64,000 bases of DNA from Haploplasma modicum ATCC 29102 (GTDB lineage: Bacteria > Bacillota_I > Bacilli_A > Acholeplasmatales > Acholeplasmataceae), in contig NZ_JHYB01000004.1 in the NCBI RefSeq assembly GCF_000687835.1, positions 1 to 64,000 on the forward strand. The letters run 5' to 3'. The stretch's first letter is position 1, and each line of letters begins with the position of its first letter. The position numbers and the translations under genes were made by a program. Positions 1-64,000 of this stretch are shown piece by piece. The notes under the pieces are model-generated. The model saw nothing but the letters and a program-made list of their open reading frames with translations, was not told the origin of the DNA and did not search any database.

Positions 1-168
1 TAACATCTCATAGCGAAATTTAAAATCAATTAACTCATTTTTTCCATAAGAATTTCCAACTGGCACAATAACCACCTTTGAATTTTTATATGTTTTAAGT
101 ATTAAATTTACAATTTCAATATGAGCTTTTGTTGGTGGATTAAAGGCACCACCATAAAATATTGTCAT
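1..168 (-). CDS. nadD: Nicotinate-nucleotide adenylyltransferase, N-terminal part
   Basis: The first 56 codons of a leftward gene are present; the rest lies outside the window. The product begins MTIFYGGAFNPPTKAHIEIV, the nucleotidyltransferase signature GGxFNPPTxAH that binds the ATP phosphates through the T/HxxH-type motif. NadD adenylates nicotinate mononucleotide in NAD synthesis. The ATG at 166-168 is preceded by a GGTGG-type ribosome site. A related family (PPAT/CoaD) shares the fold, but the FNPPTKAH form fits NadD better. Assignment rests on the N-terminus only. Confidence 0.8.
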   Translation of the reverse strand, partial: MTIFYGGAFNPPTKAHIEIVNLILKTYKNSKVVIVPVGNSYGKNELIDFKFRYEML

Positions 169-264
169 AATACCACCCTAGATATTATTATAACATTTAA
201 TGCTTATCTTACTAAATAATATGTTACAAATGAGTAATTTACTATATTTTTTTTTATTTTTTGT

Positions 265-270
265 TATAAT
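265..270 (+). promoter_or_regulatory. Extended -10 promoter of the Fur-like gene
   Basis: TGTTATAAT at 262-270 is an extended -10 box (TGn plus TATAAT) 33 bases before the ATG at 303. The -35 region is a poor match. The ribosome site AAGAAGG lies at 288-294. Confidence 0.6.
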
Positions 271-302
271 TTAACTAATTAATAGTAAAGAAGGTTTAAA
301 AT

Positions 303-722
303 ATGAGTGTATTAGAAAATTATTTCAAAAAAATTAGAGATGAAGGACATAGACTAACCAAACACCGTATCGCTATTATCGAAATTCTAGAAAACGAACA
401 CTTAACATTCAAAGAAATAGAACAACGATTAGCTAAACGTGGTTTTAAAAATATAGCATCAATTTATAATAATCTTGAATTTTTAGTTCAAGAGAAAATT
501 GTTATTGAATTATATGTTGATAACAAGAAATATTATGATCTTGCTATGGATAATCCAGGTCATAACAAAGAAGACCATATCCATATTGTAAATCGAGATA
601 CTGGAAAGATTTTTGAAATCAATAATAATGATATCTTTAATTACATCAGTAAAAATAAGAGTTTACAAGACTATAACATTGAGTCAATCAAAATCATCTT
701 ATCAGTAACTAATAAAAAATAG
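303..722 (+). CDS. Fur/PerR-family transcriptional regulator
   Basis: This 139-residue protein has the Fur layout: an N-terminal winged helix (about residues 1-80, with ASIYNNLEFL as recognition helix region) and a short dimerisation domain with the metal-ligand-like stretch DHIHIVN near residue 95. Fur-family proteins repress metal uptake or peroxide-stress genes. The protein contains no cysteine at all, so the structural CxxC zinc sites of PerR, Fur and Zur are missing. His residues around 87-96 may still form a regulatory metal site. It has its own promoter and stands convergent to rsmH. Which metal or stress it senses cannot be read from the sequence. Confidence 0.8.
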   Translation: MSVLENYFKKIRDEGHRLTKHRIAIIEILENEHLTFKEIEQRLAKRGFKNIASIYNNLEFLVQEKIVIELYVDNKKYYDLAMDNPGHNKEDHIHIVNRDTGKIFEINNNDIFNYISKNKSLQDYNIESIKIILSVTNKK

Positions 723-740
723 GACTAGATCCTATTTTTT
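714..740. terminator. Bidirectional terminator between fur-like gene and rsmH
   Basis: An 11-bp perfect stem (AAAAAATAGGA / TCCTATTTTTT) with a 5-base loop overlaps the 3' ends of both convergent genes. It has T-tracts on both strands, so it can stop transcription either way. Confidence 0.85.
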
Positions 741-1627
741 TTAGCTACTCTTAATTTTGCAGATTTACTTCTTGAATTTTCCAACATTTCTTCTTCACTT
801 GGATAAACTGGTTTTCTTGTTACTAAATCAAATTTTGTTTTAAGTTCACCAATAATTGGTAAGTTTTTAGGAATATTTAACTCACTATATTTTTTCATAA
901 AATGTTTAACAATTCGATCTTCTAGTGAATGAAAGGTTATAATACATAATCTTCCTTCTTCATTTAATAGGTCAACTGTTTGTTCTAACATGTCTTCTAG
1001 TGTTTTAATTTCATCATTTACAGCAATCCTTAAGGCTTGAAAAACCTTCTTAGCAGAATGACCTTTTCTTTTATAATTTATTTTATCACAAATATTTACC
1101 AAGTCAAAAGTTGTCTCTAATGGTCTTCTTCTAATTATTTCATTAGCTATTTTAAAGCCATTTTCTTCATCACCATATTTGAAAAATATTTGAGCAAGAT
1201 CATCTTTTTCGTAAGTGTTGACAATATCTTTGGCTGTTAGCATACTATTTTGATTCATTCTCATATCAAGACTTGTATCTTTTAAATAGGTAAACCCTCG
1301 GCTAATATCATCAATCTGAAATGAAGACATTCCTAAATCCGCAATAATACCATCTACTTTAAAGACTCCCAGTTCATTTAATCTTTTTCTTATGTTTGCA
1401 AAATTATCATGAATTACTGTGATATTTTCATTATCTTTAAAAGTTTCTTTAGCAAGATTAATTGCATACATATCTTGATCAAAGGCATAAAGATGACCTG
1501 TTTTTAATTTACTTAATAAAAGTTTAGTATGGCCTGCACCACCTAAAGTTAAATCAACATATATTCCATCATCTTTTATATTTAAATAATCGATTGTCTC
1601 ATTTAATAATACTGTAACATGTTTCAT
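725..1627 (-). CDS. rsmH: 16S rRNA (cytosine1402-N4)-methyltransferase RsmH
   Basis: A full-length 300-residue protein that methylates C1402 of 16S rRNA using S-adenosylmethionine. It shows the family start MKHVTVLLNETIDYL, the SAM loop VDLTLGGAGHT (about residues 24-34), the IIADLGMSSFQID block and the C-terminal ITFHSLEDRIVKHFM block. In most Firmicutes rsmH sits in the division/cell-wall cluster after mraZ. Here it stands alone between rpmF and a Fur-like gene, which fits a wall-less lineage. A TATAAT box lies about 20 bases before the start, and AGAGGTG is the ribosome site. Confidence 0.96.
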   Translation of the reverse strand: MKHVTVLLNETIDYLNIKDDGIYVDLTLGGAGHTKLLLSKLKTGHLYAFDQDMYAINLAKETFKDNENITVIHDNFANIRKRLNELGVFKVDGIIADLGMSSFQIDDISRGFTYLKDTSLDMRMNQNSMLTAKDIVNTYEKDDLAQIFFKYGDEENGFKIANEIIRRRPLETTFDLVNICDKINYKRKGHSAKKVFQALRIAVNDEIKTLEDMLEQTVDLLNEEGRLCIITFHSLEDRIVKHFMKKYSELNIPKNLPIIGELKTKFDLVTRKPVYPSEEEMLENSRSKSAKLRVAKKNRI

Positions 1628-1660
1628 CTTAACACCTCTTTTAATATTATATCTTTAATT

Positions 1661-1690
1661 AAAGAAAAAAGCACTAGTGTGCTCTTTCTT
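1661..1690 (-). terminator. Terminator after rpmF
   Basis: Read leftward, AGCAC-ACTA-GTGCT (1670-1683) is followed by TTTTTTC. It ends the yceD-rpmF transcript just before the rsmH promoter region. Confidence 0.75.
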
Positions 1691-1697
1691 TAACTTA

Positions 1698-1883
1698 TTA
1701 TTTAGATTCTTTTTTTTCTAAAATAAGTTGTCCCTTGTAATAACCACTGTTTGGTGTTACACGGTGTGGTAATGTAAATTCACCTGTGTTTGGACATACA
1801 ACTAATGTTGGTGCTGTTAACTTTTGGTGTGTACGACGTTTTCTTGTCGCTGTTTTACCAGTTCTTCTAAATGGTACTGCCAT
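1698..1883 (-). CDS. rpmF: 50S ribosomal protein bL32
   Basis: A 61-residue basic protein starting [17 protein letters not shown], the standard bL32 N-terminus, with one cysteine near residue 30 (VVCPNTGE). It is part of the large ribosomal subunit. Only one of the usual zinc-site cysteines is present, so this is the zinc-free type. It follows the YceD/DUF177 gene after 11 bases, the arrangement found in most bacteria, and shares its promoter. Confidence 0.97.
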
Positions 1884-1894
1884 GATGTCACCTC

Positions 1895-2317
1895 CTAAAA
1901 TTTAAAGTCTTTCAAGGCATCAAATACATGATTTGTTTCTTTCTCTTTTTCGAATTCTTTTTCACCTTCGTTATAAATAACTTGGGGTTTTTCCAAAATA
2001 ATATGACCAAAGATTATTTCATCTAAATCAATTATTGGTGTTAAAGCAAAATCACTATCTTCAGATTCACCAAATATTAAATCTAAATTAAATATTAAGT
2101 GATAATCAACTGGTTTTAATGTTCTTGTGCTTGCTAAGACTAGCTTAACATCAATATCTAGATTAGTAACTAATAAATCATTTACTCTTTCAAAACTACC
2201 TTTTACATAACATGGCTTAATTTCTATAATATCATTGCTATCTTTAATCATTTCTGAGTAATCAATTTCTGTATTAATATTGTAGATTGATTCGATTAAC
2301 GATGAGTTTATTTTCAT
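1895..2317 (-). CDS. yceD: YceD/DUF177 family protein
   Basis: A 140-residue acidic protein encoded directly before rpmF. Family members are linked to 23S rRNA levels and large-subunit assembly. The sequence shows the family pattern of a central [10 protein letters not shown]-like beta strand, a Dxxxx(L/V)[13 protein letters not shown] block around residues 63-76 and an acidic tail. The family cysteines are not both kept: only one cysteine (about residue 37) is seen. The assignment depends on both the conserved middle and the rpmF neighbour. Confidence 0.85.
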
Positions 2318-2335
2318 ATTTTATTCACCTAAGAT

Positions 2336-2364
2336 ATTATACATATTTATTAGATAAAAGTCAA
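2336..2364 (-). promoter_or_regulatory. Promoter of yceD-rpmF
   Basis: Read leftward: TTGACT (2359-2364), a 17-base spacer, TATAAT (2336-2341). This is a near-perfect housekeeping promoter 19 bases from the start codon. Confidence 0.85.
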
Positions 2365-2409
2365 TTATTTTAAAATAAATATCAAAACTCCATATCTATA
2401 AAAAGAAGA

Positions 2410-2427
2410 AACCCAGTAAATTGGGTT
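2410..2427 (-). terminator. Terminator after the 2426-3007 gene
   Basis: Leftward AACCCA-ATTTAC-TGGGTT is followed by a pyrimidine-rich TCTTCTTTTT tract and overlaps the gene's stop codon. Confidence 0.65.
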
Positions 2428-3007
2428 ATCTTGCACTTCTAATTGCTTCTTTAATTGTATTAATAATATATCTTTCTTTTTCTAGAAGTAATTCTGGATA
2501 TTCACTTTCATGGTATAAATAGTGAGTTCTTAAATTAAAGACAAGTGAAGTTCCGTTTATTAAGTTTAATATTAACTCAACAGTTATTACATTAACCTTA
2601 CTTCTTGATTCACTGGAGTCAATAACTACTTCTACGTGTGTTACATCGTTATATCTTACTTCACCAGCAACATCATTATAAATTTTACCATCTTGGTGAT
2701 TTACTATTACACCATGATAATAAAGTGCTTTTGTGCCAAGGAAAATTGTTGTAACTAATGATTGATCATAGTCCAAGTGTTGAGCATCATTTAAAAGATT
2801 GATACGATACTTTGTTTTATGATTAAAGTTACTTGCAGTTCTTACTACAAATGGTTTTGAAACTTCCAAATTTTCCAAGTCTAACAATTGCTTTGCACGA
2901 TTTCCTGCTATTAATAAATCTTCCTCGATAATTTTTGTAGCAGCTTCGTCTACTTCCCCACTTATTTTGCCAAAATGCTTCTTCATTACTTTAATTCTAT
3001 TATTCAT
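2426..3007 (-). CDS. Hypothetical protein, possibly PH-like
   Basis: I do not recognise this 193-residue protein. It has no signal peptide or membrane segment. The start was set at the ATG at 3005-3007 because GGTGG lies 8 bases before it; an upstream GTG would fall inside that ribosome site. The middle (FLGTKALYYHGV ... GEVRYNDVTHVEVV) has the rhythm of bacterial pleckstrin-homology-like domains, where a short strand reading 'YY' is followed by a Y-x-D/T-V strand. That is only an inference from pattern. It has its own promoter and terminator, so it is a single-gene unit. Confidence 0.6.
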   Translation of the reverse strand: MNNRIKVMKKHFGKISGEVDEAATKIIEEDLLIAGNRAKQLLDLENLEVSKPFVVRTASNFNHKTKYRINLLNDAQHLDYDQSLVTTIFLGTKALYYHGVIVNHQDGKIYNDVAGEVRYNDVTHVEVVIDSSESRSKVNVITVELILNLINGTSLVFNLRTHYLYHESEYPELLLEKERYIINTIKEAIRSAR

Positions 3008-3034
3008 TAAACTTACCACCCTTCGCTTATTTAT

Positions 3035-3064
3035 ATAATATCAAATTACATAGTAAATAGTCAA
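3035..3064 (-). promoter_or_regulatory. Promoter of the 2426-3007 gene
   Basis: Read leftward: TTGACT (3059-3064), an 18-base spacer, TATTAT (3035-3040), about 27 bases before the ATG. Confidence 0.7.
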
Positions 3065-3085
3065 ACAATTATGCATTATTTAACT

Positions 3086-4078
3086 TTAATTTACTATCCC
3101 ACTTACTAAAAAATCTAAAAATTCTTGTTTTTTAATGTCTAAAATCATATCTTCAATATTAATTCCCTCTAACACTCTAGTGATTTCATCTTTTGTATAG
3201 TTAATATTTTTTAATTTATCTTCAATTATTTCTATTGGATAAAGGTCAAAAAAGTCACCAGTTATTTTAATATCTTGAATTACACCGTGATTTAGTTCAA
3301 GGGTTGCATTAAACAAACCACCTGAGATTCGTTTGCTAATATTTTTTGTGTATGATGGTTGTTTTAAAAATCTCCATTCATCAGATTCATATTTTTCTGC
3401 CATTTTTTTCACAATTTTAATTTCTTCATCACTTAAGATATATTCCTTAAACGTAATCTCATTTTCTAAATGTTTAACTAAGTCATCTAGTGATAGTCCA
3501 TTTAAATGTGGTTTTAAATTAACTACTCGGCTTCTAACACTGTCTATTCCTTTTGATATTAACTTTTCGTTGTTAGGTGTAATTGATCTAATCATTGTCT
3601 CAATATCAACATCATACATATATGTACCATGAATTAATACACCATATTTGTTTTGTAAAAAAGCAACACCACTTATCTTTTTACCGTCAAATAAAAGATC
3701 ATTTCTTCCACTAAATTCAATTTTTAACCCAAGTTTTTCCATTGCTTTAATTACTAATTCTAAATATGGTTTAAAGGAAAAGTTTGTGGTTTTTTTAGTA
3801 ATCATTGTATACATCGTATTAGACTCATCAGCATAAATAGTTCCCCCACCAGTTGGTCTTCTAAATAATGTTATATCATTAGCTTTCAAATATTCCATAT
3901 TAACTTCATTTTCTAATACTTGGTTTTTACCTATAACTACACCTTTGATTTTCCATGTGAAAAAATATGCTTCATCATCTTTTAAAACATGCTCTAAAAT
4001 ATATTCTTCTAATGCAAAATAAAAATATGCTTTTAAATTACCTTCATTGTTATGTTTAACTAATATCATCTTGTTCAT
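3086..4078 (-). CDS. lplA: Lipoate-protein ligase
   Basis: A 330-residue ligase that activates lipoate with ATP and attaches it to lysines of 2-oxoacid dehydrogenase or GcvH lipoyl domains. The biotin/lipoate-ligase fold shows as TWKIKGVVIGKNQ, the lipoyl-AMP loop RRPTGGGTIYAD and the lysine motif FDGKKISGVAF. The C-terminal accessory domain is also present, giving normal LplA length. I chose the ATG at 4076-4078 because GGAG lies 9 bases upstream; the open frame extends 18 codons further without a ribosome site. It has its own promoter and no dehydrogenase genes nearby. Confidence 0.92.
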   Translation of the reverse strand: MNKMILVKHNNEGNLKAYFYFALEEYILEHVLKDDEAYFFTWKIKGVVIGKNQVLENEVNMEYLKANDITLFRRPTGGGTIYADESNTMYTMITKKTTNFSFKPYLELVIKAMEKLGLKIEFSGRNDLLFDGKKISGVAFLQNKYGVLIHGTYMYDVDIETMIRSITPNNEKLISKGIDSVRSRVVNLKPHLNGLSLDDLVKHLENEITFKEYILSDEEIKIVKKMAEKYESDEWRFLKQPSYTKNISKRISGGLFNATLELNHGVIQDIKITGDFFDLYPIEIIEDKLKNINYTKDEITRVLEGINIEDMILDIKKQEFLDFLVSGIVN

Positions 4079-4103
4079 ATTAACAGCTCCAATCTTTGTA
4101 ACT

Positions 4104-4132
4104 ATTATAAATGTAATAGCTATAATTATCAA
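4104..4132 (-). promoter_or_regulatory. Promoter of the lipoate ligase
   Basis: Read leftward: TTGATA (4127-4132), a 17-base spacer, TATAAT (4104-4109). It is divergent from the YczE-like gene's extended -10 box at 4152-4160. Confidence 0.8.
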
Positions 4133-4151
4133 ATATTTAAATCTAAATAAA

Positions 4152-4160
4152 TGATATAAT
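4152..4160 (+). promoter_or_regulatory. Extended -10 promoter of the YczE-like gene
   Basis: TGATATAAT at 4152-4160 precedes the ribosome site AAGGGGG by about 8 bases. No clear -35 box is seen. Confidence 0.55.
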
Positions 4161-4182
4161 ATTTAAAAAGGGGGATATTTAT

Positions 4183-4821
4183 GTGCTTAAAGAAAATTTG
4201 TTTATAAAAATATTACTTTATTTTATTGGTTTATTACTTACTTCGTTTGGGGTAGTTTTAATGATCCAAACAAATAAAGGAGTGGGAAGCTGGGATAGTG
4301 TTAATTATAGTTTATCTGTTTTGATTAATACAAAACTTGGCTATGCTAGTATGATTGTTAATATTTTAATTGTTTTGTTCGTTGTAATATATAGAAAAAA
4401 TCTTAAATTTATCCAAAGCTTTATCCCAATTATTTTAAGTGGTTTCTTGGTTAATCTTTGGATTGATTATGTTTTTGTAAACTTTACAATAAGCACTACA
4501 TTTCTTACATATCTCTACCTTATTCTTGGAGCCTTAATCCTTCCAGTTGGATTATCCTTTATTATAATAAGTACCCTACCTAAAATGATTTTTGATGAGC
4601 TCACCTTTGCTTGGATGGATATTTTTAAATCAAAAAGTTTTCCGCTAGTTAGAATTTGCATTGAAATATTTGCAGTACTTCTTGGCTTACTAATCGGATA
4701 CTTCGCTAAAATAGAAGGATTAGGTCAAATAGGAATAGGAACACTAATTGTTGTTTTTACAATAGGACCATTAATTGGCATCTTTACTAACATCTTAAAT
4801 AAAGTATTTAAATTTAACTAG
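4183..4821 (+). CDS. YczE/YitT-family membrane protein
   Basis: A 212-residue integral membrane protein with about five hydrophobic segments. The family signature lies after the first one: VLMIQTNKGVGSWDSVNYSL (about residues 26-45), matching YczE-type proteins, where this loop reads G-x-x-P-W-D/E. The last segments contain GLGQIGIGTLIVVFTIGP. Family members have no firmly known transport substrate. The gene starts at GTG (4183); an ATG two bases earlier is in another frame and hits a stop. AAGGGGGA is the ribosome site. It is a single-gene unit, divergent from lplA. Confidence 0.8.
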   Translation: MLKENLFIKILLYFIGLLLTSFGVVLMIQTNKGVGSWDSVNYSLSVLINTKLGYASMIVNILIVLFVVIYRKNLKFIQSFIPIILSGFLVNLWIDYVFVNFTISTTFLTYLYLILGALILPVGLSFIIISTLPKMIFDELTFAWMDIFKSKSFPLVRICIEIFAVLLGLLIGYFAKIEGLGQIGIGTLIVVFTIGPLIGIFTNILNKVFKFN

Positions 4822-4845
4822 ATTAATATAGTTTTTTTTATAAAA

Positions 4846-4866
4846 AAAATGGAGTTTCCTCCATTA
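4846..4866. terminator. Bidirectional terminator between YczE-like gene and dnaJ
   Basis: AATGGAG-TTTC-CTCCATT (4849-4866) is flanked by an A-tract on one side and T-rich sequence on the other. It serves dnaJ leftward with an eight-T tail. Confidence 0.75.
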
Positions 4867-5982
4867 ATTTTTAAATATATCTTTAAATTTTTGCCATGAT
4901 GATTTAGTTTCCTTATCTTCAAAATCACCAAGTTTTTGGTATAGTTTTTCTTCCTCTTTAGAAATCTTCTTAGGGATCTTAACTTCAACAATAACAATTT
5001 GATCTCCCTTACGTTTACTTCTAACTGAAGCTACACCTTTTTCACGCATTCTAAGTTGTGTGTTAGGTTGTGTTCCGGCTGGTATTTTTAAACTTACCTC
5101 ACCATAGATTGTTGGAACATCTTTAGTTGTTCCAAGTGTTGCTTCTGCAATGCTGATTGGTATTTTTAAGTATATATCATCATTGTTTCTTTCAAACAAT
5201 TGATGTTTCTTCACTCTAAATGTAATTAGTAAATCACCAGGTTCACCACCCTTAACGCCACCATTACCATAACCTGCAACTCTTAATGTCATATTATCAT
5301 TGACACCTGCCGGGATATTAACATCTACAGTCTTAGTTGTTTTAACACGTTTCTTACCATTACATGTTTCACATTTTTCTTTAATTTCTTTACCAGACCC
5401 ACCACAAGTACTACATGTTTGTTGACTTCTAATAGTTCCAAGTATTGTTCTTTGATCGACATCAACATAGCCCTTACCACCACAGGTATGACATGTTTTA
5501 ATGTCTTTAGGATTTTTTGCGCCTGTACCATGACATACTTTACAGTCTTCGTCAATCTCAATTTTAATTGTTTTCTTAGTTCCTAAAACTGCTTCTAAGA
5601 AGTCAATTGTCATATATTTTTCAATATCTGAGCCACGCATTGGTCCATCATAATTTCTTCTTTGTTGACTTCTGCCACCACCAAAGAAATCACTAAATAT
5701 GTCACCAAAACCACCGAAGCCTTCAAAGCCACCAAAGCCTTCAAAACCGCTACCAGAAAAATTATTTCCCTCATGTCCATATTTATCATAAGTTGCTCTT
5801 TTAGCATCATCATTTAAAATTTCATATGCTTCTTGAACTTCTTTAAATTTTTCTTCGGCATCATCATGTTTAGAAACGTCAGGATGAAATTCTTTTGCTT
5901 TTTTGCGGTACGCTTTTACTATTTCATCTTTTGATGCATCTTTACTTACACCAAGTACCTCATAATAATCTCTTTTTGCCAT
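4864..5982 (-). CDS. dnaJ: Chaperone DnaJ (Hsp40)
   Basis: A 372-residue co-chaperone that delivers unfolded proteins to DnaK and stimulates its ATPase. Domains in order: J domain with the HPD motif (FHPDVSKH, about residue 33), a Gly/Phe-rich linker (residues 75-105), a zinc domain with four CxxCxGxx repeats ([32 protein letters not shown]) and the C-terminal substrate domain. The fourth repeat ends in lysine in place of glycine, but all eight cysteines are kept. It is the last gene of the hrcA-grpE-dnaK-dnaJ unit, 48 bases after dnaK. AGGTGAT is its ribosome site. Confidence 0.98.
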
Positions 5983-6004
5983 TTAATCACCTATATAACA
6001 AAGT

Positions 6005-6022
6005 TAGGGGCGATTGCCCCTA
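6005..6022 (-). other. Intercistronic hairpin between dnaK and dnaJ
   Basis: A perfect 7-bp GC-rich stem TAGGGGC / GCCCCTA with a GATT loop lies between the dnaK stop and the dnaJ start. No T-run follows in the leftward direction. It may be a weak attenuator or an mRNA stability element lowering dnaJ output, rather than a full terminator. Confidence 0.6.
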
Positions 6023-6030
6023 TACTTATT

Positions 6031-8428
<2,398 letters not shown>

Positions 8429-8436
8429 AATCTTAC

Positions 8437-9450
8437 CTACTTTCTGTATAATTTGCCAAGGTTTGATGCTATATATTCAAGTAGTGGAATAACTTTTGAA
8501 TATTCCATTCTAGTTGGTCCAAATACAGCAATTGTTCCTTTTTCATCTTCACTTACCCGGTAAGGAATACTAATTACACTAAAATTATCTTTTAAATTTA
8601 ATTCAATATCGCTACCGAAGGTTATTGTTAAGCTATCGTTGTTTCCTATTAATTTTAAGATGTCTTTTTTATTTAACATGTTAATAAAATTCTTAACATT
8701 TACAACATCTGAAAATTCTGGTTGATTAAATGCTTTAGTCATACCAGATAAGTAAAAGTTGTCTTCAGTAAACTTAGCAAATGCATGAACAAAGGAATCA
8801 ATAATTTGTTTTTGATAATCAACAAACATGCCTAATTCAGTTTTTGCCATTTCATTTTTAAGAATACTAATTGCTTCATCTAAACGTCTATTTTTAAGTA
8901 GGTCATCTAGAGTTTGAATAATCTCTTTTACTTCTGTAATATCTACATTTTTTGGCACAATAATATTTTGATGGTTCACATGTCCTTTATTAGTAACAAT
9001 TAAAACTACTGCTTCTCTATCACCGGTTGGAATAAAATCAATCTTATTAATCTTAATTTCTGATAATGAAGGTCCAACAGCAACCGCAGCATAATTAGTT
9101 AGGTTACTTAAAAGATTAATTGCTTCCTCAACCGCTAGACTTCTAGAAAATGTATGTTTATTTAAGATTTCATCTACTAAAGGAAAATCATCTAAAACTA
9201 AGGAATCTCTTGTTACTAAATTATTCACATAATAACGATATCCTTTTTCTGATGGAATTCTTCCACTAGATGTATGAGTTTTTTCTAAAAAATCTAATTC
9301 CTCAAGTCTTGCCATATCATATCTGATTGTTGCACTTGAGTAATTAAGATATGGCATCTCAGTTAATATTTTAGAACCAACTGGTACAGCATGGTCAACA
9401 TAATACTCGACTATTGCTTTTAAGATTAACTTTTGACGACTAGTTAACAT
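8437..9450 (-). CDS. hrcA: Heat-inducible transcription repressor HrcA
   Basis: A 337-residue repressor that binds CIRCE with GroE help and turns off chaperone operons until heat stress. The N-terminal winged helix starts MLTSRQKLILKAIVEYYVDH and contains VGSKIL and SSATIRYDMARLEE, followed by the family block EKTHTSSGRIPSEKGYRYYV (about residues 56-75). The GAF-like domain and the C-terminal VISIPYRVSEDEKGTIAVFG block complete it. The ATG at 9448-9450 follows GAGGTG. It is the first gene of its own operon and so is autoregulated by the two CIRCE elements in front of it. Confidence 0.97.
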   Translation of the reverse strand: MLTSRQKLILKAIVEYYVDHAVPVGSKILTEMPYLNYSSATIRYDMARLEELDFLEKTHTSSGRIPSEKGYRYYVNNLVTRDSLVLDDFPLVDEILNKHTFSRSLAVEEAINLLSNLTNYAAVAVGPSLSEIKINKIDFIPTGDREAVVLIVTNKGHVNHQNIIVPKNVDITEVKEIIQTLDDLLKNRRLDEAISILKNEMAKTELGMFVDYQKQIIDSFVHAFAKFTEDNFYLSGMTKAFNQPEFSDVVNVKNFINMLNKKDILKLIGNNDSLTITFGSDIELNLKDNFSVISIPYRVSEDEKGTIAVFGPTRMEYSKVIPLLEYIASNLGKLYRK

Positions 9451-9462
9451 CAAATCACCTCA

Positions 9463-9489
9463 CTGGCACTCGTTAGTATCTTGTGCTAT
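9463..9489 (-). promoter_or_regulatory. CIRCE operator 2 (HrcA site)
   Basis: Read leftward: ATAGCACAA, 9 bases, GAGTGCCAG. This is the CIRCE 9-9-9 layout (consensus TTAGCACTC-N9-GAGTGCTAA) with moderate match, between the -10 box and the hrcA ribosome site. Confidence 0.8.
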
Positions 9490-9493
9490 TAGT

Positions 9494-9522
9494 ATTGTAC
9501 AATAATTAATTGGCACTGTCAA
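9494..9522 (-). promoter_or_regulatory. Promoter of the hrcA-grpE-dnaK-dnaJ operon
   Basis: Read leftward: TTGACA (9517-9522), a 17-base spacer, TACAAT (9494-9499). The -35 box sits inside CIRCE 1, and CIRCE 2 lies just downstream of the -10, so HrcA can block the promoter from both sides. Confidence 0.88.
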
Positions 9523-9536
9523 CACTTATGTGCTAA
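9510..9536 (-). promoter_or_regulatory. CIRCE operator 1 (HrcA site)
   Basis: Read leftward: TTAGCACAT, 9 bases, CAGTGCCAA, in the CIRCE 9-9-9 layout. It overlaps the -35 box of the heat-shock operon promoter. Confidence 0.85.
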
Positions 9537-9571
9537 AAATAAAAAAATACCATAATTGGTACTTTCTTAAC

Positions 9572-9877
9572 TCAGGCCTTTTTAACAAATTCACTCTTTA
9601 AACTCATGTTACCAAAACCTTGTATTCTACAATCAATATTATGATCACCTGATACAATTTTAATATTTGTAACCTTAGTTCCTTGTTTAAGAGGCTGACT
9701 AGATCCTTTAACTTTTAAGTCTTTGATTGTAATGACATCATCACCATCAACTAATTTGTTACCGTTAGCATCTAGAATAAAATTTTCTTCTTCTTTAAAC
9801 TTAAATCCACATGCTGAGCAAACATAGAAATCATCTTCCATATATGTGTACTCAAAATTACAACTAGGACAGTTCAT
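9572..9877 (-). CDS. yjdM: Zinc-ribbon protein, YjdM/PhnA family
   Basis: A 101-residue soluble protein. The N-terminal zinc ribbon has CPSC (residues 3-6) and CSAC (about 20-23). The C-terminal SH3-like domain carries the family block [24 protein letters not shown]. Once called an alkylphosphonate protein (PhnA), this family has no proven catalytic role. I chose the ATG at 9875-9877 because AAGGTG lies 6 bases before it. It has a single-gene layout, divergent from yutG, with both promoters meeting at an inverted repeat. Confidence 0.9.
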
Positions 9878-9916
9878 ATTTATCACCTTCCATAGTTATA
9901 ATACATGAAATATTTA

Positions 9917-9963
9917 CATTGTCAAATTTTCTTTTTGACAATGATAGCGTTTTAGTATATAAT
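9917..9963. promoter_or_regulatory. Divergent promoters of yjdM and yutG with inverted repeat
   Basis: A perfect 10-bp inverted repeat CATTGTCAAA / TTTGACAATG (9917-9926, 9934-9943) contains both -35 boxes. Rightward: TTGACA (9935-9940), a 17-base spacer, TATAAT (9958-9963), a consensus promoter for yutG. Leftward: TTGACA (9920-9925) with a weaker -10 near 9898-9903 for yjdM. Confidence 0.8.
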
Positions 9964-10013
9964 TATATAACCGAATTAACTATATAAACTATACATAAAC
10001 AAGGAGGAATATT

Positions 10014-10541
10014 ATGGAGGTTAAAAAAATTGATAAGGATACAGAAAACAGATTTAATGACGCAACAAAGTTTGATGTCGTTAAAAAAAGATTAAGTGAA
10101 AGAGGTGTTGAGTTAATTGATATCGCGGAACTTACTTGTGAGCTTCAAAAACAATATGTTCCAAACATTACAGTTGAGATATGTCTACAACATGTTGAAA
10201 GAGTTGTTTTAAAACGTGAAGTACAACATGCTATTTTAACAGGTTTAGAATTAGATATTTTAGCAGAGCAAGGAAAATTAACTGAACCACTTTTAAGTAT
10301 GTTAAATAATGATTATGGTCTATACGGAATTGATGAAGTTTTAGCACTATCAATCGTTAACGTTTATGGCTCAATCGGTTTTACAAATTTTGGTTATGTT
10401 GATAAACTAAAACCAGGTATTATTGGAAGACTAGACGAGGAAGGTAAAGCTGAGGGACGTTGCAATACATTTTTAGATGATATAGTTGGAGCAATCGCTG
10501 CTGCAGCTGCAAGTTCAATCGCCCATAAGTATTCAGTATAA
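10014..10541 (+). CDS. YutG-type phosphatidylglycerophosphatase A
   Basis: A 175-residue protein closely matching Bacillus YutG in motifs: GVELIDIAELTCELQKQYVP, KREVQHAILTGLELDILAE, and the C-terminal LSIVNVYGSIGFTNFGYVDK and CNTFLDDIVGAIAAAAASS. The PgpA family dephosphorylates phosphatidylglycerophosphate to phosphatidylglycerol. This soluble low-GC Gram-positive branch lacks the membrane segments of the E. coli enzyme. The conserved acidic FLDDIVGA block near residue 155 is the likely metal site. It has a strong promoter, an AAGGAGG ribosome site and a terminator, so it is transcribed alone. Confidence 0.88.
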   Translation: MEVKKIDKDTENRFNDATKFDVVKKRLSERGVELIDIAELTCELQKQYVPNITVEICLQHVERVVLKREVQHAILTGLELDILAEQGKLTEPLLSMLNNDYGLYGIDEVLALSIVNVYGSIGFTNFGYVDKLKPGIIGRLDEEGKAEGRCNTFLDDIVGAIAAAAASSIAHKYSV

Positions 10542-10551
10542 TCTATTATTT

Positions 10552-10579
10552 AAAAGATGAGTAAAATCATCTTTTTTTT
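10552..10579 (+). terminator. Terminator after yutG
   Basis: AAAAGATGA-GTAAAA-TCATCTTTT plus a T-run. It lies just before the -35 box of udk. Confidence 0.88.
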
Positions 10580-10580
10580 A

Positions 10581-10609
10581 TTGACTATAAATAAAATTCT
10601 ATGTATACT
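10581..10609 (+). promoter_or_regulatory. Promoter of udk
   Basis: TTGACT (10581-10586), a 17-base spacer, TATACT (10604-10609) preceded by TG. It lies 29 bases before the ATG. Confidence 0.8.
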
Positions 10610-10638
10610 TAATAAGAATAAAGTATTAGGAGGATTAT

Positions 10639-11262
10639 ATGAAACCAGTTATAATTGCAGTTAGTGGTGGTTCTGCTAGTGGAAAGACTACAGTTGTTTT
10701 AGAAATACTTGAAAAATTAAATCCAGACGATGTATTAATTATTAAACATGATGACTATTATATGGATCAGTCACATTTAAAATTAGAAGACAGATTAAAG
10801 ACTAACTATGACCATCCCGATTCATTAGATAATGATTTATTAATCAAACATTTAAATATGTTAATAGATAAAAAACAAGTATCTAAACCAATTTATGATT
10901 TTGTTAATCATACAAGAAGCGATAAAACAGAGATTTTAAAACCTAAGAAAGTAATTATTTTAGAAGGAATCTTAGTTTTAACTGACGAGAGAATTAGAAA
11001 TTTAGCTGATATTAAATTATTTGTTCAACTAGATGATGATTTAAGGCTAATAAGACGTCTAGAACGCGATATAAACAGTCGTGGCCGTTCTGTAGACTCA
11101 GTAATCAACCAATACTTAACAACCGTTAAACCGATGTATCATCAATTTGTTCAACCAACAAAAAGATATGCGGATGTTATTATTCCTAATGATATTAAAC
11201 ATGATGTTGCTGTTGATATTATTGTTGCTAAAATAAATAATATTTTAGAAAACAATTTATAA
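10639..11262 (+). CDS. udk: Uridine kinase
   Basis: A 207-residue cytosolic kinase that phosphorylates uridine and cytidine to UMP and CMP in pyrimidine salvage. It shows the Walker A loop VSGGSASGKTTV (residues 8-19), the DDYYMD substrate loop, NYDHPDSLDNDLLIKHL, YDFVNHTR and the LID-region RRLERDINSRGRSVDSVINQYLTTVKPMY. Length is normal for Udk. TAGGAGG is its ribosome site and it has its own promoter. Confidence 0.97.
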   Translation: MKPVIIAVSGGSASGKTTVVLEILEKLNPDDVLIIKHDDYYMDQSHLKLEDRLKTNYDHPDSLDNDLLIKHLNMLIDKKQVSKPIYDFVNHTRSDKTEILKPKKVIILEGILVLTDERIRNLADIKLFVQLDDDLRLIRRLERDINSRGRSVDSVINQYLTTVKPMYHQFVQPTKRYADVIIPNDIKHDVAVDIIVAKINNILENNL

Positions 11263-11314
11263 AAAAAATCCAAAATATATATTAATATATCTCGGATAAT
11301 CATTTTATAATTAG

Positions 11315-11345
11315 AGATTAACTATTTTTAGTTAATCTTTTTTTA
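11315..11345. terminator. Terminator between udk and the ASCH-GNAT gene
   Basis: AGATTAACT-ATTTTT-AGTTAATCT followed by T7. The A-tract on the other strand is short, so it mainly serves udk, but it also overlaps the 3' end of the convergent gene. Confidence 0.8.
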
Positions 11346-12144
11346 TTAACACTTTTTCAAAAACTAAAACTTCTCTTTTTCCTTCTAAATACATTTCGTT
11401 ATTTACCGGTAAATCAACGAGCCCAATATAATTTAAATCTAGTGCTTCGCATGTTTTTCTTGATGCGATATTATTTGGATCACATGTTATATAAATCTTT
11501 TCTAAACTATAAGACGTTGCTACTTTAAAAATTAACTCACATGCTTTTTTAGCATACTTATTTCCCCTATATTCTTTTTCAATTCGGTAACCAATATGTC
11601 CTCCATAAAAAAGATTTGTCATATAGCCAATTCTAATATCGATAAGTCCAACTGTAACATCACTATCATTTAAAACAATATTATATCTATAAGAAGGTAC
11701 ATAACCTTTTGTTAAATTTTCTTTAACTAATTCATTTAGTCTTAAATTTATTTCACTACCTCTTAAATCTACAAACTCTTTAAAAGTAAACATTTTTTGA
11801 TCATAGTTATAAGTTTTAACTTCTATGCCTAATACACCATATTTTTTTTGCATTAAATTTGTATAATAACTATCCATATCAGTATAATTTGCAGTATCAA
11901 TGTTAGTTGAGTCATAACCACATTTATCAAGTGGTAAGTTTTCATATAATTCTTTAAATGTTTTAAAATGATGTAGTCTTACTACTTCTACAAATATTTC
12001 AGATATACTACTATTTCTAAAAATGATGTAGTCTCCAACTTTTATTTTTCTTCTTTTATCATCATTAAGTCTTAGTTCAATTGTTTTTGTTCCATTTTTT
12101 ATCATTTCAAATGGATTACTATCTAAATTCATTCTATGAATCAC
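11332..12144 (-). CDS. ASCH domain-GNAT acetyltransferase fusion
   Basis: A 270-residue two-domain protein. Residues 1-110 are an ASCH domain (RNA-binding PUA-like fold): PFEMIKNGTKTIELRLNDDK followed by KVGDYIIFRN. Residues 115-265 are a GNAT acetyltransferase: GGHIGYRIEKEYRGNKYAKKA holds the acetyl-CoA RxxGxA-type loop, followed by ITCDPNNIASRKTCEAL. The substrate cannot be read. The start codon is a GTG at 12142-12144 with AGGTGAG before it; using the next ATG would lose conserved ASCH residues. An extended -10 box (TGATATAAT) lies just upstream. It is a single gene, convergent with udk. Confidence 0.85.
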   Translation of the reverse strand: MIHRMNLDSNPFEMIKNGTKTIELRLNDDKRRKIKVGDYIIFRNSSISEIFVEVVRLHHFKTFKELYENLPLDKCGYDSTNIDTANYTDMDSYYTNLMQKKYGVLGIEVKTYNYDQKMFTFKEFVDLRGSEINLRLNELVKENLTKGYVPSYRYNIVLNDSDVTVGLIDIRIGYMTNLFYGGHIGYRIEKEYRGNKYAKKACELIFKVATSYSLEKIYITCDPNNIASRKTCEALDLNYIGLVDLPVNNEMYLEGKREVLVFEKVLIKKD

Positions 12145-12201
12145 TTACTCACCTACTTTTACTTATTATATCATATTAAAATAACCCTTATTATAATAAA
12201 A

Positions 12202-12219
12202 AAACACCAAGAGGTGTTT
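12202..12219 (-). terminator. Terminator after the DUF4256 gene
   Basis: Leftward AAACACC-TCTT-GGTGTTT followed by further T residues, immediately after the stop codon. Confidence 0.85.
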
Positions 12220-12221
12220 AA

Positions 12222-12749
12222 TTATAAATAATAAATAGTTCTAAAACCACGACTTGCATAATATGATTCTGCACCATTAGCAGAAATAAAAACATGATTA
12301 AATCTTCTCTCCCCAAAGATTGCTCCATTAAGGGTTCTAATATCTTTAGGTGTATTTAACCAACTAGATGTTTTTTCATCAATTTTTTCAATGTTTTGAA
12401 CTAATTTATATTCTTCTTCATTAAGTAATGTTAGTCCTAGTTTAAGACTAAGAGCTAGAGCACTTCCATTTGGTTTATTTAGCTTTCTTTTTTCTAAGGC
12501 TAAATCATCATAACATAAACTTCTTCTATGACTTGGTGACTCCTTAACTAAATCAACATATGCGAATTTTTCATTGATAATAACTAAATCAGGTTCGCCA
12601 CCGGTTTTTTCCATGTTATCTAAAATTTTTAGTGTATTATCATTATTTATTTTATTGTAAATGGTTTCCCATTTAACATTTTTGTGTCTATTTGCATTTT
12701 CTTTAAACCTTTTTTCTAACAAATTTAACAATTCATTATATTTTTCCAT
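12222..12749 (-). CDS. DUF4256 family protein
   Basis: A 175-residue soluble protein of the DUF4256 family, whose function is not established. Family blocks seen are ENANRHKNVKWETIYNKI, NMEKTGGEPDLV (about residues 46-57), SPSHRRSLCYDDLALEKRK, and a C-terminal FGERRFNHVFISANGAESYY. The ATG at 12747-12749 is preceded by GGTGAT. It has no operon partners. The pattern of conserved R, E and H residues suggests an enzyme, but that is a guess. Confidence 0.8.
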   Translation of the reverse strand: MEKYNELLNLLEKRFKENANRHKNVKWETIYNKINNDNTLKILDNMEKTGGEPDLVIINEKFAYVDLVKESPSHRRSLCYDDLALEKRKLNKPNGSALALSLKLGLTLLNEEEYKLVQNIEKIDEKTSSWLNTPKDIRTLNGAIFGERRFNHVFISANGAESYYASRGFRTIYYL

Positions 12750-12813
12750 TTTTATCACCAACCTTAAATCAATTATATATAAGCTTTAATTAATTGTAAA
12801 ATAAAGTGCAAAA

Positions 12814-12835
12814 TAGCACTACCGAAGTAGTGCTA
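12814..12835 (-). terminator. Terminator after the SPFH gene
   Basis: A perfect 9-bp stem TAGCACTAC / GTAGTGCTA, read leftward with a stable C-UUCG-G tetraloop, followed by TTTT. It ends the 14567-12841 unit. Confidence 0.85.
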
Positions 12836-12840
12836 CTTAA

Positions 12841-13746
12841 TTATTTTGTCTTTAATTCTTTCGTTGTTTCAACTAAGCCAGTTACTGTTCCTGCAAGTTC
12901 TGCTAAGTTTGATGGCACAATAATTTTTGTTGCTTGTCCATCAGCAAGTTTTGCTAATGCCTCATAAGCTTTAATTTTTAAAACTGCCTCATCTGCCTTA
13001 GCTTCTCTAATTATTCTAATTGATTCTGCTTCTGCAATCTTTAGTAGTCTAATTGATTCTGCTTCACCTTCAGCTTGTAAGACTTTAGCTTTCATATCAG
13101 CTTCTGCTTTTAAGATAATTGATTGGCTTGATCCTTCTGCTTCTAAAATCTTTGCAGTCTTTTCACCTTCAGCAATTAAAATAGTTTGTCTTCTTTCACG
13201 TTCAGCACGCATTTGTTTTTCCATTGATTCTCTAATATCTTTTGGTGGCATAATGTTTTTAACTTCGACTCTATTTACTTTAATACCCCATTTATCTGTT
13301 GCATCATCTAAGATAAAACGCATTTTCTCATTAATGATATCTCTAGATGTTAAAGTAGCATCTAAATCTAAGTCCCCAATAATATTTCTAAGTGTTGTTG
13401 CACTTAGTGATTCAATTGCAAGAATTGGATTTTCAACACCATAAACATAAAGTTTAGGATCAGTTACTTGATAAAAAACAATTGTATCAATTTGCATTGT
13501 AACGTTATCTTTTGTAATAACTGCTTGTGGTTCAAAGTCTTTAATTTGTTCTTTTAATGATACTTGACCAACTACACGATCAATAAATGGAATTAACCAA
13601 TGAATTCCAACCCCCCATGTTTTATGGTAAGCCCCCATTCTTTCAACAATATATTTTTTAGTTTGATTAACAACTCTAATCCCTGATACTAAAATAATTG
13701 TTATAACAAGAAATATTAAAACTAAAATAATAATAAATAAATCCAT
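12841..13746 (-). CDS. SPFH/Band 7 membrane protein (stomatin-like, QmcA type)
   Basis: A 301-residue protein anchored by one N-terminal membrane segment (residues 2-22). The SPFH domain follows (RVVNQTKKYIVERMGAYHKTW ... TTLRNIIGDLDLDATLTSRD), then an alanine/glutamate-rich coiled coil (about 180-260) with repeated ILEAEGSS, VLQAEGEAESI and IAEAESIRII. These proteins form oligomeric membrane scaffolds and modulate membrane proteases. It lies 15 bases after the NfeD-like gene; NfeD and SPFH proteins are a well-known pair. A Shine-Dalgarno GGAGGGAAG precedes the ATG. Confidence 0.93.
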   Translation of the reverse strand: MDLFIIILVLIFLVITIILVSGIRVVNQTKKYIVERMGAYHKTWGVGIHWLIPFIDRVVGQVSLKEQIKDFEPQAVITKDNVTMQIDTIVFYQVTDPKLYVYGVENPILAIESLSATTLRNIIGDLDLDATLTSRDIINEKMRFILDDATDKWGIKVNRVEVKNIMPPKDIRESMEKQMRAERERRQTILIAEGEKTAKILEAEGSSQSIILKAEADMKAKVLQAEGEAESIRLLKIAEAESIRIIREAKADEAVLKIKAYEALAKLADGQATKIIVPSNLAELAGTVTGLVETTKELKTK

Positions 13747-13761
13747 TTTTCTTCCCTCCTA

Positions 13762-14190
13762 TTATATTTTTGTAACGATAAATTTATTTCCTTCTATCGC
13801 TATAATTTTAACCATATCACCCTTATCTATTTCCTCATTTGAAATAGCTGTCCAAGTATCATTTTCAAACGATACTAACCCTTTTAAATCTGGTCTTATT
13901 GTCTCAGTTACTATTGCGTTTTTCCCGATATAAGAATCGACATTAGTACTCACAATATTTTTTTTAGTATACCTTACAACATACTTTCTTATTAATAGCA
14001 TTAATAGGAAACCTACAACAAAGAATATTGTAATTTGTAACCAAATTAATTCTTTGAAAATTAATGTAATAATAATTGTAGGAATTGCTGAGATGGCAAA
14101 CCAGACCGAGACAAAATCAGTAGTAATAAATTCTAATACTAACATAAAAATAAAAACAATCAACCAAACCCAAATCATGTATTCGCCCAT
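13762..14190 (-). CDS. NfeD-family membrane protein
   Basis: A 142-residue protein with three hydrophobic segments in the first 80 residues and a small C-terminal OB-fold: SYIGKNAIVTETIRPDLKGLV followed by WTAISNEEIDKGDMVKII. This is the short NfeD form without the ClpP-like protease domain. NfeD proteins bind SPFH partners, and the gene is 15 bases before the SPFH gene. GGAGGAATAAAG precedes the ATG. Confidence 0.92.
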   Translation of the reverse strand: MGEYMIWVWLIVFIFMLVLEFITTDFVSVWFAISAIPTIIITLIFKELIWLQITIFFVVGFLLMLLIRKYVVRYTKKNIVSTNVDSYIGKNAIVTETIRPDLKGLVSFENDTWTAISNEEIDKGDMVKIIAIEGNKFIVTKI

Positions 14191-14192
14191 CT

Positions 14193-14567
14193 TTATTCCT
14201 CCTTATTGATTAATACTTCTAATAACTCCGTATTATCTTTCCAAATCGCCTTAAATTTAATCCCTTCTTTATCAGGATTTAAATTGAAAATATCACTTAC
14301 CTTTTTTATAAATGATTTATTAGTTATACGTGCATATGAGCTAGATAAACTAACATTATATCTAGTATGTTCCGGTATATCTCCTCTCATAACATCATCC
14401 TTACTTAAAGGCTTAATTGCAATTATTTTTTTAACCGGATCATAACCCAACATTACTTGATTAGCTTTTTCAAAAAACGTTGCACCAAATTTATTAATAG
14501 TTAGTTGTGTTGTTGTAACAGTAACTATTATTTCTTTTAATTCATCATTAAACCATGTCAAACTCAT
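14193..14567 (-). CDS. Hypothetical protein upstream of nfeD
   Basis: I do not recognise this 124-residue soluble protein. It has no signal peptide, membrane segment or clear catalytic motif. It contains TVTTTQLTINKFGATFFEKANQ near the N-terminus and FKAIWKDNTELLEVLINKEE at the C-terminus. Its stop is 2 bases before the NfeD start, so it is probably cotranscribed with the NfeD/SPFH pair and may act with it. AGAGGTGAT is a good ribosome site. Confidence 0.65.
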   Translation of the reverse strand: MSLTWFNDELKEIIVTVTTTQLTINKFGATFFEKANQVMLGYDPVKKIIAIKPLSKDDVMRGDIPEHTRYNVSLSSSYARITNKSFIKKVSDIFNLNPDKEGIKFKAIWKDNTELLEVLINKEE

Positions 14568-14680
14568 AAGATCACCTCTCTTACCTTTATTATACCACCG
14601 TTATTATTTTTGTCAATTAAATTATTAAAAATTATTATTTGTGATATTTTTGATTTTAAAGAGTAAATTATCAAATAAAA

Positions 14681-15649
14681 CTAAATATTTTTATGATTGT
14701 TTTGAATAAAACTTATTACTTCATCATAACTTGGAATTGAATCGATTGATCCATATCTCGTAGTAACAATTGCAGCAGTTGCATTGCTTATTTCTAGTAT
14801 CTCTTTAGCAGTATTATTATCTAACACTAAACTTCTTTTATTTAACTCTGATAAAAAGGTTCCGATAAATGCATCTCCTGCTCCTGTTGTATCTATAGCA
14901 TTTACCTTAAAACCATTATGTTCTACAAATTCTTTAACACCCCTAATATAGACTCTAGATCCCTTACTACCAAGTGTTAAAATAACATATTTAACATTTC
15001 CTTTAAAAAGACTAGCAATTCCTTTATCTATCTTGCTAAATCCTGTAATAAACTCTAACTCATCTACTGATACTTTAATCAAGTCAGATAACAAAATAAA
15101 TTCATTTATAGTTTTTTTATACTTATCTAAATCATTCCATAAAGAAAATCTTAAATTAGGATCAAAACTTATGAATCCGTTTGATTCTCTTACATATTTA
15201 ATTGCAGCTAGATGAGCTTTTTTAATTGGATAATCATCTAGTGAGACTGAACAATAATGAAAAATAGAATTTTTTAAAAGTTCTTTGGGTAAATCTTTCT
15301 TATCGTATAGTTGATCAGCACCAGGGTTTCTATAAAAGATAAAATCTCTCTCCCCATCTTTAGTAAGCAAGACAAAAGCAAGTGTTGTATTTGCTTTACT
15401 ACTTCTTAGAATATATTTTGTATTAAGACCAATATTTTTTAATTTATCTACTAAAAAATCGCCAAAGCTATCAGCTCCAACTTGCCCGATAAAATATGAA
15501 TCACTACCATTTTTTAGTGCTGCAACACTAACATTTGCTGGTGCACCACCAGCATGTTTAGTAAACTTTTTAACCGCACTTAACGAAACATCTTTTTCAT
15601 CAGGAATAAAGTCTATTAAAAATTCCCCTAAAGATACAATTTTTCTCAT
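14681..15649 (-). CDS. PfkB-family sugar kinase, probably fructokinase
   Basis: A 322-residue ribokinase-fold enzyme. The N-terminal block is SLGEFLIDFIPDE, then KHAGGAPANVSVAALKNG (PfkB signature 1, about 31-48) and IDTTGAGDAFIGTFLSEL (signature 2 with catalytic Asp, about 251-268). The motif order and length match fructokinases (ScrK/FrlD-like), which phosphorylate fructose with ATP. Other ketose kinases cannot be ruled out. It has no transporter beside it. A 16-base gap separates it from YolD, so it may also be read from the polymerase promoter. Confidence 0.85.
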   Translation of the reverse strand: MRKIVSLGEFLIDFIPDEKDVSLSAVKKFTKHAGGAPANVSVAALKNGSDSYFIGQVGADSFGDFLVDKLKNIGLNTKYILRSSKANTTLAFVLLTKDGERDFIFYRNPGADQLYDKKDLPKELLKNSIFHYCSVSLDDYPIKKAHLAAIKYVRESNGFISFDPNLRFSLWNDLDKYKKTINEFILLSDLIKVSVDELEFITGFSKIDKGIASLFKGNVKYVILTLGSKGSRVYIRGVKEFVEHNGFKVNAIDTTGAGDAFIGTFLSELNKRSLVLDNNTAKEILEISNATAAIVTTRYGSIDSIPSYDEVISFIQNNHKNI

Positions 15650-15665
15650 ACTGATACCTTCTTTT

Positions 15666-15983
15666 CTAGATTTCTAAGTTCATTATATCACTTATGTTTA
15701 GTTTGATGTTTGAAACTAAAATAATAGTTTTACTATATATATCAATTTTTAGTATTTTATCGTATATAGTTTTTATATATCCATCAGTAAAATAAGATAT
15801 CTCTAATTCCATATCCTTTCTAATTGCATCTTTAATTAAAATATCCATTTGATAAAGTCTATCTTCTGTTAGTTCTGGTTTTTTAATCTTATTTTTATCA
15901 TAAATCATTTTACTAATAACTGCGTCAAATCCAGCAAGAGCATCAAAAGGTGCCCATTTTATAATTCCTCTATCTTTATACAT
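15666..15983 (-). CDS. YolD-like protein
   Basis: A 105-residue protein of the YolD-like family, which accompanies UvrX-type polymerases in Bacillus. It starts MYKDRGIIKWAPFDALAGFD, where the RGxxKWxPFxxL block is the family hallmark. The C-terminal half is beta-rich (ISYFTDGYIKTIYDKILKID). The start at 15981-15983 has a strong GGAGG site inside the end of the polymerase gene and overlaps it by 8 bases, so translation is coupled. An open frame 14 codons longer has no ribosome site. The molecular role is unknown; an SOS or DNA-damage link is inferred from family context. Confidence 0.85.
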   Translation of the reverse strand: MYKDRGIIKWAPFDALAGFDAVISKMIYDKNKIKKPELTEDRLYQMDILIKDAIRKDMELEISYFTDGYIKTIYDKILKIDIYSKTIILVSNIKLNISDIMNLEI

Positions 15984-17250
15984 GATGACCTCCAATTTGT
16001 TTATTTCTTTCTCTGGCTGTTGCATGTTTTTCTAAAGATGTTCCTCTAATAATTGAATTTTTACCATATTTATTTTTAATTTTATCAACCGTGCTACTTA
16101 CAATAATTTCCTTATCTAAAACTTCAATATCTTCAAAAATTGAATAATGATAAATGTTAGATTCATCAAAGTTAGATAAGCTAACACCAATAGTTTTTAT
16201 TGGATAACCTTCATAAAATGAATCAAATAGATCTAGACATGCTTGATAAATCACTGATTCATTTGCTGTTGCTTGATCTAGTGATACTTGTCTTGAAAAA
16301 CCACCACCTTGATATCTTGAATATCCAATAGAAAAACTAATTGTTTTTGCTCTTTTTTTAGACACTCTTAATCTTCTAGTTACATCATCAATCATTTCTA
16401 TCATAATTGATAAAATCTCAGTTGCATCATAGTCTCTTGGTAATACTTGACTTACACCAAAAGATTTAGGTTTTTTTCTAAGTAAATCCTTATCTTTAAT
16501 CAAACTCATATCAATACCGTTTGTGTGATACCAAAGTTCAAGGCCAAGAATACCAAATCTTTTTTTTAATTTTTCTTTATCTGTTCTTGCTATATCTCCA
16601 ATTTTTTCAAAACCCATTAAGTTTAAATTACGTTCCATTCTATGACCTATACTCCACATCTTAGATAGTGGAGTAACATCCCAAAGTTTATACGGAATAT
16701 CTTTGTAATCCCATTTTGCAATATTATTTTTTATTTTTTTAGCCTCAATATCCATCGCAAGCTTAGCAACTAACATATTAGGACCAATCCCACATGTTGC
16801 AGTTAGACCTAACTTTTCTTCTATTCTTTTTAAAATCTTTAAAGCTAGTTCATAATCACTAATTTTATAATAATTTAAATAGTTAGTAACATCTAAAAAT
16901 GCCTCATCAACTGAATAGACATAAATATCATCATTACTAACAAATTCCAAATAAGTTTCAATAACTAGACTTGAATATTCTAAGTATTTTTTCATTCTTG
17001 GTTTTGCATAGATTACATCAAGTTTTTTTGGTAATTCAAATATTCTGCATCTAGAAGGAATATTTAACTCTTTTAAATAAGGAGTAACAGCAAGAATAAT
17101 CGTTGAATCACCTCTACTCTTATCTGCTACAACTAATGGTGTTTTAAATGGGTCCAGTCCTCTTAAAACACATTCAACGGATGCATAAAATGATTTTAAA
17201 TCAATACATAAAATATTTCTTTTAATTTGATATTTACTTAAATCTTCCAT
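15976..17250 (-). CDS. Y-family DNA polymerase (UmuC/UvrX type)
   Basis: A 424-residue translesion polymerase. The first catalytic block is CIDLKSFYASVECVLRGLDP (Asp in DLKSFYAS, about residue 17), and the second is VYSVDEAFLDVT with the DE pair. A helix-hairpin-helix region follows (TATCGIGPNMLVAKLAMD, SIGHRMERNLNLMGFEKIGDIA), and then the little-finger domain. The RGxxK-type YolD partner places it with Bacillus UvrX/YqjW rather than DinB Pol IV. The promoter has TTGATT and TATAAT boxes. No Bacillus-type LexA box (CGAAC-N4-GTTCG) is visible before it. Confidence 0.93.
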   Translation of the reverse strand: MEDLSKYQIKRNILCIDLKSFYASVECVLRGLDPFKTPLVVADKSRGDSTIILAVTPYLKELNIPSRCRIFELPKKLDVIYAKPRMKKYLEYSSLVIETYLEFVSNDDIYVYSVDEAFLDVTNYLNYYKISDYELALKILKRIEEKLGLTATCGIGPNMLVAKLAMDIEAKKIKNNIAKWDYKDIPYKLWDVTPLSKMWSIGHRMERNLNLMGFEKIGDIARTDKEKLKKRFGILGLELWYHTNGIDMSLIKDKDLLRKKPKSFGVSQVLPRDYDATEILSIMIEMIDDVTRRLRVSKKRAKTISFSIGYSRYQGGGFSRQVSLDQATANESVIYQACLDLFDSFYEGYPIKTIGVSLSNFDESNIYHYSIFEDIEVLDKEIIVSSTVDKIKNKYGKNSIIRGTSLEKHATARERNKQIGGHHV

Positions 17251-17274
17251 CGTTACGCCTCCTTAGTAGTATTC

Positions 17275-17303
17275 ATTATATAAGAGATAACGGGGTAAAT
17301 CAA
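17275..17303 (-). promoter_or_regulatory. Promoter of the polymerase-YolD operon
   Basis: Read leftward: TTGATT (17298-17303), a 17-base spacer, TATAAT (17275-17280); then AAGGAGG before the ATG. Confidence 0.8.
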
Positions 17304-17310
17304 TATGAAA

Positions 17311-17345
17311 ATATGTTACATTTTTTATTAAAAAATGTAACATAT
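17311..17345. other. Perfect 15-bp inverted repeat upstream of the polymerase promoter
   Basis: ATATGTTACATTTTT, a 5-base loop TATTA, and the exact reverse complement. It lies between the decayed arsC and the -35 box. It may be the old arsC terminator or a regulator site; the arm TGTTACAT is GC-richer than its surroundings. Confidence 0.7.
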
Positions 17346-17373
17346 AACTAAGTGGCTTACCTATCAAATTTAG

Positions 17374-17798
17374 TCATAAATTAATCTTTTTTTCTAAAAT
17401 TCTATAACTTAATTCTTTAACCTTTTCTTCAATTTTTTTTGCAGTTTTAATAAACTCTTCTTCACATAAACCAGTTGGATCATCTAATCCCCAGTCCTCG
17501 CGGTGCTTAGATAATATATTTGGGCAATTAACATTACATCCCATCGTTATAACTATATCTATGTTCGGTAATACATCAATTAATTTTGAGCTTTGATCTA
17601 GACTCATATCGTAATTATATAATTTTTTAATTGTCTCTACTGATCACTATTTATACTACTTTTTGTTTCAGTACCGGCAGAATATGCATAGAAATAATCA
17701 TTCGCATAGATTTTAGATAATGCTTCAGCCATTTGACTTCTACATGAATTATGAACACAAATAAATGCTACTTTAGGTTTAACCTTACTAAATCCAAA
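17374..17798 (-). pseudogene. arsC: Decayed thioredoxin-type arsenate reductase (arsC)
   Basis: Two halves of a low-molecular-weight phosphatase-type ArsC lie in different frames. The upstream half (17798 to about 17645) reads [20 protein letters not shown], with the catalytic CxxxxCR loop, then [17 protein letters not shown] and a stop. The downstream half (from about 17640) reads [20 protein letters not shown], then VITMGCNVNCPN with the resolving cysteines. The loss of one base near 17641-17644 explains the shift. No ATG, GTG or TTG is found before KPKVAFICV; an in-frame TAA stands at 17799-17801. Both start and frame are broken, so the gene is very probably dead unless the frameshift is a sequencing error. 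Confidence 0.85.
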
Positions 17799-17825
17799 TT
17801 ATTTTTAGTTATCTTATTATATAAT

Positions 17826-17849
17826 AAAAAGCGTCATGTGACACTTTTT
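17826..17849. terminator. Hairpin with A/T tails between arsC remnant and DUF4177 gene
   Basis: AAAAAGCGTCA-TG-TGACACTTTTT forms a stem with one mismatch and T-tracts in both directions. The remaining bases to 18020 show no gene. Confidence 0.6.
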
Positions 17850-18027
17850 ACTTTTTGTTATATTAAATTTATCAAAACTTTTTTTAAATTTTTCATGCAA
17901 AAATATTAATATTTTATCAGTTAAGATGCTAAAAGATATTATTTTTTTATTTTTAGTAAAAAATAAAACACTATTATAACAAGATAACTAGTATATGTAA
18001 ATGTATTAATTATAAAATAGAGTGTGA

Positions 18028-18033
18028 TATAAT
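18028..18033 (+). promoter_or_regulatory. Extended -10 box of the small DUF4177 gene
   Basis: TGATATAAT (18025-18033) lies 22 bases before the ATG, followed by GCGGAGG at 18044-18050 as ribosome site. Confidence 0.6.
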
Positions 18034-18055
18034 TAAATAAAAAGCGGAGGTTATT

Positions 18056-18208
18056 ATGTTTGAATATAAAGTAATTGAATTTAAGAAAACAACCGAAATG
18101 GATGTTGAACTATCAAAATGGGGCAAGCAGGGATGGCGAGTAATTTCAATTATTCCATATACTATCTCCTTACCTAGAATGGTAGTTACAATGGAAAGAC
18201 AGCTTTAA
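18056..18208 (+). CDS. Small DUF4177-like protein
   Basis: A 50-residue protein beginning MFEYKVIEFKKTTEMDVELS, with KWGKQGWRVISIIPY in the middle and VVTMERQL at the end. The pattern Y-x-V/I at the start, LxxxGxxGWRVIS and a final strand of E/R residues is that of DUF4177, small alpha/beta proteins of unknown role. GGAGG 5 bases before the ATG and an extended -10 box support expression. It is a single gene, convergent with the esterase. Confidence 0.8.
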   Translation: MFEYKVIEFKKTTEMDVELSKWGKQGWRVISIIPYTISLPRMVVTMERQL

Positions 18209-18214
18209 TTAAGC

Positions 18215-18253
18215 AAAAATATCACCTAAGAATAAATCTTAAGTGATATTTTT
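18215..18253. terminator. Bidirectional terminator between DUF4177 gene and esterase
   Basis: AAAAATATCACCTAAG, a 7-base loop, and CTTAAGTGATATTTTT form a 16-bp stem with one mismatch and T-tails on both strands. Confidence 0.85.
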
Positions 18254-18994
18254 TTATTCAAAAAAATGTTTTAAAACAATCTTTATATTTTCACGCCAGT
18301 AATCCCAGTTGTGATCTCCTTCATTAATGATAAAAGTATGCTTGATTTTTAAGTCACTTAGATATTTATTAAATGCTTTATTGTCTTCATATAAAAAGTC
18401 ACTCTTACCACAAATTAGAAAAATGTCTAAGTTATCCAAATTATTTTCTTGGACTGATAAATATAGATCATCAGGAACTTTGATATCTTTAAAGTCACCA
18501 AATGTGCCTTTTAACATTTTATCTCTTGGACTATCAATTCTTGATTGATACATTCTCTTAATATCACAAACACCTGATAGTGAAGCAACTCCCTTAAATT
18601 TATCTGGATTATTAATAGCTATCTTTAATGCACCATAGCCTCCCATCGAAAGCCCTGCAACATAAGTATTATCTTTACTTAAAACAACATTGAAAGTTTT
18701 AGTAATAATTTCAAATATCTCAGTTGATACATAATCATAATAATTTGGTCCATAAGCCATATTAGTGTAATAGCTGTTGTTTGCTTCTGGCATAATAATC
18801 ATCAAATTATATTTATCGGCATAAGATGATATATTACCAGAAGTTAACCAGTCATTACTCCCTCCATAATATCCATGTAAGAGTAACAAAAACTTCATCT
18901 TATCTCTTTTATTTAAATCACTTGGAAGAACAATATTTATTGTAGTACTAAATTCTAAACTACTACTTCCTGTTTCTAATCTTATTAATGACAT
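18254..18994 (-). CDS. Alpha/beta-hydrolase esterase (esterase D/feruloyl-esterase type)
   Basis: A 246-residue cytosolic serine hydrolase. It shows the oxyanion motif LLLLHGYYGGSNDW (about residues 35-48), the nucleophile elbow YVAGLSMGGYGALK with Ser near 117, and the C-terminal His in NEGDHNWDYWRE. This is the EstA/tributyrin-esterase and acetyl- or feruloyl-esterase branch that removes acyl groups from small esters or sugars. Lack of a signal peptide suggests it works on imported molecules. It lies 35 bases after a second hydrolase, downstream of the glucan locus. Confidence 0.88.
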   Translation of the reverse strand: MSLIRLETGSSSLEFSTTINIVLPSDLNKRDKMKFLLLLHGYYGGSNDWLTSGNISSYADKYNLMIIMPEANNSYYTNMAYGPNYYDYVSTEIFEIITKTFNVVLSKDNTYVAGLSMGGYGALKIAINNPDKFKGVASLSGVCDIKRMYQSRIDSPRDKMLKGTFGDFKDIKVPDDLYLSVQENNLDNLDIFLICGKSDFLYEDNKAFNKYLSDLKIKHTFIINEGDHNWDYWRENIKIVLKHFFE

Positions 18995-19029
18995 ACTAAA
19001 CCCCCTTTTTATTTATTAATTAATTAATA

Positions 19030-20085
19030 CTATAAAGATTGAAGATATAATAATAGTTCGTTATGTGTCTCCATCCCATAGTTTCTACCATCATTATTTA
19101 TTGTAGATAAATTGAACTGATACTCATGTGTTAATTTTGCATCATAATAAACACTTTTCACTAAAACTTCTTTTTCAATTAACTTTGCTTCTAGTTCTCT
19201 AGCATGATCTTCGAATGATAATGTATTGCCATCAGTAAGAAAAGTTTTAGGAAAATCTTCGTTTATGTAATTAATCAAAGATAACTCTTGCCACTTATCG
19301 CTAGTGCTCCAATTTTTATCATTTAAAAATGCTTCACCAATTTTATTAATTATAAGTGGTACTCCTTTTCTAATTATGATATTAGAAGAATTGGTAATTG
19401 ATGTATTACTTAATAAATTTTTCAACATATTAAAATCATAAGGTCCACAAAAAAGTATCATACCTTTTATGTCATTATGATTAATTGATGCTTTAATTCC
19501 TACCAAATCACTATATAGTTGATTAGTTTGAATAATTGCAAACTGAGCAGCAATAAAAGCTCCAGCCGAGTCACCACCAAGAATAGGATTAGATAAATCA
19601 ATAAATTTATATGTCTCACTGCTATTTAATAAATGGTTGTAAAGCTCAGTAATTTGGAGTAGTGGTGTTGGGTATTTATTCTCAAAGCCAAGACCATAAT
19701 TCATACTTATAACAACATAACCCTTACTTGCTAGGACATACATATGATCCTTTACATCTTTTTTATCTCCAGCAACAAAAGCACCACCATGAATCCATAA
19801 AATAGTTTTTAAATTTGTTTTATCTTTGTTTTCTTCAGCAACAAAAATATCAAACTTATTCTTTTTATATTTAGAAGGATAGACTAAATCTTCATAAATT
19901 AAAACTTCTTCCTTAATATTACTTATTGATTCATGTGATGTATAACTAGATTGATTAAAGGCCCATCTAACAAGCCAGACAGTTGGTTTTACACTTAGAT
20001 AAAAGTAGAGCGATATAACAACAAGCAATGAAACAATACTTAGTAAAATAATTGATCCAATCTTTAATACCCTTCTTAAAATCAT
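19030..20085 (-). CDS. Membrane-anchored alpha/beta hydrolase (HSL/BD-FAE type)
   Basis: A 351-residue hydrolase with one N-terminal membrane segment (about residues 7-30), so the enzyme domain probably lies outside. The HGGAFVAGDKKD oxyanion motif (about 97-108) and nucleophile ILGGDSAGAFIAAQF (Ser near 172) place it in the hormone-sensitive-lipase/carboxylesterase group. The DGNTLSFEDHA region and a C-terminal THEYQF histidine complete the triad. The substrate is unknown; deacylation of glycans or peptides is possible. It heads a two-gene unit with its own promoter. Confidence 0.86.
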   Translation of the reverse strand: MILRRVLKIGSIILLSIVSLLVVISLYFYLSVKPTVWLVRWAFNQSSYTSHESISNIKEEVLIYEDLVYPSKYKKNKFDIFVAEENKDKTNLKTILWIHGGAFVAGDKKDVKDHMYVLASKGYVVISMNYGLGFENKYPTPLLQITELYNHLLNSSETYKFIDLSNPILGGDSAGAFIAAQFAIIQTNQLYSDLVGIKASINHNDIKGMILFCGPYDFNMLKNLLSNTSITNSSNIIIRKGVPLIINKIGEAFLNDKNWSTSDKWQELSLINYINEDFPKTFLTDGNTLSFEDHARELEAKLIEKEVLVKSVYYDAKLTHEYQFNLSTINNDGRNYGMETHNELLLYLQSL

Positions 20086-20120
20086 ATAAGTCCCCCTATT
20101 AAATGAATAATCTTTTCTTA

Positions 20121-20149
20121 ATTATATCATGAATATATATATATTGTAA
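20121..20149 (-). promoter_or_regulatory. Promoter of the two-hydrolase operon
   Basis: Read leftward: TTACAA (20144-20149), a 17-base spacer ending TGA, TATAAT (20121-20126). The TGATATAAT form is an extended -10. Confidence 0.78.
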
Positions 20150-20196
20150 TTTAATTATAAGTTAATATAAAATTGGCTTTAATATTTAAATTGAGT

Positions 20197-20233
20197 AAAA
20201 AAAAGTGTCACTTATCAAAATGATAAAAGACAC
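20197..20233 (-). terminator. Terminator of the beta-glucan operon
   Basis: Read leftward, GTGTC ... GACAC encloses an inner TTATCA/TGATAA stem and is followed by eight T residues. It lies just after the last glucan gene (GH3). Confidence 0.82.
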
Positions 20234-20254
20234 CTGACAAACTACATTATAATC

Positions 20255-23224
20255 TTAACCGTGTTTAATTACCGTTATGTTATAAACAGTAATTCCTGTT
20301 TTATGAAATTTAAATGATAAATACTTATTATTTTGATCAAAAACAATATGGGCACTTGTTTTTATTTTACTACCACCAGTACCGTTTGTTGTAATGGTTT
20401 GTTTATTAATGTTATCTACATAAACAGAAAATGGCATTTGATTGATAGCTGGTAAGCTACTACTCAATTCAACTTCAACTATATATTTACCAAAACTACT
20501 TACTTTAATTGGATACGTAAATATAGATTCTTTTGATATTAGGTTCCAGTTATCATCGCCATAAATTATTGCATCATCTAAATTTAGGCTAATCTTATCC
20601 CAATTCTTAACTGGAAAATGATACTCTTGTAGATTATTCGGAATTTCATCGAAAAGATCATCAAATTCATTTTTTATATTTTGTGACTTGATTCCATAAA
20701 TTTCAATAACTTCATTTTTAATTGCATAAATGATTTCGTCTTTTTCTTCTATATAATCAAAGTTTTTAAAATCATTTTTATCAAGCATTGTTTTAAAAGT
20801 TGTTTTAATATCTTTATGATTTATGTCTAATTTATTTCTATTTGTTTTAAACCAGTGCTTAACATCAAACGTGTTTTTTTGTTCTATGTTATTTTCTTTT
20901 TTAAATGTTTCTGACTTTAAGACAAAGTTTAAAATGTTTCTTGCACTTCTTTGCAGTTCGGAAATTGTTAAATATCCCTCATCTAATTTTTGCTTTAAAT
21001 TGTTTTTATTTTCAAGCGCATTTGGTGCTACCATATATAAATCATTTTGTGATTCAATCATTGAACTTAAGTTTTCCTTTGATTCTAAGTCATTGTCGGT
21101 ATTCATAGATGCCCACCAATCAGTCATAACAATGCCATTATAACCCCATTCATCTCTTAATATTTTTGTATTAAGATCATAGTTTCCTGCAGCCCAAATT
21201 CCATTTATAGGATTATATGCTGTCATAATAACACATGCATCTACTGTTTTAACTGCAATTTCAAAAGGCTTTAAATATATTTCTCTAAGTGCTCTTTCTG
21301 AAACAACACTATCAGCTTTTGTTCTAGATGTTTCTTGATTATTAGCTGCATAGTGTTTCATTGCTCCAAAAACTCCAACATTATGAAGCCCTTCTATCAC
21401 AGCACTTGCCATGATACCTGTTAAAAGAGGATCCTCACTGAAATACTCAAAATTCCTTCCGTTTAAGGGATGTCTTAAAATATTAATTCCTGGACCAAGC
21501 AATATATCAATATTATAATTTTTCATTTCTAGTCCTTCAAACTCGTAAAGTTTTGTTACTAATTCTGGATTAAATGTAGATGCTATTAAAGCACCATTTG
21601 GTAAACTTGTTGCAGTCATACCACTATCCATTCTAATTCCTGACGGACCATCTGCTGTACAAAGTGTAGGAATACCTTTATTGACCAAAGAATCTGTTAC
21701 ACCTGCAAATGCACTTGCAGTCCCAGATGTAACTTTTGGACTACTCATTCCCTCTCCTATTATAATTGTCATTAAATCTTCTAAAGATAGTGTTGAAATA
21801 AATTCATCAATAGATATCTTTTTATTAAATACATCTAATAAACTATATTTATTGTTTGAAAACTTTATTTCATTAGGTAAATTATTTTTAATTCTTGATT
21901 CTAAATCAATTGTTCTTTCTGGAGTATCTTCATATGAAACTTCAATTTTACCATTAGTATTTATTGGTACAATTCTTTTGAATTTCTTATATGGGGCAAG
22001 TGCTTCTGTTAATTCACTTACAACTTTATTTTCTAATAATTCAAATGAGAATCCCGTTTCTAAATCTCTCACAGACGTTCCATATAATATCTTATATTCT
22101 CCCTTTTCAAGAACATAGCTAAATTTTTTAATCAAGCCTTTATCATCATAACTTGACATTTTATCTATTTCAATTTTAAATATAATTTTATCTGTTTCAC
22201 CAGCACTTAACATCTTGGTTTTTGCAAAGGCAACAAGTTGTCTTTTGGGCTTACCTAACAGACCTTGCGGTGCTTCATAGTATATTTGAATAACTTCTTT
22301 ACCGGAAATATTCCCAATATTTTTAACAACTATTTCAATGAATATTTCATTTTCAACTTTATTGATTTCTTTTAATTCTAGATTGAATTTTGTATATGAT
22401 AATCCATATCCAAATGGATATAACACGTTATTTTTATTAAATGTTTCGTGATATCTATAACCTACATAAATATCTTCAATATACTCAACACGCGTTTCAT
22501 TACCAAACGTCATACTTGCAGGATAGTCCTCTATTTTTTTAACAATTGTTGTTGGTAATTTACCACTTGGATTAATATATCCAGTTAAAACCTCAATAGT
22601 TGCTCTTGCACCATCTTGTCCACCATGCCAAGCAACTAGTAATGAATCAACTTCAAGTTCTTTAATAAAATTTAAATCAATGACATTACCAACATTTAAA
22701 ACTACTATAACTCTACCATAAACTTCTTTTAGATTTTTAATTACACTATATTCAGTTTTAGTTAATAAATAGCTACCTTCCCCGTTAAAATTATCACGAT
22801 CTTCGCCAGCTGTTCTTCCTATTATCATAATGGCTATTTCATCATCTCGTTTTAAACTAGTTATCTCTTTTGTCGTAATCATCATTTCTTCCTGTGACCA
22901 AGGCTCGCTTGCCCACATTCCATTGCCTGCATTAAATGGATTTTCATTTACCCAATCTTTGTATAATCTTTCAACATCCTTATTTACATCAAGCCTTGGG
23001 TTTTCTTTTGCTGAATCAATAAAATTGGGAACATCAGTAACGTTAACTAATCCACCAGATCCAGTACCACTCTTATAATAATTAGTTTGAATTCTACCAT
23101 ATATTGCTACTTTTTTATTTATTATTGGCAGTAAATTGTCTTTGTTTTCAAGCAGTATAATGCCTTCATGCGATACTCTTTTTGCAAAATCTCTAAGCCC
23201 TTCTAGAGGTTGATTTTTTAACAT
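20255..23224 (-). CDS. Circularly permuted GH3 beta-glucosidase with C-terminal extension
   Basis: A GH3 glycosidase of about 989 residues in permuted order. First comes the GH3 C-domain (HEGIILLENKDNLLPI at about 20, then DRDNFNGEGSYLL and NPSGKLPTTIVK), then a fibronectin-like domain (GKEVIQIYYEAPQGLLGKPK). The TIM-barrel N-domain follows (GIPTLCTADGPSG, GRNFEYFSEDPLL, AMKHYAANNQE) with nucleophile Asp in GIVMTDWWAS. A C-terminal beta-rich module of about 150 residues may be carbohydrate-binding. It has no signal peptide, so it probably hydrolyses imported beta-glucosides. The start at 23222-23224 follows AGGTGAT. It is the last gene of the glucan operon, 28 bases after GH16. Confidence 0.92.
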   Translation of the reverse strand: MLKNQPLEGLRDFAKRVSHEGIILLENKDNLLPIINKKVAIYGRIQTNYYKSGTGSGGLVNVTDVPNFIDSAKENPRLDVNKDVERLYKDWVNENPFNAGNGMWASEPWSQEEMMITTKEITSLKRDDEIAIMIIGRTAGEDRDNFNGEGSYLLTKTEYSVIKNLKEVYGRVIVVLNVGNVIDLNFIKELEVDSLLVAWHGGQDGARATIEVLTGYINPSGKLPTTIVKKIEDYPASMTFGNETRVEYIEDIYVGYRYHETFNKNNVLYPFGYGLSYTKFNLELKEINKVENEIFIEIVVKNIGNISGKEVIQIYYEAPQGLLGKPKRQLVAFAKTKMLSAGETDKIIFKIEIDKMSSYDDKGLIKKFSYVLEKGEYKILYGTSVRDLETGFSFELLENKVVSELTEALAPYKKFKRIVPINTNGKIEVSYEDTPERTIDLESRIKNNLPNEIKFSNNKYSLLDVFNKKISIDEFISTLSLEDLMTIIIGEGMSSPKVTSGTASAFAGVTDSLVNKGIPTLCTADGPSGIRMDSGMTATSLPNGALIASTFNPELVTKLYEFEGLEMKNYNIDILLGPGINILRHPLNGRNFEYFSEDPLLTGIMASAVIEGLHNVGVFGAMKHYAANNQETSRTKADSVVSERALREIYLKPFEIAVKTVDACVIMTAYNPINGIWAAGNYDLNTKILRDEWGYNGIVMTDWWASMNTDNDLESKENLSSMIESQNDLYMVAPNALENKNNLKQKLDEGYLTISELQRSARNILNFVLKSETFKKENNIEQKNTFDVKHWFKTNRNKLDINHKDIKTTFKTMLDKNDFKNFDYIEEKDEIIYAIKNEVIEIYGIKSQNIKNEFDDLFDEIPNNLQEYHFPVKNWDKISLNLDDAIIYGDDNWNLISKESIFTYPIKVSSFGKYIVEVELSSSLPAINQMPFSVYVDNINKQTITTNGTGGSKIKTSAHIVFDQNNKYLSFKFHKTGITVYNITVIKHG

Positions 23225-23252
23225 TTTATCACCTATTTTCTTCATATATTAG

Positions 23253-24371
23253 TTATTTAAAAGTATGTTCAAAACCTTCACTCATTCTTGATACTTTACC
23301 TGTAAAATCTACTGCCTCTATTTTAATATTATATTTTTTTCCTTTATCTAATTTTTTTAATGTAATTTGTGGTAAATTTGCTTTTTTATAAAATTCTCCA
23401 TCAACATAAACATTATAATATTCAACACCGATATCATCATATGGTGCAACCCAAATTATCGAATTCTTTTTTAGTCTTGACTCTTGTACATTATACGGAG
23501 TTTCAGGCTTTGATTTATCTAAGTAATTATAATCTTTTTGATACACTCTAATATAATCAACCTCAAAAATTGCTGGAAAGATTTTATCATCAACACCTTG
23601 CAACCCTCCCCAATCACCACCAATAGCTAGATTTAAGATTAGGAAGAAATCTTGATCAAATGGAAAAGCTTGATTCGAATCATATGCTTGATCGAGTATT
23701 GGATTGTATCTAAAAGTTTTAATATTTGTATCATCGACACTAATACTAATAAATCCTGGTTCCCAAATTAATTCATATTTATGAAAATCATCTGTTAAAT
23801 TATCAATTTTTAAGCTCCCTGTTTGATGTGTATTATTTTTATGATTATAAACTTCAGTATGGATACTTGCATGTACTTTATTTCCTTCATATCCTACATA
23901 TTCCATAATATCTATCTCACCACTTTTTGGCCAATGACCGTATGTGCTTTCTTGTGGCATCATCCAAATTGCTGGCCAAGTTCCTTTTCCTACTGGAAGC
24001 TTTGCACTTGCAACTACTCTTCCATATTTAAAGTTAAATTTATTACTTGTGACTATTCTTGAAGATGTATATTGATTATTATTCTTTTGTTCTTTACGTC
24101 CAAATATTTTTAATGTGCCATCACTTACCTCAGTATTATCATATGTATAATATTGAAGTTCGTTATTTCCCCAGCCATCTCCACCTGTTTCATAACTCCA
24201 TTTAGTCTGATCTAATTTATCTCCATTAAATTCGTCAGCCCAAACTGATACCCAACCACCATCTAAATACTTAACTTCTGTATCTTCATATGGTTTCATT
24301 TTTTTAGCACCACATCCTACTATAAAGAATGTAGTAATTACTGCTATTACTAGTCCAATTATTTTTTTCAT
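23253..24371 (-). CDS. Secreted GH16 endo-beta-1,3-glucanase lipoprotein
   Basis: A 372-residue surface enzyme. The signal peptide ends in the lipobox IVGCG (Cys about 20), so it is tethered to the membrane. The GH16 domain (about 40-275) contains WADEFNGDKLD, WPAIWMMPQ and the catalytic bulge SGEIDIMEYVG (ExDxxE, the laminarinase form), then FFLILNLAIGGDWGG. A fibronectin-type domain fills the C-terminus (about 285-372). Laminarinases cut beta-1,3-glucans into oligosaccharides outside the cell, feeding the ABC importers encoded just before it. Its start follows the MalG-type gene by 1 base. Confidence 0.94.
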   Translation of the reverse strand: MKKIIGLVIAVITTFFIVGCGAKKMKPYEDTEVKYLDGGWVSVWADEFNGDKLDQTKWSYETGGDGWGNNELQYYTYDNTEVSDGTLKIFGRKEQKNNNQYTSSRIVTSNKFNFKYGRVVASAKLPVGKGTWPAIWMMPQESTYGHWPKSGEIDIMEYVGYEGNKVHASIHTEVYNHKNNTHQTGSLKIDNLTDDFHKYELIWEPGFISISVDDTNIKTFRYNPILDQAYDSNQAFPFDQDFFLILNLAIGGDWGGLQGVDDKIFPAIFEVDYIRVYQKDYNYLDKSKPETPYNVQESRLKKNSIIWVAPYDDIGVEYYNVYVDGEFYKKANLPQITLKKLDKGKKYNIKIEAVDFTGKVSRMSEGFEHTFK

Positions 24372-24372
24372 A

Positions 24373-25305
24373 TTACTCTCCTGTTATTCCTGTTCTATCA
24401 ATACTTTCTGTAAATTGCTTTTGACCTACAAAGTAGATTATTAACAATGGTAATATTACCAACATATTAGCAGCTAATACTACTGCTTCGTTTAAAGCTG
24501 CACCAGGTGTTCCTGGTGGAAATAATGCTTCATAAGAGGATTTAAACGTTAATATTTTTAATGGTAGAGTTAAGTTTGATCCTGCCATTAAACCGGTTAG
24601 ATATGTCTCATTCCAATACCACACAAATGAGAATAAAAATACTACAACAATTGATGGAATGGCAAGTGGTAAAGCAATTGTTCTAAATATTCTAAATTCG
24701 CTTGCACCATCAATCTCTGCTGATTCCCCTAATACTTGAGGTATTGTTTTAAAAAATTGATAAAATATTAATATATATATTGCAGAACTAATTCCTTGTC
24801 CTAAAAACGCTGGATAGATCATAGCTTTTTGTGTACTTATAATTCCTAATTTCCTCATGATTACCATTGTAGAAGTCATGGTAATTTGAGAAGGTAGTAT
24901 GAATGTTGCAAGCATTAAAATAAACAATGTTTTCTTAAATGGAAAATTAAATCTCGCAAAACCATATCCTGTTATTGCACTAGTAAATGTTATTAATACA
25001 CTTACTTTTAAAACATAAAAAGTTGTAGACATGAAACTTTTCTTTATATCTAATACTTTCCATGCTTGTTTGTAATTAGTTAAATATAGTTTTGTTGGTA
25101 TCCATTTAACACCATCATTAATAATATCACTACTACCCATCAAAGAATTTGTTAACATATATAAAAGCGGATATAAGTATATATAACTGAAACTTATAAG
25201 TAGTATATAAATAATTAGTTTATAAAATAACCCATCAACAAAGTTCATTCCAAATAAAATTCTATGAATTTTTTGTTTTCTTCCTTGGCTCATGTTACTT
25301 ATCAT
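24373..25305 (-). CDS. Sugar ABC transporter permease, MalG type (set 2)
   Basis: A 310-residue membrane protein with six segments and the CUT1 EAA loop ESAEIDGASEFRIFRTIALPLAIP (about residues 195-218), which contacts the ATPase. It forms the channel with the MalF-type product of the upstream gene, which it overlaps by 11 bases. It ends with IDRTGITGE. It imports oligosaccharides, probably beta-1,3-gluco-oligosaccharides judging by the neighbours. Confidence 0.93.
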   Translation of the reverse strand: MISNMSQGRKQKIHRILFGMNFVDGLFYKLIIYILLISFSYIYLYPLLYMLTNSLMGSSDIINDGVKWIPTKLYLTNYKQAWKVLDIKKSFMSTTFYVLKVSVLITFTSAITGYGFARFNFPFKKTLFILMLATFILPSQITMTSTMVIMRKLGIISTQKAMIYPAFLGQGISSAIYILIFYQFFKTIPQVLGESAEIDGASEFRIFRTIALPLAIPSIVVVFLFSFVWYWNETYLTGLMAGSNLTLPLKILTFKSSYEALFPPGTPGAALNEAVVLAANMLVILPLLIIYFVGQKQFTESIDRTGITGE

Positions 25306-26359
25306 CCCTTCTTCTTATTGTTAAAAGACCAACATATATACCAATAATTATTACCATTAAAAAGAAGTATAGCCAGCTCATTGCGGCTGAAAAACCATGT
25401 CCATAGTAAAATGTTGATTCTTGTGATCCTTTAATCATATGTTCTCTTGCATAAAACAATATTCCATCTGGCTCATTAAATAGTGACATTGTAACTACGA
25501 TATAGATGATATTTACAACTATAAATGGTTTTATAGATGGTAATGTGATTTTCCAAAAGTTATCCCATGGAGAAGCTCCATCAATGGCACTTGCTTCATA
25601 GATACTCTTATCAATCTTTTGTAATCCTGCCAAAAATACCAAAACAGGAACACCTGCATACCATAATACAAGTAATAATGTCTCAAGTATTGACTGAATT
25701 GGATTTGCAATCCACTCGCCTGAATTTATGAGTAAAAAGTTTATTACTGAATTATTTTTAAATGAGGGTAATGTAGTTGCACCTTGTGCAACTAATTCAT
25801 TAATTACGGGACCCGAAATAATAATTACCGGAAGGAAAAATATTGTTCTCCAAATTCCTTTACCTTTTACAGGTTGATTTATCAATATTGAAATAATAAT
25901 TGCAAAAATTATTATTATTGGTACTGTAGTAAATGTCTTAATAAAGTATTGTGTATATTTTGGTAATAATACCTGATTTCTAAAGATATTTAAATAGTTT
26001 TGAAAACCTGCAGGAGTTGAAGAAATTCCTGTATTCATATTAAAATATGAATTTGTAAAGCTTAGATAAAATGAATGAATCATTGGATATAATGTAAAAA
26101 CTAAAAAGCCAATTAACCATATACTTATAAACATAAAACCATAAAATGTTTGGCGCTTTTTTCTTGTGTTTTTAGTTTTAAATTTATTAAAAAATATTAT
26201 CTCGGTATGTTTTATTCTTATAATAAAATTATTTGTTAATAAATGACCAACTTTACTTATAATAGGTGAAATTTTAACATTATAAAAATCACCTATTTTG
26301 CCAATTAAATTAAAAAATGCTTTTTTTATCTTTCTTAAAAAACCTTTAATTTTTTTCAT
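25295..26359 (-). CDS. Sugar ABC transporter permease, MalF type (set 2)
   Basis: A 354-residue CUT1 permease with a long lysine-rich N-terminal cytoplasmic stretch (about residues 1-70) before the first membrane segment FYGFMFISIWLIGFLVF. The EAA loop is YEASAIDGASPWDNFWKITLPSIKP (about 255). It ends IRRRDDK. It overlaps the DUF5696 gene by 4 bases (ATGA) and the MalG gene by 11, so these are tightly coupled. The basic N-terminal extension is longer than usual for MalF-type permeases. Confidence 0.92.
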   Translation of the reverse strand: MKKIKGFLRKIKKAFFNLIGKIGDFYNVKISPIISKVGHLLTNNFIIRIKHTEIIFFNKFKTKNTRKKRQTFYGFMFISIWLIGFLVFTLYPMIHSFYLSFTNSYFNMNTGISSTPAGFQNYLNIFRNQVLLPKYTQYFIKTFTTVPIIIIFAIIISILINQPVKGKGIWRTIFFLPVIIISGPVINELVAQGATTLPSFKNNSVINFLLINSGEWIANPIQSILETLLLVLWYAGVPVLVFLAGLQKIDKSIYEASAIDGASPWDNFWKITLPSIKPFIVVNIIYIVVTMSLFNEPDGILFYAREHMIKGSQESTFYYGHGFSAAMSWLYFFLMVIIIGIYVGLLTIRRRDDK

Positions 26360-28752
26360 TTTAACACCACCTTATAATCATTTGCATTTACAGTGATGTT
26401 TCCAAGATTAAAATTACTTGAAGTATAATTAATATATATTTTAACTCCATTACTATATGTATTTAAAACGACTCCCGTTTCTATTACTTCACGATTAATA
26501 AAATCGGTATTAATGACATGTTTTAAGGCGTTATTTACATAATTATATTCATTAACAATATCATACTGATAATCACTAAAAGTTGTTGAGTATTCAATAA
26601 AGCTCATTGTATGACGCATTTTATAAGTTGGACTATAAGTTAATATATAACTAGGGTTTGTTCCAAAGTCAACCATCGTTAGCAGGCGTTCACGTCCTAA
26701 TGCATTATAGTTTAAAACAGGAGTAAAGTATGAAATATATCCTTTTAAGATTAGAGGTATTAAAGGTATTAAGTCTGAATAGTAATCATACTGACTGTTT
26801 GTAATTGGTAAATCTAGATATGTATAAGCATGTTTCAATGCGTATAAATTAGGTTGATACATTTGTATTTTATCTACCGTATCAAACATTTCTTGATATA
26901 TATTTATACTGTGATTTCTATCATAATATTTTCCACTTTGATAAACAGTTTGTGATCTATTTGTCTCACTATCTAAAGACCATCCATCAAAACCTATGTT
27001 ACTTAATTTTTTATTATCTTGATTAATATATTTTAATGAACTTTGTGGATATAGTATATATCTATCATAAATGTTGTTATTTATGTCTTTTGTTTCAAAA
27101 TTATATCTAAGTTTTGATGTATTCCTTGCAACATCTTTTCCATACGAGATTCTTTTACTTTCACTGGTTGCTCTCGTATAATCATTTGTTAGAAAAATAC
27201 TATTATCATCACCTTGTACTTCATTTACTAAAGACTTAAAATTACTTTTACTTTCAATTAAATTTAACTTATATGGTGTGGTATTCATATTACCACTTTT
27301 TGAATACCCTTTTAAGTTAACAATTTGATTATTTATTCCACTATCTTTAAAGAAATTATACATTTTTGAAACTTCGCTTGTAGTTGACATAGTAATTTTT
27401 TTAGTACCAAAGAATGACTTTTCTCTTTCGCTCATTAAATACTCAACATTAAGCGGTATATTTTCATTTGCTACTTCCCTTTTTGTTAAAATTTCATTTT
27501 CAATTAAAGTCTTTTGGTATTCTTTTGCGATACCAACATAGTTTGCTTTATCATCCTTTAAAAAGTTAAAACTAATATCAAAGTTACTACTTGCTTTTTG
27601 TTTTAATAACTGTCTATAGCCATTTCCTGCTCGATCAATTACATTAAAATATACTTGTCTTACCGCATATCTCGTATTCATTCTAAAATAACTGCTCGAT
27701 TGACCATAGAAAATTCCTTCTAATAGTGATACTTCTGCTCCTTCATTAATTACAGCATACATTGCATTCTCATTTTCCATGTGAACTACTCCGTAAATTG
27801 GAAGGGAAAGTTGTGGTAAATAGTTGTCATTATATCCTAAGTCATTACCATAAAATTTAGCTAGAAAATCACGTGCTGTAACTTTACCAAATCTAACTAA
27901 TGTACCAACACCATCAGGTATCATAAAATATCCTGGAACTTTATCTTGTCTTGCAGATGCTAGATAAGGAAAAACATAAATATTTGTTAATTGAAATGTT
28001 GGATTATCATCTTGTATTTTATCTTTATCTATAAATACATTAATACCATCTTCACCTAAAGTTAATTTTATTTCAAAAGATATATTTAATGCTTTATAGT
28101 TAACAGACGAAGTAATTTCATTTTTTTGATTATCAACTGTGCTTTTTATTTCCATTAATGTTTTATTATAAGTAGTATTATTAATTTTATAACGATATAA
28201 GTGTTCAAAACCTTCAAGCGCTTCAGCATCTCTATCTAGATAATATTTCACAGATGCTGACTGATATACTGAAGACCTCGTTGGTTGAAACTGTTGGTTC
28301 TTAGTATTTACATAGTCAATCCAAATACCCGAATTCATTTGATTTCGAATTAAATCATTACTTTCATCATCATCTTGGAACTCTGCTCTTGATGACCATG
28401 TAAATCCTGTATCTCTGTCTATTAAAATAATTGAATAAGAATCATTGTCAAAATATAAAATATACGAACTATTTTCTAGTACTTTTTGATATCCTAAAAA
28501 ATCAAGTTCATCTTCTGTATATTCAATTTGAAAGTTATTTTTATATTCATTTATTTTTTCTGCAGAAACTTCTTGTTTTTGAGTAAACCTAGAACTTTCT
28601 AAAAACTTATTTTCTACAAATGGAAAATTCCCATTTACTGAATTGTCACTATTATTAGTACCCGTATAATTAGTTTCCATTGCCACTAAAACGATACTTG
28701 TCATTCCGATTAAAATTACAATAGTAATTAAGATTTTAATTTTTTTAAACAC
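26356..28752 (-). CDS. DUF5696-type cell-surface protein of sugar-ABC loci
   Basis: A 798-residue protein with an N-terminal membrane anchor or signal (about residues 5-24) and a large extracytoplasmic part; no C-terminal membrane segment. It matches my memory of DUF5696 proteins that accompany large solute-binding proteins, YIP1 proteins and CUT1 permeases in Paenibacillus; the role is unknown. Central blocks are GYFMIPDGVGTLVRFG and FDGWSLDSETNRS, and the C-terminus looks like a glycoside-hydrolase-related barrel (ILTYSPTYKMRH). The start is a GTG whose ribosome site GAGAGGTG lies in the YIP1 end. It may help bind or trim glucan at the surface (inference). Confidence 0.7.
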   Translation of the reverse strand: MFKKIKILITIVILIGMTSIVLVAMETNYTGTNNSDNSVNGNFPFVENKFLESSRFTQKQEVSAEKINEYKNNFQIEYTEDELDFLGYQKVLENSSYILYFDNDSYSIILIDRDTGFTWSSRAEFQDDDESNDLIRNQMNSGIWIDYVNTKNQQFQPTRSSVYQSASVKYYLDRDAEALEGFEHLYRYKINNTTYNKTLMEIKSTVDNQKNEITSSVNYKALNISFEIKLTLGEDGINVFIDKDKIQDDNPTFQLTNIYVFPYLASARQDKVPGYFMIPDGVGTLVRFGKVTARDFLAKFYGNDLGYNDNYLPQLSLPIYGVVHMENENAMYAVINEGAEVSLLEGIFYGQSSSYFRMNTRYAVRQVYFNVIDRAGNGYRQLLKQKASSNFDISFNFLKDDKANYVGIAKEYQKTLIENEILTKREVANENIPLNVEYLMSEREKSFFGTKKITMSTTSEVSKMYNFFKDSGINNQIVNLKGYSKSGNMNTTPYKLNLIESKSNFKSLVNEVQGDDNSIFLTNDYTRATSESKRISYGKDVARNTSKLRYNFETKDINNNIYDRYILYPQSSLKYINQDNKKLSNIGFDGWSLDSETNRSQTVYQSGKYYDRNHSINIYQEMFDTVDKIQMYQPNLYALKHAYTYLDLPITNSQYDYYSDLIPLIPLILKGYISYFTPVLNYNALGRERLLTMVDFGTNPSYILTYSPTYKMRHTMSFIEYSTTFSDYQYDIVNEYNYVNNALKHVINTDFINREVIETGVVLNTYSNGVKIYINYTSSNFNLGNITVNANDYKVVLK

Positions 28753-29326
28753 GTCCTGACACCTCTCTTATAATATCTTGGAATAAACCAATAACTTCAC
28801 TAAATAACATATAAATTATTATTATAAATACTACAATCATTACTGCTGTAAAAATAGAAATTAGTATATTTGCAATTGTAGGTTTCATATCGTAAAAATG
28901 TATTTCTTTAACCATTATTATTAGATAAACTACTGATAACATGATTCCAATGATAAAAATTACTGTATAAATAAATTTTTCATTATAAGTTAAGAAATTT
29001 GAAATAATTGATGCTATTGGAAGCATGATTATTAATGGTAATAAAATATAAGCTGTTCCCTGTAAAATATTCGACATTTTACCTTCACCATCTCTTATAC
29101 TTCCAATTAAATAGTTACTTAAAACCCAAAATGCTATTACCCCAAAAATAATTAGACCTTCATTCATCACATTTATTTCTGAAGTTATCACATCATTAAA
29201 TAAAAAGCTTGTGTTAAACTGCCAGAACATATATGCAATAAAAAATAGTAGTATATATATTAATGCTGTAATATTTGAACTCTTATTTTCACGTTTTATT
29301 CCATAAAAACCATCTGAAGGTTTTTT
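28745..29326 (-). CDS. YIP1-domain membrane segment, in-frame continuation after a TAA stop
   Basis: About 194 codons with five hydrophobic segments, typical of YIP1-domain proteins (start KKPSDGFYGIKRENKSSN, end REVSGRV). The reading frame is the same as that of the upstream NHL-repeat gene and is separated from it only by the TAA at 29327-29329. The first ATG (29228-29230) falls inside the first membrane segment and has no ribosome site, and the conserved DGFYGIK part lies before it. This therefore looks like the C-terminal domain of an NHL-YIP1 fusion cut by a nonsense codon, or read through. Its 3' end overlaps the DUF5696 start by 8 bases. Confidence 0.72.
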   Translation of the reverse strand, partial: KKPSDGFYGIKRENKSSNITALIYILLFFIAYMFWQFNTSFLFNDVITSEINVMNEGLIIFGVIAFWVLSNYLIGSIRDGEGKMSNILQGTAYILLPLIIMLPIASIISNFLTYNEKFIYTVIFIIGIMLSVVYLIIMVKEIHFYDMKPTIANILISIFTAVMIVVFIIIIYMLFSEVIGLFQDIIREVSGRV

Positions 29327-30802
29327 TTAAATATAAAAACCAAATATCAATTCTTCATATATTTTAAATTTTTTTAAATATTTATGTATTTTTCTTATTG
29401 GTAAAAATATATATTTACTAAATCCTAAAAATTGGTTTAATATTACAAGTAGTATTAGCGATACTGTTATAACTACTATTGCTGTACCACTTTTTAGTAA
29501 TTGTTGATTTCTAACTTCCCAATAAGCCTCTGAATATCCCTCTTGATCTCTGGCGTAAATATATGAGTTCATTGCATCTTTGTAATCTAAATTTGCAAAA
29601 TGAGCATCACCAATTCCCTTGTTAGCCAAGTCAAATAGCGAGTTCATCTTTAGAACTTTTTTCCACGGCTCTAATGAATCAGTATATCTTCCATCATAAT
29701 ATAAACTTATTGCCTCGTGAATTGTGTTTGCAAATTCTGTCGGAATAAATATTTGCAATGATTTAGCATTATTATGATTATCTACTACATAAATATTATT
29801 TCTACTATCAACAGCAATCCCTTTTGGTGATTTAAATAATCCTTTTTGATTATAATTATCTTTACCACTAAAGACGAATAAAATGTCACCTTCTGGTGAA
29901 TATTCAACAATTGATCCATCTCCACCAGAAATTGTAAAAATAGTATTATTTGGTCCTACAAACAAATCCTCATTATCCTCAAATCCCCAAATTGACTCAT
30001 TGAATACTTGATTTGCTATATTTAATTTTTTATATCCTTCTATTTTTTTTGATGTTGTTAGTATTAATCCTTTTTCATCAACAGCGGCATTATATACTGG
30101 TGCTGGTATCATACTAAACCATTTACGTCTTTGTTCTTCGTCAAATAAAAATTGTCTTATTAAGTTTGAAAATGTTGCTGGAAGTTGATTACCACCAAAG
30201 TACCCTGTAAATTCAGCATTTTTGTTAAACTTTGCCATTCCATTATGGTTTCCTGCTAGTACGATATAAACAATATTGGCATGATCAGTTACAACTTTTA
30301 TTGGTTCGAACGAATCATCATCATCAAAATATGGTGTACCAATAGGCTTAACATATTTATTTGTAATTTCATAATTGTTTTTTGCTGGATTAAAGGTAAA
30401 CTGATAAGCTGCTTTATTTCCAGAATCAGCTACATATAATTTATTGTCATCACCAACATGAACTCCAGATGGTTTTGATAGTATACCCTCACCAATTGAT
30501 ATTGTCTCATCGGTTTCTAGATTATATCTAATAATCATCTTTTGTTGGGCATCAGCAATGAAAATATTATTTTCACTGTCAATAGTAATATCTTGAGGGT
30601 CCTTCAATTCAATACCTCCAAGGTCATATTGAATTGATAAAGGTATATAGGCATCTTGCGTCCAAACAAATCTTTTACTTGAATTACTGTATGTATATGT
30701 GTTATATGGGACACCGTTTGCTTTTATTTCCTGCTTATTAATCGCAGAAAAGAATGAAAAACTTAATATCATCATTAGTATAATAATTATTTTTTTCTTC
30801 AT
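29327..30802 (-). CDS. NHL-repeat surface protein with C-terminal anchor (ends at premature TAA)
   Basis: A 491-residue exported protein. A signal peptide (about 1-28, LMMILSFSFFSAINKQEIKA) is followed by NHL-type beta-propeller repeats (LKDPQDITIDSENNIFIADA, LSKPSGVHVGDDNKLYVADS, FKSPKGIAVDSRNNIYVVDN). A TPR-like helical pair follows (EAISLYYDGRYTDSLEPWKKV), then a membrane segment (AIVVITVSLILLVILN) and a cytoplasmic stretch ending EELIFGFYI. The next codon is TAA, after which the same frame continues into a YIP1 domain. NHL-YIP1 fusions sit in similar ABC loci, from memory. Role unknown; probably a sensor or scaffold of the transport system. It follows the MalG gene after 1 base. Confidence 0.82.
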   Translation of the reverse strand: MKKKIIIILMMILSFSFFSAINKQEIKANGVPYNTYTYSNSSKRFVWTQDAYIPLSIQYDLGGIELKDPQDITIDSENNIFIADAQQKMIIRYNLETDETISIGEGILSKPSGVHVGDDNKLYVADSGNKAAYQFTFNPAKNNYEITNKYVKPIGTPYFDDDDSFEPIKVVTDHANIVYIVLAGNHNGMAKFNKNAEFTGYFGGNQLPATFSNLIRQFLFDEEQRRKWFSMIPAPVYNAAVDEKGLILTTSKKIEGYKKLNIANQVFNESIWGFEDNEDLFVGPNNTIFTISGGDGSIVEYSPEGDILFVFSGKDNYNQKGLFKSPKGIAVDSRNNIYVVDNHNNAKSLQIFIPTEFANTIHEAISLYYDGRYTDSLEPWKKVLKMNSLFDLANKGIGDAHFANLDYKDAMNSYIYARDQEGYSEAYWEVRNQQLLKSGTAIVVITVSLILLVILNQFLGFSKYIFLPIRKIHKYLKKFKIYEELIFGFYI

Positions 30803-30803
30803 A

Positions 30804-31676
30804 TTATTTAATCCCCGAATGTGCCATTGTATTCATGACCTTACTTTGCAAAATAATGAACAAAATAAAGTTAGGTAGAAACATCATTAATCCTGCTGCT
30901 GCTGATAAACCTTGTCCTGCAACAGTATTTCCTTGTGCTGATGTTAGACTTTGAATGAAAAAGGCTAAAGTTCTTTTACTTTCATCTGTAATATAAAGTG
31001 ATGAAGTTCCAATATCATTCCAAATATTTTGGAATGTTAATATCCCGACAGTTGCTATTGCAGGAATTATGATGGGAACAATTATTTTAAAGAATACTTC
31101 CATTTCCGATGCGCCATCAATCTTTGCAGATTCAATTAAATCTTCTGGTACCTGGTCAATAAATTGTTTTAGTAGAAACATTGCAACTGGAAGTACAATC
31201 ATTGGTAAAATATGAACTGAAAAAGTATCTAATAATCCCATCTTAGCAATAATTAAATATCTAGGAATTTGTACTGCTATTGGTACAAACATTAGTGCTA
31301 CTGTATTAACTTCAAAAAGGAACTTCTTTCCACTAAACTTCAATTTGGATAATGCATAAGCTGAAAAAGATGCAAATAGTATTGATAATAATACGCCTAA
31401 AACTGTAACAATAATTGTATTTACTAAATATCTACTAAAAGGAATACTTGTTGAATTCATAATTCTAAAAAATTCTCTAAAATTATTCATTGTTGGTTTT
31501 CTAACAAAAAATTTAGGCGGATACTCAAATAATTCAGATTGTGGTTTAAAAGCTTGATTAATAATAAATAAAATAGGTAATAACATTAAAAGTGAAAAAG
31601 GAATTAATACTGCATAAAATTTTGTTTGACTTTTGTGAAATCTTGGTGGATTCACTTGCATATTTTGAAATGACAT
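30804..31676 (-). CDS. Sugar ABC transporter permease, MalG type (set 1)
   Basis: A 290-residue CUT1 permease with six membrane segments and the EAA loop ESAKIDGASEMEVFFKIIVPIIIP (about residues 180-203). The N-terminus is cytoplasmic (MSFQNMQVNPPRFHKSQTK). It pairs with the MalF-type gene 5 bases upstream and, by order, with the 1020-residue solute-binding protein. No ATPase gene lies in the window, so a shared MsmX/UgpC-type ATPase from elsewhere probably powers it. Confidence 0.93.
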   Translation of the reverse strand: MSFQNMQVNPPRFHKSQTKFYAVLIPFSLLMLLPILFIINQAFKPQSELFEYPPKFFVRKPTMNNFREFFRIMNSTSIPFSRYLVNTIIVTVLGVLLSILFASFSAYALSKLKFSGKKFLFEVNTVALMFVPIAVQIPRYLIIAKMGLLDTFSVHILPMIVLPVAMFLLKQFIDQVPEDLIESAKIDGASEMEVFFKIIVPIIIPAIATVGILTFQNIWNDIGTSSLYITDESKRTLAFFIQSLTSAQGNTVAGQGLSAAAGLMMFLPNFILFIILQSKVMNTMAHSGIK

Positions 31677-31681
31677 ATTAT

Positions 31682-32566
31682 CTACTCCTTTTCACCTAGT
31701 AATTTAAAAGTTATTTTTGATAAAAAATAAACCATTAGAAGTAATACAACGCTCACTGCTGCGGCATATCCCATCATATATCTAATAAAGCCATAGTCTT
31801 CAATATGATTTACAATTAATTGCCCAGCATATTCAGGAGTTGGATTTGATCCTGATAATTGAACACCTATTGCTCCCGCTTGAAATGTTGTTACTGTTGC
31901 CATTACTGCTCCAAATAACAACTGGGGCTTCATAGATGGGATGGTTATATAGAAAACTTCCTGTGTTCTATTCTTAATTCCATCAATATATGCTGCTTCA
32001 TATAATGTTTTATCGACATTTAATAATCCTGCAAGCATAGCTAAAAAACCAACTCCCATACTACTCCAAAGTGATACTATAATCATAATTGTCATTAAAT
32101 ATTGAGGTGAAACTAAAAATTGAATTGGTTCAACGATTACTCCATAATTTAATAACAAAGCATTTAAATATCCTTTTGAATCACCGGAAAATATTATTCG
32201 CCACATTGATGACATTGCTACCCCCATTGTAAGCGATGGTGAGTATAATATAATTGCTAAAATTGTTCGAGGTATTGAGCTAATCTGTGATAGCATCCAT
32301 GCAAGTAAAAACGATAATATATATCCTATCGGTCCAACAATAAGTGCAAATTTTATAGTGTTAGATAAAACATACTTCATAAATACCGTATCCATAGTTA
32401 TTAACTCAATATAATTACTTAATCCTGTTACTTTTGGTGCTTCAATTGCATTATAATATGTAAAAGATAGTGCTATTGCGGCAATTACTGGAAGGACGAT
32501 AAATATAAAGAATAAAGTCCAATAAGGAATTAAAAACCATACTGGTCGATTTATTTTTTTAATCAT
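31682..32566 (-). CDS. Sugar ABC transporter permease, MalF type (set 1)
   Basis: A 294-residue CUT1 permease with six membrane segments. The EAA loop [26 protein letters not shown] is near residue 195, with lysine and arginine in place of the common ASxWQ. The start at 32564-32566 has GGGAGG 7 bases upstream and overlaps the solute-binding protein's TGA stop (ATGA), so translation is coupled. A longer frame of 7 codons has no ribosome site. It partners the MalG-type gene next in line. Confidence 0.92.
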
Positions 32567-35500
32567 CTTTCTGCCTCCCTTAACCAATATTCAATATTAT
32601 CAATTGTTGGAACTAAGAAATCCTTTACTGGTATACCATTTTCTACATAACCAAATTCAGCCATTTTATATAGAATTTCACGATTTGAAACTCTAACAGC
32701 ATTATCTAATGCTTGTCTTGGATTTGCATCATCAAATACAATCTTTGTCCATGCATTACTTAGTTCTCTTTCTATCATATATAATCCAGGTATTCTAGGA
32801 GCTTCTGCAGCATATTCCCATTGTTTTAAAATAACATCTTTATGCTTTTTATCCATTGATATTTCTTTAAAAGCATTCACGTTTGCAGAACTCCAAAAAT
32901 AAGCTTTACCATATGTGTTTTGTAATCTAAATGCAAATTCTGACTGAATTTCAGTACTCATCCACCATGATAAAAAATCCCAAGATTCATTTTTATATTT
33001 AGTAGTACTCATAATCATTGATGATTGTCCACCGGCTGGTGCATATCTTAATATTTCATCTTTATCATAACTATATTGACCTGGATGTAAATCAATCTCC
33101 CATAATCCATCTAGTTCAAGTGCTACTGTATCTAGTAATATATATGTTGATAGATCACTAATTCCAATTGGCATTGTTCCATATCTAAAATTATTATAAA
33201 AACTAGCCACATATTTTTGCATATTATACAAAGTAAATAGTTCTGTCATGGTACGCACACCTTCAATACTCTCACTACTATTTAGATCTGTTTGCATACC
33301 ATCTTCGGTATACAAATTACCACCAAATTGATATATAAATGGTAAAGTTGCAACGAATGGTTTTAATCCAACAAATTGTGATAATGGAATAAAATAATTT
33401 AAATCATAACTTTGCAAGATTGGTAATAAGGCTTTTATTTCATCCCATGTTTGTGGTATATGGTCTACACCTACACTTTCCAAAATATCTTTTCTATAAT
33501 AAGTTACCCAGAAGTTTTGTGTTTCTGGCAGTCCAAATACACCATCTTCAAAAATATATGGCATTAAAGATCCAGGCATAAAATTGGAAACTAAATCTGC
33601 GTACCCCTTAAATTGTCTTAGATCTAACGAAGCTTTTCTAATTGCAAATTCATATGGAATCCAGTGATCTACACCTATTGCAATATCTGGTGCATCTCCA
33701 CTAGCATTTGCCAAAATCAATTTGTTTTGATCTGGCATTTGTGATAAAGTAACTCTTCGTTCTCCATCAAATTTCTCATCAATAAGAGCTTGCATTATCT
33801 CTATATATTGTCTAGGATGATTAACCCAAACAGTTAAATCATTTTTATTTTTCTTACTTACTGAATATGGATTGTTTGTATATGATAATATCAATCTCTT
33901 TACTTCTTCAAATGATTTTACAAAAATATTAGCTGCAGGATTTTTAAGTTTATTGTTTCCATAAAATATTACACGTTCAAGTTCCATTCCACTAATCATT
34001 AATCGTTGCATTGTTGCTCCAAGTAATTGATTAACTGAAGAGTCACCATCTGAGAATAAGGCCATTTTACTTGGTAACTTATTTATTTTTTTAGCAATAC
34101 TTCTAAGTCTTTTTGAAGATTGTGTTAAATTTGATATTTCTGCTGGTTTTTTAACACCCGATAGTTTTTTTAAACTTTCATGTAACATATCTAAATCATC
34201 AGCCCATTGATACATTTTATCTTTTGCTTCTGGAAAATGCTTCTCAATATCCCAGTCTCTAAGTGGATCATTACCACCCGATGTATATCTTTTAACTCTT
34301 AATGAAAGATTTTGAATTTCAGACATAATTTCTCTAATTTTCTCAATAGCTGTTCTGTAAGGATAACTTACAGCTTCTAATGATATGATATGCTCACCTT
34401 CTTCTAAGAAAATTAAAACATCATCACCATTTTCATCTACAATTTTTCTATTAACAAAGCTTGTTGTATGTGGGAATGCATAACCCTCAAATAAGTCAAA
34501 TGGAACTTCATTATCAATACTTATTCTTCTAAATGTTGGCATTTCACCTAATGAATATTGGCGATATTTAAATGCTAATTTATACATTGCAGTCTCATTG
34601 ACATTGATCTTATAAGATATTGTTTGACCACCATTTTGCCAGGAATCTGCAAAAACTGTATTTAACTTTAAGAATTGAGTATCATAATAAAGGTTAGTAG
34701 GATTTTGTTCATTTCTTAGTCTAATTGATGCTTCGCTTCTGCCTTCCATGTCTCTAGCAGATACTTGGATTTGTTCTTGTGAGAGTTTTTTATTATTATG
34801 TTTTTTTAAATAATTTTCATAGCTTTCTAGTTCATTATATTTAACAAAAGATACTTCTCCTATTAAAAGAGAATTATTTCTTGAACTAATTAGTATTTCA
34901 TCATCTTCGCTTAAATGAAAACCATAGTAACCAACATGAAGCCCATTATAATCAAATAAAGCTTGATTTCTCCATTTGAAATTTTTCTCTGCTCCTGATT
35001 GTATCTCATTACCATATCGATCTTCTGTAAAATCTTTTGTTAAATACGACCAGTCTGATTTTAGTACCATTGTATTACTTTCATGAAATGGCACTCTAAA
35101 CTCCGAATCACCATTTCTTTTAACCATTAAACTAATTTGATTATTATCAATATTTTTATTTAATTCATAATAGTCAATACTAATGTAATAAACTCCTGAC
35201 TTTATATCTTTAAATTTAATTTTTAAATTATTTTTTTCGTCTAATAAATAAACTTTTGAATCTTTATTGCTATAAGAACTTACAATTTCCCCATACTCAT
35301 CATCTATATTCGTAACTACATGTCCATTAAATTCACTAGTTCTTATATTTGAATTTTCATTAATAAATGGTATTTTTTTTTCTTTATAATCTAAGAGCAT
35401 ATTTGAATAAGTAGTATTCCCGCTTATTAAATTTGTAGTTTTTTGATAATCACTATTATATTCAAGTGATGAAACATAATCAACATTTGATGTTTTTGGG

Positions 35501-35622
35501 AAAAATGAGAGGACTAAAAAAATAAATAAGAAAAAACTAATACTATAAAGCAAAACTTTTATTGTCATAAATTGTTTAATTCTTTTTTTACTTTCACTTA
35601 ATATTTTCTTTATCTTTTTCAT
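32563..35622 (-). CDS. Very large ABC solute-binding protein, N-terminally anchored
   Basis: About 1019 residues. A single N-terminal membrane segment (about 22-42, [20 protein letters not shown]) without lipobox anchors it. Residues 60-430 are beta-rich and resemble carbohydrate-binding jelly rolls ([30 protein letters not shown]-type strands). Residues 430-590 are helical. The C-terminal 430 residues are a family 1 solute-binding domain ([61 protein letters not shown]). Typical solute-binding proteins have 400-450 residues, so this one adds a glycan-binding front. The start at 35620-35622 follows AGGAGTAAGT. It is coupled to the MalF-type gene. Confidence 0.88.
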
Positions 35623-35642
35623 ACTTACTCCTAACATGAATG

Positions 35643-35671
35643 GTGAAGGGGAATCTGTGTTCCCCTTTCAC
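35643..35671. other. Stem-loop after the solute-binding lipoprotein gene
   Basis: GTGAAGGGGAA / TTCCCCTTTCAC with a 6-base loop and one bulged base lies in the gap between two solute-binding protein genes. It is followed by a T-tract only on the + strand, where no gene reads. Leftward it lacks a T-tail and may protect the upstream mRNA or attenuate read-through. Confidence 0.65.
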
Positions 35672-35677
35672 ACTTTT

Positions 35678-37114
35678 TTATTTTATTAATTTGTCTAGTG
35701 ATTCCTTAAATAATTCATTAATCTTCTTATTATATATTGGTGCAATTACTTCTGCGGTTTGTGGTCCTTGTTCTGTCATTAAATCAAAGTTATTTGGGTT
35801 ATCTGGATCTTGCATCCATCTAATAAAATCACGATATCCTGGCATCCACTTATCGATATCTGGCTTACCATTGTGAATATGTGCAAAAGTTTCTTGAATT
35901 CCTTCAATCCCTTCTACAAGTGGGTCAATTTTATCCCAAATTTCTGGATAATTTGCTACTGGATAACGGTCTAGTAAACTCATTGGTTTTCCTTCTTCAA
36001 ATTCTTCTGCACGTTTATTTTCAAAAATTTCAATTCTTGCTTCCCATCCTTTTCTCCCATATGACATCCATTTTCCTAGTAAATATGCTTCTTCTGGATG
36101 TTCAGTTGCAGATGAGATTGCTAAATAATCAAGTATTACCGGTGGGAAGAATGTTCCTTGTCCTTCTGCTGGTCTTGGATATGGCCAAAAACCAATGTTA
36201 ATATCTCTTTCTTTTGCTGTTTGAATAATATTAAATTGCCATGATCCTTCAATATCCATAGCCCCATATCCTGTTTCAATAATATAAGCGTCTAAAAATG
36301 GAAATTCTTCAAGTATACCTTCTTCATATCTGTTTGTTGTTCCATCTGTTAACTTATGTAGTTCCATTTTCATTTTTGTAGCGTCAATCCATGATTTATG
36401 TGTATAATTAAACTTTTCACCGTCCCATGTATCATACATAAAGTCCGGATTTGTCATCATAGGCCATACTTGATTAAAATCAGGAGCTCCATACCATGTA
36501 TCTAAACCGATAACAGTATTTTCATCATTTCCTGGGAAATTTTTAATTGCTTTTGCTATTTCAATGAATTCTGAAAAAGTCCAATCTTTAACAGGGTAAC
36601 CTGTTGAACTATCAATTCTATATTTATCATTTGTTTTTAATCCGGAATTTTCAAAAATATCTAAATTAATCATTATACCCTTTAAAAATTGGAATGAAGG
36701 AATAGCATATCTTCTTTGGCCGTAAATAGCTGTGTTTTGCATAAACTCATATACTAATTTTGCGTCATCATCATTATCCCAGTATTTTGCAACATCAAGA
36801 GTTAATCCTTTTTCAGCAATTACTGGTACATTATCTGTAGCAAAAACGTCTGGAAGTATACCAGCACCTGCAGCATCAACTAAATTATTTGTAAATGTTT
36901 CACCATGACCTGCAATATCTGTTCTTAGTTCTACTGTTATATGTGGATATTCTTTTTCAAATTCTTCAATCATTTCTCTTGTAGTATCAATATCAGCGTT
37001 CCAATCAGCATATGATAAAGAAATCTTGTTTTTATTTTTATTTCCACCGCCATTACATGCAACTAGTAATAGAGTGAATATAAATGTCATTATCAATAAT
37101 ATATTTTTCTTCAT
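35678..37114 (-). CDS. Sugar ABC solute-binding lipoprotein
   Basis: A 478-residue extracellular solute-binding protein of family 1. The signal peptide ends with the lipobox LLVACNGG (Cys about residue 20). Conserved blocks include LSYADWNADIDTTREMIEEF, AGAGILPDVFATDNVPVIAE, WTFSEFIEIAKAIKNF, GYGAMDIEGSWQFN and SSATEHPEEAYLLGKWMSYG. It captures oligosaccharides at the membrane for a CUT1 importer. It is encoded 7 bases after the carbohydrate-binding lipoprotein. Which permease pair it serves is uncertain; the large solute-binding protein directly precedes set 1, so this one may serve set 2. Confidence 0.92.
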   Translation of the reverse strand: MKKNILLIMTFIFTLLLVACNGGGNKNKNKISLSYADWNADIDTTREMIEEFEKEYPHITVELRTDIAGHGETFTNNLVDAAGAGILPDVFATDNVPVIAEKGLTLDVAKYWDNDDDAKLVYEFMQNTAIYGQRRYAIPSFQFLKGIMINLDIFENSGLKTNDKYRIDSSTGYPVKDWTFSEFIEIAKAIKNFPGNDENTVIGLDTWYGAPDFNQVWPMMTNPDFMYDTWDGEKFNYTHKSWIDATKMKMELHKLTDGTTNRYEEGILEEFPFLDAYIIETGYGAMDIEGSWQFNIIQTAKERDINIGFWPYPRPAEGQGTFFPPVILDYLAISSATEHPEEAYLLGKWMSYGRKGWEARIEIFENKRAEEFEEGKPMSLLDRYPVANYPEIWDKIDPLVEGIEGIQETFAHIHNGKPDIDKWMPGYRDFIRWMQDPDNPNNFDLMTEQGPQTAEVIAPIYNKKINELFKESLDKLIK

Positions 37115-37121
37115 TTGATTC

Positions 37122-39149
37122 CTACTTTCTTACTATACTAATATTTTCAAATACAAACACACCTGGTAAACTCAATTTGTCTTCAATTTTTCCAAATGCA
37201 ATTTCAAACTTAACAAAATCCTTTGGATCAGTAATTGTAAAATCAATTTCAAAGTTTACGGTTTCATCTTTTAATACTTCGATATCTTTAAAATAATTTT
37301 CTAATAAAGAAGCATAATTGTCTTTTGGTAATAATGCATTAAATCTAAGGGTTCTAGCTACATTTGCTGTAATAGAGACTTTGAATGTATATGTTCCAGA
37401 TAGTAATTTTGGAATCATATAGTAATAATGTGGCATATATGAGGCATCACCTACACTATCAACATTTATTGTCAATTTATTTTGTTCTCTTTCTGCTGTT
37501 GCAAATACTGTTTCTCCAGCATTTTCAATAATGTGTCCATGAACTGTTTCACCATTTAACTGATATCCTTGTTCTCTAAAATCAGTAACAAACATTACTT
37601 TTTCTAAAACTACATTAGAAATTATTACTTTTCCTAATGCGGCATTTTGTGTATTACCAACCTCGAAAACAAGTTTTCCAGAAGTTGTTGTTTCTTCATT
37701 TACTTTAAATGTGAATGTAAAACTCTTATTAGTTGTTGTTAATCCTAATCCTTCTTGTTTTTCTAAATAATTTAAGAACCATGGATCTTGTGTTAAAGGT
37801 ACACCTAATGCAACATTTATATCTCTTGCTACTGTAGATCTAGCATTAAATGTTAATTGATATGTAACATTGTATTCTAGTCTAAAACCTTCTTGGAATA
37901 CTTGTAAATCCCATGGGTTTGCACCTAATCCTGTTATATCAAGAACTAATTCTTCATTTTCAACTTTCATTTCTAAATGGTTTCCTTCTTCCCATTTTTC
38001 CCAACCTGTTAAACCTTCTTTAAAATCACCATTTTGAATAACATTACCAAATTCAGCTGAAAAATCTTTAATTGTAACTGTTCTTGTAGCTGTTGTCTCA
38101 TTCCCTGCTTGATCAGTTACCATATAAGTAATTGTATAAACTGCATCAGCAATATTTGTATCAACGCTCTCAACTACTTCATCATTCAATTTAATACTTA
38201 TAATATCAATTAAATTGCTTATATCACCATCATTGTTGTCTGTTGCTACCACGCCTGTAAGTGGATTAAATTCCGATCCTAATTGAATTTCAACATCATT
38301 AACACCTGATGTAAACATTGGAGGTATAGTGTCTTCTTGTTCTTCGGTTTCAACAATACTAATATTCTTTAACCAAACTGTTGTATCAACTTTCTTTCCA
38401 GCAACTGGTCCAAATTCAAAAATTAAGCCCCCATTTTGATTGTCTATTGTATGCTTAAATGAATATTCAAATTTGTTCCATTCTGTTGTAATTGTACGTT
38501 TTTCATCTTGACTTGGATGGAAATGTACGAACCAAGGTGCTTGTGATAACAACTCACCTGATTGTAAATTAATTGTTTTTTCTTCTAATGCTTTTGCTTC
38601 GAAACTAATTTTATATGTTTTACCTTTTTCAAAAGGAACTAACATTTGTGAAATTCGAGGTTCATGTGTTTCATTACCTGCTGTAATTTCTAGTTTCAAG
38701 CCACCTTGATCTTCAGAAACATTTACTGTTCCACCGGCATTTTCATATTTTTCCCAATATGCAATGCCATCTTGTAGTAAACCATCACCACGTTCTGGTT
38801 TCAATACTGTAATTGTTCTCCATGGTTGAGCTAAAACTACTTTCCCCCCAAGATCTACTCTTACTTCATATCTAACTTTTATTTCCCCTGGTATATCTGT
38901 ATTAACATCACCATTTTCCTTATTTAGTTGATTTGAAGTTGATGTAATTGTAATACGATCAGTATAATCAGTACCATCATCACCCATAGCCTTTACACCA
39001 GTTAAAGCATTAAATGTTGTCCCTGGTTCAACTTTAATATCTTCAATCCCAGTAATTTCAATACTTGTAAGTTTTTTTCCACAAGCAAATAATACAAGTG
39101 TTAAAACTAAAGTACTTAAGATAACTAAAAATCTTTTTTGTAATTTCAT
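37122..39149 (-). CDS. Surface lipoprotein with carbohydrate-binding (CBM4/9-like) and Ig-like domains
   Basis: A 675-residue lipoprotein (lipobox LVLFACG, Cys about 23). Domain order: a short DUF5011/Ig-like strand set (IEITGIEDIKVEPGTTFNAL), a CBM4/9-like jelly roll (LLQDGIAYWEKYENAGGTVN, about 125-270), a second Ig-like domain (IPPMFTSGVNDVEIQLGSEF, about 275-360), a second jelly roll (NVIQNGDFKEGLTGWEKWEE, about 370-515) and a third jelly-roll-like region to the C-terminus. No catalytic motif is seen, so it probably holds glucan at the cell surface. It overlaps the GH149 gene by 4 bases (ATGA). Confidence 0.85.
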   Translation of the reverse strand: MKLQKRFLVILSTLVLTLVLFACGKKLTSIEITGIEDIKVEPGTTFNALTGVKAMGDDGTDYTDRITITSTSNQLNKENGDVNTDIPGEIKVRYEVRVDLGGKVVLAQPWRTITVLKPERGDGLLQDGIAYWEKYENAGGTVNVSEDQGGLKLEITAGNETHEPRISQMLVPFEKGKTYKISFEAKALEEKTINLQSGELLSQAPWFVHFHPSQDEKRTITTEWNKFEYSFKHTIDNQNGGLIFEFGPVAGKKVDTTVWLKNISIVETEEQEDTIPPMFTSGVNDVEIQLGSEFNPLTGVVATDNNDGDISNLIDIISIKLNDEVVESVDTNIADAVYTITYMVTDQAGNETTATRTVTIKDFSAEFGNVIQNGDFKEGLTGWEKWEEGNHLEMKVENEELVLDITGLGANPWDLQVFQEGFRLEYNVTYQLTFNARSTVARDINVALGVPLTQDPWFLNYLEKQEGLGLTTTNKSFTFTFKVNEETTTSGKLVFEVGNTQNAALGKVIISNVVLEKVMFVTDFREQGYQLNGETVHGHIIENAGETVFATAEREQNKLTINVDSVGDASYMPHYYYMIPKLLSGTYTFKVSITANVARTLRFNALLPKDNYASLLENYFKDIEVLKDETVNFEIDFTITDPKDFVKFEIAFGKIEDKLSLPGVFVFENISIVRK

Positions 39150-42100
39150 TTATTTTCCTCCTTTGAAATTATCACTTTTATTTTATAGATTGACTTTTGT
39201 CTAATCTTTAAAGCCCATTCATTAGTTACTCTATTCCCGTAAAACTCTTTAGTAACATTATTAATATCTGTTAAAATAACCTTAGTTATTCTAGCATTTT
39301 CACTAAATGTATCAATTAGATCCTCATTGATTATTTCTACATTTATTGTACTAAACAACATTGTACTTACTCTTTTATCTTTAAAAAATTCTTTTGAAAG
39401 TTTAGGATTAATCGTGAAGACTAGTTCATTATTATCTATACTAAATAATTTAGGTCCAAAAAACATATAACTCCACATTGATAACATTTCTGCAGTTGAT
39501 CCTGAAAGTCTAGATACAAATCCTTGTCCATGCTTTCTTTTATCTGGATTATTTGATGGAGCAATAAATGAACTATTTTCAATAGGTGAGCGACCGTAGA
39601 TTTCTGGATCCATAAAACATGTATAGTTTGTTTTAATCTCATCATAATATTCTTCGTATAGTCCTGATTTTAATATTGAATACAAATACTTATATGTCAT
39701 ATGTAAGAAATTTGATTCCCGTTCTAACCACCCTTTGGTAAATGCTTCAATTCTTCCAATTTCTGGACTTTCATTTGTAAGATCAATACTTGTTTTATAA
39801 AATTTAAATTTTTGATCATAAAGTTCACTATTTTTTATATTTTTATAGATATTTTTTGATGTCTCTATATTATCGATAGTCTTTAGTAGTCTTGCTGGTG
39901 CTTCTAAAAATGTTGGAATTGGTTTTTGTCTAAAACTAAGTGCTCTAATAAAACTACTATTTTTATCAATTAATTCATAATCTATTACTTCATAACTCAA
40001 ATATGTTGGAATAATCTCTTCAATTTTTTTTGCTTTACTAATTCCAATTTCTAAAACATTTCTAATTATTTTAATTAAATCTATTAAATTTTTCGCTTTA
40101 ATATTTTCAACTTCCAATTTGTTATCTAATAAGTTTTTTCGATACTTTTCTAAAGCATTCATTCTATTATTCCAGAAATCCAGACTTTCTGAATATTTTA
40201 TATTGCTTAAATCTTCAAATAATTTAAGAGTATCGTTAAGAATATATACATTCTTGTCATTATTATTTTCTAAATATCGTTCAACTCTTTTTACAATTTT
40301 TAAAAGTTCAATAGTCTCAGAGATTCCAGATGAGAAAATACCTGGCAATCCATTCATCGCATCATTCCATCCTGGTTTATCAGCTTCATAAGATATTCCT
40401 ATATTAAATGGATCAAGGTGAGCATATTTATTTAATATTAATGTGATCAATTTACCAATTAAATTTACTTTAATTATTTCTCCATTGGCATCTAGCAACC
40501 AATCACTTCTTTTTTCTACGTGCTCTAATGCATTGTATTGTCTAATTTTTCCATCATTTGTTAAAACATATTTTAAATCCCTAGGTTTTACATATATTCC
40601 TGAATTATATATAGCATATTTAATTTCGCCAAATACAATATTATCAATTTCATCTGGATATATATTTTCAACAGAATCTATTACATCATCTAAATATGTA
40701 AAATGATCACCCCAATATCCTTCTCCAAAATTTGCCTTAACAATTGCTTTTGAGTTTTTGATAATTTCTGTTAAAGTATCTTCAACATTTATCCCATCTA
40801 ACTCAAGTATCATTGCAAGATCACCAGGAGTAAATTCATTACTTAAGACATTCATTATTCTTTCAGAGTATTTTTCGTTACCTAAGTAATTAAACTTTAA
40901 TCCTTCAATAGATAATGGATTATAACCGTCTGCTTGTATGAGTGAAGCAAATTGGAATAAGTTTGAATCCTTTAATTCTGGATGAAAATATAAATCGTTT
41001 CTTCTGTTTTGTAAAACATCTCTGAAATTACCATTTCCTTGTGAATAATATTTAGGTTCGATTGAAAAGAAGTTGTAGTCTCGCTCCAGGTCACCGTGTT
41101 TTCTCGAGTAAATATGATAACCAACTATTCCTTCTTTTGTTTCAAATATTAAGGGCATCCCACCTCTTAGAATATTGTCTAAATAATTTTGTTTCATATA
41201 CTCATCGAATAATGAAGATGACGTCTCAGTTTTAATTACATTCACTAATTCATCATGTATTCTTTCATTTTCTGTTTCTTTACCATTCAAATATTCAAAA
41301 TTATATTTCTGATTTAAATGTTTTAAGAATAATGTATCACTTGCATAACCTATTAAAGTTATAAACTCAAGTTTTTTTTCTAAATCTATAGAAAATGCAC
41401 TATATGCTGCTGGTATTTGGTTTACAGATGACTGAGTATCTTTTAATAAAACATCTAGGTCTTTTTCTATAAAACTATATGGTGTCTCTAATCCAGTATC
41501 GTATGAAAATATTAGTTTGTTATCATAAATATATTTAAAATGTTCGTTATTTTTACTAAATGTTTGATAAAAATTACCATCCACGATCGTTCCCATTTGA
41601 CTGGTATCATTTGTCGTTCCTCTTAGTTTATAGAAAAGCGAATTGTTAATCATATCAACTTGCATCCAACTTTGAAGTAAATTGGAAATTGCCTTAAATC
41701 CACCATAGTCTATACCTGCTGATAATATTTGGGCGAGTCCATCAATAAGCTCAATTTTTCTTTTTTTTCCAAAATTTTCTAATTGAACCTTTCTTATTAA
41801 ACCACCATTTTTTTCATTTGATAACGTAAAATAGGTAATTTTTATTTTTATACTTAGATCATTATTAATTTCTTCAATAACTAATTTATCACGATATATT
41901 TGCATCGTTTGATTTTTATTTGCTTTACTAAAGAATTCATAAAAAATTCCTTCAACTTTTATAAAAGTTCTAAATCCCAATCTTTGGGTATGTAAATATG
42001 AAGAGTTTGCTGGAAAAAATTCCATAATTGCACCATTTTTATCTTTACTACCAAATGATGAAATTGCTTGTCCACGATTTACATAAAAAGACCAAATTGG

Positions 42101-42190
42101 AACCCCCATTGTTCCGGCAATACCGCTCAAAAAGCTTGAGAATGTTTTCTTACTTTGATAATCTTTTATTTCATAACCATTACTAAACAC
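39146..42190 (-). CDS. GH149-like beta-1,3-oligoglucan phosphorylase
   Basis: A 1014-residue cytosolic enzyme of the GH94/GH149/GH161 phosphorylase group. The N-terminal part has SGIAGTMGVPIWSFYVNRGQ, the middle YSQGNGNFRDVLQNRRND (about 383-400) and GEGYWGDHFTYLDDVIDS (about 489-506). GWNDAMNGLPG (about 607-617) aligns with the catalytic DWND region of GH94 general acids. RSPIENSSFIAPSNNPD and LSGSTAEMLSMW lie near the C-terminus. Its size and motifs fit GH149, enzymes that split beta-1,3-gluco-oligosaccharides with phosphate, giving glucose-1-phosphate. The start codon is GTG with AGGAGG before it, and a LacI-type palindrome lies just upstream. Confidence 0.82.
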   Translation of the reverse strand: MFSNGYEIKDYQSKKTFSSFLSGIAGTMGVPIWSFYVNRGQAISSFGSKDKNGAIMEFFPANSSYLHTQRLGFRTFIKVEGIFYEFFSKANKNQTMQIYRDKLVIEEINNDLSIKIKITYFTLSNEKNGGLIRKVQLENFGKKRKIELIDGLAQILSAGIDYGGFKAISNLLQSWMQVDMINNSLFYKLRGTTNDTSQMGTIVDGNFYQTFSKNNEHFKYIYDNKLIFSYDTGLETPYSFIEKDLDVLLKDTQSSVNQIPAAYSAFSIDLEKKLEFITLIGYASDTLFLKHLNQKYNFEYLNGKETENERIHDELVNVIKTETSSSLFDEYMKQNYLDNILRGGMPLIFETKEGIVGYHIYSRKHGDLERDYNFFSIEPKYYSQGNGNFRDVLQNRRNDLYFHPELKDSNLFQFASLIQADGYNPLSIEGLKFNYLGNEKYSERIMNVLSNEFTPGDLAMILELDGINVEDTLTEIIKNSKAIVKANFGEGYWGDHFTYLDDVIDSVENIYPDEIDNIVFGEIKYAIYNSGIYVKPRDLKYVLTNDGKIRQYNALEHVEKRSDWLLDANGEIIKVNLIGKLITLILNKYAHLDPFNIGISYEADKPGWNDAMNGLPGIFSSGISETIELLKIVKRVERYLENNNDKNVYILNDTLKLFEDLSNIKYSESLDFWNNRMNALEKYRKNLLDNKLEVENIKAKNLIDLIKIIRNVLEIGISKAKKIEEIIPTYLSYEVIDYELIDKNSSFIRALSFRQKPIPTFLEAPARLLKTIDNIETSKNIYKNIKNSELYDQKFKFYKTSIDLTNESPEIGRIEAFTKGWLERESNFLHMTYKYLYSILKSGLYEEYYDEIKTNYTCFMDPEIYGRSPIENSSFIAPSNNPDKRKHGQGFVSRLSGSTAEMLSMWSYMFFGPKLFSIDNNELVFTINPKLSKEFFKDKRVSTMLFSTINVEIINEDLIDTFSENARITKVILTDINNVTKEFYGNRVTNEWALKIRQKSIYKIKVIISKEENK

Positions 42191-42204
42191 TTTTTCCTCC
42201 TATT

Positions 42205-42220
42205 AAGAAATCGATTTCTT
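42205..42220. promoter_or_regulatory. LacI-family operator before the GH149 gene
   Basis: AAGAAATCGATTTCTT is a perfect 16-bp palindrome with a central CG, 4 bases upstream of the ribosome site. It matches the operator at 46935-46950 at 13 of 16 positions. No clear -35/-10 pair is seen here. Confidence 0.75.
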
Positions 42221-42261
42221 CTTTTCAATATGCAGTTATTTTTTTAAATTAACTTAAGAGA

Positions 42262-43278
42262 TTATTTTTCAAGTGTTGTTTCCCGTACAACTAGTTCTAC
42301 TGGAATTCTAATAATCTCTTCTTTATTGCTTTCCCTATTTTCAATATTTTCGATTAAATCATGTGCTGCCTTTTCTCCTAGCCTTTTTCTATCTTGTCTA
42401 ATTGTAGTTAAAGGTGGGGTAAAATGCTTTGCCATCGAAATATCATCATAGCCTATTACTTGTATATCATTTGGCACATTTATATTTTTATCATTGAGTG
42501 CTTTTAAAACTCCAAGTGCCAAGTCATCACTACAGCAAAAAATTATTTCTGGTTTTACTTTATTTTCCAAGACTTTTAATGTCGCATTGTAACCTGATGT
42601 AAATCCAAATCCGTCAGCGTATATTGCAGATGTTTTTTCAAGATTATATTTTTTATAATTTTCTTCAAAAACCTCTGTTCTTTCTTTAAACGCTTTTGAT
42701 GTTTTAGGACCAGAAATCATTGCAATTTTTTTTAGTTTCAGTTTTTTCTCGATATAATCTAAGACAAGTTCAACACCGGATCTATTATCACTAATGACTG
42801 TATGCAAATTCTTTATTATAAAGTCATTTGATACACATGGTATATTACTATTTACTACTTCTAATATCTCATTATCTTGATAATTACCTACTACTATATA
42901 CACACCATCAACGCGTTTATTTAAACACCATTCATAGTATGACATTTTATTTTTTCCTAACTTTCTAACTATAAAGTTCAACTCATACCCTCGGTCTTCA
43001 GCATAATTTTTAAAGTGCTGTAAAATACTTGAGAAAAATGGATGTTCAAGCCCAATATTTAAATCTTCACTAAAAATAACACCAATGATATATGTTCGCT
43101 TTGACTTTAGTATTCTTGCACTTGCTGATGGAACATATCCAACCTCATCAATATATTCTAAAACTTGCTTTCTAGTTTTTTCACTTACGCTTCCTGTATT
43201 ATTAATTACTTTAGAAATTGTTCCAGGAGATAAATTTAGATCATTTGCTATTTCATAAATTGTAACCCGTTTACTCAT
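42262..43278 (-). CDS. LacI-family transcriptional repressor of the glucan locus
   Basis: A 338-residue regulator. The N-terminal helix-turn-helix reads VTIYEIANDLNLSPGTISKV, then the hinge region YVPSASARILKSKRT. The sugar-binding domain contains FSEDLNIGLEHPFFSSILQ, ISDNRSGVELVLDYI, KPEIIFCCSDDLALGVLKAL and VIGYDDISMAKHFTPPLTTI. Such proteins leave the operator when a sugar or sugar phosphate binds. I chose the ATG at 43276-43278 because MSKRVTIYEIA is the usual family start; alternatives at 43296 and 43305 are poorer. It lies between the GH16 and GH149 genes and likely binds the two 16-bp palindromes, one of which follows the main promoter. Confidence 0.92.
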   Translation of the reverse strand: MSKRVTIYEIANDLNLSPGTISKVINNTGSVSEKTRKQVLEYIDEVGYVPSASARILKSKRTYIIGVIFSEDLNIGLEHPFFSSILQHFKNYAEDRGYELNFIVRKLGKNKMSYYEWCLNKRVDGVYIVVGNYQDNEILEVVNSNIPCVSNDFIIKNLHTVISDNRSGVELVLDYIEKKLKLKKIAMISGPKTSKAFKERTEVFEENYKKYNLEKTSAIYADGFGFTSGYNATLKVLENKVKPEIIFCCSDDLALGVLKALNDKNINVPNDIQVIGYDDISMAKHFTPPLTTIRQDRKRLGEKAAHDLIENIENRESNKEEIIRIPVELVVRETTLEK

Positions 43279-43282
43279 TAAA

Positions 43283-44005
43283 TCAACTCTTTTCATATAC
43301 CTCAACCGAGGAAATTTTTAATATTGCTGGAAAAATACTATCATCTATTTTTCCTCCCCATGTCCCACCAATTGCTAAATTAAGAATTAAATAATATGGT
43401 TTATTGTAGGGCCACTCTTTATTAGAATCATTTGTTTCTTTCTTAAATTCCACTCTTTTAATCCCATCTACATAATATTCAATGCTCTGTTCATCCCATC
43501 TTATTTCATAATTGACAAATTTGTCATAAATATTTTCAATTCTTTCAAAATGTGTTTTTTGTGTATTTATTTTATGATTATACTTTTCACTATGCAAAGA
43601 GTAATGAATAATAAAAGGGTCTTTGCCAACATGTTCCATAATATCAATTTCACCGCAAAGTGGCCATGGCTCTTTTTCTTTTTGAATCGAATCAGGTAAT
43701 AGCCAAATTGCTGGCCATGTTCCTCTACCTTTTGGTAGTTTAGCCTTAACAACTATTTTTCCATATTGAATTGATTTTTTACCGTATGTTGTTAATTTAG
43801 CTGAAGTATAGTTTTTATTTTCGTAATCTTCTCTTAAGGCTACGATATGTAAAACTCCATCTTTAATATACGCATTTTTTAAATCATTTGTATAATATTG
43901 ACTCTCTTGATTACCAAATCCCCAACCTCCTGTTTCTAGGTTCCAAGTATTTTCATCAGGTTTTCCATCAACTTTAAATTCATCTTTCCAAACTAATTTA
44001 TACAA
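43283..44005 (-). CDS. GH16 beta-1,3-glucanase without signal peptide
   Basis: A 240-residue GH16 enzyme consisting of the catalytic domain only. It shows WKDEFKVDGKPDENTWNLET at the start, AKLPKGRGTWPAIWLLPDS, the catalytic CGEIDIMEHVG (ExDxxE, about 130-140) and YLILNLAIGGTWGG. Without a signal peptide it should stay in the cytosol and shorten imported laminari-oligosaccharides for the phosphorylases. It is thus complementary to the lipoprotein GH16 of the same operon. The start is a TTG at 44003-44005, 6 bases after GGAGGG inside the cupin gene's end. Confidence 0.93.
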   Translation of the reverse strand: MYKLVWKDEFKVDGKPDENTWNLETGGWGFGNQESQYYTNDLKNAYIKDGVLHIVALREDYENKNYTSAKLTTYGKKSIQYGKIVVKAKLPKGRGTWPAIWLLPDSIQKEKEPWPLCGEIDIMEHVGKDPFIIHYSLHSEKYNHKINTQKTHFERIENIYDKFVNYEIRWDEQSIEYYVDGIKRVEFKKETNDSNKEWPYNKPYYLILNLAIGGTWGGKIDDSIFPAILKISSVEVYEKS

Positions 44006-44414
44006 TCATTTCCCTCCATTTTTTCTGCATTTCATATTTTATTTCAGAAGTTAAATATATTCGATTTGAATTATGATCACTTGTATCTTCTTGTTCTATT
44101 ATTAATAATTTTGTATTCGGAGAAAGAACATGACTATGATAAATATTTTTAGGTATATTGTAAATTTTATTTGGTTCAAGATTAACTATTTCTATTTTTT
44201 TTAATTGCTCATCTTGAAAGTCCATAAGTATCATTTGACAACTTCCAGATAATAGTACAAAAACTTCATCTGTCATATTATGTGCCTCTACATAATCAAT
44301 ATTTTCAATTTTGAGTTCATTTGCAAAATTCAGCATGGCAACCCGCCATTCTTTATAACTCATTAACTTTGCATATCCACTGTTGTTATACTCATAAATT
44401 TCAATTAAACTCAT
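43998..44414 (-). CDS. Cupin-domain protein
   Basis: A 138-residue single-domain cupin. Motif 1 is EAHNMTDEVFVLLSGSCQMI (about 45-64), giving His and Glu metal ligands; motif 2 is IPKNIYHSHVLSPNTKLLII (about 88-107). Cupins include isomerases, epimerases and sensors, and I cannot tell which this is. It overlaps the GH94-like gene by 14 bases and the GH16 gene by 8, so it is made together with glucan enzymes. A role in handling a sugar intermediate or an anomer is possible (inference). Confidence 0.82.
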   Translation of the reverse strand: MSLIEIYEYNNSGYAKLMSYKEWRVAMLNFANELKIENIDYVEAHNMTDEVFVLLSGSCQMILMDFQDEQLKKIEIVNLEPNKIYNIPKNIYHSHVLSPNTKLLIIEQEDTSDHNSNRIYLTSEIKYEMQKKWREMIV

Positions 44415-46920
44415 CCAGATACACCTCTACATTTTCTCCTATTTCTTTGAACACTCTATCATTAGTTTCCTTATTGCCAATAACTATTTTACTTATCTGA
44501 TATTTACCAAAATCCAATTCCTTTTGATTAATATATTTAATTTTTATTTTTTTGTTTTTAATATATGTTTCAATTTCTGCAACACCATTAATAAAATCGT
44601 TTTTCACAAGTTTAGGATTAAATAATAGTTCTCCATAATTCATATTTATTCCAAAAATCTGCTCACGATATAACTTAATTAACCAACTAGCTGTACCTGT
44701 CAAGAACATATACTTTCCTTTTCCTTGATTATTATAATATTCTGGTACACCTGCTAGGACTTGGCTTTCTTCTTTTAATGCCTGATTTAATAGGGTCATA
44801 ACAGCTTCATTCCCATAATTTACTAAATCGTAGTTATATAATCCGTATGTATACATTGTAGCCATATGGCAAAATACTGCACCATTTTCTTTATGACCAT
44901 AAGCAAAACCATAAGCTCTACCCATATTAGTTAATATTTTTTTGTAATCACTATTTAAGCGATATCCACCAATTTTATTATCAAACAATTTATCTCTTGT
45001 TGCTTCTGCCACCTTAATAGCGAAATCTTTACTAGGTATATTATTCATTAAAGCCATTGTTTGAGCTGTTAATGACATTGTTTTTTCTGAATCTAAAAAA
45101 TTCCCATCATTGTCTACATAACTTTGATAATATTGATTATTAATAATTGCCTTTTGTAAAATAGTCTCTTCTCTTTTTGAAGCAAGAGATTTTAATTTAT
45201 TAGAAAGAATATTTTTATCAATATTTACTTTATTCAATCCCTTGTTGCTTGATACTTCGTTAAAGTAGTCAAAAATATTAAACTCTTCATTAACCAACTT
45301 GGAAAGTGATTCAAATATCTCAATATTACTTTGATCAATTTTACTTAATATATCAGCAAGAACTCTCAAGTTTTCCAAATAAAACATTGTAAAAGGTATT
45401 GTCTCACCTTTTTTGTTTGCCATGTCCAATCCATCATTCCAGTCTGCATCTTCTAATCTCGTGAAACCATGTTCACCAATATTAAAGTATCCAATTAAGT
45501 TTTGTAATAACAAATGTTCTAGTATTGTTCCTTCATATACCTTGCCATTTAACATTAAAATATTATTATCACTTGATGTAGGTTTTTTCATCTTTGAATA
45601 ATGTGTGAAACCATCTTCAAAATATTTTTGTTTTTTGAATAAAATATCTAAGTCACCAGTTTCATCAATATATAGTTTTGTGGTTAACAAGGGCCAAGCA
45701 CCATGATCAGACCAAACTCTAACTATTTGATTTCTATCAGACTTGAATTCACCAACTTTTTCCCCAATTATTGTTGCATTTGATCCATCGATACGAACAC
45801 CAGCAAAATTTTCATAAATTGATTCGGATACAGATTTATCTGCAGAATATATTAAAGACAATAGATCTTGCCATAAGTCTCTCCATCCTCTTCCACCATG
45901 TCCATAATCATGATGAGGGAGATATGAGTTCCCTAAATATCTTCTTAGAATTGGCTGTAATGTAACCCATTTTAATTGATCAATTCTTTTTTCACTCTCA
46001 ACATTAAAATTAATATAATTATTTAATTCTTTATAAAAATTTTTAACGTTTTTTAGTTCTTTTTTAATGTTTTCAAAATTACTATATTTATTTATATTAT
46101 TATTTATTTTTTCTATTTCATCTTCAACACCAATAATAATTGAATAATTAACCTCTTCGCCTGGATTTAAATTAACATTTTCAAATCTCATAGCACCCAT
46201 ACATTCATATCCCTTAATTATTGAGCCTACATTATATTTACTAGATTTCAATCCTTTAGGATACATCATTGTACCACCGGAGATATATTCATCAATAATT
46301 GGAATATAATTTGATACCTTTGCCTTATCACAAAAACTATGAACACTATAAATAACATCGTTTAATTTATGTCCTCTTTCATCAAATGTCAATGTCGGTT
46401 TATTAATAATTCCATTTTCTACGACTTCAACAATATTTAGCAATGAAGTAACATGTCTGTGATCATGTATATTTTCAGGACTTCTAGAATACATCGGAAC
46501 CGATGTAACAGCTTCTAAACTAATGATTTTTTTTGAAGTATTAACTATTCTTACCAAATGAATTTCCACATTTTCATTTATTGAAATAAACGAGGTTGTT
46601 TCCATCTTTATTTTCTCATTATTTCTAGTAATTACTTGAGATAATTTATCTACTTCATATTCGAAACTTTCATTTAATTGTTTTTCTGTTTGTCCGTTAA
46701 GATCGAGTCTTTCACCATCTACATAGAAAATAATATTTCTTTTGTTCGACAAGTTAAACAAACCCAATTCACTAATTGGCTCAAGAGCATAATTATAATA
46801 TCCTTTTTTTAAATCCCCCGACAAATAAGGTGTGACAGAACCTACTAAACCTTTTAGATTTACAAGTGGTAAGTAATATCCCTGATTATAATTAATAGTT
46901 TTCTTTATTTTTTCCCCCAT
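44401..46920 (-). CDS. GH94/GH161-like glycoside phosphorylase
   Basis: An 839-residue cytosolic phosphorylase. Motifs: HGGRGWRDLWQDLL (about 341-354), IVRVWSDHGAWPLLTTKLYI (about 399-418), the catalytic region EDADWNDGLDM (about 490-500, DWND general acid) and GRAYGFAYGHKENGAVFCHM, followed by EYYNNQGKGKYMFLTGTASW. Family members split beta-linked gluco-oligosaccharides with phosphate. The laminarinase neighbours suggest laminaribiose or longer beta-1,3-oligosaccharides, as for laminaribiose phosphorylase of Acholeplasma laidlawii. Assignment between GH94 and GH161 is open. It is the first gene of the glucan operon with a strong promoter and LacI-type operator. Confidence 0.85.
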   Translation of the reverse strand: MGEKIKKTINYNQGYYLPLVNLKGLVGSVTPYLSGDLKKGYYNYALEPISELGLFNLSNKRNIIFYVDGERLDLNGQTEKQLNESFEYEVDKLSQVITRNNEKIKMETTSFISINENVEIHLVRIVNTSKKIISLEAVTSVPMYSRSPENIHDHRHVTSLLNIVEVVENGIINKPTLTFDERGHKLNDVIYSVHSFCDKAKVSNYIPIIDEYISGGTMMYPKGLKSSKYNVGSIIKGYECMGAMRFENVNLNPGEEVNYSIIIGVEDEIEKINNNINKYSNFENIKKELKNVKNFYKELNNYINFNVESEKRIDQLKWVTLQPILRRYLGNSYLPHHDYGHGGRGWRDLWQDLLSLIYSADKSVSESIYENFAGVRIDGSNATIIGEKVGEFKSDRNQIVRVWSDHGAWPLLTTKLYIDETGDLDILFKKQKYFEDGFTHYSKMKKPTSSDNNILMLNGKVYEGTILEHLLLQNLIGYFNIGEHGFTRLEDADWNDGLDMANKKGETIPFTMFYLENLRVLADILSKIDQSNIEIFESLSKLVNEEFNIFDYFNEVSSNKGLNKVNIDKNILSNKLKSLASKREETILQKAIINNQYYQSYVDNDGNFLDSEKTMSLTAQTMALMNNIPSKDFAIKVAEATRDKLFDNKIGGYRLNSDYKKILTNMGRAYGFAYGHKENGAVFCHMATMYTYGLYNYDLVNYGNEAVMTLLNQALKEESQVLAGVPEYYNNQGKGKYMFLTGTASWLIKLYREQIFGINMNYGELLFNPKLVKNDFINGVAEIETYIKNKKIKIKYINQKELDFGKYQISKIVIGNKETNDRVFKEIGENVEVYLDEFN

Positions 46921-46934
46921 AAATCCTCCTATTA

Positions 46935-46950
46935 AGGAAACCGATTTCCT
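46935..46950. promoter_or_regulatory. LacI-family operator at the head of the glucan operon
   Basis: AGGAAACCGATTTCCT is a 16-bp palindrome with one mismatched pair. It lies 14 bases downstream of the -10 box, so bound repressor would block initiation or elongation. Confidence 0.82.
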
Positions 46951-46964
46951 AATCTTTCACATCC

Positions 46965-46993
46965 ATTATATACATTTTCTTTTGAAATGTAAA
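46965..46993 (-). promoter_or_regulatory. Main promoter of the glucan operon
   Basis: Read leftward: TTTACA (46988-46993), a 17-base spacer ending TGTA, TATAAT (46965-46970). The operator and an AGGAGG ribosome site follow. Confidence 0.87.
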
Positions 46994-47108
46994 GGGTTTC
47001 ATTGAAAAATTATTTTTTAAAATACGAAAAACTGTATTTTTTTACATGTTTTATTACAAAAACACCTTTGTTATATCGTCATTCTATTTTCAGTCATAAA
47101 TAAAAAAA

Positions 47109-47126
47109 GATGGAATTATCTCCATC
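47109..47126 (-). terminator. Terminator of the CotH gene
   Basis: Leftward GATGGA-GATAAT-TCCATC followed by seven T residues, overlapping the 3' end of the gene. Confidence 0.82.
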
Positions 47127-48660
47127 CTTCATCCTCTTCTCCTAAGTATCCAATATATCCTTCATTGTTTAACGTTTTCAAAATCCAGTTTTTTCTTTCT
47201 GTCAGATAACTTTTTAAATACTCTACTTGCTTATCGTGTGTCTTTAATTCAAGCATTTCAATTGGATTAGGATTAAACCCATCATTCATAAACATGTCCC
47301 ATCTTTTAAAATTACGCTTAGCATCAATAGTTATATAATCTAAAACTCTATCTATCTCTGATAATACTTTAGAAAAATATAAATCAATAATCTCATTAAA
47401 ACGACTTATATACTTTTCCTTAAAACTATTATTTTTTATTAAAATCCCAAACCATGGATTATAATCACTCCAAAAACCTTTTGGTCCGTATGCATAATAA
47501 TTACCATTTCCACTTGAAATGTCAAAATCCCAAATTGGACCCATTTGCATTTTTTCATTTTTATCTTTAACAATATATACTGATGAATATCCTATATCTA
47601 CTTGCTTCATTAGTTCTGTTAATACAAAATAGTCGATGAAACTATCTACATTAATATACTTATCATACTCATCACTAGATACAGATTGCTCAAATTTATT
47701 AATATATTCCTTGTAATAATTTATTTTGCTTTCTTGAATATTTTTATCAAAGCTTTTTATTTTAGGAGATTTAACAACATAATATACTTCTTGATATAAT
47801 TCTGTATTTCCATTGTTATTTCTATCATTTGGATTTGGATTTTTCATTCTGAACCAATCAACATTTTCTTTGCCCTCAGCATTTGCTCTATCAAACTCAC
47901 GTTCAAATTCAAGTAAAAATCCTCCATCAATATCATCTGATCTATCAATATTTAATCTATTTTCTGAGACTGCAACTTGTTCAGTAAGTAAATATAATCC
48001 TTTATAGTCACCATTCAAAACTAATCTTACATATCTTGTTTCCAATTGGTGTGGTAAATTTAGGAATCTTGAAAAATAGTGGGCTATATAGTTTCTCATC
48101 AATGACTTATCATTATGCTCTGCAAGCAATACATAATCTGTGGCATGCTTCATCCCCAAAATACTTGTATCCGTGTCAAACTTTATTCTATATGGTTTTT
48201 TCTCATATCCCCAAGTAGAGTTTCCTCTTCCCCTAATTCTCGCCGACTCAATTTCCGTGTTAAAAAATCCAGCATCACTAACCTTTAAACTTGCTCTAAG
48301 GTAGTCCTCTTTTGATGTAATTTCCAGATTATTAGTAGTATTGATGTTTAATTCAGTTACAAAATTTGTTTTTTTAATCTTTACAGTCTTCATTGCAACG
48401 TCATTTTTAACAATTGCAACTAATGATAATTCTAGAACTTCATCAGAATAAATAAATTCTAATCTATTATCTTCCAACTCCTGATTATCTAATTTCCAGA
48501 TTATTTTTTCATGTTTAAAAGTTTCCGGAAGAACATAATCCTTTGAAATTATATCGGGAATTCTATCTATGAATTTTTGAAACTCTGACTTTTTTACTCC
48601 ACAACCAGTAATTGTAAAAATACTTAAAAAAAACATTATAAAAAATATATACCTTTTCAT
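47116..48660 (-). CDS. CotH-family protein-kinase-like lipoprotein
   Basis: A 514-residue lipoprotein (lipobox TITGCGVK, Cys about 20). The CotH domain (about 110-480) shows IRGRGNSTWGYEKKPYRIKF, ADYVLLAEHNDKSLMRNYIA, YKGLYLLTEQV, DGGFLLEFERE and the metal site GPIWDFDISSGNGNYYAYG. CotH proteins are atypical kinases; bacterial ones phosphorylate spore coat proteins in Bacillus, but many lie in other contexts on the cell surface. No sporulation genes are here. The next gene encodes a membrane partner whose end overlaps by 4 bases. Its relation to the adjacent glucan locus is unknown. Confidence 0.88.
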   Translation of the reverse strand: MKRYIFFIMFFLSIFTITGCGVKKSEFQKFIDRIPDIISKDYVLPETFKHEKIIWKLDNQELEDNRLEFIYSDEVLELSLVAIVKNDVAMKTVKIKKTNFVTELNINTTNNLEITSKEDYLRASLKVSDAGFFNTEIESARIRGRGNSTWGYEKKPYRIKFDTDTSILGMKHATDYVLLAEHNDKSLMRNYIAHYFSRFLNLPHQLETRYVRLVLNGDYKGLYLLTEQVAVSENRLNIDRSDDIDGGFLLEFEREFDRANAEGKENVDWFRMKNPNPNDRNNNGNTELYQEVYYVVKSPKIKSFDKNIQESKINYYKEYINKFEQSVSSDEYDKYINVDSFIDYFVLTELMKQVDIGYSSVYIVKDKNEKMQMGPIWDFDISSGNGNYYAYGPKGFWSDYNPWFGILIKNNSFKEKYISRFNEIIDLYFSKVLSEIDRVLDYITIDAKRNFKRWDMFMNDGFNPNPIEMLELKTHDKQVEYLKSYLTERKNWILKTLNNEGYIGYLGEEDEGWR

Positions 48661-49397
48661 ATTTTCCCCCTTTTGTTGTTAGGCTTTATTATTAAATATT
48701 TAATTAATTTATAGATATAAGGAATTAAAATAATTAAAGCTAAATACACTGTGATTCTTATAATTAACTTATTTTTTAAAAATTTATTATAATTCATTTC
48801 ATTTTTTATTTCTTCGATTCTATATCCATTCTTAAACTCATCATTTATCTCTTCAGAGTTTTTATATTTAAAGTTCCTCTCATAATCAATCATTAATTGG
48901 TTTTCATAGTCATAATACTTTATACTCAAAAGATCATTTTGTTTGATTTCAAAAGAAAAAAACATGAATCCTATTTTATCTTTATCATAGCCATAGCTTA
49001 TTGCAGCATCAAAATCAGCTGTATTTAATAACCATTTATCATTGTCGATACTATAGGTCGTTAATCTACTTTTATCATTTAAATCTTTTGCATCTCTAGC
49101 ATGTTTTACTTCCATTAATGGAACAATTATAATAACAATTTTTTGCTCGTTAGAATTTTCTGTAATTTGATATAAACTCATTTTATATTTTTCAACTACC
49201 ACTTCATCAATGAGTAAATATTTATTAACCTGAACTGCAATAAATTTATCAAAGTTTTTTGTTTCTCTTGCTTCTTTATAAACAGACTCGTTAAATTCAT
49301 CCTGTTTTTCTATCAATACTTGAGCTACTGTTATAAAGTATATTGCTATTAAAAATAATATTGAAATAATTACATATAATATATTTTTTCTTTTCAC
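48657..49397 (-). CDS. Hypothetical two-span membrane protein coupled to CotH
   Basis: About 246 residues. One membrane segment near the N-terminus (NILYVIISILFLIAIYFITV) and one near the C-terminus (IIRITVYLALIILIPYIYKL) flank about 170 residues that should lie outside. I do not recognise the family. The start is a GTG (49395-49397) with GGGGA 7 bases before it; open frame continues upstream without a ribosome site. Its stop overlaps the CotH start (ATGA-type), so the two products probably work together at the membrane. Confidence 0.65.
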   Translation of the reverse strand: MKRKNILYVIISILFLIAIYFITVAQVLIEKQDEFNESVYKEARETKNFDKFIAVQVNKYLLIDEVVVEKYKMSLYQITENSNEQKIVIIIVPLMEVKHARDAKDLNDKSRLTTYSIDNDKWLLNTADFDAAISYGYDKDKIGFMFFSFEIKQNDLLSIKYYDYENQLMIDYERNFKYKNSEEINDEFKNGYRIEEIKNEMNYNKFLKNKLIIRITVYLALIILIPYIYKLIKYLIIKPNNKRGKI

Positions 49398-49840
49398 ATT
49401 TATTCCCCAATTCATATGTTTTATTGTCACAAGTTGAATTTAGTATATCATCATTATGTTTAAAAACAACTTTAAAAATGTTAGATTTTTTTATCAACGT
49501 TTTTATTACTATTAAATTAAATTTTATATTTAAAACAGTATAAAACTCATAAACATCTCTATTGAGCAATTTTAAAGTATGTTTTTTTCTTTTTTAATCA
49601 ATATTTCTTGCATCAGAGTTTCAAAATATCTATTAAAACAATATTTTTTCATCTTTTTAATAAGTGACATACATAGAAATCATCTTTCATGCTTATGTTT
49701 TGTTTGGACATAATTTATAGTTTATCATAAAGTCTAACTGTTAAATTACCTTCAATTATTTTTATTAAACAAATTGATAATTGTAACTTTCTAAGTTAGC
49801 AATAATTAATAATTGATTAATTATTCTATTGTTGGCATTT
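49398..49840. other. Gene-poor stretch
   Basis: No credible gene is seen. A weak promoter (TTGTTT, 16 bases, TATACT read leftward near 49445-49475) may serve the membrane-protein gene. A perfect AT-only inverted repeat lies at 49801-49825 (AATAATTAAT / ATTAATTATT). The rest is AT-rich with many stops. Confidence 0.5.
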
Positions 49841-50023
49841 TTAAATCCTTTCTTTCACACTTATCTTGAAACTATTTAATCCCGACATTTTTTTAATTGA
49901 GTCGATTTCACCATAATTAAAATTAGGATTATATAATGACTCCCAAATACCAATATACTCTAGAGTATTTCTATTTCTAAGCCAATTTAATATTAAAAAA
50001 CTACTATATCTTCCTTTTAACAA
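49841..50023 (-). pseudogene. KilA-N domain remnant
   Basis: About 60 codons matching the middle of a KilA-N domain: RYSSFLILNWLRNRNTLEYI and GIWESLYNPNFNYGEID, then MSGLNSFKISVKERI. KilA-N is a DNA-binding domain common in phages and phage-derived proteins, usually 250 residues or more. Here there is no start codon with a ribosome site (a TAG stands directly upstream), and a stop follows KERI. A four-codon ATG-AGT-GAA-GTT piece in another frame just upstream may be the old start. It is best read as a decayed phage-type gene. Confidence 0.7.
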
Positions 50024-50073
50024 CTAAACTTCACTCATAATATCCTTACTTCTTTTCCTTTACTAGGTAAGAA

Positions 50074-50223
50074 ACAATGATTTTACTTTTATAAAAATAA
50101 AAAAGGATTTCAAAATGAAATCATGTTGATTAAATATGTGTTGTCCGCACCGAGTTTGTAGCACTATTTTGCTTAGTTGCACCGATTTTGTAGTATTCGT
50201 CGTACAGAGTTGATAGTTTTTAC
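50074..50223. repeat. 150-bp direct repeat, copy A (downstream of rhuM)
   Basis: It is nearly identical to copy B at 51280-51427. From left: TTTTACTTTTATAAAAATAA, a terminator-like hairpin GATTTCA-AAA-TGAAATC, then TGTTGTCCGCACCGAGTT and three degenerate units, each about 15 bases, reading GCACCGAGTTTGTAG, GCACCGATTTTGTAG and GTACAGAGTTGATAG. Both copies are in the same orientation, one on each side of the RhuM gene. Confidence 0.85.
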
Positions 50224-50245
50224 AATTTTTATTTATTAAATTAAT

Positions 50246-51241
50246 TTAATTATTCCTATTAATCAAATTAATAATAATCTTAATAACAACATCCCTTTCA
50301 GTTGGATCACTTAGAGCGATCATTAATACTAGTGCAACTAATGTATTATCTTCAACTAATTTAGTTCCATCTTCTTTATATAAAATATTATTCATATCCA
50401 AAAAATATACGAAAATACTTGCTGCTATTCTTTTATTACCATCATAAAATGAATGATTTTTAACAATAAAATATAAAAGATTAGCAGCTTTCTCTTCTAC
50501 AGATGGATATAACTCTTCACCAAAAGCTGTTTGATAAATTGTAGAAAGTGAACTTTCAAATGACTTATCTTTCTCTCTTCCAAATAATGAACCTTCTTTA
50601 TATTCTTTTAAACTCCTAATCTCATTCATAATTTGGCTATATAATAACTTGTTTTTCCCAAAATCTTCAGTGGTATTATTTATAGTTAATAGTCTATGAT
50701 CATATTTGTCAAGTGTATCTAATGCTAAACTATATTTATTTATTACACTAAATAGACTGTTCGACTCTATTTTATCCAAATTTTTTCTTTTATATAATTC
50801 GCTTATAAACTTTACTGATTTTGTAAAATCAGTGTATTGTTCTTTACTTTGAATCAATTTATTTTGATTTATTGCATAACCTCTCAACATATAATCTTTA
50901 ATAACTCCTAAAGACCAAATTCTAAATTTAGTTGCCACTTCTGATTTTATTCTATAACCAACAGAAATAATTAAATCTAAATTATAATGTAAAATATTTC
51001 TTACTACTTTACGATTCCCTTCCGTTTGAACTTGTCGGAATAACCGACTAGTTGACTTTTCATCAAGTTCGTTTTCTTCATAAATATTTCTAATATGATC
51101 TGTTAAATTGGTTCTTGAAGTGCCAAATAAATTTGTTAATTGATTTTGAGATAGCCAAACTGTTTCTTCCTCAATATCTATATTGACTTCAATGCTAAAA
51201 TCATTATCTTTGAATACAATAATATCTTGTTCTTTTTCCAT
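50246..51241 (-). CDS. rhuM: RhuM-family protein with Doc/Fic domain
   Basis: A 331-residue protein. The N-terminal RhuM part (about 1-130) has ETVWLSQNQLTNLFGTSRTN, SRLFRQVQTEGNRKVVRNIL and YNLDLIISVGYRIKS. The C-terminal part (about 170-330) carries the Doc-type Fic motif HSFYDGNKRIAASIF, which fits HxFxDGNKRxA, the form used by Doc to phosphorylate EF-Tu. RhuM proteins occur in pathogenicity and defence islands; their role is not settled. The ATG at 51239-51241 is preceded by AAAGGA at 9 bases. No antitoxin gene overlaps it. It is flanked by direct repeats. Confidence 0.9.
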   Translation of the reverse strand: MEKEQDIIVFKDNDFSIEVNIDIEEETVWLSQNQLTNLFGTSRTNLTDHIRNIYEENELDEKSTSRLFRQVQTEGNRKVVRNILHYNLDLIISVGYRIKSEVATKFRIWSLGVIKDYMLRGYAINQNKLIQSKEQYTDFTKSVKFISELYKRKNLDKIESNSLFSVINKYSLALDTLDKYDHRLLTINNTTEDFGKNKLLYSQIMNEIRSLKEYKEGSLFGREKDKSFESSLSTIYQTAFGEELYPSVEEKAANLLYFIVKNHSFYDGNKRIAASIFVYFLDMNNILYKEDGTKLVEDNTLVALVLMIALSDPTERDVVIKIIINLINRNN

Positions 51242-51279
51242 TAGTATCATTCCTTTCTAACCTATAATAGTTAGAACTG

Positions 51280-51427
51280 AACAATTTTACTTTTATAAAA
51301 ATAAAAAAGGAATTCAAATTGAAATCCTGTTGTTTGTATATGTGTTGTCCGCACCGAGTTTATAGCACTATTTTGCTTGGTTGCACCGAGTTGATAGTAT
51401 TCGTCGTACAGAGTTGATAGTTTTTAA
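51280..51427. repeat. 150-bp direct repeat, copy B (between toxin and rhuM)
   Basis: Second copy of the repeat at 50074-50223, with the same order: A/T leader, terminator-like hairpin (GGAATTCAA / TTGAAATCC), TGTTGTCCGCACCGAGTT and three 15-base units (GCACCGAGTTTATAG, GCACCGAGTTGATAG, GTACAGAGTTGATAG). It lies after the TenpN-like toxin's stop and before the RhuM start. In this copy the three units are more alike, suggesting it is closer to the original sequence. Confidence 0.85.
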
Positions 51428-51502
51428 CATCTAGCTAATCATTCATAATTTTTATTAAATAAACTTAAGTTTTTCAATTATATATATTTAAATATTTATT
51501 AT

Positions 51503-51958
51503 TTATATATCTAATAAATTATGAAAGTATTGCAATGTTGTGTATTTGTATTTTCTCATGTATTCTCTATCATGAATTTTTTTTATTCCTTTATGATGAT
51601 TAATATAAACACTTAAATATTCCATTAAGTTTTCTTTAATCATAGATATGTTTAATATCATTTCTGAGTGTTCGTCTTTATCAACAACTGTTTCATCACC
51701 AATATACTCTTCATTTTTTATTATTAAGGATTTACTAAAATCAATACCTGAATTATTATTTTGGCTTCGTATACTATTTTTAAATAAATATCCATTCTTA
51801 TGGTTTATATTTGATCGAAATGGTGTACAAAGATATAGATCAGTACTAATTTTAAAAACAATAATTATATATGGTCTCATATTATCAATTTCTATCTCTG
51901 GATAATCATTTTGTGGATAATCATCAAAAAATTTATCACTTAACATTTTAATTTTCAT
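51503..51958 (-). CDS. tenpN: Type III toxin, TenpN/ToxN-like endoribonuclease
   Basis: A 151-residue protein with MKIKMLSDKFFDDYP at the start, RPYIIIVFKISTDLYLCTPF and RSNINHKNGYLF in the core, then SGIDFSKSLIIKNEEYIGDE and a C-terminal REYMRKYKYTTLQYFHNLL. These follow the TenpN pattern (FAIPLRS-x-x-xH, LDFSKAV, YxxSTLQxxH). Type III toxins are RNases that cut mRNA and are held inactive by a repeated RNA made from the same promoter. That architecture is present upstream: promoter, two tandem repeats, terminator, toxin. The ribosome site AAGGA lies 9 bases before the ATG. Likely role: phage defence by abortive infection or plasmid-like maintenance (inference). Confidence 0.86.
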   Translation of the reverse strand: MKIKMLSDKFFDDYPQNDYPEIEIDNMRPYIIIVFKISTDLYLCTPFRSNINHKNGYLFKNSIRSQNNNSGIDFSKSLIIKNEEYIGDETVVDKDEHSEMILNISMIKENLMEYLSVYINHHKGIKKIHDREYMRKYKYTTLQYFHNLLDI

Positions 51959-51979
51959 AAATAATTTTTCCTTCTTTCA

Positions 51980-52010
51980 AAAAAATAAAGAGGAACTATT
52001 GTTCCTCTTT
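51980..52010 (-). terminator. Terminator between antitoxin RNA and toxin gene
   Basis: Leftward AAAGAGGAAC-AATA-GTTCCTCTTT followed by ATTTTTTTG. A 10-bp perfect stem. In type III systems a leaky terminator here sets the antitoxin:toxin ratio. Confidence 0.9.
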
Positions 52011-52145
52011 AGTGATCTATCTTCGTTTGGTCACTTTTTATTTTACCGATGTGTCAGAACCATCACACATCTTCTTCACTCAGCCAATTTTTATTTTACC
52101 GACGTATCAGAGCTGTCATACGTCATCTTTTAACGAAGAAATACA
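52011..52145 (-). ncRNA. tenpI: Type III antitoxin RNA (TenpI/ToxI-like), two 53-nt pseudoknot repeats
   Basis: Read leftward. Repeat 1 stem GACGTAT/ATACGTC (52101-52124) and repeat 2 stem GATGTGT/ACACATC (52048-52071) are exactly 53 bases apart. Two base pairs differ between them and both change on both sides. The 10-base loops hold CAGC (repeat 1) and TGGT (repeat 2); these pair with GCTG (52081-52084) and ACCA (52028-52031) 3' of a shared 13-base linker GGTAAAATAAAAA. The loop pairings also covary, giving an H-type pseudoknot in each repeat. Partial units flank both ends. This is the antitoxin design of type III systems, where each processed repeat binds one toxin. Confidence 0.88.
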
Positions 52146-52150
52146 CCTTC

Positions 52151-52179
52151 ATATTACTATATTAATAATGAAATGTCAA
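52151..52179 (-). promoter_or_regulatory. Promoter of the type III toxin-antitoxin operon
   Basis: Read leftward: TTGACA (52174-52179), a 17-base spacer, TAATAT (52151-52156). The transcript would begin near 52145, just before the repeat array. Confidence 0.9.
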
Positions 52180-52256
52180 ATATAGTATTTGATTTCTTTA
52201 AAAAACATTATTATCCTATATTTTTTTTACGACTTACGTTAATTATAATATGAATC

Positions 52257-52289
52257 TCCAATAGGGAATCCACTGGATTCCCTATTGGA
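52257..52289. repeat. 33-bp near-perfect palindrome
   Basis: TCCAATAGGGAATCCA, one base C, then the exact reverse complement. Directly after it (52291-52314) is a weaker hairpin with ACTTC/GAAGT arms. Neither is followed by a long T-run, and no gene ends here. It lies between the toxin-antitoxin promoter and tRNA-Ser. Confidence 0.85.
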
Positions 52290-52390
52290 TAAAAACTTCA
52301 CTTACGAAGTGTTTTCCTAAGTTCATTATACATTCTTATAATTATTGTGTCAAGAAATATTGCTTGATTGTGTTTTAAAAATTCATAAAT

Positions 52391-52415
52391 AAAAAAGGAT
52401 TTCAAATTGAAATCC
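52391..52415 (-). terminator. Terminator after tRNA-Ser
   Basis: Leftward GGATTTCA-ATT-TGAAATCC followed by six T residues. The hairpin is almost the same as those inside the two 150-bp repeats. Confidence 0.87.
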
Positions 52416-52433
52416 CTCGTTGTAAGATTATTA

Positions 52434-52524
52434 TGGCGGAGAAAGAGGGATTTGAACCCTCGCAGCTTTTACACTCTGCTAGTTTTCGAGACTAGTCCCT
52501 TCAGCCAGGCTTGGGTATTTCTCC
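52434..52524 (-). tRNA. tRNA-Ser (anticodon CGA)
   Basis: A 91-base class II tRNA with encoded CCA. The acceptor stem is GGAGAAA/TTTCTCC, the discriminator base G, the anticodon arm CTAGT-CTCGAAA-ACTAG (anticodon CGA, reading UCG), and there is a long variable arm typical of serine tRNAs. The T arm is GAGGG-TTCAAAT-CCCTC. It lies at the edge of the accessory stretch 49.4-52.4 kb. Confidence 0.95.
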
Positions 52525-52550
52525 GTGCCTATTTTATTATAAACTATATT

Positions 52551-53261
52551 TTATTTTTTATCACGAAATTTTGTTAAAAACTTAAATAAAAAATACCAAA
52601 TATTCATTAATAAATAGATTGCTAGAAGCCACAGTGGTGTGTATAAAACTTTACCGAAGAAATCTGATATTTCTTTAACTGGTGATTCAAACAAATAAAA
52701 CCAGTTTTCCTTTAAGATTAGATCAAATATTAAAATGATTAATGTATATGTAATTAAATAAAGTGTTGATTTATTAAAGATTTTTCTTTCCATATTTACT
52801 CTTCCCACAACAAATGAATATATTGCTGATAGTAAGAATACAAAATGATTATAAAAATAATGGACATTTCTAAAATGAGGAAATACATAAGTTGTATCAA
52901 TAAATATAAGTGAGAAAAACGCTCCTGTTAAGGCATAAAAGAATACCATATTTGCTATTTTTTCATTATTTGTATATAAATAATAAATAGTTAGCAAATT
53001 AGTAAGAGCACAGAATCCAGTAAAAGGAATCATACCAAGATTATACTCACCTCTACTTATTACCCAAACATGATATGTTACTTCTAAAATTAAAAGTGAA
53101 CTTGCAAGTATGTATCTAATTATTTTATCTTGTTTTGAATCTTTATCAATTTTTCTTGCTATAAAAACTGTTATTACTGTTACAAGTGTAAGCACTAAAA
53201 GTGTTATTAGATGTTTTGATTTAAACATCTCAAGGCCAATACTATATTTATCGTTGAACAT
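52551..53261 (-). CDS. YwaF/TIGR02206-like membrane protein
   Basis: A 236-residue integral membrane protein with about six to seven hydrophobic segments. The pattern VTYHVWVISRGEYNLGMIPF with IPFTGFCALTNLL, and HFRNVHYFYNHFVFLLSAIY, matches YwaF-type (TMEM164-related) proteins with conserved histidines in membrane segments. Function is not known. An extended -10 box (TGTTATAAT) lies about 35 bases before the ATG. It ends 26 bases from the tRNA-Ser gene on the same strand. Confidence 0.78.
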   Translation of the reverse strand: MFNDKYSIGLEMFKSKHLITLLVLTLVTVITVFIARKIDKDSKQDKIIRYILASSLLILEVTYHVWVISRGEYNLGMIPFTGFCALTNLLTIYYLYTNNEKIANMVFFYALTGAFFSLIFIDTTYVFPHFRNVHYFYNHFVFLLSAIYSFVVGRVNMERKIFNKSTLYLITYTLIILIFDLILKENWFYLFESPVKEISDFFGKVLYTPLWLLAIYLLMNIWYFLFKFLTKFRDKK

Positions 53262-53309
53262 AAAAATTCCCCTTATTTAGTCTAATATGTAAGATTATAA
53301 CATAGTTTA

Positions 53310-54401
53310 TTACTTATTTTTTAATTCGTTTATAGTTTCAATTAATAAGTCTGGTCTATCTGTAATAATCCCGTCAACTCCTAGTTTAATTAACATACGC
53401 ATCTGATCTTTGTCATTTACTGTCCAATAAACTACAGATAGATTTTTTCTATGGGCATCTTTTACTACTTGTTTATGAGTTAGATATATTAAATAATCAT
53501 CTTCCACTTTAACTGCAATATTTTTTCTAAATATCTTAGGAATATTATTTAATATTTTATTCATATTACTTGGTAGTTTCATACTAGATGGTACTGGCAA
53601 AATTAACACTTCTGATTTAGGCTTAAAGAAAAAGTCTAAATTAAATGCACTAAGAATTGCAAAGTTAGTTACTTCATCAATTGCAGCACCAACTAAAATA
53701 TTTGGAGCTTTTTCCTTAAAGTATTTTGTTACATCATCTGAAAATGATGCTAATACTACTTTACTTTCTAAATCAAACTTTTTAACTAAATCTATTAAAT
53801 TTTTAGCAGCTAACAAAAATCTATCAGAACCTTCAATATATCCAATTGAAGTTGGTGAATCTTTAATTTCTAACATGTATAAGATATTTCCTTGATTTTT
53901 AGTAAAAATATTCTCTAAACTCTCAGGAACCATCTTACTTAACACTTCTTCTTTAGTTTCATTTAAAAATGGTTTAATGCCATTTATATCAATGAAGTTT
54001 CTAGCAACTGAGTAATCATCTAATTTATATAAGTCTAATATTTCACTATAAGTATAATCTCTTATATATTTATTATCATTTAATACTTCGCTACTTAATC
54101 CTAAATCTAGATCATGATGGCTAATTAAAATATTATCTTTTGTAAGTACTAAATCAATTTCTAAGACATCAACACTATACTCATTAACTAACATGTCATA
54201 TGCATAGATAGTGTTTTCTGGGACAAGCATTTTTGCTCCACCGTGTGGAATTATTAAAGGATAATCCTTCTTTACTCTAAAACTATTTTCTTTTTTTATT
54301 TTTCCTAAAGAAAAAGGCACAATATTTAAAATTGTAATACTAAGTGTTAAAAATAAAATTAATGAAATAAATACTTTTAAAAATATGATAAGTTTCTTCA
54401 T
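53310..54401 (-). CDS. Glycerophosphodiester phosphodiesterase, membrane-anchored
   Basis: A 363-residue protein with an N-terminal membrane segment (about 5-27) and a GDPD barrel. The start motif IPHGGAKMLVPENTIYAYDM carries the HxG...PENT signature, although the usual HRG arginine is glycine here (HGG). VDVLEIDLVLTKDNILISHHD supplies the metal ligands ExD and the catalytic His. The end VDGIITDRPDLL is the family C-terminal block. It splits glycerophosphodiesters into glycerol-3-phosphate and an alcohol, probably outside the membrane. It lies after the sugar symporter but is separated by a terminator. Confidence 0.9.
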   Translation of the reverse strand: MKKLIIFLKVFISLILFLTLSITILNIVPFSLGKIKKENSFRVKKDYPLIIPHGGAKMLVPENTIYAYDMLVNEYSVDVLEIDLVLTKDNILISHHDLDLGLSSEVLNDNKYIRDYTYSEILDLYKLDDYSVARNFIDINGIKPFLNETKEEVLSKMVPESLENIFTKNQGNILYMLEIKDSPTSIGYIEGSDRFLLAAKNLIDLVKKFDLESKVVLASFSDDVTKYFKEKAPNILVGAAIDEVTNFAILSAFNLDFFFKPKSEVLILPVPSSMKLPSNMNKILNNIPKIFRKNIAVKVEDDYLIYLTHKQVVKDAHRKNLSVVYWTVNDKDQMRMLIKLGVDGIITDRPDLLIETINELKNK

Positions 54402-54464
54402 CTTTCTATTCCCTTCTAAAAATATATTTGTTTTATTTTACCATATTTTTAATTTGATATTCAA

Positions 54465-54495
54465 ATAAAAAAGAATTAGCTATTATGCTAACTCT
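54465..54495 (-). terminator. Terminator of the GH36-GH2-GH3-symporter operon
   Basis: Leftward AGAGTTAGC-ATAATA-GCTAATTCT (one mismatch) followed by T6. It overlaps the last codons of the symporter gene. Confidence 0.8.
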
Positions 54496-55955
54496 TCTTT
54501 GTTTCTTTCTTTTAAATCTGTAATAATTGTTTGATACATTTCATTATCAATTTTATAGTATTTAACGTAGACTAAATAACCTACTATGATACAAATAATT
54601 GGAATTACAATCATTGAAAGCCTTAAAAACAAACGCATATAATCAGTCATATTTTGATCAATGAATGCTCTTGCTAGTAAATTTTTCTCATCATTTGGTA
54701 AATCTTTAAATTCACCATTCATTTTATCTGATAGTGGTTTTATTACTTTTTCATTCATTCCCGAGATAATTAAGGTTCCCCCAACAATTAGGGTTTGAAT
54801 TGATGTTGCAAGTTTAACCACAAATGGATTAATTGAGAAAATTACACTCTCATTTCTTGTCCCAAGCTTCCATTGTCCATATTCAATCGTATCTGCAAGC
54901 ATTACTAAAACTAAAACTTGAGTAAATCCTTGACCAAAAAATAAGAAAAACCCACCAATACTTAAGACAATCATATTTTGAGGAAGAATATATCTTGTGC
55001 TCATTAAAAAGAGATAACCAACAATCATTAATAGGATTGCTAATGTAAATAGTTTTTTCCTATTAAACTTTTTAACAAGTGATGGAAATATGATAAGAGC
55101 TAAAAGCTGACTTACTGCAAGAACTACGGAAAATAATGTAAACTCAACTCCACCATATTTATTAAAATCATATTCAAAGAAATATATACCGAGTGATGTT
55201 GTAATAAAGTAACCTGTATTTAATAATAAAATTGAAACAATAATAACAATTAACTGATCATTTTTGAAAATAATTTTTATTATATCTTTGAATTTAGTTT
55301 TTTCTGTATCTTCTTTTACAATATCTAACTTTTTCTCTTTAACAAAGAAAAATAAAATAATTTGAGATATTACAAATAATAATGAAACTACTAATGCAAT
55401 ATAGAAAAATCCTCGTTTTGGTCCACCTTTAAAATTAGGATAAATTAATGGTACTAACGCAATAACTATAAACATCCCTACACTTGCAAATATTCTAGCA
55501 AGTGAACCAATACTTTCTCTTTCCTTAGGGTCTGTAGTAAATGATGGGTACATTGACCAGTATGCAATATCGTTCATTGTAAATGTTATTTCAATTAAAA
55601 GATATAAAACAGCAAAGACAATTAAAAATGGTACTCCTCTTAATCCAAAATCTTGGAATAATAAGAAGATAAATATTGAACTCAGAAGGGCCCCAATAGC
55701 AATCCAAGGTCTAAACTTACCATACTTTGATTTGGTATTATCAATCATTATTCCCATCATTGGATCATTTACTGCATCCCAAATTCTTGTAAGGGAAATA
55801 ATTAGTGTAACTGCTGCAAGTTCAAAATTGCTTAGCCCAATTGCACTAGTGAAAAAAACAAGTAAATAACTACTAAAAAGCGTATATGCCATATCACGAC
55901 CCATACAACTAATTGTATAAGTGTATTTGGTCTTATTGCTTACTTTATCATTCAT
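54483..55955 (-). CDS. GPH-family sugar:cation symporter
   Basis: A 490-residue transporter with about 12 membrane segments. Family features are YTISCMGRDMAYTLFSSYLL, the helix 2-3 loop ISLTRIWDAVNDPMMGIMID (RxWDAxxDPxxG) and FRPWIAIGALLSS. The helix 10-11 region ADTIEYGQWKLGTRNESVIF is also the family signature. Members (MelB, XynP, GusB) import glycosides with Na+ or H+. Substrate is inferred from the coupled GH3, GH2 and GH36 genes as alpha- or beta-galactosides or glucosides. It overlaps the GH3 gene by 8 bases. Confidence 0.93.
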   Translation of the reverse strand: MNDKVSNKTKYTYTISCMGRDMAYTLFSSYLLVFFTSAIGLSNFELAAVTLIISLTRIWDAVNDPMMGIMIDNTKSKYGKFRPWIAIGALLSSIFIFLLFQDFGLRGVPFLIVFAVLYLLIEITFTMNDIAYWSMYPSFTTDPKERESIGSLARIFASVGMFIVIALVPLIYPNFKGGPKRGFFYIALVVSLLFVISQIILFFFVKEKKLDIVKEDTEKTKFKDIIKIIFKNDQLIVIIVSILLLNTGYFITTSLGIYFFEYDFNKYGGVEFTLFSVVLAVSQLLALIIFPSLVKKFNRKKLFTLAILLMIVGYLFLMSTRYILPQNMIVLSIGGFFLFFGQGFTQVLVLVMLADTIEYGQWKLGTRNESVIFSINPFVVKLATSIQTLIVGGTLIISGMNEKVIKPLSDKMNGEFKDLPNDEKNLLARAFIDQNMTDYMRLFLRLSMIVIPIICIIVGYLVYVKYYKIDNEMYQTIITDLKERNKEELA

Positions 55956-58284
55956 TTTTAAGTTCCTTTTGTCCTTTTTTGAATTTTTTTATTCCTTTAA
56001 ATATTTTATTATTGCTAATATCTATTAAACCTTCTGCCATTTTAAAGTTGATTACACCACTACCAAATGATGCTATACATCTCATTGGTGTTTCAAGCAA
56101 TGTTTCTCTTATATTATCACTTATAAAATCATCAGCATCTTTTAATTCATTAGTGGCTTCTTTTATTATAAACTTAACAATAATTCTTCCCATAAAGCTT
56201 TTCCTTAAAGCTAAAAGTGGACTATTAAGTGTAAATGGTTTTTCATATGTGATGTTTTCATCTGGTAGTTTATAATCAAATAAACTATCAAATTTTATAT
56301 CCTTATAAAGTAACCACGGATTTTTAAATTTTGGCCCGCTATCTTCGTTATTTATTTTCAAATCAAATGAATATATATCTTCATTAACATTTTTTGCAAT
56401 GATAAATTTATAGTTGTTTGACTCAAGTATTTCTTTTTTAGTACTTATATCATAAAACATTAAGTCTCTTTTTTTAACCTCGATAGATACATCTATCTTT
56501 TCAAATGGCATTAGTAAAACCTTATCAAAAGCAACCAATTCTCTTTTTGCTTGATATGTTTTGGACTCATCTATTTCACGGTAAATTTGAATTACTTCTT
56601 TTGTTTTATAATTACTTAAATTTTCTAAATTAAAAGTAATCGTAATTAATTTATCACTTTCTTTAAAGCTATAATTACTGTATTTTAGTTTCGAATAACT
56701 AAGACCATAGCCAAAAGGATAATTAACTTTAGCATCAAAACTATTATAATACCTATAACCTACAAATATTAAATCATCGTAATATAATGCGTTATTGTTA
56801 CTTCCTATTTTAAAAGGTACATCACTTAAATCTTTAATCCAAGTTTCTGGTAATCTTCCTGATGGATTGTTTGTTCCAATTAGTGTATTTAATATTGCTA
56901 TTGCGGCACCTTCACCTGCTAAATAACTAAGTAAAATTGCTTTTACATTATCTTTAAAATCAAGTTTTAAAACTGAACCTGTTAACAAAACGACTATTAT
57001 ATTACTATTTACTTTAATTAAGGATTCTAATAAATCTAATTGATTTTTAGGGAGATCTATATTTTTTCTATCTAGTCCTTCTGTTTCTAATCTGTCTGGT
57101 AAACCCATGAAGTAGACGACATTTTTACTATTTGATGCAAGATCTATTGCCTCTATCATTAATTCATTATCATTTTTATCAGTTTCAAGTAAATATCCTT
57201 TTGCTAGTTTTAAATTATTAAAATATTTTTGCGCATAATCTTTTATCTCTTCAACAAGATAAGGATTAATATTAGAACTACCGCCACCTTGAAATCTAAT
57301 TTTATCAATAAATCCACCAATAAGTACTACATCACTAGATTTATTAAGTGGTAAAATATCTTCTTCATTTTTTAATAAGACTAATCCTTCTTCAGCAACC
57401 TTTATTGCATTTTCATGATGTTTTGCTAGATCGTTTTTTGTATTTTCTAGATTTTGATATTTATTAATCATTTCAATAATTCTGTTACTTGATTTATGAA
57501 TTTGTTTTTCCAAACTAGGATCTTTTTCTAGTGCTGCTTCGATTTTTTTACTGTTATAACCCAAAGATGATGGCATTTCTAAATCAAGTCCTGCTTTTAG
57601 TGCACTAACGCGGTTGTTTATTGCTCCCCAGTCACTTACTAATACACCTTCATATCTAAGCTCTTTTCTAAGAAGTTTTTCAATTGTTGGATGCTCTGTT
57701 GCATAAATACCATTAATCTTATTATAGCTTGCCATAATACTTGCTGGATTTTCCTTTAAAGCCATTTTAAATGCTCTTATATAGATATCATTGAGCGTTC
57801 TTTCATCAACAATGCTATCTATCAAGAAACGGTACTTTTCTTGGTTATTGGCAAAGAAATGTTTAACTGATGTTCCAACATTATTTTCTTCAATCTTTCT
57901 TATATAACTTCTTGCAAGCATTCCAGTCAAATATGGATCTTCACTAAAGTATTCAAAGTTTCTACCACAAAGGGGATTTCTTTTTATATTAATACCCGGA
58001 CCTAAAATCATATTAACATCATTGCTTTTAGCATCGATTGCTAAACTCTCAGCAACTATTTCTACTGCTCTTCTATCAAAGGTTGCTGCTAGGAGTGAGG
58101 CTGTTGGATAACAAACAGATATGACGCTACCATTTATACCTAGATTATCGCCAAGACTATTTTGTTTTCTTAAGCCATGTGGACCATCAGCCATCATAAA
58201 AGGCTTTAGTTTATCTAAGTTCTTTGTACGCCAAACATCACTACCATCTAGTAGTTTAATTCGCTCATCAATTGTTAACTTCAT
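55948..58284 (-). CDS. GH3 beta-glycosidase (canonical domain order)
   Basis: A 778-residue cytosolic enzyme. The N-terminal barrel holds FMMADGPHGLRKQN, LGPGINIKRNPLCGRNFEYF, VKHFFANNQEKYR and the nucleophile GVLVSDWGAINNR (Asp about residue 218). The C-domain contains VAEEGLVLLKNEEDILPL and PSGRLPETWIK, followed by a fibronectin-like domain (YKTKEVIQIYREIDESKTYQ). An extra helical tail of about 120 residues follows. It has no signal peptide. This is the normal GH3 order, in contrast to the permuted GH3 at 20.3-23.2 kb. It overlaps the GH2 gene by 17 bases. Confidence 0.93.
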   Translation of the reverse strand: MKLTIDERIKLLDGSDVWRTKNLDKLKPFMMADGPHGLRKQNSLGDNLGINGSVISVCYPTASLLAATFDRRAVEIVAESLAIDAKSNDVNMILGPGINIKRNPLCGRNFEYFSEDPYLTGMLARSYIRKIEENNVGTSVKHFFANNQEKYRFLIDSIVDERTLNDIYIRAFKMALKENPASIMASYNKINGIYATEHPTIEKLLRKELRYEGVLVSDWGAINNRVSALKAGLDLEMPSSLGYNSKKIEAALEKDPSLEKQIHKSSNRIIEMINKYQNLENTKNDLAKHHENAIKVAEEGLVLLKNEEDILPLNKSSDVVLIGGFIDKIRFQGGGSSNINPYLVEEIKDYAQKYFNNLKLAKGYLLETDKNDNELMIEAIDLASNSKNVVYFMGLPDRLETEGLDRKNIDLPKNQLDLLESLIKVNSNIIVVLLTGSVLKLDFKDNVKAILLSYLAGEGAAIAILNTLIGTNNPSGRLPETWIKDLSDVPFKIGSNNNALYYDDLIFVGYRYYNSFDAKVNYPFGYGLSYSKLKYSNYSFKESDKLITITFNLENLSNYKTKEVIQIYREIDESKTYQAKRELVAFDKVLLMPFEKIDVSIEVKKRDLMFYDISTKKEILESNNYKFIIAKNVNEDIYSFDLKINNEDSGPKFKNPWLLYKDIKFDSLFDYKLPDENITYEKPFTLNSPLLALRKSFMGRIIVKFIIKEATNELKDADDFISDNIRETLLETPMRCIASFGSGVINFKMAEGLIDISNNKIFKGIKKFKKGQKELKNE

Positions 58285-60586
58285 CTACATAGACCTTTGT
58301 TTCATATTCTTTATTAGCTACTTTAACTCTAATAGTGCCTAAACCTTTTTTAGTTGTTTTAACCCAAAAAGCAATAATTCCACTATTTAATGTTTGGAGT
58401 TTGGGACCAATTAATTCTAAGTTTTCTACTTCAATTGCAATTGGATCAAATGAATATGTGGCAATCTCACCATTTTGATCAACCTTTTTAAAAACAACTC
58501 TTGTTACATCATAAGTATCAGCAATTACTAAATTATTATTTGTTGCTTCTAGCATGTAGTCATATTTTTTATAAATGCTCTTAACTACTGTTTTTACTAA
58601 TTTTGTATCTTTGTATCCTTCAATTTTATAATCTGATTGTTTTGTTCCCCAGTTACTTAAGTACTTATAAAATAGTGATACACCTTCATCCATCGTCATT
58701 TTATACTTTTTAAATAAATAAAGAATCATTAAATTATATCTAAGTGGTAATCTAGTTCCATATTTTTGTACTGCTCTTAAAATCTTTTTAGCTCTATTAG
58801 CATCCTTAATTGTCAATCCCTCATTTTTATGAATTAGATCACCAATAAAATCATCTATTACAATTGGTGGGTGATTTAAGTTTTTAAATTCATCTTTATT
58901 AGGATAGAAGGTCTTAATATATTCATTGTTTTTATAAAGTTTAATATAATCAAGATTAGTAAAAACATAAACTTTTTCTAAATCACTTCTTGGATATTCA
59001 CCAATGTGCATATTGCTTCCCACATATAAAATATCATCCTTGCTACCTTCAGCCATATAACTGTAACTAGCAAGCTTCTTATTTCTATAAATATCTAATA
59101 CCCCGTGATGACAAATCATATCACCACTTCCAAATTCAGCATGAGTTTGATAATCAGCGAAAACCCAGCCGATTGCTCCACTAATTTTGTTATTTGGCAT
59201 CTTAGCAGCATCAATTACTCTTAGATGTCTAAGGGCATGACTTAGCCTTTTAATTTCATTATCATATGCTTTAGTTGGAAACATATGACCATTATGTTCT
59301 GTTACTAAATAAGGATTTTTCTTCTTAGTTACCGTGCTCTTTTTTTGAAGTCCTATGTTATTTCCTTCATGTATAAAATCATTGAAAGTATAAACATCTT
59401 CTAAGAGTTCTGAGTTAACCATATTTCTAACACCACCAGTTGGTCGGTTTGGATCTAATGATTTAGCTTTTTTGTTTGTTTTTAAATAAAAGTCATGATT
59501 ATCATTAGATTCATTAATTCTAACACCCCAAATAATAACTGATGGATTATTATAGTCTCTCTCAATCATACGTTCTACATTTAATACACTCATATCTTGC
59601 CATGAAGTATCACCAATATGTTGCCAGCCAGGAATTTCTGTAAATACTAAAAGACCAATTTTGTCACAGTGTTCAATAAAGTTTTTACTTTGGGGATAAT
59701 GGGCTGTTCTTACAATATTTACTCCTAATTCCTTTAGTAAGTTCGCATCTTCTATTTGTGCCCCCTTTGGCATTGCATAACCAACATAAGGATAACTTTG
59801 ATGACGATTAAGACCAATTAATTTTATAAGTTTGCCATTTAAATAAAAGCCATCGCTTTTAAACTTAATATCTCTAAGTCCAAAATAAGTCTTGTATGTT
59901 GCTCCTTCAAACTTAATATTTAAATCATATAGATATGGGTTATCAATACTCCAAAGATTTTTACTTGGTAGTTCAACTTCAATCTTTGTAAGGTTAGTTA
60001 TTACTTTAGAATTTGTTTTGTAAACTACTTCCTGATTTTTATCAAGAATTATTAATTCAAAGTCTTTATTAGTAACATTAGCCATAAACTCTACATTTAT
60101 TAAATTATTAGCTAAAATATTATCATAAGAAACTTTAATATTGTTAATATTATTAATTGGTTTTTTTATTAAATATACTTCTCTATATAATCCAGCATAA
60201 CCAACATAATCAACTACACCACCAAAGGGGGGAATATTTTTATTCTCATGACTATCAACCACTACTTTTAAGATGTTTTTCCCTAGTTTTGGTTTAATCA
60301 AAACAACAAACCTATTATAACCACCCAGGTTATTAAAAATAAGTTCATCATTTAAATAAACATCAGTATTATGAGCAGCCCCTTCAAATAAAACTTCTAA
60401 ATGCTTTTCTAAATCTTCTGCATTAAAATCTAATTCCTTAACATAGGTTTGAATAAATTCTAAATCATGCAAGTTAAAATGTGTAACTGGTATATCAAGT
60501 CCCGAGTGAGGAAGGTTTACAATACTTTTTTTGTTAGTTTTGCTACTAGTAAATTCCCAATTAAAATTTAAACTAATTTTTTCCAT
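58268..60586 (-). CDS. GH2 beta-galactosidase-like glycosidase
   Basis: A 772-residue cytosolic GH2 enzyme. Domains in order: sugar-binding jelly roll (FEGAAHNTDVYLNDELIFNN, about 68-87), an Ig-like domain, and a barrel with IGLNRHQSYPYVGYAMPKG. The acid/base block is IIWGVRINESND (Glu about 347), and the probable nucleophile is YLVTEHNGHMFPTKA. The C-terminal domain is beta-rich. GH2 includes beta-galactosidases, glucuronidases and mannosidases; the next-door GH36 makes beta-galactosidase the favoured guess. The stop is TGA, overlapping the GH3 start region by 17 bases. AAGGAGAT is the ribosome site. Confidence 0.9.
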   Translation of the reverse strand: MEKISLNFNWEFTSSKTNKKSIVNLPHSGLDIPVTHFNLHDLEFIQTYVKELDFNAEDLEKHLEVLFEGAAHNTDVYLNDELIFNNLGGYNRFVVLIKPKLGKNILKVVVDSHENKNIPPFGGVVDYVGYAGLYREVYLIKKPINNINNIKVSYDNILANNLINVEFMANVTNKDFELIILDKNQEVVYKTNSKVITNLTKIEVELPSKNLWSIDNPYLYDLNIKFEGATYKTYFGLRDIKFKSDGFYLNGKLIKLIGLNRHQSYPYVGYAMPKGAQIEDANLLKELGVNIVRTAHYPQSKNFIEHCDKIGLLVFTEIPGWQHIGDTSWQDMSVLNVERMIERDYNNPSVIIWGVRINESNDNHDFYLKTNKKAKSLDPNRPTGGVRNMVNSELLEDVYTFNDFIHEGNNIGLQKKSTVTKKKNPYLVTEHNGHMFPTKAYDNEIKRLSHALRHLRVIDAAKMPNNKISGAIGWVFADYQTHAEFGSGDMICHHGVLDIYRNKKLASYSYMAEGSKDDILYVGSNMHIGEYPRSDLEKVYVFTNLDYIKLYKNNEYIKTFYPNKDEFKNLNHPPIVIDDFIGDLIHKNEGLTIKDANRAKKILRAVQKYGTRLPLRYNLMILYLFKKYKMTMDEGVSLFYKYLSNWGTKQSDYKIEGYKDTKLVKTVVKSIYKKYDYMLEATNNNLVIADTYDVTRVVFKKVDQNGEIATYSFDPIAIEVENLELIGPKLQTLNSGIIAFWVKTTKKGLGTIRVKVANKEYETKVYVDEVNN

Positions 60587-62888
60587 TTCTTATCTCCTTT
60601 GCAATATATAACTCTGAACCATAATCTCCCAATAATCTAGTTTTTTCATTATAGTATGTACCCATAAATTGTTGATTAATATAAAAGCCATTTAATAGTG
60701 CATTACTATCTAGCGTGTATTTTTCTTTAGCATTTTCTAACACATAGTATCTAGCAACATTTCTCATAACAAAGCCATCATGTTTGAATGGGATTTTTAT
60801 TGCATGTTTTATTAAATGACCAAATCTGTCTATATTTAGTTTAGACCTTCTACTTAGCACATCATACATTTTATCTTCCTTAATACCTTTAAAAGAAACT
60901 TTTTCAATATTAGGACTAGGACTACTTAAAACTTGAAACCTTCCTAATATATGAGTGTTAGAGTTAGATACTTGATAAGTCTCTATATCATCTAAATCAA
61001 AACGATAAAAGGTCCCAAATTGGAATAATCTACGGTGTTCTTTATAAAACCTTATTTGTTCTTTAATCATTTTTAACTCATAGGGTTTTAATTCCTTAAA
61101 ATCTAACTCATAACCAAGGACGCCAAAACTTGCTACATTGAATCTTGTCTCAAGTGGTGTATGTCTTAAAGTTTGACTGTGTGGTGATTGACTAACATGA
61201 GCACTTATTGTAGATAGTGGATAAAGATAAGATAATCCCCTTTGAATTTTTAATCTTGAGATTGGATCTGTATTATCGCTTGCCCATATTTGTGGACCAA
61301 ATGTTAACATCCCAAGATCAAATCTATTACCACCACTAGAACAAGTCTCCAACAAAATATTTGGATATTTTTTAGTTATGCTTTCTAAAATATCATAAAG
61401 CCCTAATATATATTTATGAAAAAACATTCCTTGATTAGATATACTTTCTGAATACATATCAGAAATACTGCGATTCATATCCCATTTGATATATTTGATA
61501 TTTGCACTATCTATTACTTTAAAAAGTTCATTTTTAATATAACTAACGACTTCTTTATTACAAAGATCAAGAACTAACTGATTTCTTCCTTTTGATGGTT
61601 CTAACCCTGGAACTTGGACTACATAGTTAGAATTACTACGGTAGAGATTAGAATCAACATTTATCATTTCTGGTTCAAACCAAAGTCCAAAGTCCATATT
61701 GTATTTATTAATTCTTTTACTAAGTTTTGAAAGACCTTTTGGCAGCTTTTTTTTATTGACAAAATAATCTCCTAGTCCCCTATCATCGTTATCTCTATTC
61801 CCAAACCAGCCATCATCTAAAACAAACATTTCAATTCCAAGTTTTGCTGATCTCTTAGCAAGTTTTAGTAACTTTCGCATATTATAATCAAACATATGTG
61901 ATTCCCAGTTATTTATAACAATCGGTCTTAGACTTTCTTTGAAATTTTCAGGTATGATATGATTATTAATAAAATTATGCATATTATGACTAAGTTTATT
62001 TAACCCTTGGTTAGAATAACTAATTACAACTTCTGGTGTCATAAAATTTTCATTTTCTGCTAAGTCCCATTCAAAACAATGGGGATTAATTCCACTCATT
62101 ACTCTAATTGAACCGTGATTAGCAAGTTCTATTGAACTATAATGATTGCCACTATAAACTAAGTTAAATCCTATTGCTGTGCCATAATCTTCAGTAGTAT
62201 TTTTCTTACTTAAAATAAAACCAGCGTTATGTCTATTACTACTTGCTCCGGTTTGGGAGCTAATACTAAATAAACCATAACTAACTGGTCTTTTATGTTT
62301 GTTTGTTTCTTTAATCCATCCGCCATCAAAAGTAATTATGTCATAATCTTTATCATAAATATCTAACATCATTGACATGATTTTTCTAATTGATAGACTA
62401 TTTTCATTTTTATTTGTTAAAACTACTTTTCTTGTAAAAACATTTGTTTCATAGAAACTAGAATAAATTAAATCAAGATAAACATTATTAACTTTATCAA
62501 CTAAAGTAACAATAATTGTATTTGTTGCATTTTTAGCATGAGGCAGTTTGTAATCTAATGAGCCATCTTTTATTTCATGCTTTAAATAACAAAAATCAGC
62601 AACAAAAGATCCATTTGGCATTTTAACCTCAAGTGGCATACTTCTATAATCGCCTTTTCCTATAGAAGAATACTCTAGCGGTAATAAGTCTAGACTTATA
62701 GGCTCTAAATCACTATATAAAACTTGACTTCCTACCATCGTATCAAGTTTTATCTTTAAATCAGATAACTTACTTTTTGTTTTAGGTCCAAGGTAGACAT
62801 GTTCTAGCTTGCCACTAGGTAGAATATCAATAATGTAAGATAAATCTTTTGTTTCTAAGATAATAAATGAATCTTCGACTCTTATCAT
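60573..62888 (-). CDS. GH36 alpha-galactosidase
   Basis: A 771-residue cytosolic enzyme that removes alpha-1,6-galactose from sugars such as melibiose and raffinose. It has the N-terminal beta domain, then the barrel with PIVINNWESHMFDYN, EMFVLDDGWFGNRDNDDRGL, GLWFEPEMIN, the nucleophile IKYIKWDMNRSISDM (Asp in KWDMNR), CSSGGNRFDLGML and the acid WASDNTDPISRLKIQ (Asp in SDNTD). Motif order and length are those of bacterial GH36 subgroup I. It overlaps GH2 by 14 bases and follows the GH13 gene after a 19-base gap. Confidence 0.95.
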   Translation of the reverse strand: MIRVEDSFIILETKDLSYIIDILPSGKLEHVYLGPKTKSKLSDLKIKLDTMVGSQVLYSDLEPISLDLLPLEYSSIGKGDYRSMPLEVKMPNGSFVADFCYLKHEIKDGSLDYKLPHAKNATNTIIVTLVDKVNNVYLDLIYSSFYETNVFTRKVVLTNKNENSLSIRKIMSMMLDIYDKDYDIITFDGGWIKETNKHKRPVSYGLFSISSQTGASSNRHNAGFILSKKNTTEDYGTAIGFNLVYSGNHYSSIELANHGSIRVMSGINPHCFEWDLAENENFMTPEVVISYSNQGLNKLSHNMHNFINNHIIPENFKESLRPIVINNWESHMFDYNMRKLLKLAKRSAKLGIEMFVLDDGWFGNRDNDDRGLGDYFVNKKKLPKGLSKLSKRINKYNMDFGLWFEPEMINVDSNLYRSNSNYVVQVPGLEPSKGRNQLVLDLCNKEVVSYIKNELFKVIDSANIKYIKWDMNRSISDMYSESISNQGMFFHKYILGLYDILESITKKYPNILLETCSSGGNRFDLGMLTFGPQIWASDNTDPISRLKIQRGLSYLYPLSTISAHVSQSPHSQTLRHTPLETRFNVASFGVLGYELDFKELKPYELKMIKEQIRFYKEHRRLFQFGTFYRFDLDDIETYQVSNSNTHILGRFQVLSSPSPNIEKVSFKGIKEDKMYDVLSRRSKLNIDRFGHLIKHAIKIPFKHDGFVMRNVARYYVLENAKEKYTLDSNALLNGFYINQQFMGTYYNEKTRLLGDYGSELYIAKEIRNGKN

Positions 62889-62907
62889 AAAATACCCCCT
62901 ATTTTAT

Positions 62908-64000
62908 TTAATAAGTTAAATCAATAATCATTGCTTCATATGGTCTTATATAATCTATTTGTTTATCATAATTTGAAAATACTACACTACCCTTTATTTT
63001 AAAAGGATATGATACATTTTTAGAAGTAAAATTTGATATAACAAGATAAGTTTTATCTTTTGTTTTACGTTTGAAAATAAATATTTTTTTTGATATATAT
63101 ACTTTTTCAAAGCTTCCCTCTTTTAAGACAATACTATTTTTTCTAAAAGCTATTAATTTCTTGTAAAAATTTAAAATTGAATTTGGATCTTCCATATTAG
63201 CTAAAACATTAATTTTATCTTTATTAGGGTTTTCCTTAATCCAAGGTTTTCCGTTTGTAAATCCTTCCTTGCTATCCCATTGTACCGGTTGTCTTGCATT
63301 ATCTCTTGATGCATTTCTTAATAGTTTAAGACGAAGTTTTTTAGGAAATAAAAGTTTTTTGGCAAGACCATATATTCTAATTGATTCTAAATCTTGATAA
63401 TCTTCAATCTTATTTAAATAGGCATTTGTCATCCCAATTTCTTGACCTTCATATATATAAGGTGTCCCTCTTAATGATAAATTAAATAAACAAAGCATTT
63501 TTGCAGATTCTAAATGATACTTTGTATCATTACCAAACCTTGAAACACTTCTTGGTTGATCATGGTTTTCTAAATAATTAGCATTCCAGTAAACTTCTTC
63601 TTGCCATTTAGCAATCGTTTTAAAAAACTTTTTCGGTTTAAATTTAGTCTTAAACCACTTATTGTTTATTTGATCTGTTTCCATATGTTCAAAGCCGAAA
63701 ACCATATCAAGTTCTTTATTTTCAGGTAAAATTAAATCATTAGCTTCTTTAGTATTTACCAATACCGTCTCACCAACAGTAAAAGCATCATATTTATCTA
63801 AGACATCAGTGCGTAGTTCTTTTAATATTTTATGTAAACCTTTAGTCGAATGATAATGTTCAAGACCTGTTAAAACAAGTCTTTTTTTGCCATTAGCTAA
63901 ACTATCTTTATAAATTATATTAATGACATCACACCTAAAGCCACTTATCCCTTTTTTAAGCCAAAAATGCATGATATCTTTTATTTCTTCTATAACATCT
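62908..64000 (-). CDS. GH13 oligo-alpha-glucosidase, C-terminal part (start outside window)
   Basis: The frame remains open to the right edge (VIEEIKDIMHFWLKKGIS before the first Met), so the N-terminal third is missing. It shows the GH13 nucleophile GFRCDVINIIYKD, the acid AFTVGETVLVN, YLENHDQPRSVSRFG with the third catalytic Asp, and GTPYIYEGQEIGMTNAYL. The motif set fits the oligo-1,6-glucosidase/alpha-glucosidase subfamily (GH13_31-like), which acts on isomaltose, sucrose-like or trehalose-type sugars. No signal is testable. It probably heads or continues the galactoside operon. Confidence 0.9.
   Translation of the reverse strand, partial: DVIEEIKDIMHFWLKKGISGFRCDVINIIYKDSLANGKKRLVLTGLEHYHSTKGLHKILKELRTDVLDKYDAFTVGETVLVNTKEANDLILPENKELDMVFGFEHMETDQINNKWFKTKFKPKKFFKTIAKWQEEVYWNANYLENHDQPRSVSRFGNDTKYHLESAKMLCLFNLSLRGTPYIYEGQEIGMTNAYLNKIEDYQDLESIRIYGLAKKLLFPKKLRLKLLRNASRDNARQPVQWDSKEGFTNGKPWIKENPNKDKINVLANMEDPNSILNFYKKLIAFRKNSIVLKEGSFEKVYISKKIFIFKRKTKDKTYLVISNFTSKNVSYPFKIKGSVVFSNYDKQIDYIRPYEAMIIDLTY

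What the first reader, a model, noticed from the sequence alone, without database searches (positions are those of the whole stretch)
51503..52179. A complete type III toxin-antitoxin system (TenpIN-like) with covarying pseudoknot repeats
Seen: a consensus promoter (TTGACA-17-TAATAT), two 53-nt repeats, a 10-bp-stem terminator, then a 151-residue toxin gene. The stems GACGTAT/ATACGTC and GATGTGT/ACACATC differ at two pairs with compensation, and the loop-to-tail pairings CAGC/GCTG and TGGT/ACCA differ at three positions with compensation. The linker GGTAAAATAAAAA is invariant. Known: ToxIN, CptIN and TenpIN have exactly this order and H-type pseudoknots. Inference: the toxin C-terminus (YKYTTLQYFH) and the SGIDFSK block place it in TenpN. 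Only two full repeats, each 53 nt, is a short array with long units, so the RNA could be a new variant.
Basis: partly seen in the sequence, partly recalled or inferred. Interest (0 to 1): 0.88.

Follow-up and report, generated by a model that had tools for sequence, protein, structure and literature searches.

The report
TenpIN toxin–antitoxin with closed RNA array
This is a bacterial poison-and-antidote gene pair in which the antidote is an RNA; it belongs to a known family, but comparison with about 80 relatives shows an extra helix, not described in any source I could read, that ties the two ends of the antidote RNA together.

Summary
On the minus strand there is a promoter, two 53-nt H-type pseudoknot repeats, a terminator and a 151-aa toxin. 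The toxin passes the NCBIfam TenpIN equivalog cut-off (158.7 bits against 90), and its AlphaFold model has the CptN/AbiQ fold as its best full-length matches. It is therefore a TenpIN type III toxin-antitoxin system.

The suggestion that 53-nt units in two copies make a new variant is not supported: a TenpIN with 53 nt x 2.1 repeats is already tabulated (Fusobacterium, PMC6315513).

Using only the RNA linker as a pattern, I collected 82 distinct arrays of the same type, mostly from gut Bacillota. 80 have exactly two units, and most sit directly upstream of a TenpN gene. Their toxins form one clade. Both pseudoknot stems covary.

It pairs the RNA's 5' leader with the tail after the last repeat and so closes the whole array: TCTTCGTT/AACGAAGA in the window. 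74 of 82 arrays have it at a fixed position, with 31 different 5' strands (permutation z = 10.8). 13 ToxI arrays show nothing comparable.

P0 as an RNA helix is well supported. Its role is inference.

The parts
52151..52179 (-). promoter TTGACA-17-TAATAT of the antitoxin array
   Evidence: 10 of 12 consensus positions
52132..52139 (-). P0 5' strand TCTTCGTT in the leader, a few nt after the predicted transcription start
   Evidence: pairs 8/8 with 52020-52027; in the MFE fold; 74 of 82 relatives have P0
52081..52124 (-). antitoxin unit 1: S1 52124-52118/52107-52101, S2 52115-52112/52084-52081, A-rich loop 52100-52085
   Evidence: covariation
52072..52080 (-). inter-unit linker AGTGAAGAA, likely processing region
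   Evidence: sequence; cleavage here is inference by analogy with ToxI
52028..52071 (-). antitoxin unit 2: S1 52071-52065/52054-52048, S2 52062-52059/52031-52028, A-rich loop 52047-52032
   Evidence: covariation
52020..52027 (-). P0 3' strand AACGAAGA, directly after S2 of unit 2
51986..52011 (-). intrinsic terminator between antitoxin and toxin (11-pair stem, T run)
51503..51958 (-). TenpN toxin, 151 aa, ATG start preceded by a purine-rich ribosome-binding site (GAAAGAAGGA)
   Evidence: NF047358 TenpIN 158.7 bits, cut-off 90; AlphaFold pLDDT 94.5; best PDB fold match CptN 4rmo

Best explanation
A complete chromosomal TenpIN type III toxin-antitoxin locus. One promoter drives an RNA with two 53-nt H-type pseudoknots. 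A leaky terminator keeps toxin mRNA low. TenpN, an endoribonuclease, is expected to cut the array between units and to be blocked by the pseudoknots it has cut out, and to be freed when transcription stops, for example on phage infection. In this TenpI subfamily the precursor carries an extra helix, P0, between the 5' leader and the tail of the last unit. P0 closes the whole array and leaves the linker before unit 1 and the linker between the units single-stranded. Shown here: toxin family, both pseudoknot stems, P0 as a covarying helix, the two-unit rule. Inferred: P0 keeps the two units together during folding and processing and shields the 3' tail of the last unit until the leader is cut off, favouring assembly of a 2:2 complex (my probability for this particular role about 0.35).
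For: TenpIN equivalog hit above cut-off. AlphaFold model pLDDT 94.5 whose best PDB matches are the type III toxin CptN 4rmo (TM 0.56, prob 0.99), then MazF-fold toxins, with AbiQ 4glk at TM 0.57. Gene order promoter-repeats-terminator-toxin. S1/S2: 52 non-redundant arrays, 98.6-99.7% of cells paired; covariation score of the whole structure 0.318 against 0.125 in shuffles and at most 0.094 when slid. P0: at least 6 bp at a fixed register in 74 of 82 arrays, 31 different 5' strands; mean helix score 16.4 against 10.6 +/- 0.54 for permuted tails, z = 10.8, and z = 10.1 when permuted only within S1 classes. The leader pairs better with the last tail than with the unit-1 tail (53 better, 17 equal, 12 worse). 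P0 is in the window's MFE fold. Arrays found by RNA pattern alone lead to TenpN in most loci. Toxins of these arrays form one clade, SH-aLRT 97.
Against: No expression, cleavage or toxicity data. Pfam and PADLOC give no hit for the toxin. Foldseek E-values are weak (best 0.017). The permutation tests do not fully remove shared ancestry: within the small GTCC class alone z is only 1.3. RNAalifold did not predict P0 from the MAFFT alignment, in which P0 is out of register between classes. Eight of 82 arrays lack P0 at the fixed register (two of them, L054 and L141, have a shifted 9-bp helix), so P0 is not strictly required. The role of P0 is untested.
Confidence: 0.85

Rival explanations
1. P0 mainly protects the RNA: it hides the 5' end of the transcript and the 3' tail from 5'-end-dependent and single-strand RNases, prolonging the life of the precursor, and has no role in assembly.
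For: In the window P0 begins a few nt after the predicted start site, so the 5' end is in a duplex. Many relatives have a further hairpin just 5' of P0, which would act in the same sense.
Against: Where a 5' hairpin is already present P0 would be redundant for this purpose. P0 pairs with the tail of the last unit in particular, not with any convenient partner.
Confidence: 0.3
2. The leader acts as an alternative partner that can switch between the tail of unit 1 and the tail of the last unit, a regulatory switch of processing.
For: In 17 of 82 arrays both tails pair equally well with the leader and in 12 the unit-1 tail pairs better.
Against: In 53 of 82 the last tail pairs better, and in arrays with diverged units the leader fits only the last tail (L051, L052, L112, L119, L120).
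Confidence: 0.12
3. P0 is a by-product of shared ancestry or of a remnant partial repeat, not a selected helix.
For: Most arrays share CTTCGC or CTTCATC leaders; related rows inflate permutation tests; z is only 1.3 within the GTCC class.
Against: The leader is complementary to the tail, not similar to it, so it is not a partial repeat. Unrelated strand pairs such as GCATCCT/AGGATGC, GGGTGGTTTC/GAAGCCGCCC, CTACGT/GCGTAG and CATCATCGTTT/AAATGATGATG occur at the same place; z = 10.2 among the 44 arrays outside the GTCC class.
Confidence: 0.06
4. A decayed or non-functional TA locus.
For: Several relatives have broken or missing toxins.
Against: In the window promoter, both units, terminator, ribosome-binding site and the full toxin with all invariant residues of 46 TenpN are intact.
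Confidence: 0.05

Closest known systems
TenpIN (TenpIN of Photorhabdus luminescens; NCBIfam NF047358)
   Same: Toxin family by curated profile; order promoter-repeats-terminator-toxin; TenpIN of Photorhabdus aborts phages (PMC5377504).
   Different: Antitoxin units carry GGTAAAATAAAA loops and the array is closed by P0; toxins of such arrays form their own clade.
Fusobacterium tenpIN listed as 53 nt x 2.1 repeats (PMC6315513, Table 3)
   Same: Unit length and copy number.
   Different: A Fusobacterium locus with 53-nt units (L025) has other stem and loop sequences and no P0; whether it is one of the tabulated loci was not checked.
CptIN of Eubacterium rectale (4RMO)
   Same: Two-unit array, 45-nt H-type pseudoknot with a long A-rich loop 2 (PMC4627078); best fold match of the toxin.
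   Different: Toxin sequence family and RNA sequence differ; no array-closing helix appears in the passages read.
ToxIN / AbiQ
   Same: Mechanism of self-processing and pseudoknot inhibition (PMC5086642, PMC8860590); AbiQ is a full-length fold match.
   Different: Units of 34-36 nt in 2.8-5.5 copies; 13 ToxI arrays show no leader-trailer helix.

Membership tests
TenpIN type III TA | toxin matches the TenpIN profile above curated cut-off | tested here: met
   NF047358 158.7 bits, cut-off 90
TenpIN type III TA | tandem RNA repeats directly upstream | tested here: met
   two 53-nt units
TenpIN type III TA | terminator between repeats and toxin, single promoter upstream | tested here: met
TenpIN type III TA | repeat folds as H-type pseudoknot | tested here: met
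   S1 and S2 of both units covary in 52 arrays
TenpIN type III TA | MazF/Kid-like type III toxin fold | tested here: met
   model pLDDT 94.5; best match CptN 4rmo TM 0.56, AbiQ 4glk TM 0.57; Foldseek E-values weak
TenpIN type III TA | toxin is an endoribonuclease that processes the repeats and is neutralised by them | not testable with these tools
   needs experiment
TenpIN type III TA | abortive infection or plasmid stabilisation | not testable with these tools
   needs experiment
ToxIN (Pfam ToxN_toxin PF13958) | toxin matches ToxN profile | tested here: not met
   no Pfam family hits the toxin at E<=1; the genome has no PF13958 match
any Rfam RNA family | covariance-model match to the array | tested here: not met
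   no match within the array even at E<=1; two weak plastid 3'UTR matches cover the terminator only

The most novel reading that the evidence does not exclude
P0 makes the TenpI precursor a closed two-pseudoknot module that presets a 2:2 toxin-RNA complex and the order of cutting: leader first, last tail last. That would be an assembly route unlike the open multi-repeat arrays of ToxI.
Probability: 0.3. Interest if true: 0.65.

Novelty: new variant of a known kind. Interest (0 to 1): 0.45.

Why it matters
How type III toxins and their RNA antitoxins assemble into closed complexes of fixed stoichiometry is described as not fully understood (PMC8860590). A helix that joins the ends of a two-unit antitoxin precursor, kept across dozens of gut Bacillota loci by compensating changes, gives a simple handle: break P0, restore it with the partner change, and read processing, stoichiometry and phage protection. 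The set of 82 arrays also allows an Rfam-type model for an antitoxin that Rfam does not cover.

Tried and rejected
RNAalifold on the raw alignment did not show P0 because P0 shifts by 1-2 columns between classes. A general P0 in all type III systems was rejected: 1 of 13 ToxI arrays and 2 of 9 other TenpI arrays (L004, L027) reach p<0.05. Attenuation by P0 was rejected: its 3' strand (52020-52027) does not overlap the terminator stem (52011-51986). The 53-nt unit as a novelty was rejected. The 29-bp repeat's match in G041 is only an ordinary terminator. The original TenpIN survey, Blower et al. 2012 (10.1093/nar/gks231), is not held, so an earlier description of P0 cannot be excluded.

Full report
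What is there. On the minus strand, from right to left: promoter TTGACA-17-TAATAT (52179-52151), leader, two 53-nt repeats (52125-52020), intrinsic terminator (52011-51986), purine-rich ribosome-binding site, and a 151-aa ORF (51958-51503). The window is position 1-64000 of contig C4 of a 1.2-Mb genome of phylum Bacillota with one copy of this toxin. It is in the same class as genomes whose arrays are identical to those of Dielma fastidiosa and of an Erysipelotrichaceae MAG. The many 0.3-0.9-Mb genomes in one genus of its family suggest the Acholeplasmatales; that is inference.

Toxin. NCBIfam TenpIN equivalog, 158.7 bits against a cut-off of 90. Pfam and PADLOC have no hit. An AlphaFold model from 46 aligned TenpN sequences has mean pLDDT 94.5. 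Its first Foldseek match in the PDB is the type III toxin CptN (4rmo, TM 0.56), then MazF toxins, and AbiQ (4glk) at TM 0.57; E-values are weak, so this is support rather than proof. Residues invariant in 46 TenpN, among them R28, P46, R48, H53, D73, K76, Y118, Y144 and F145, are present.

Pseudoknots. Each unit is a 7-bp S1, a 2-nt loop, a 4-nt S2 strand, TCTG, S1, the A-rich loop GGTAAAATAAAA plus a few nt, then the S2 strand. The exact pattern TCTGANNNNNNGRTAAAATAAAAN{24,42}TCTGA retrieved 83 stretches of genome contigs and 3 viral contigs. Together with loci found by the toxin, 82 distinct arrays were parsed: 80 with two units, 2 with three, period 51-55 nt. The pattern demands at least two units, so single-unit arrays would be missed. 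S1 and S2 form at 98.6-99.7% of cells in 52 non-redundant arrays, with two-sided changes in 16 of 22 pairs. 62 of the 82 have an intact TenpN ORF directly downstream, and others have a broken or contig-truncated one. Toxins of this array type form one clade against 8 TenpN with other arrays (SH-aLRT 97, quick tree).

P0. In the window the leader TCTTCGTT (52139-52132) pairs over 8 bp with AACGAAGA (52027-52020), directly after S2 of unit 2. It appears in the MFE fold. Across the 82 arrays, 74 have at least 6 bp at the same register, with 31 distinct 5' strands. Against permuted tails the mean score is 16.4 versus 10.6 +/- 0.54 (z = 10.8); permuting only within S1 classes gives z = 10.1. Fully different strand pairs occupy the place, for example GCATCCT/AGGATGC (L051) and GGGTGGTTTC/GAAGCCGCCC (L119). 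The leader prefers the tail of the last unit to that of unit 1. Exceptions are L054 and L141 (shifted 9-bp helices) and L078, L079, L093, L098, L101, L129. 13 ToxI arrays show no such helix beyond chance; of 9 other TenpI arrays, L004 (9 bp) and L027 (8 bp) do.

How it probably works. As in ToxIN and CptIN, TenpN should cut the precursor between units and be held inactive by the products (PMC5086642, PMC8860590); TenpIN of Photorhabdus aborts phage infection (PMC5377504). P0 leaves the linkers before unit 1 and between the units open and covers the tail of unit 2, so cutting off the leader would be needed to free the last tail. I think it most likely that P0 keeps both units together during folding and assembly; protection of the RNA ends is a close rival. 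P0 does not overlap the terminator, so attenuation is unlikely.

What is known. A 53-nt x 2.1-repeat TenpIN is in Table 3 of PMC6315513, so length and copy number are not new. Rfam 15 has no match within the array. None of the passages read mentions a helix closing the array, but the original TenpIN survey was not available.

Verdict. The locus is a new member of TenpIN. The array-closing helix makes it, with its subfamily, a new variant of a known kind, at moderate interest.

Noticed in passing
window 51290-51440 and 50086-50222, with 52387-52415: The intergenic stretch after TenpN is repeated (92% over 137 bp) after the neighbouring RhuM-Fic gene, and both copies end in a near-copy of the 29-bp terminator next to tRNA-Ser. 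It looks like two modules inserted in series behind the tRNA, each with its own copy; no integrase is visible nearby.
   Followed up: partly
window 50246-51250 (-): RhuM-Fic protein, PADLOC candidate defence family PDC-S23 (E=3e-122), next to TenpIN: a small defence cluster behind tRNA-Ser.
   Followed up: partly
window 51345-51422: Three direct 23-nt repeats of the type TTGGTTGCACCGAGTTGATAGTA in the repeated intergenic stretch; no unusual single-strand fold.
   Followed up: partly
window 52353-52257 (-): Perfect sigma-70 promoter TTGACA-17-TATAAT followed by two hairpins, one with 15-16 bp, and no ORF: a possible small RNA between tRNA-Ser and TenpIN.
   Followed up: no
L057, L084, L099, L114, L117, L120, L130, L137: Intact two-unit TenpI arrays without a recognisable TenpN downstream: orphan antitoxins or remnants of deleted toxins, which could neutralise toxins in trans.
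   Followed up: partly
L141 382-466 on the minus strand (IMG/VR contig): A TenpI array with both pseudoknots on a viral contig, without TenpN in the 11.5 kb downstream and with an integrase-like ORF after it. It may be a phage-borne decoy antitoxin, comparable to the pseudo-ToxI of phage TE.
   Followed up: partly
window 49841-50023 (-): Remnant of a KilA-N domain protein (Pfam E=0.0024) beyond the RhuM-Fic gene.
   Followed up: no
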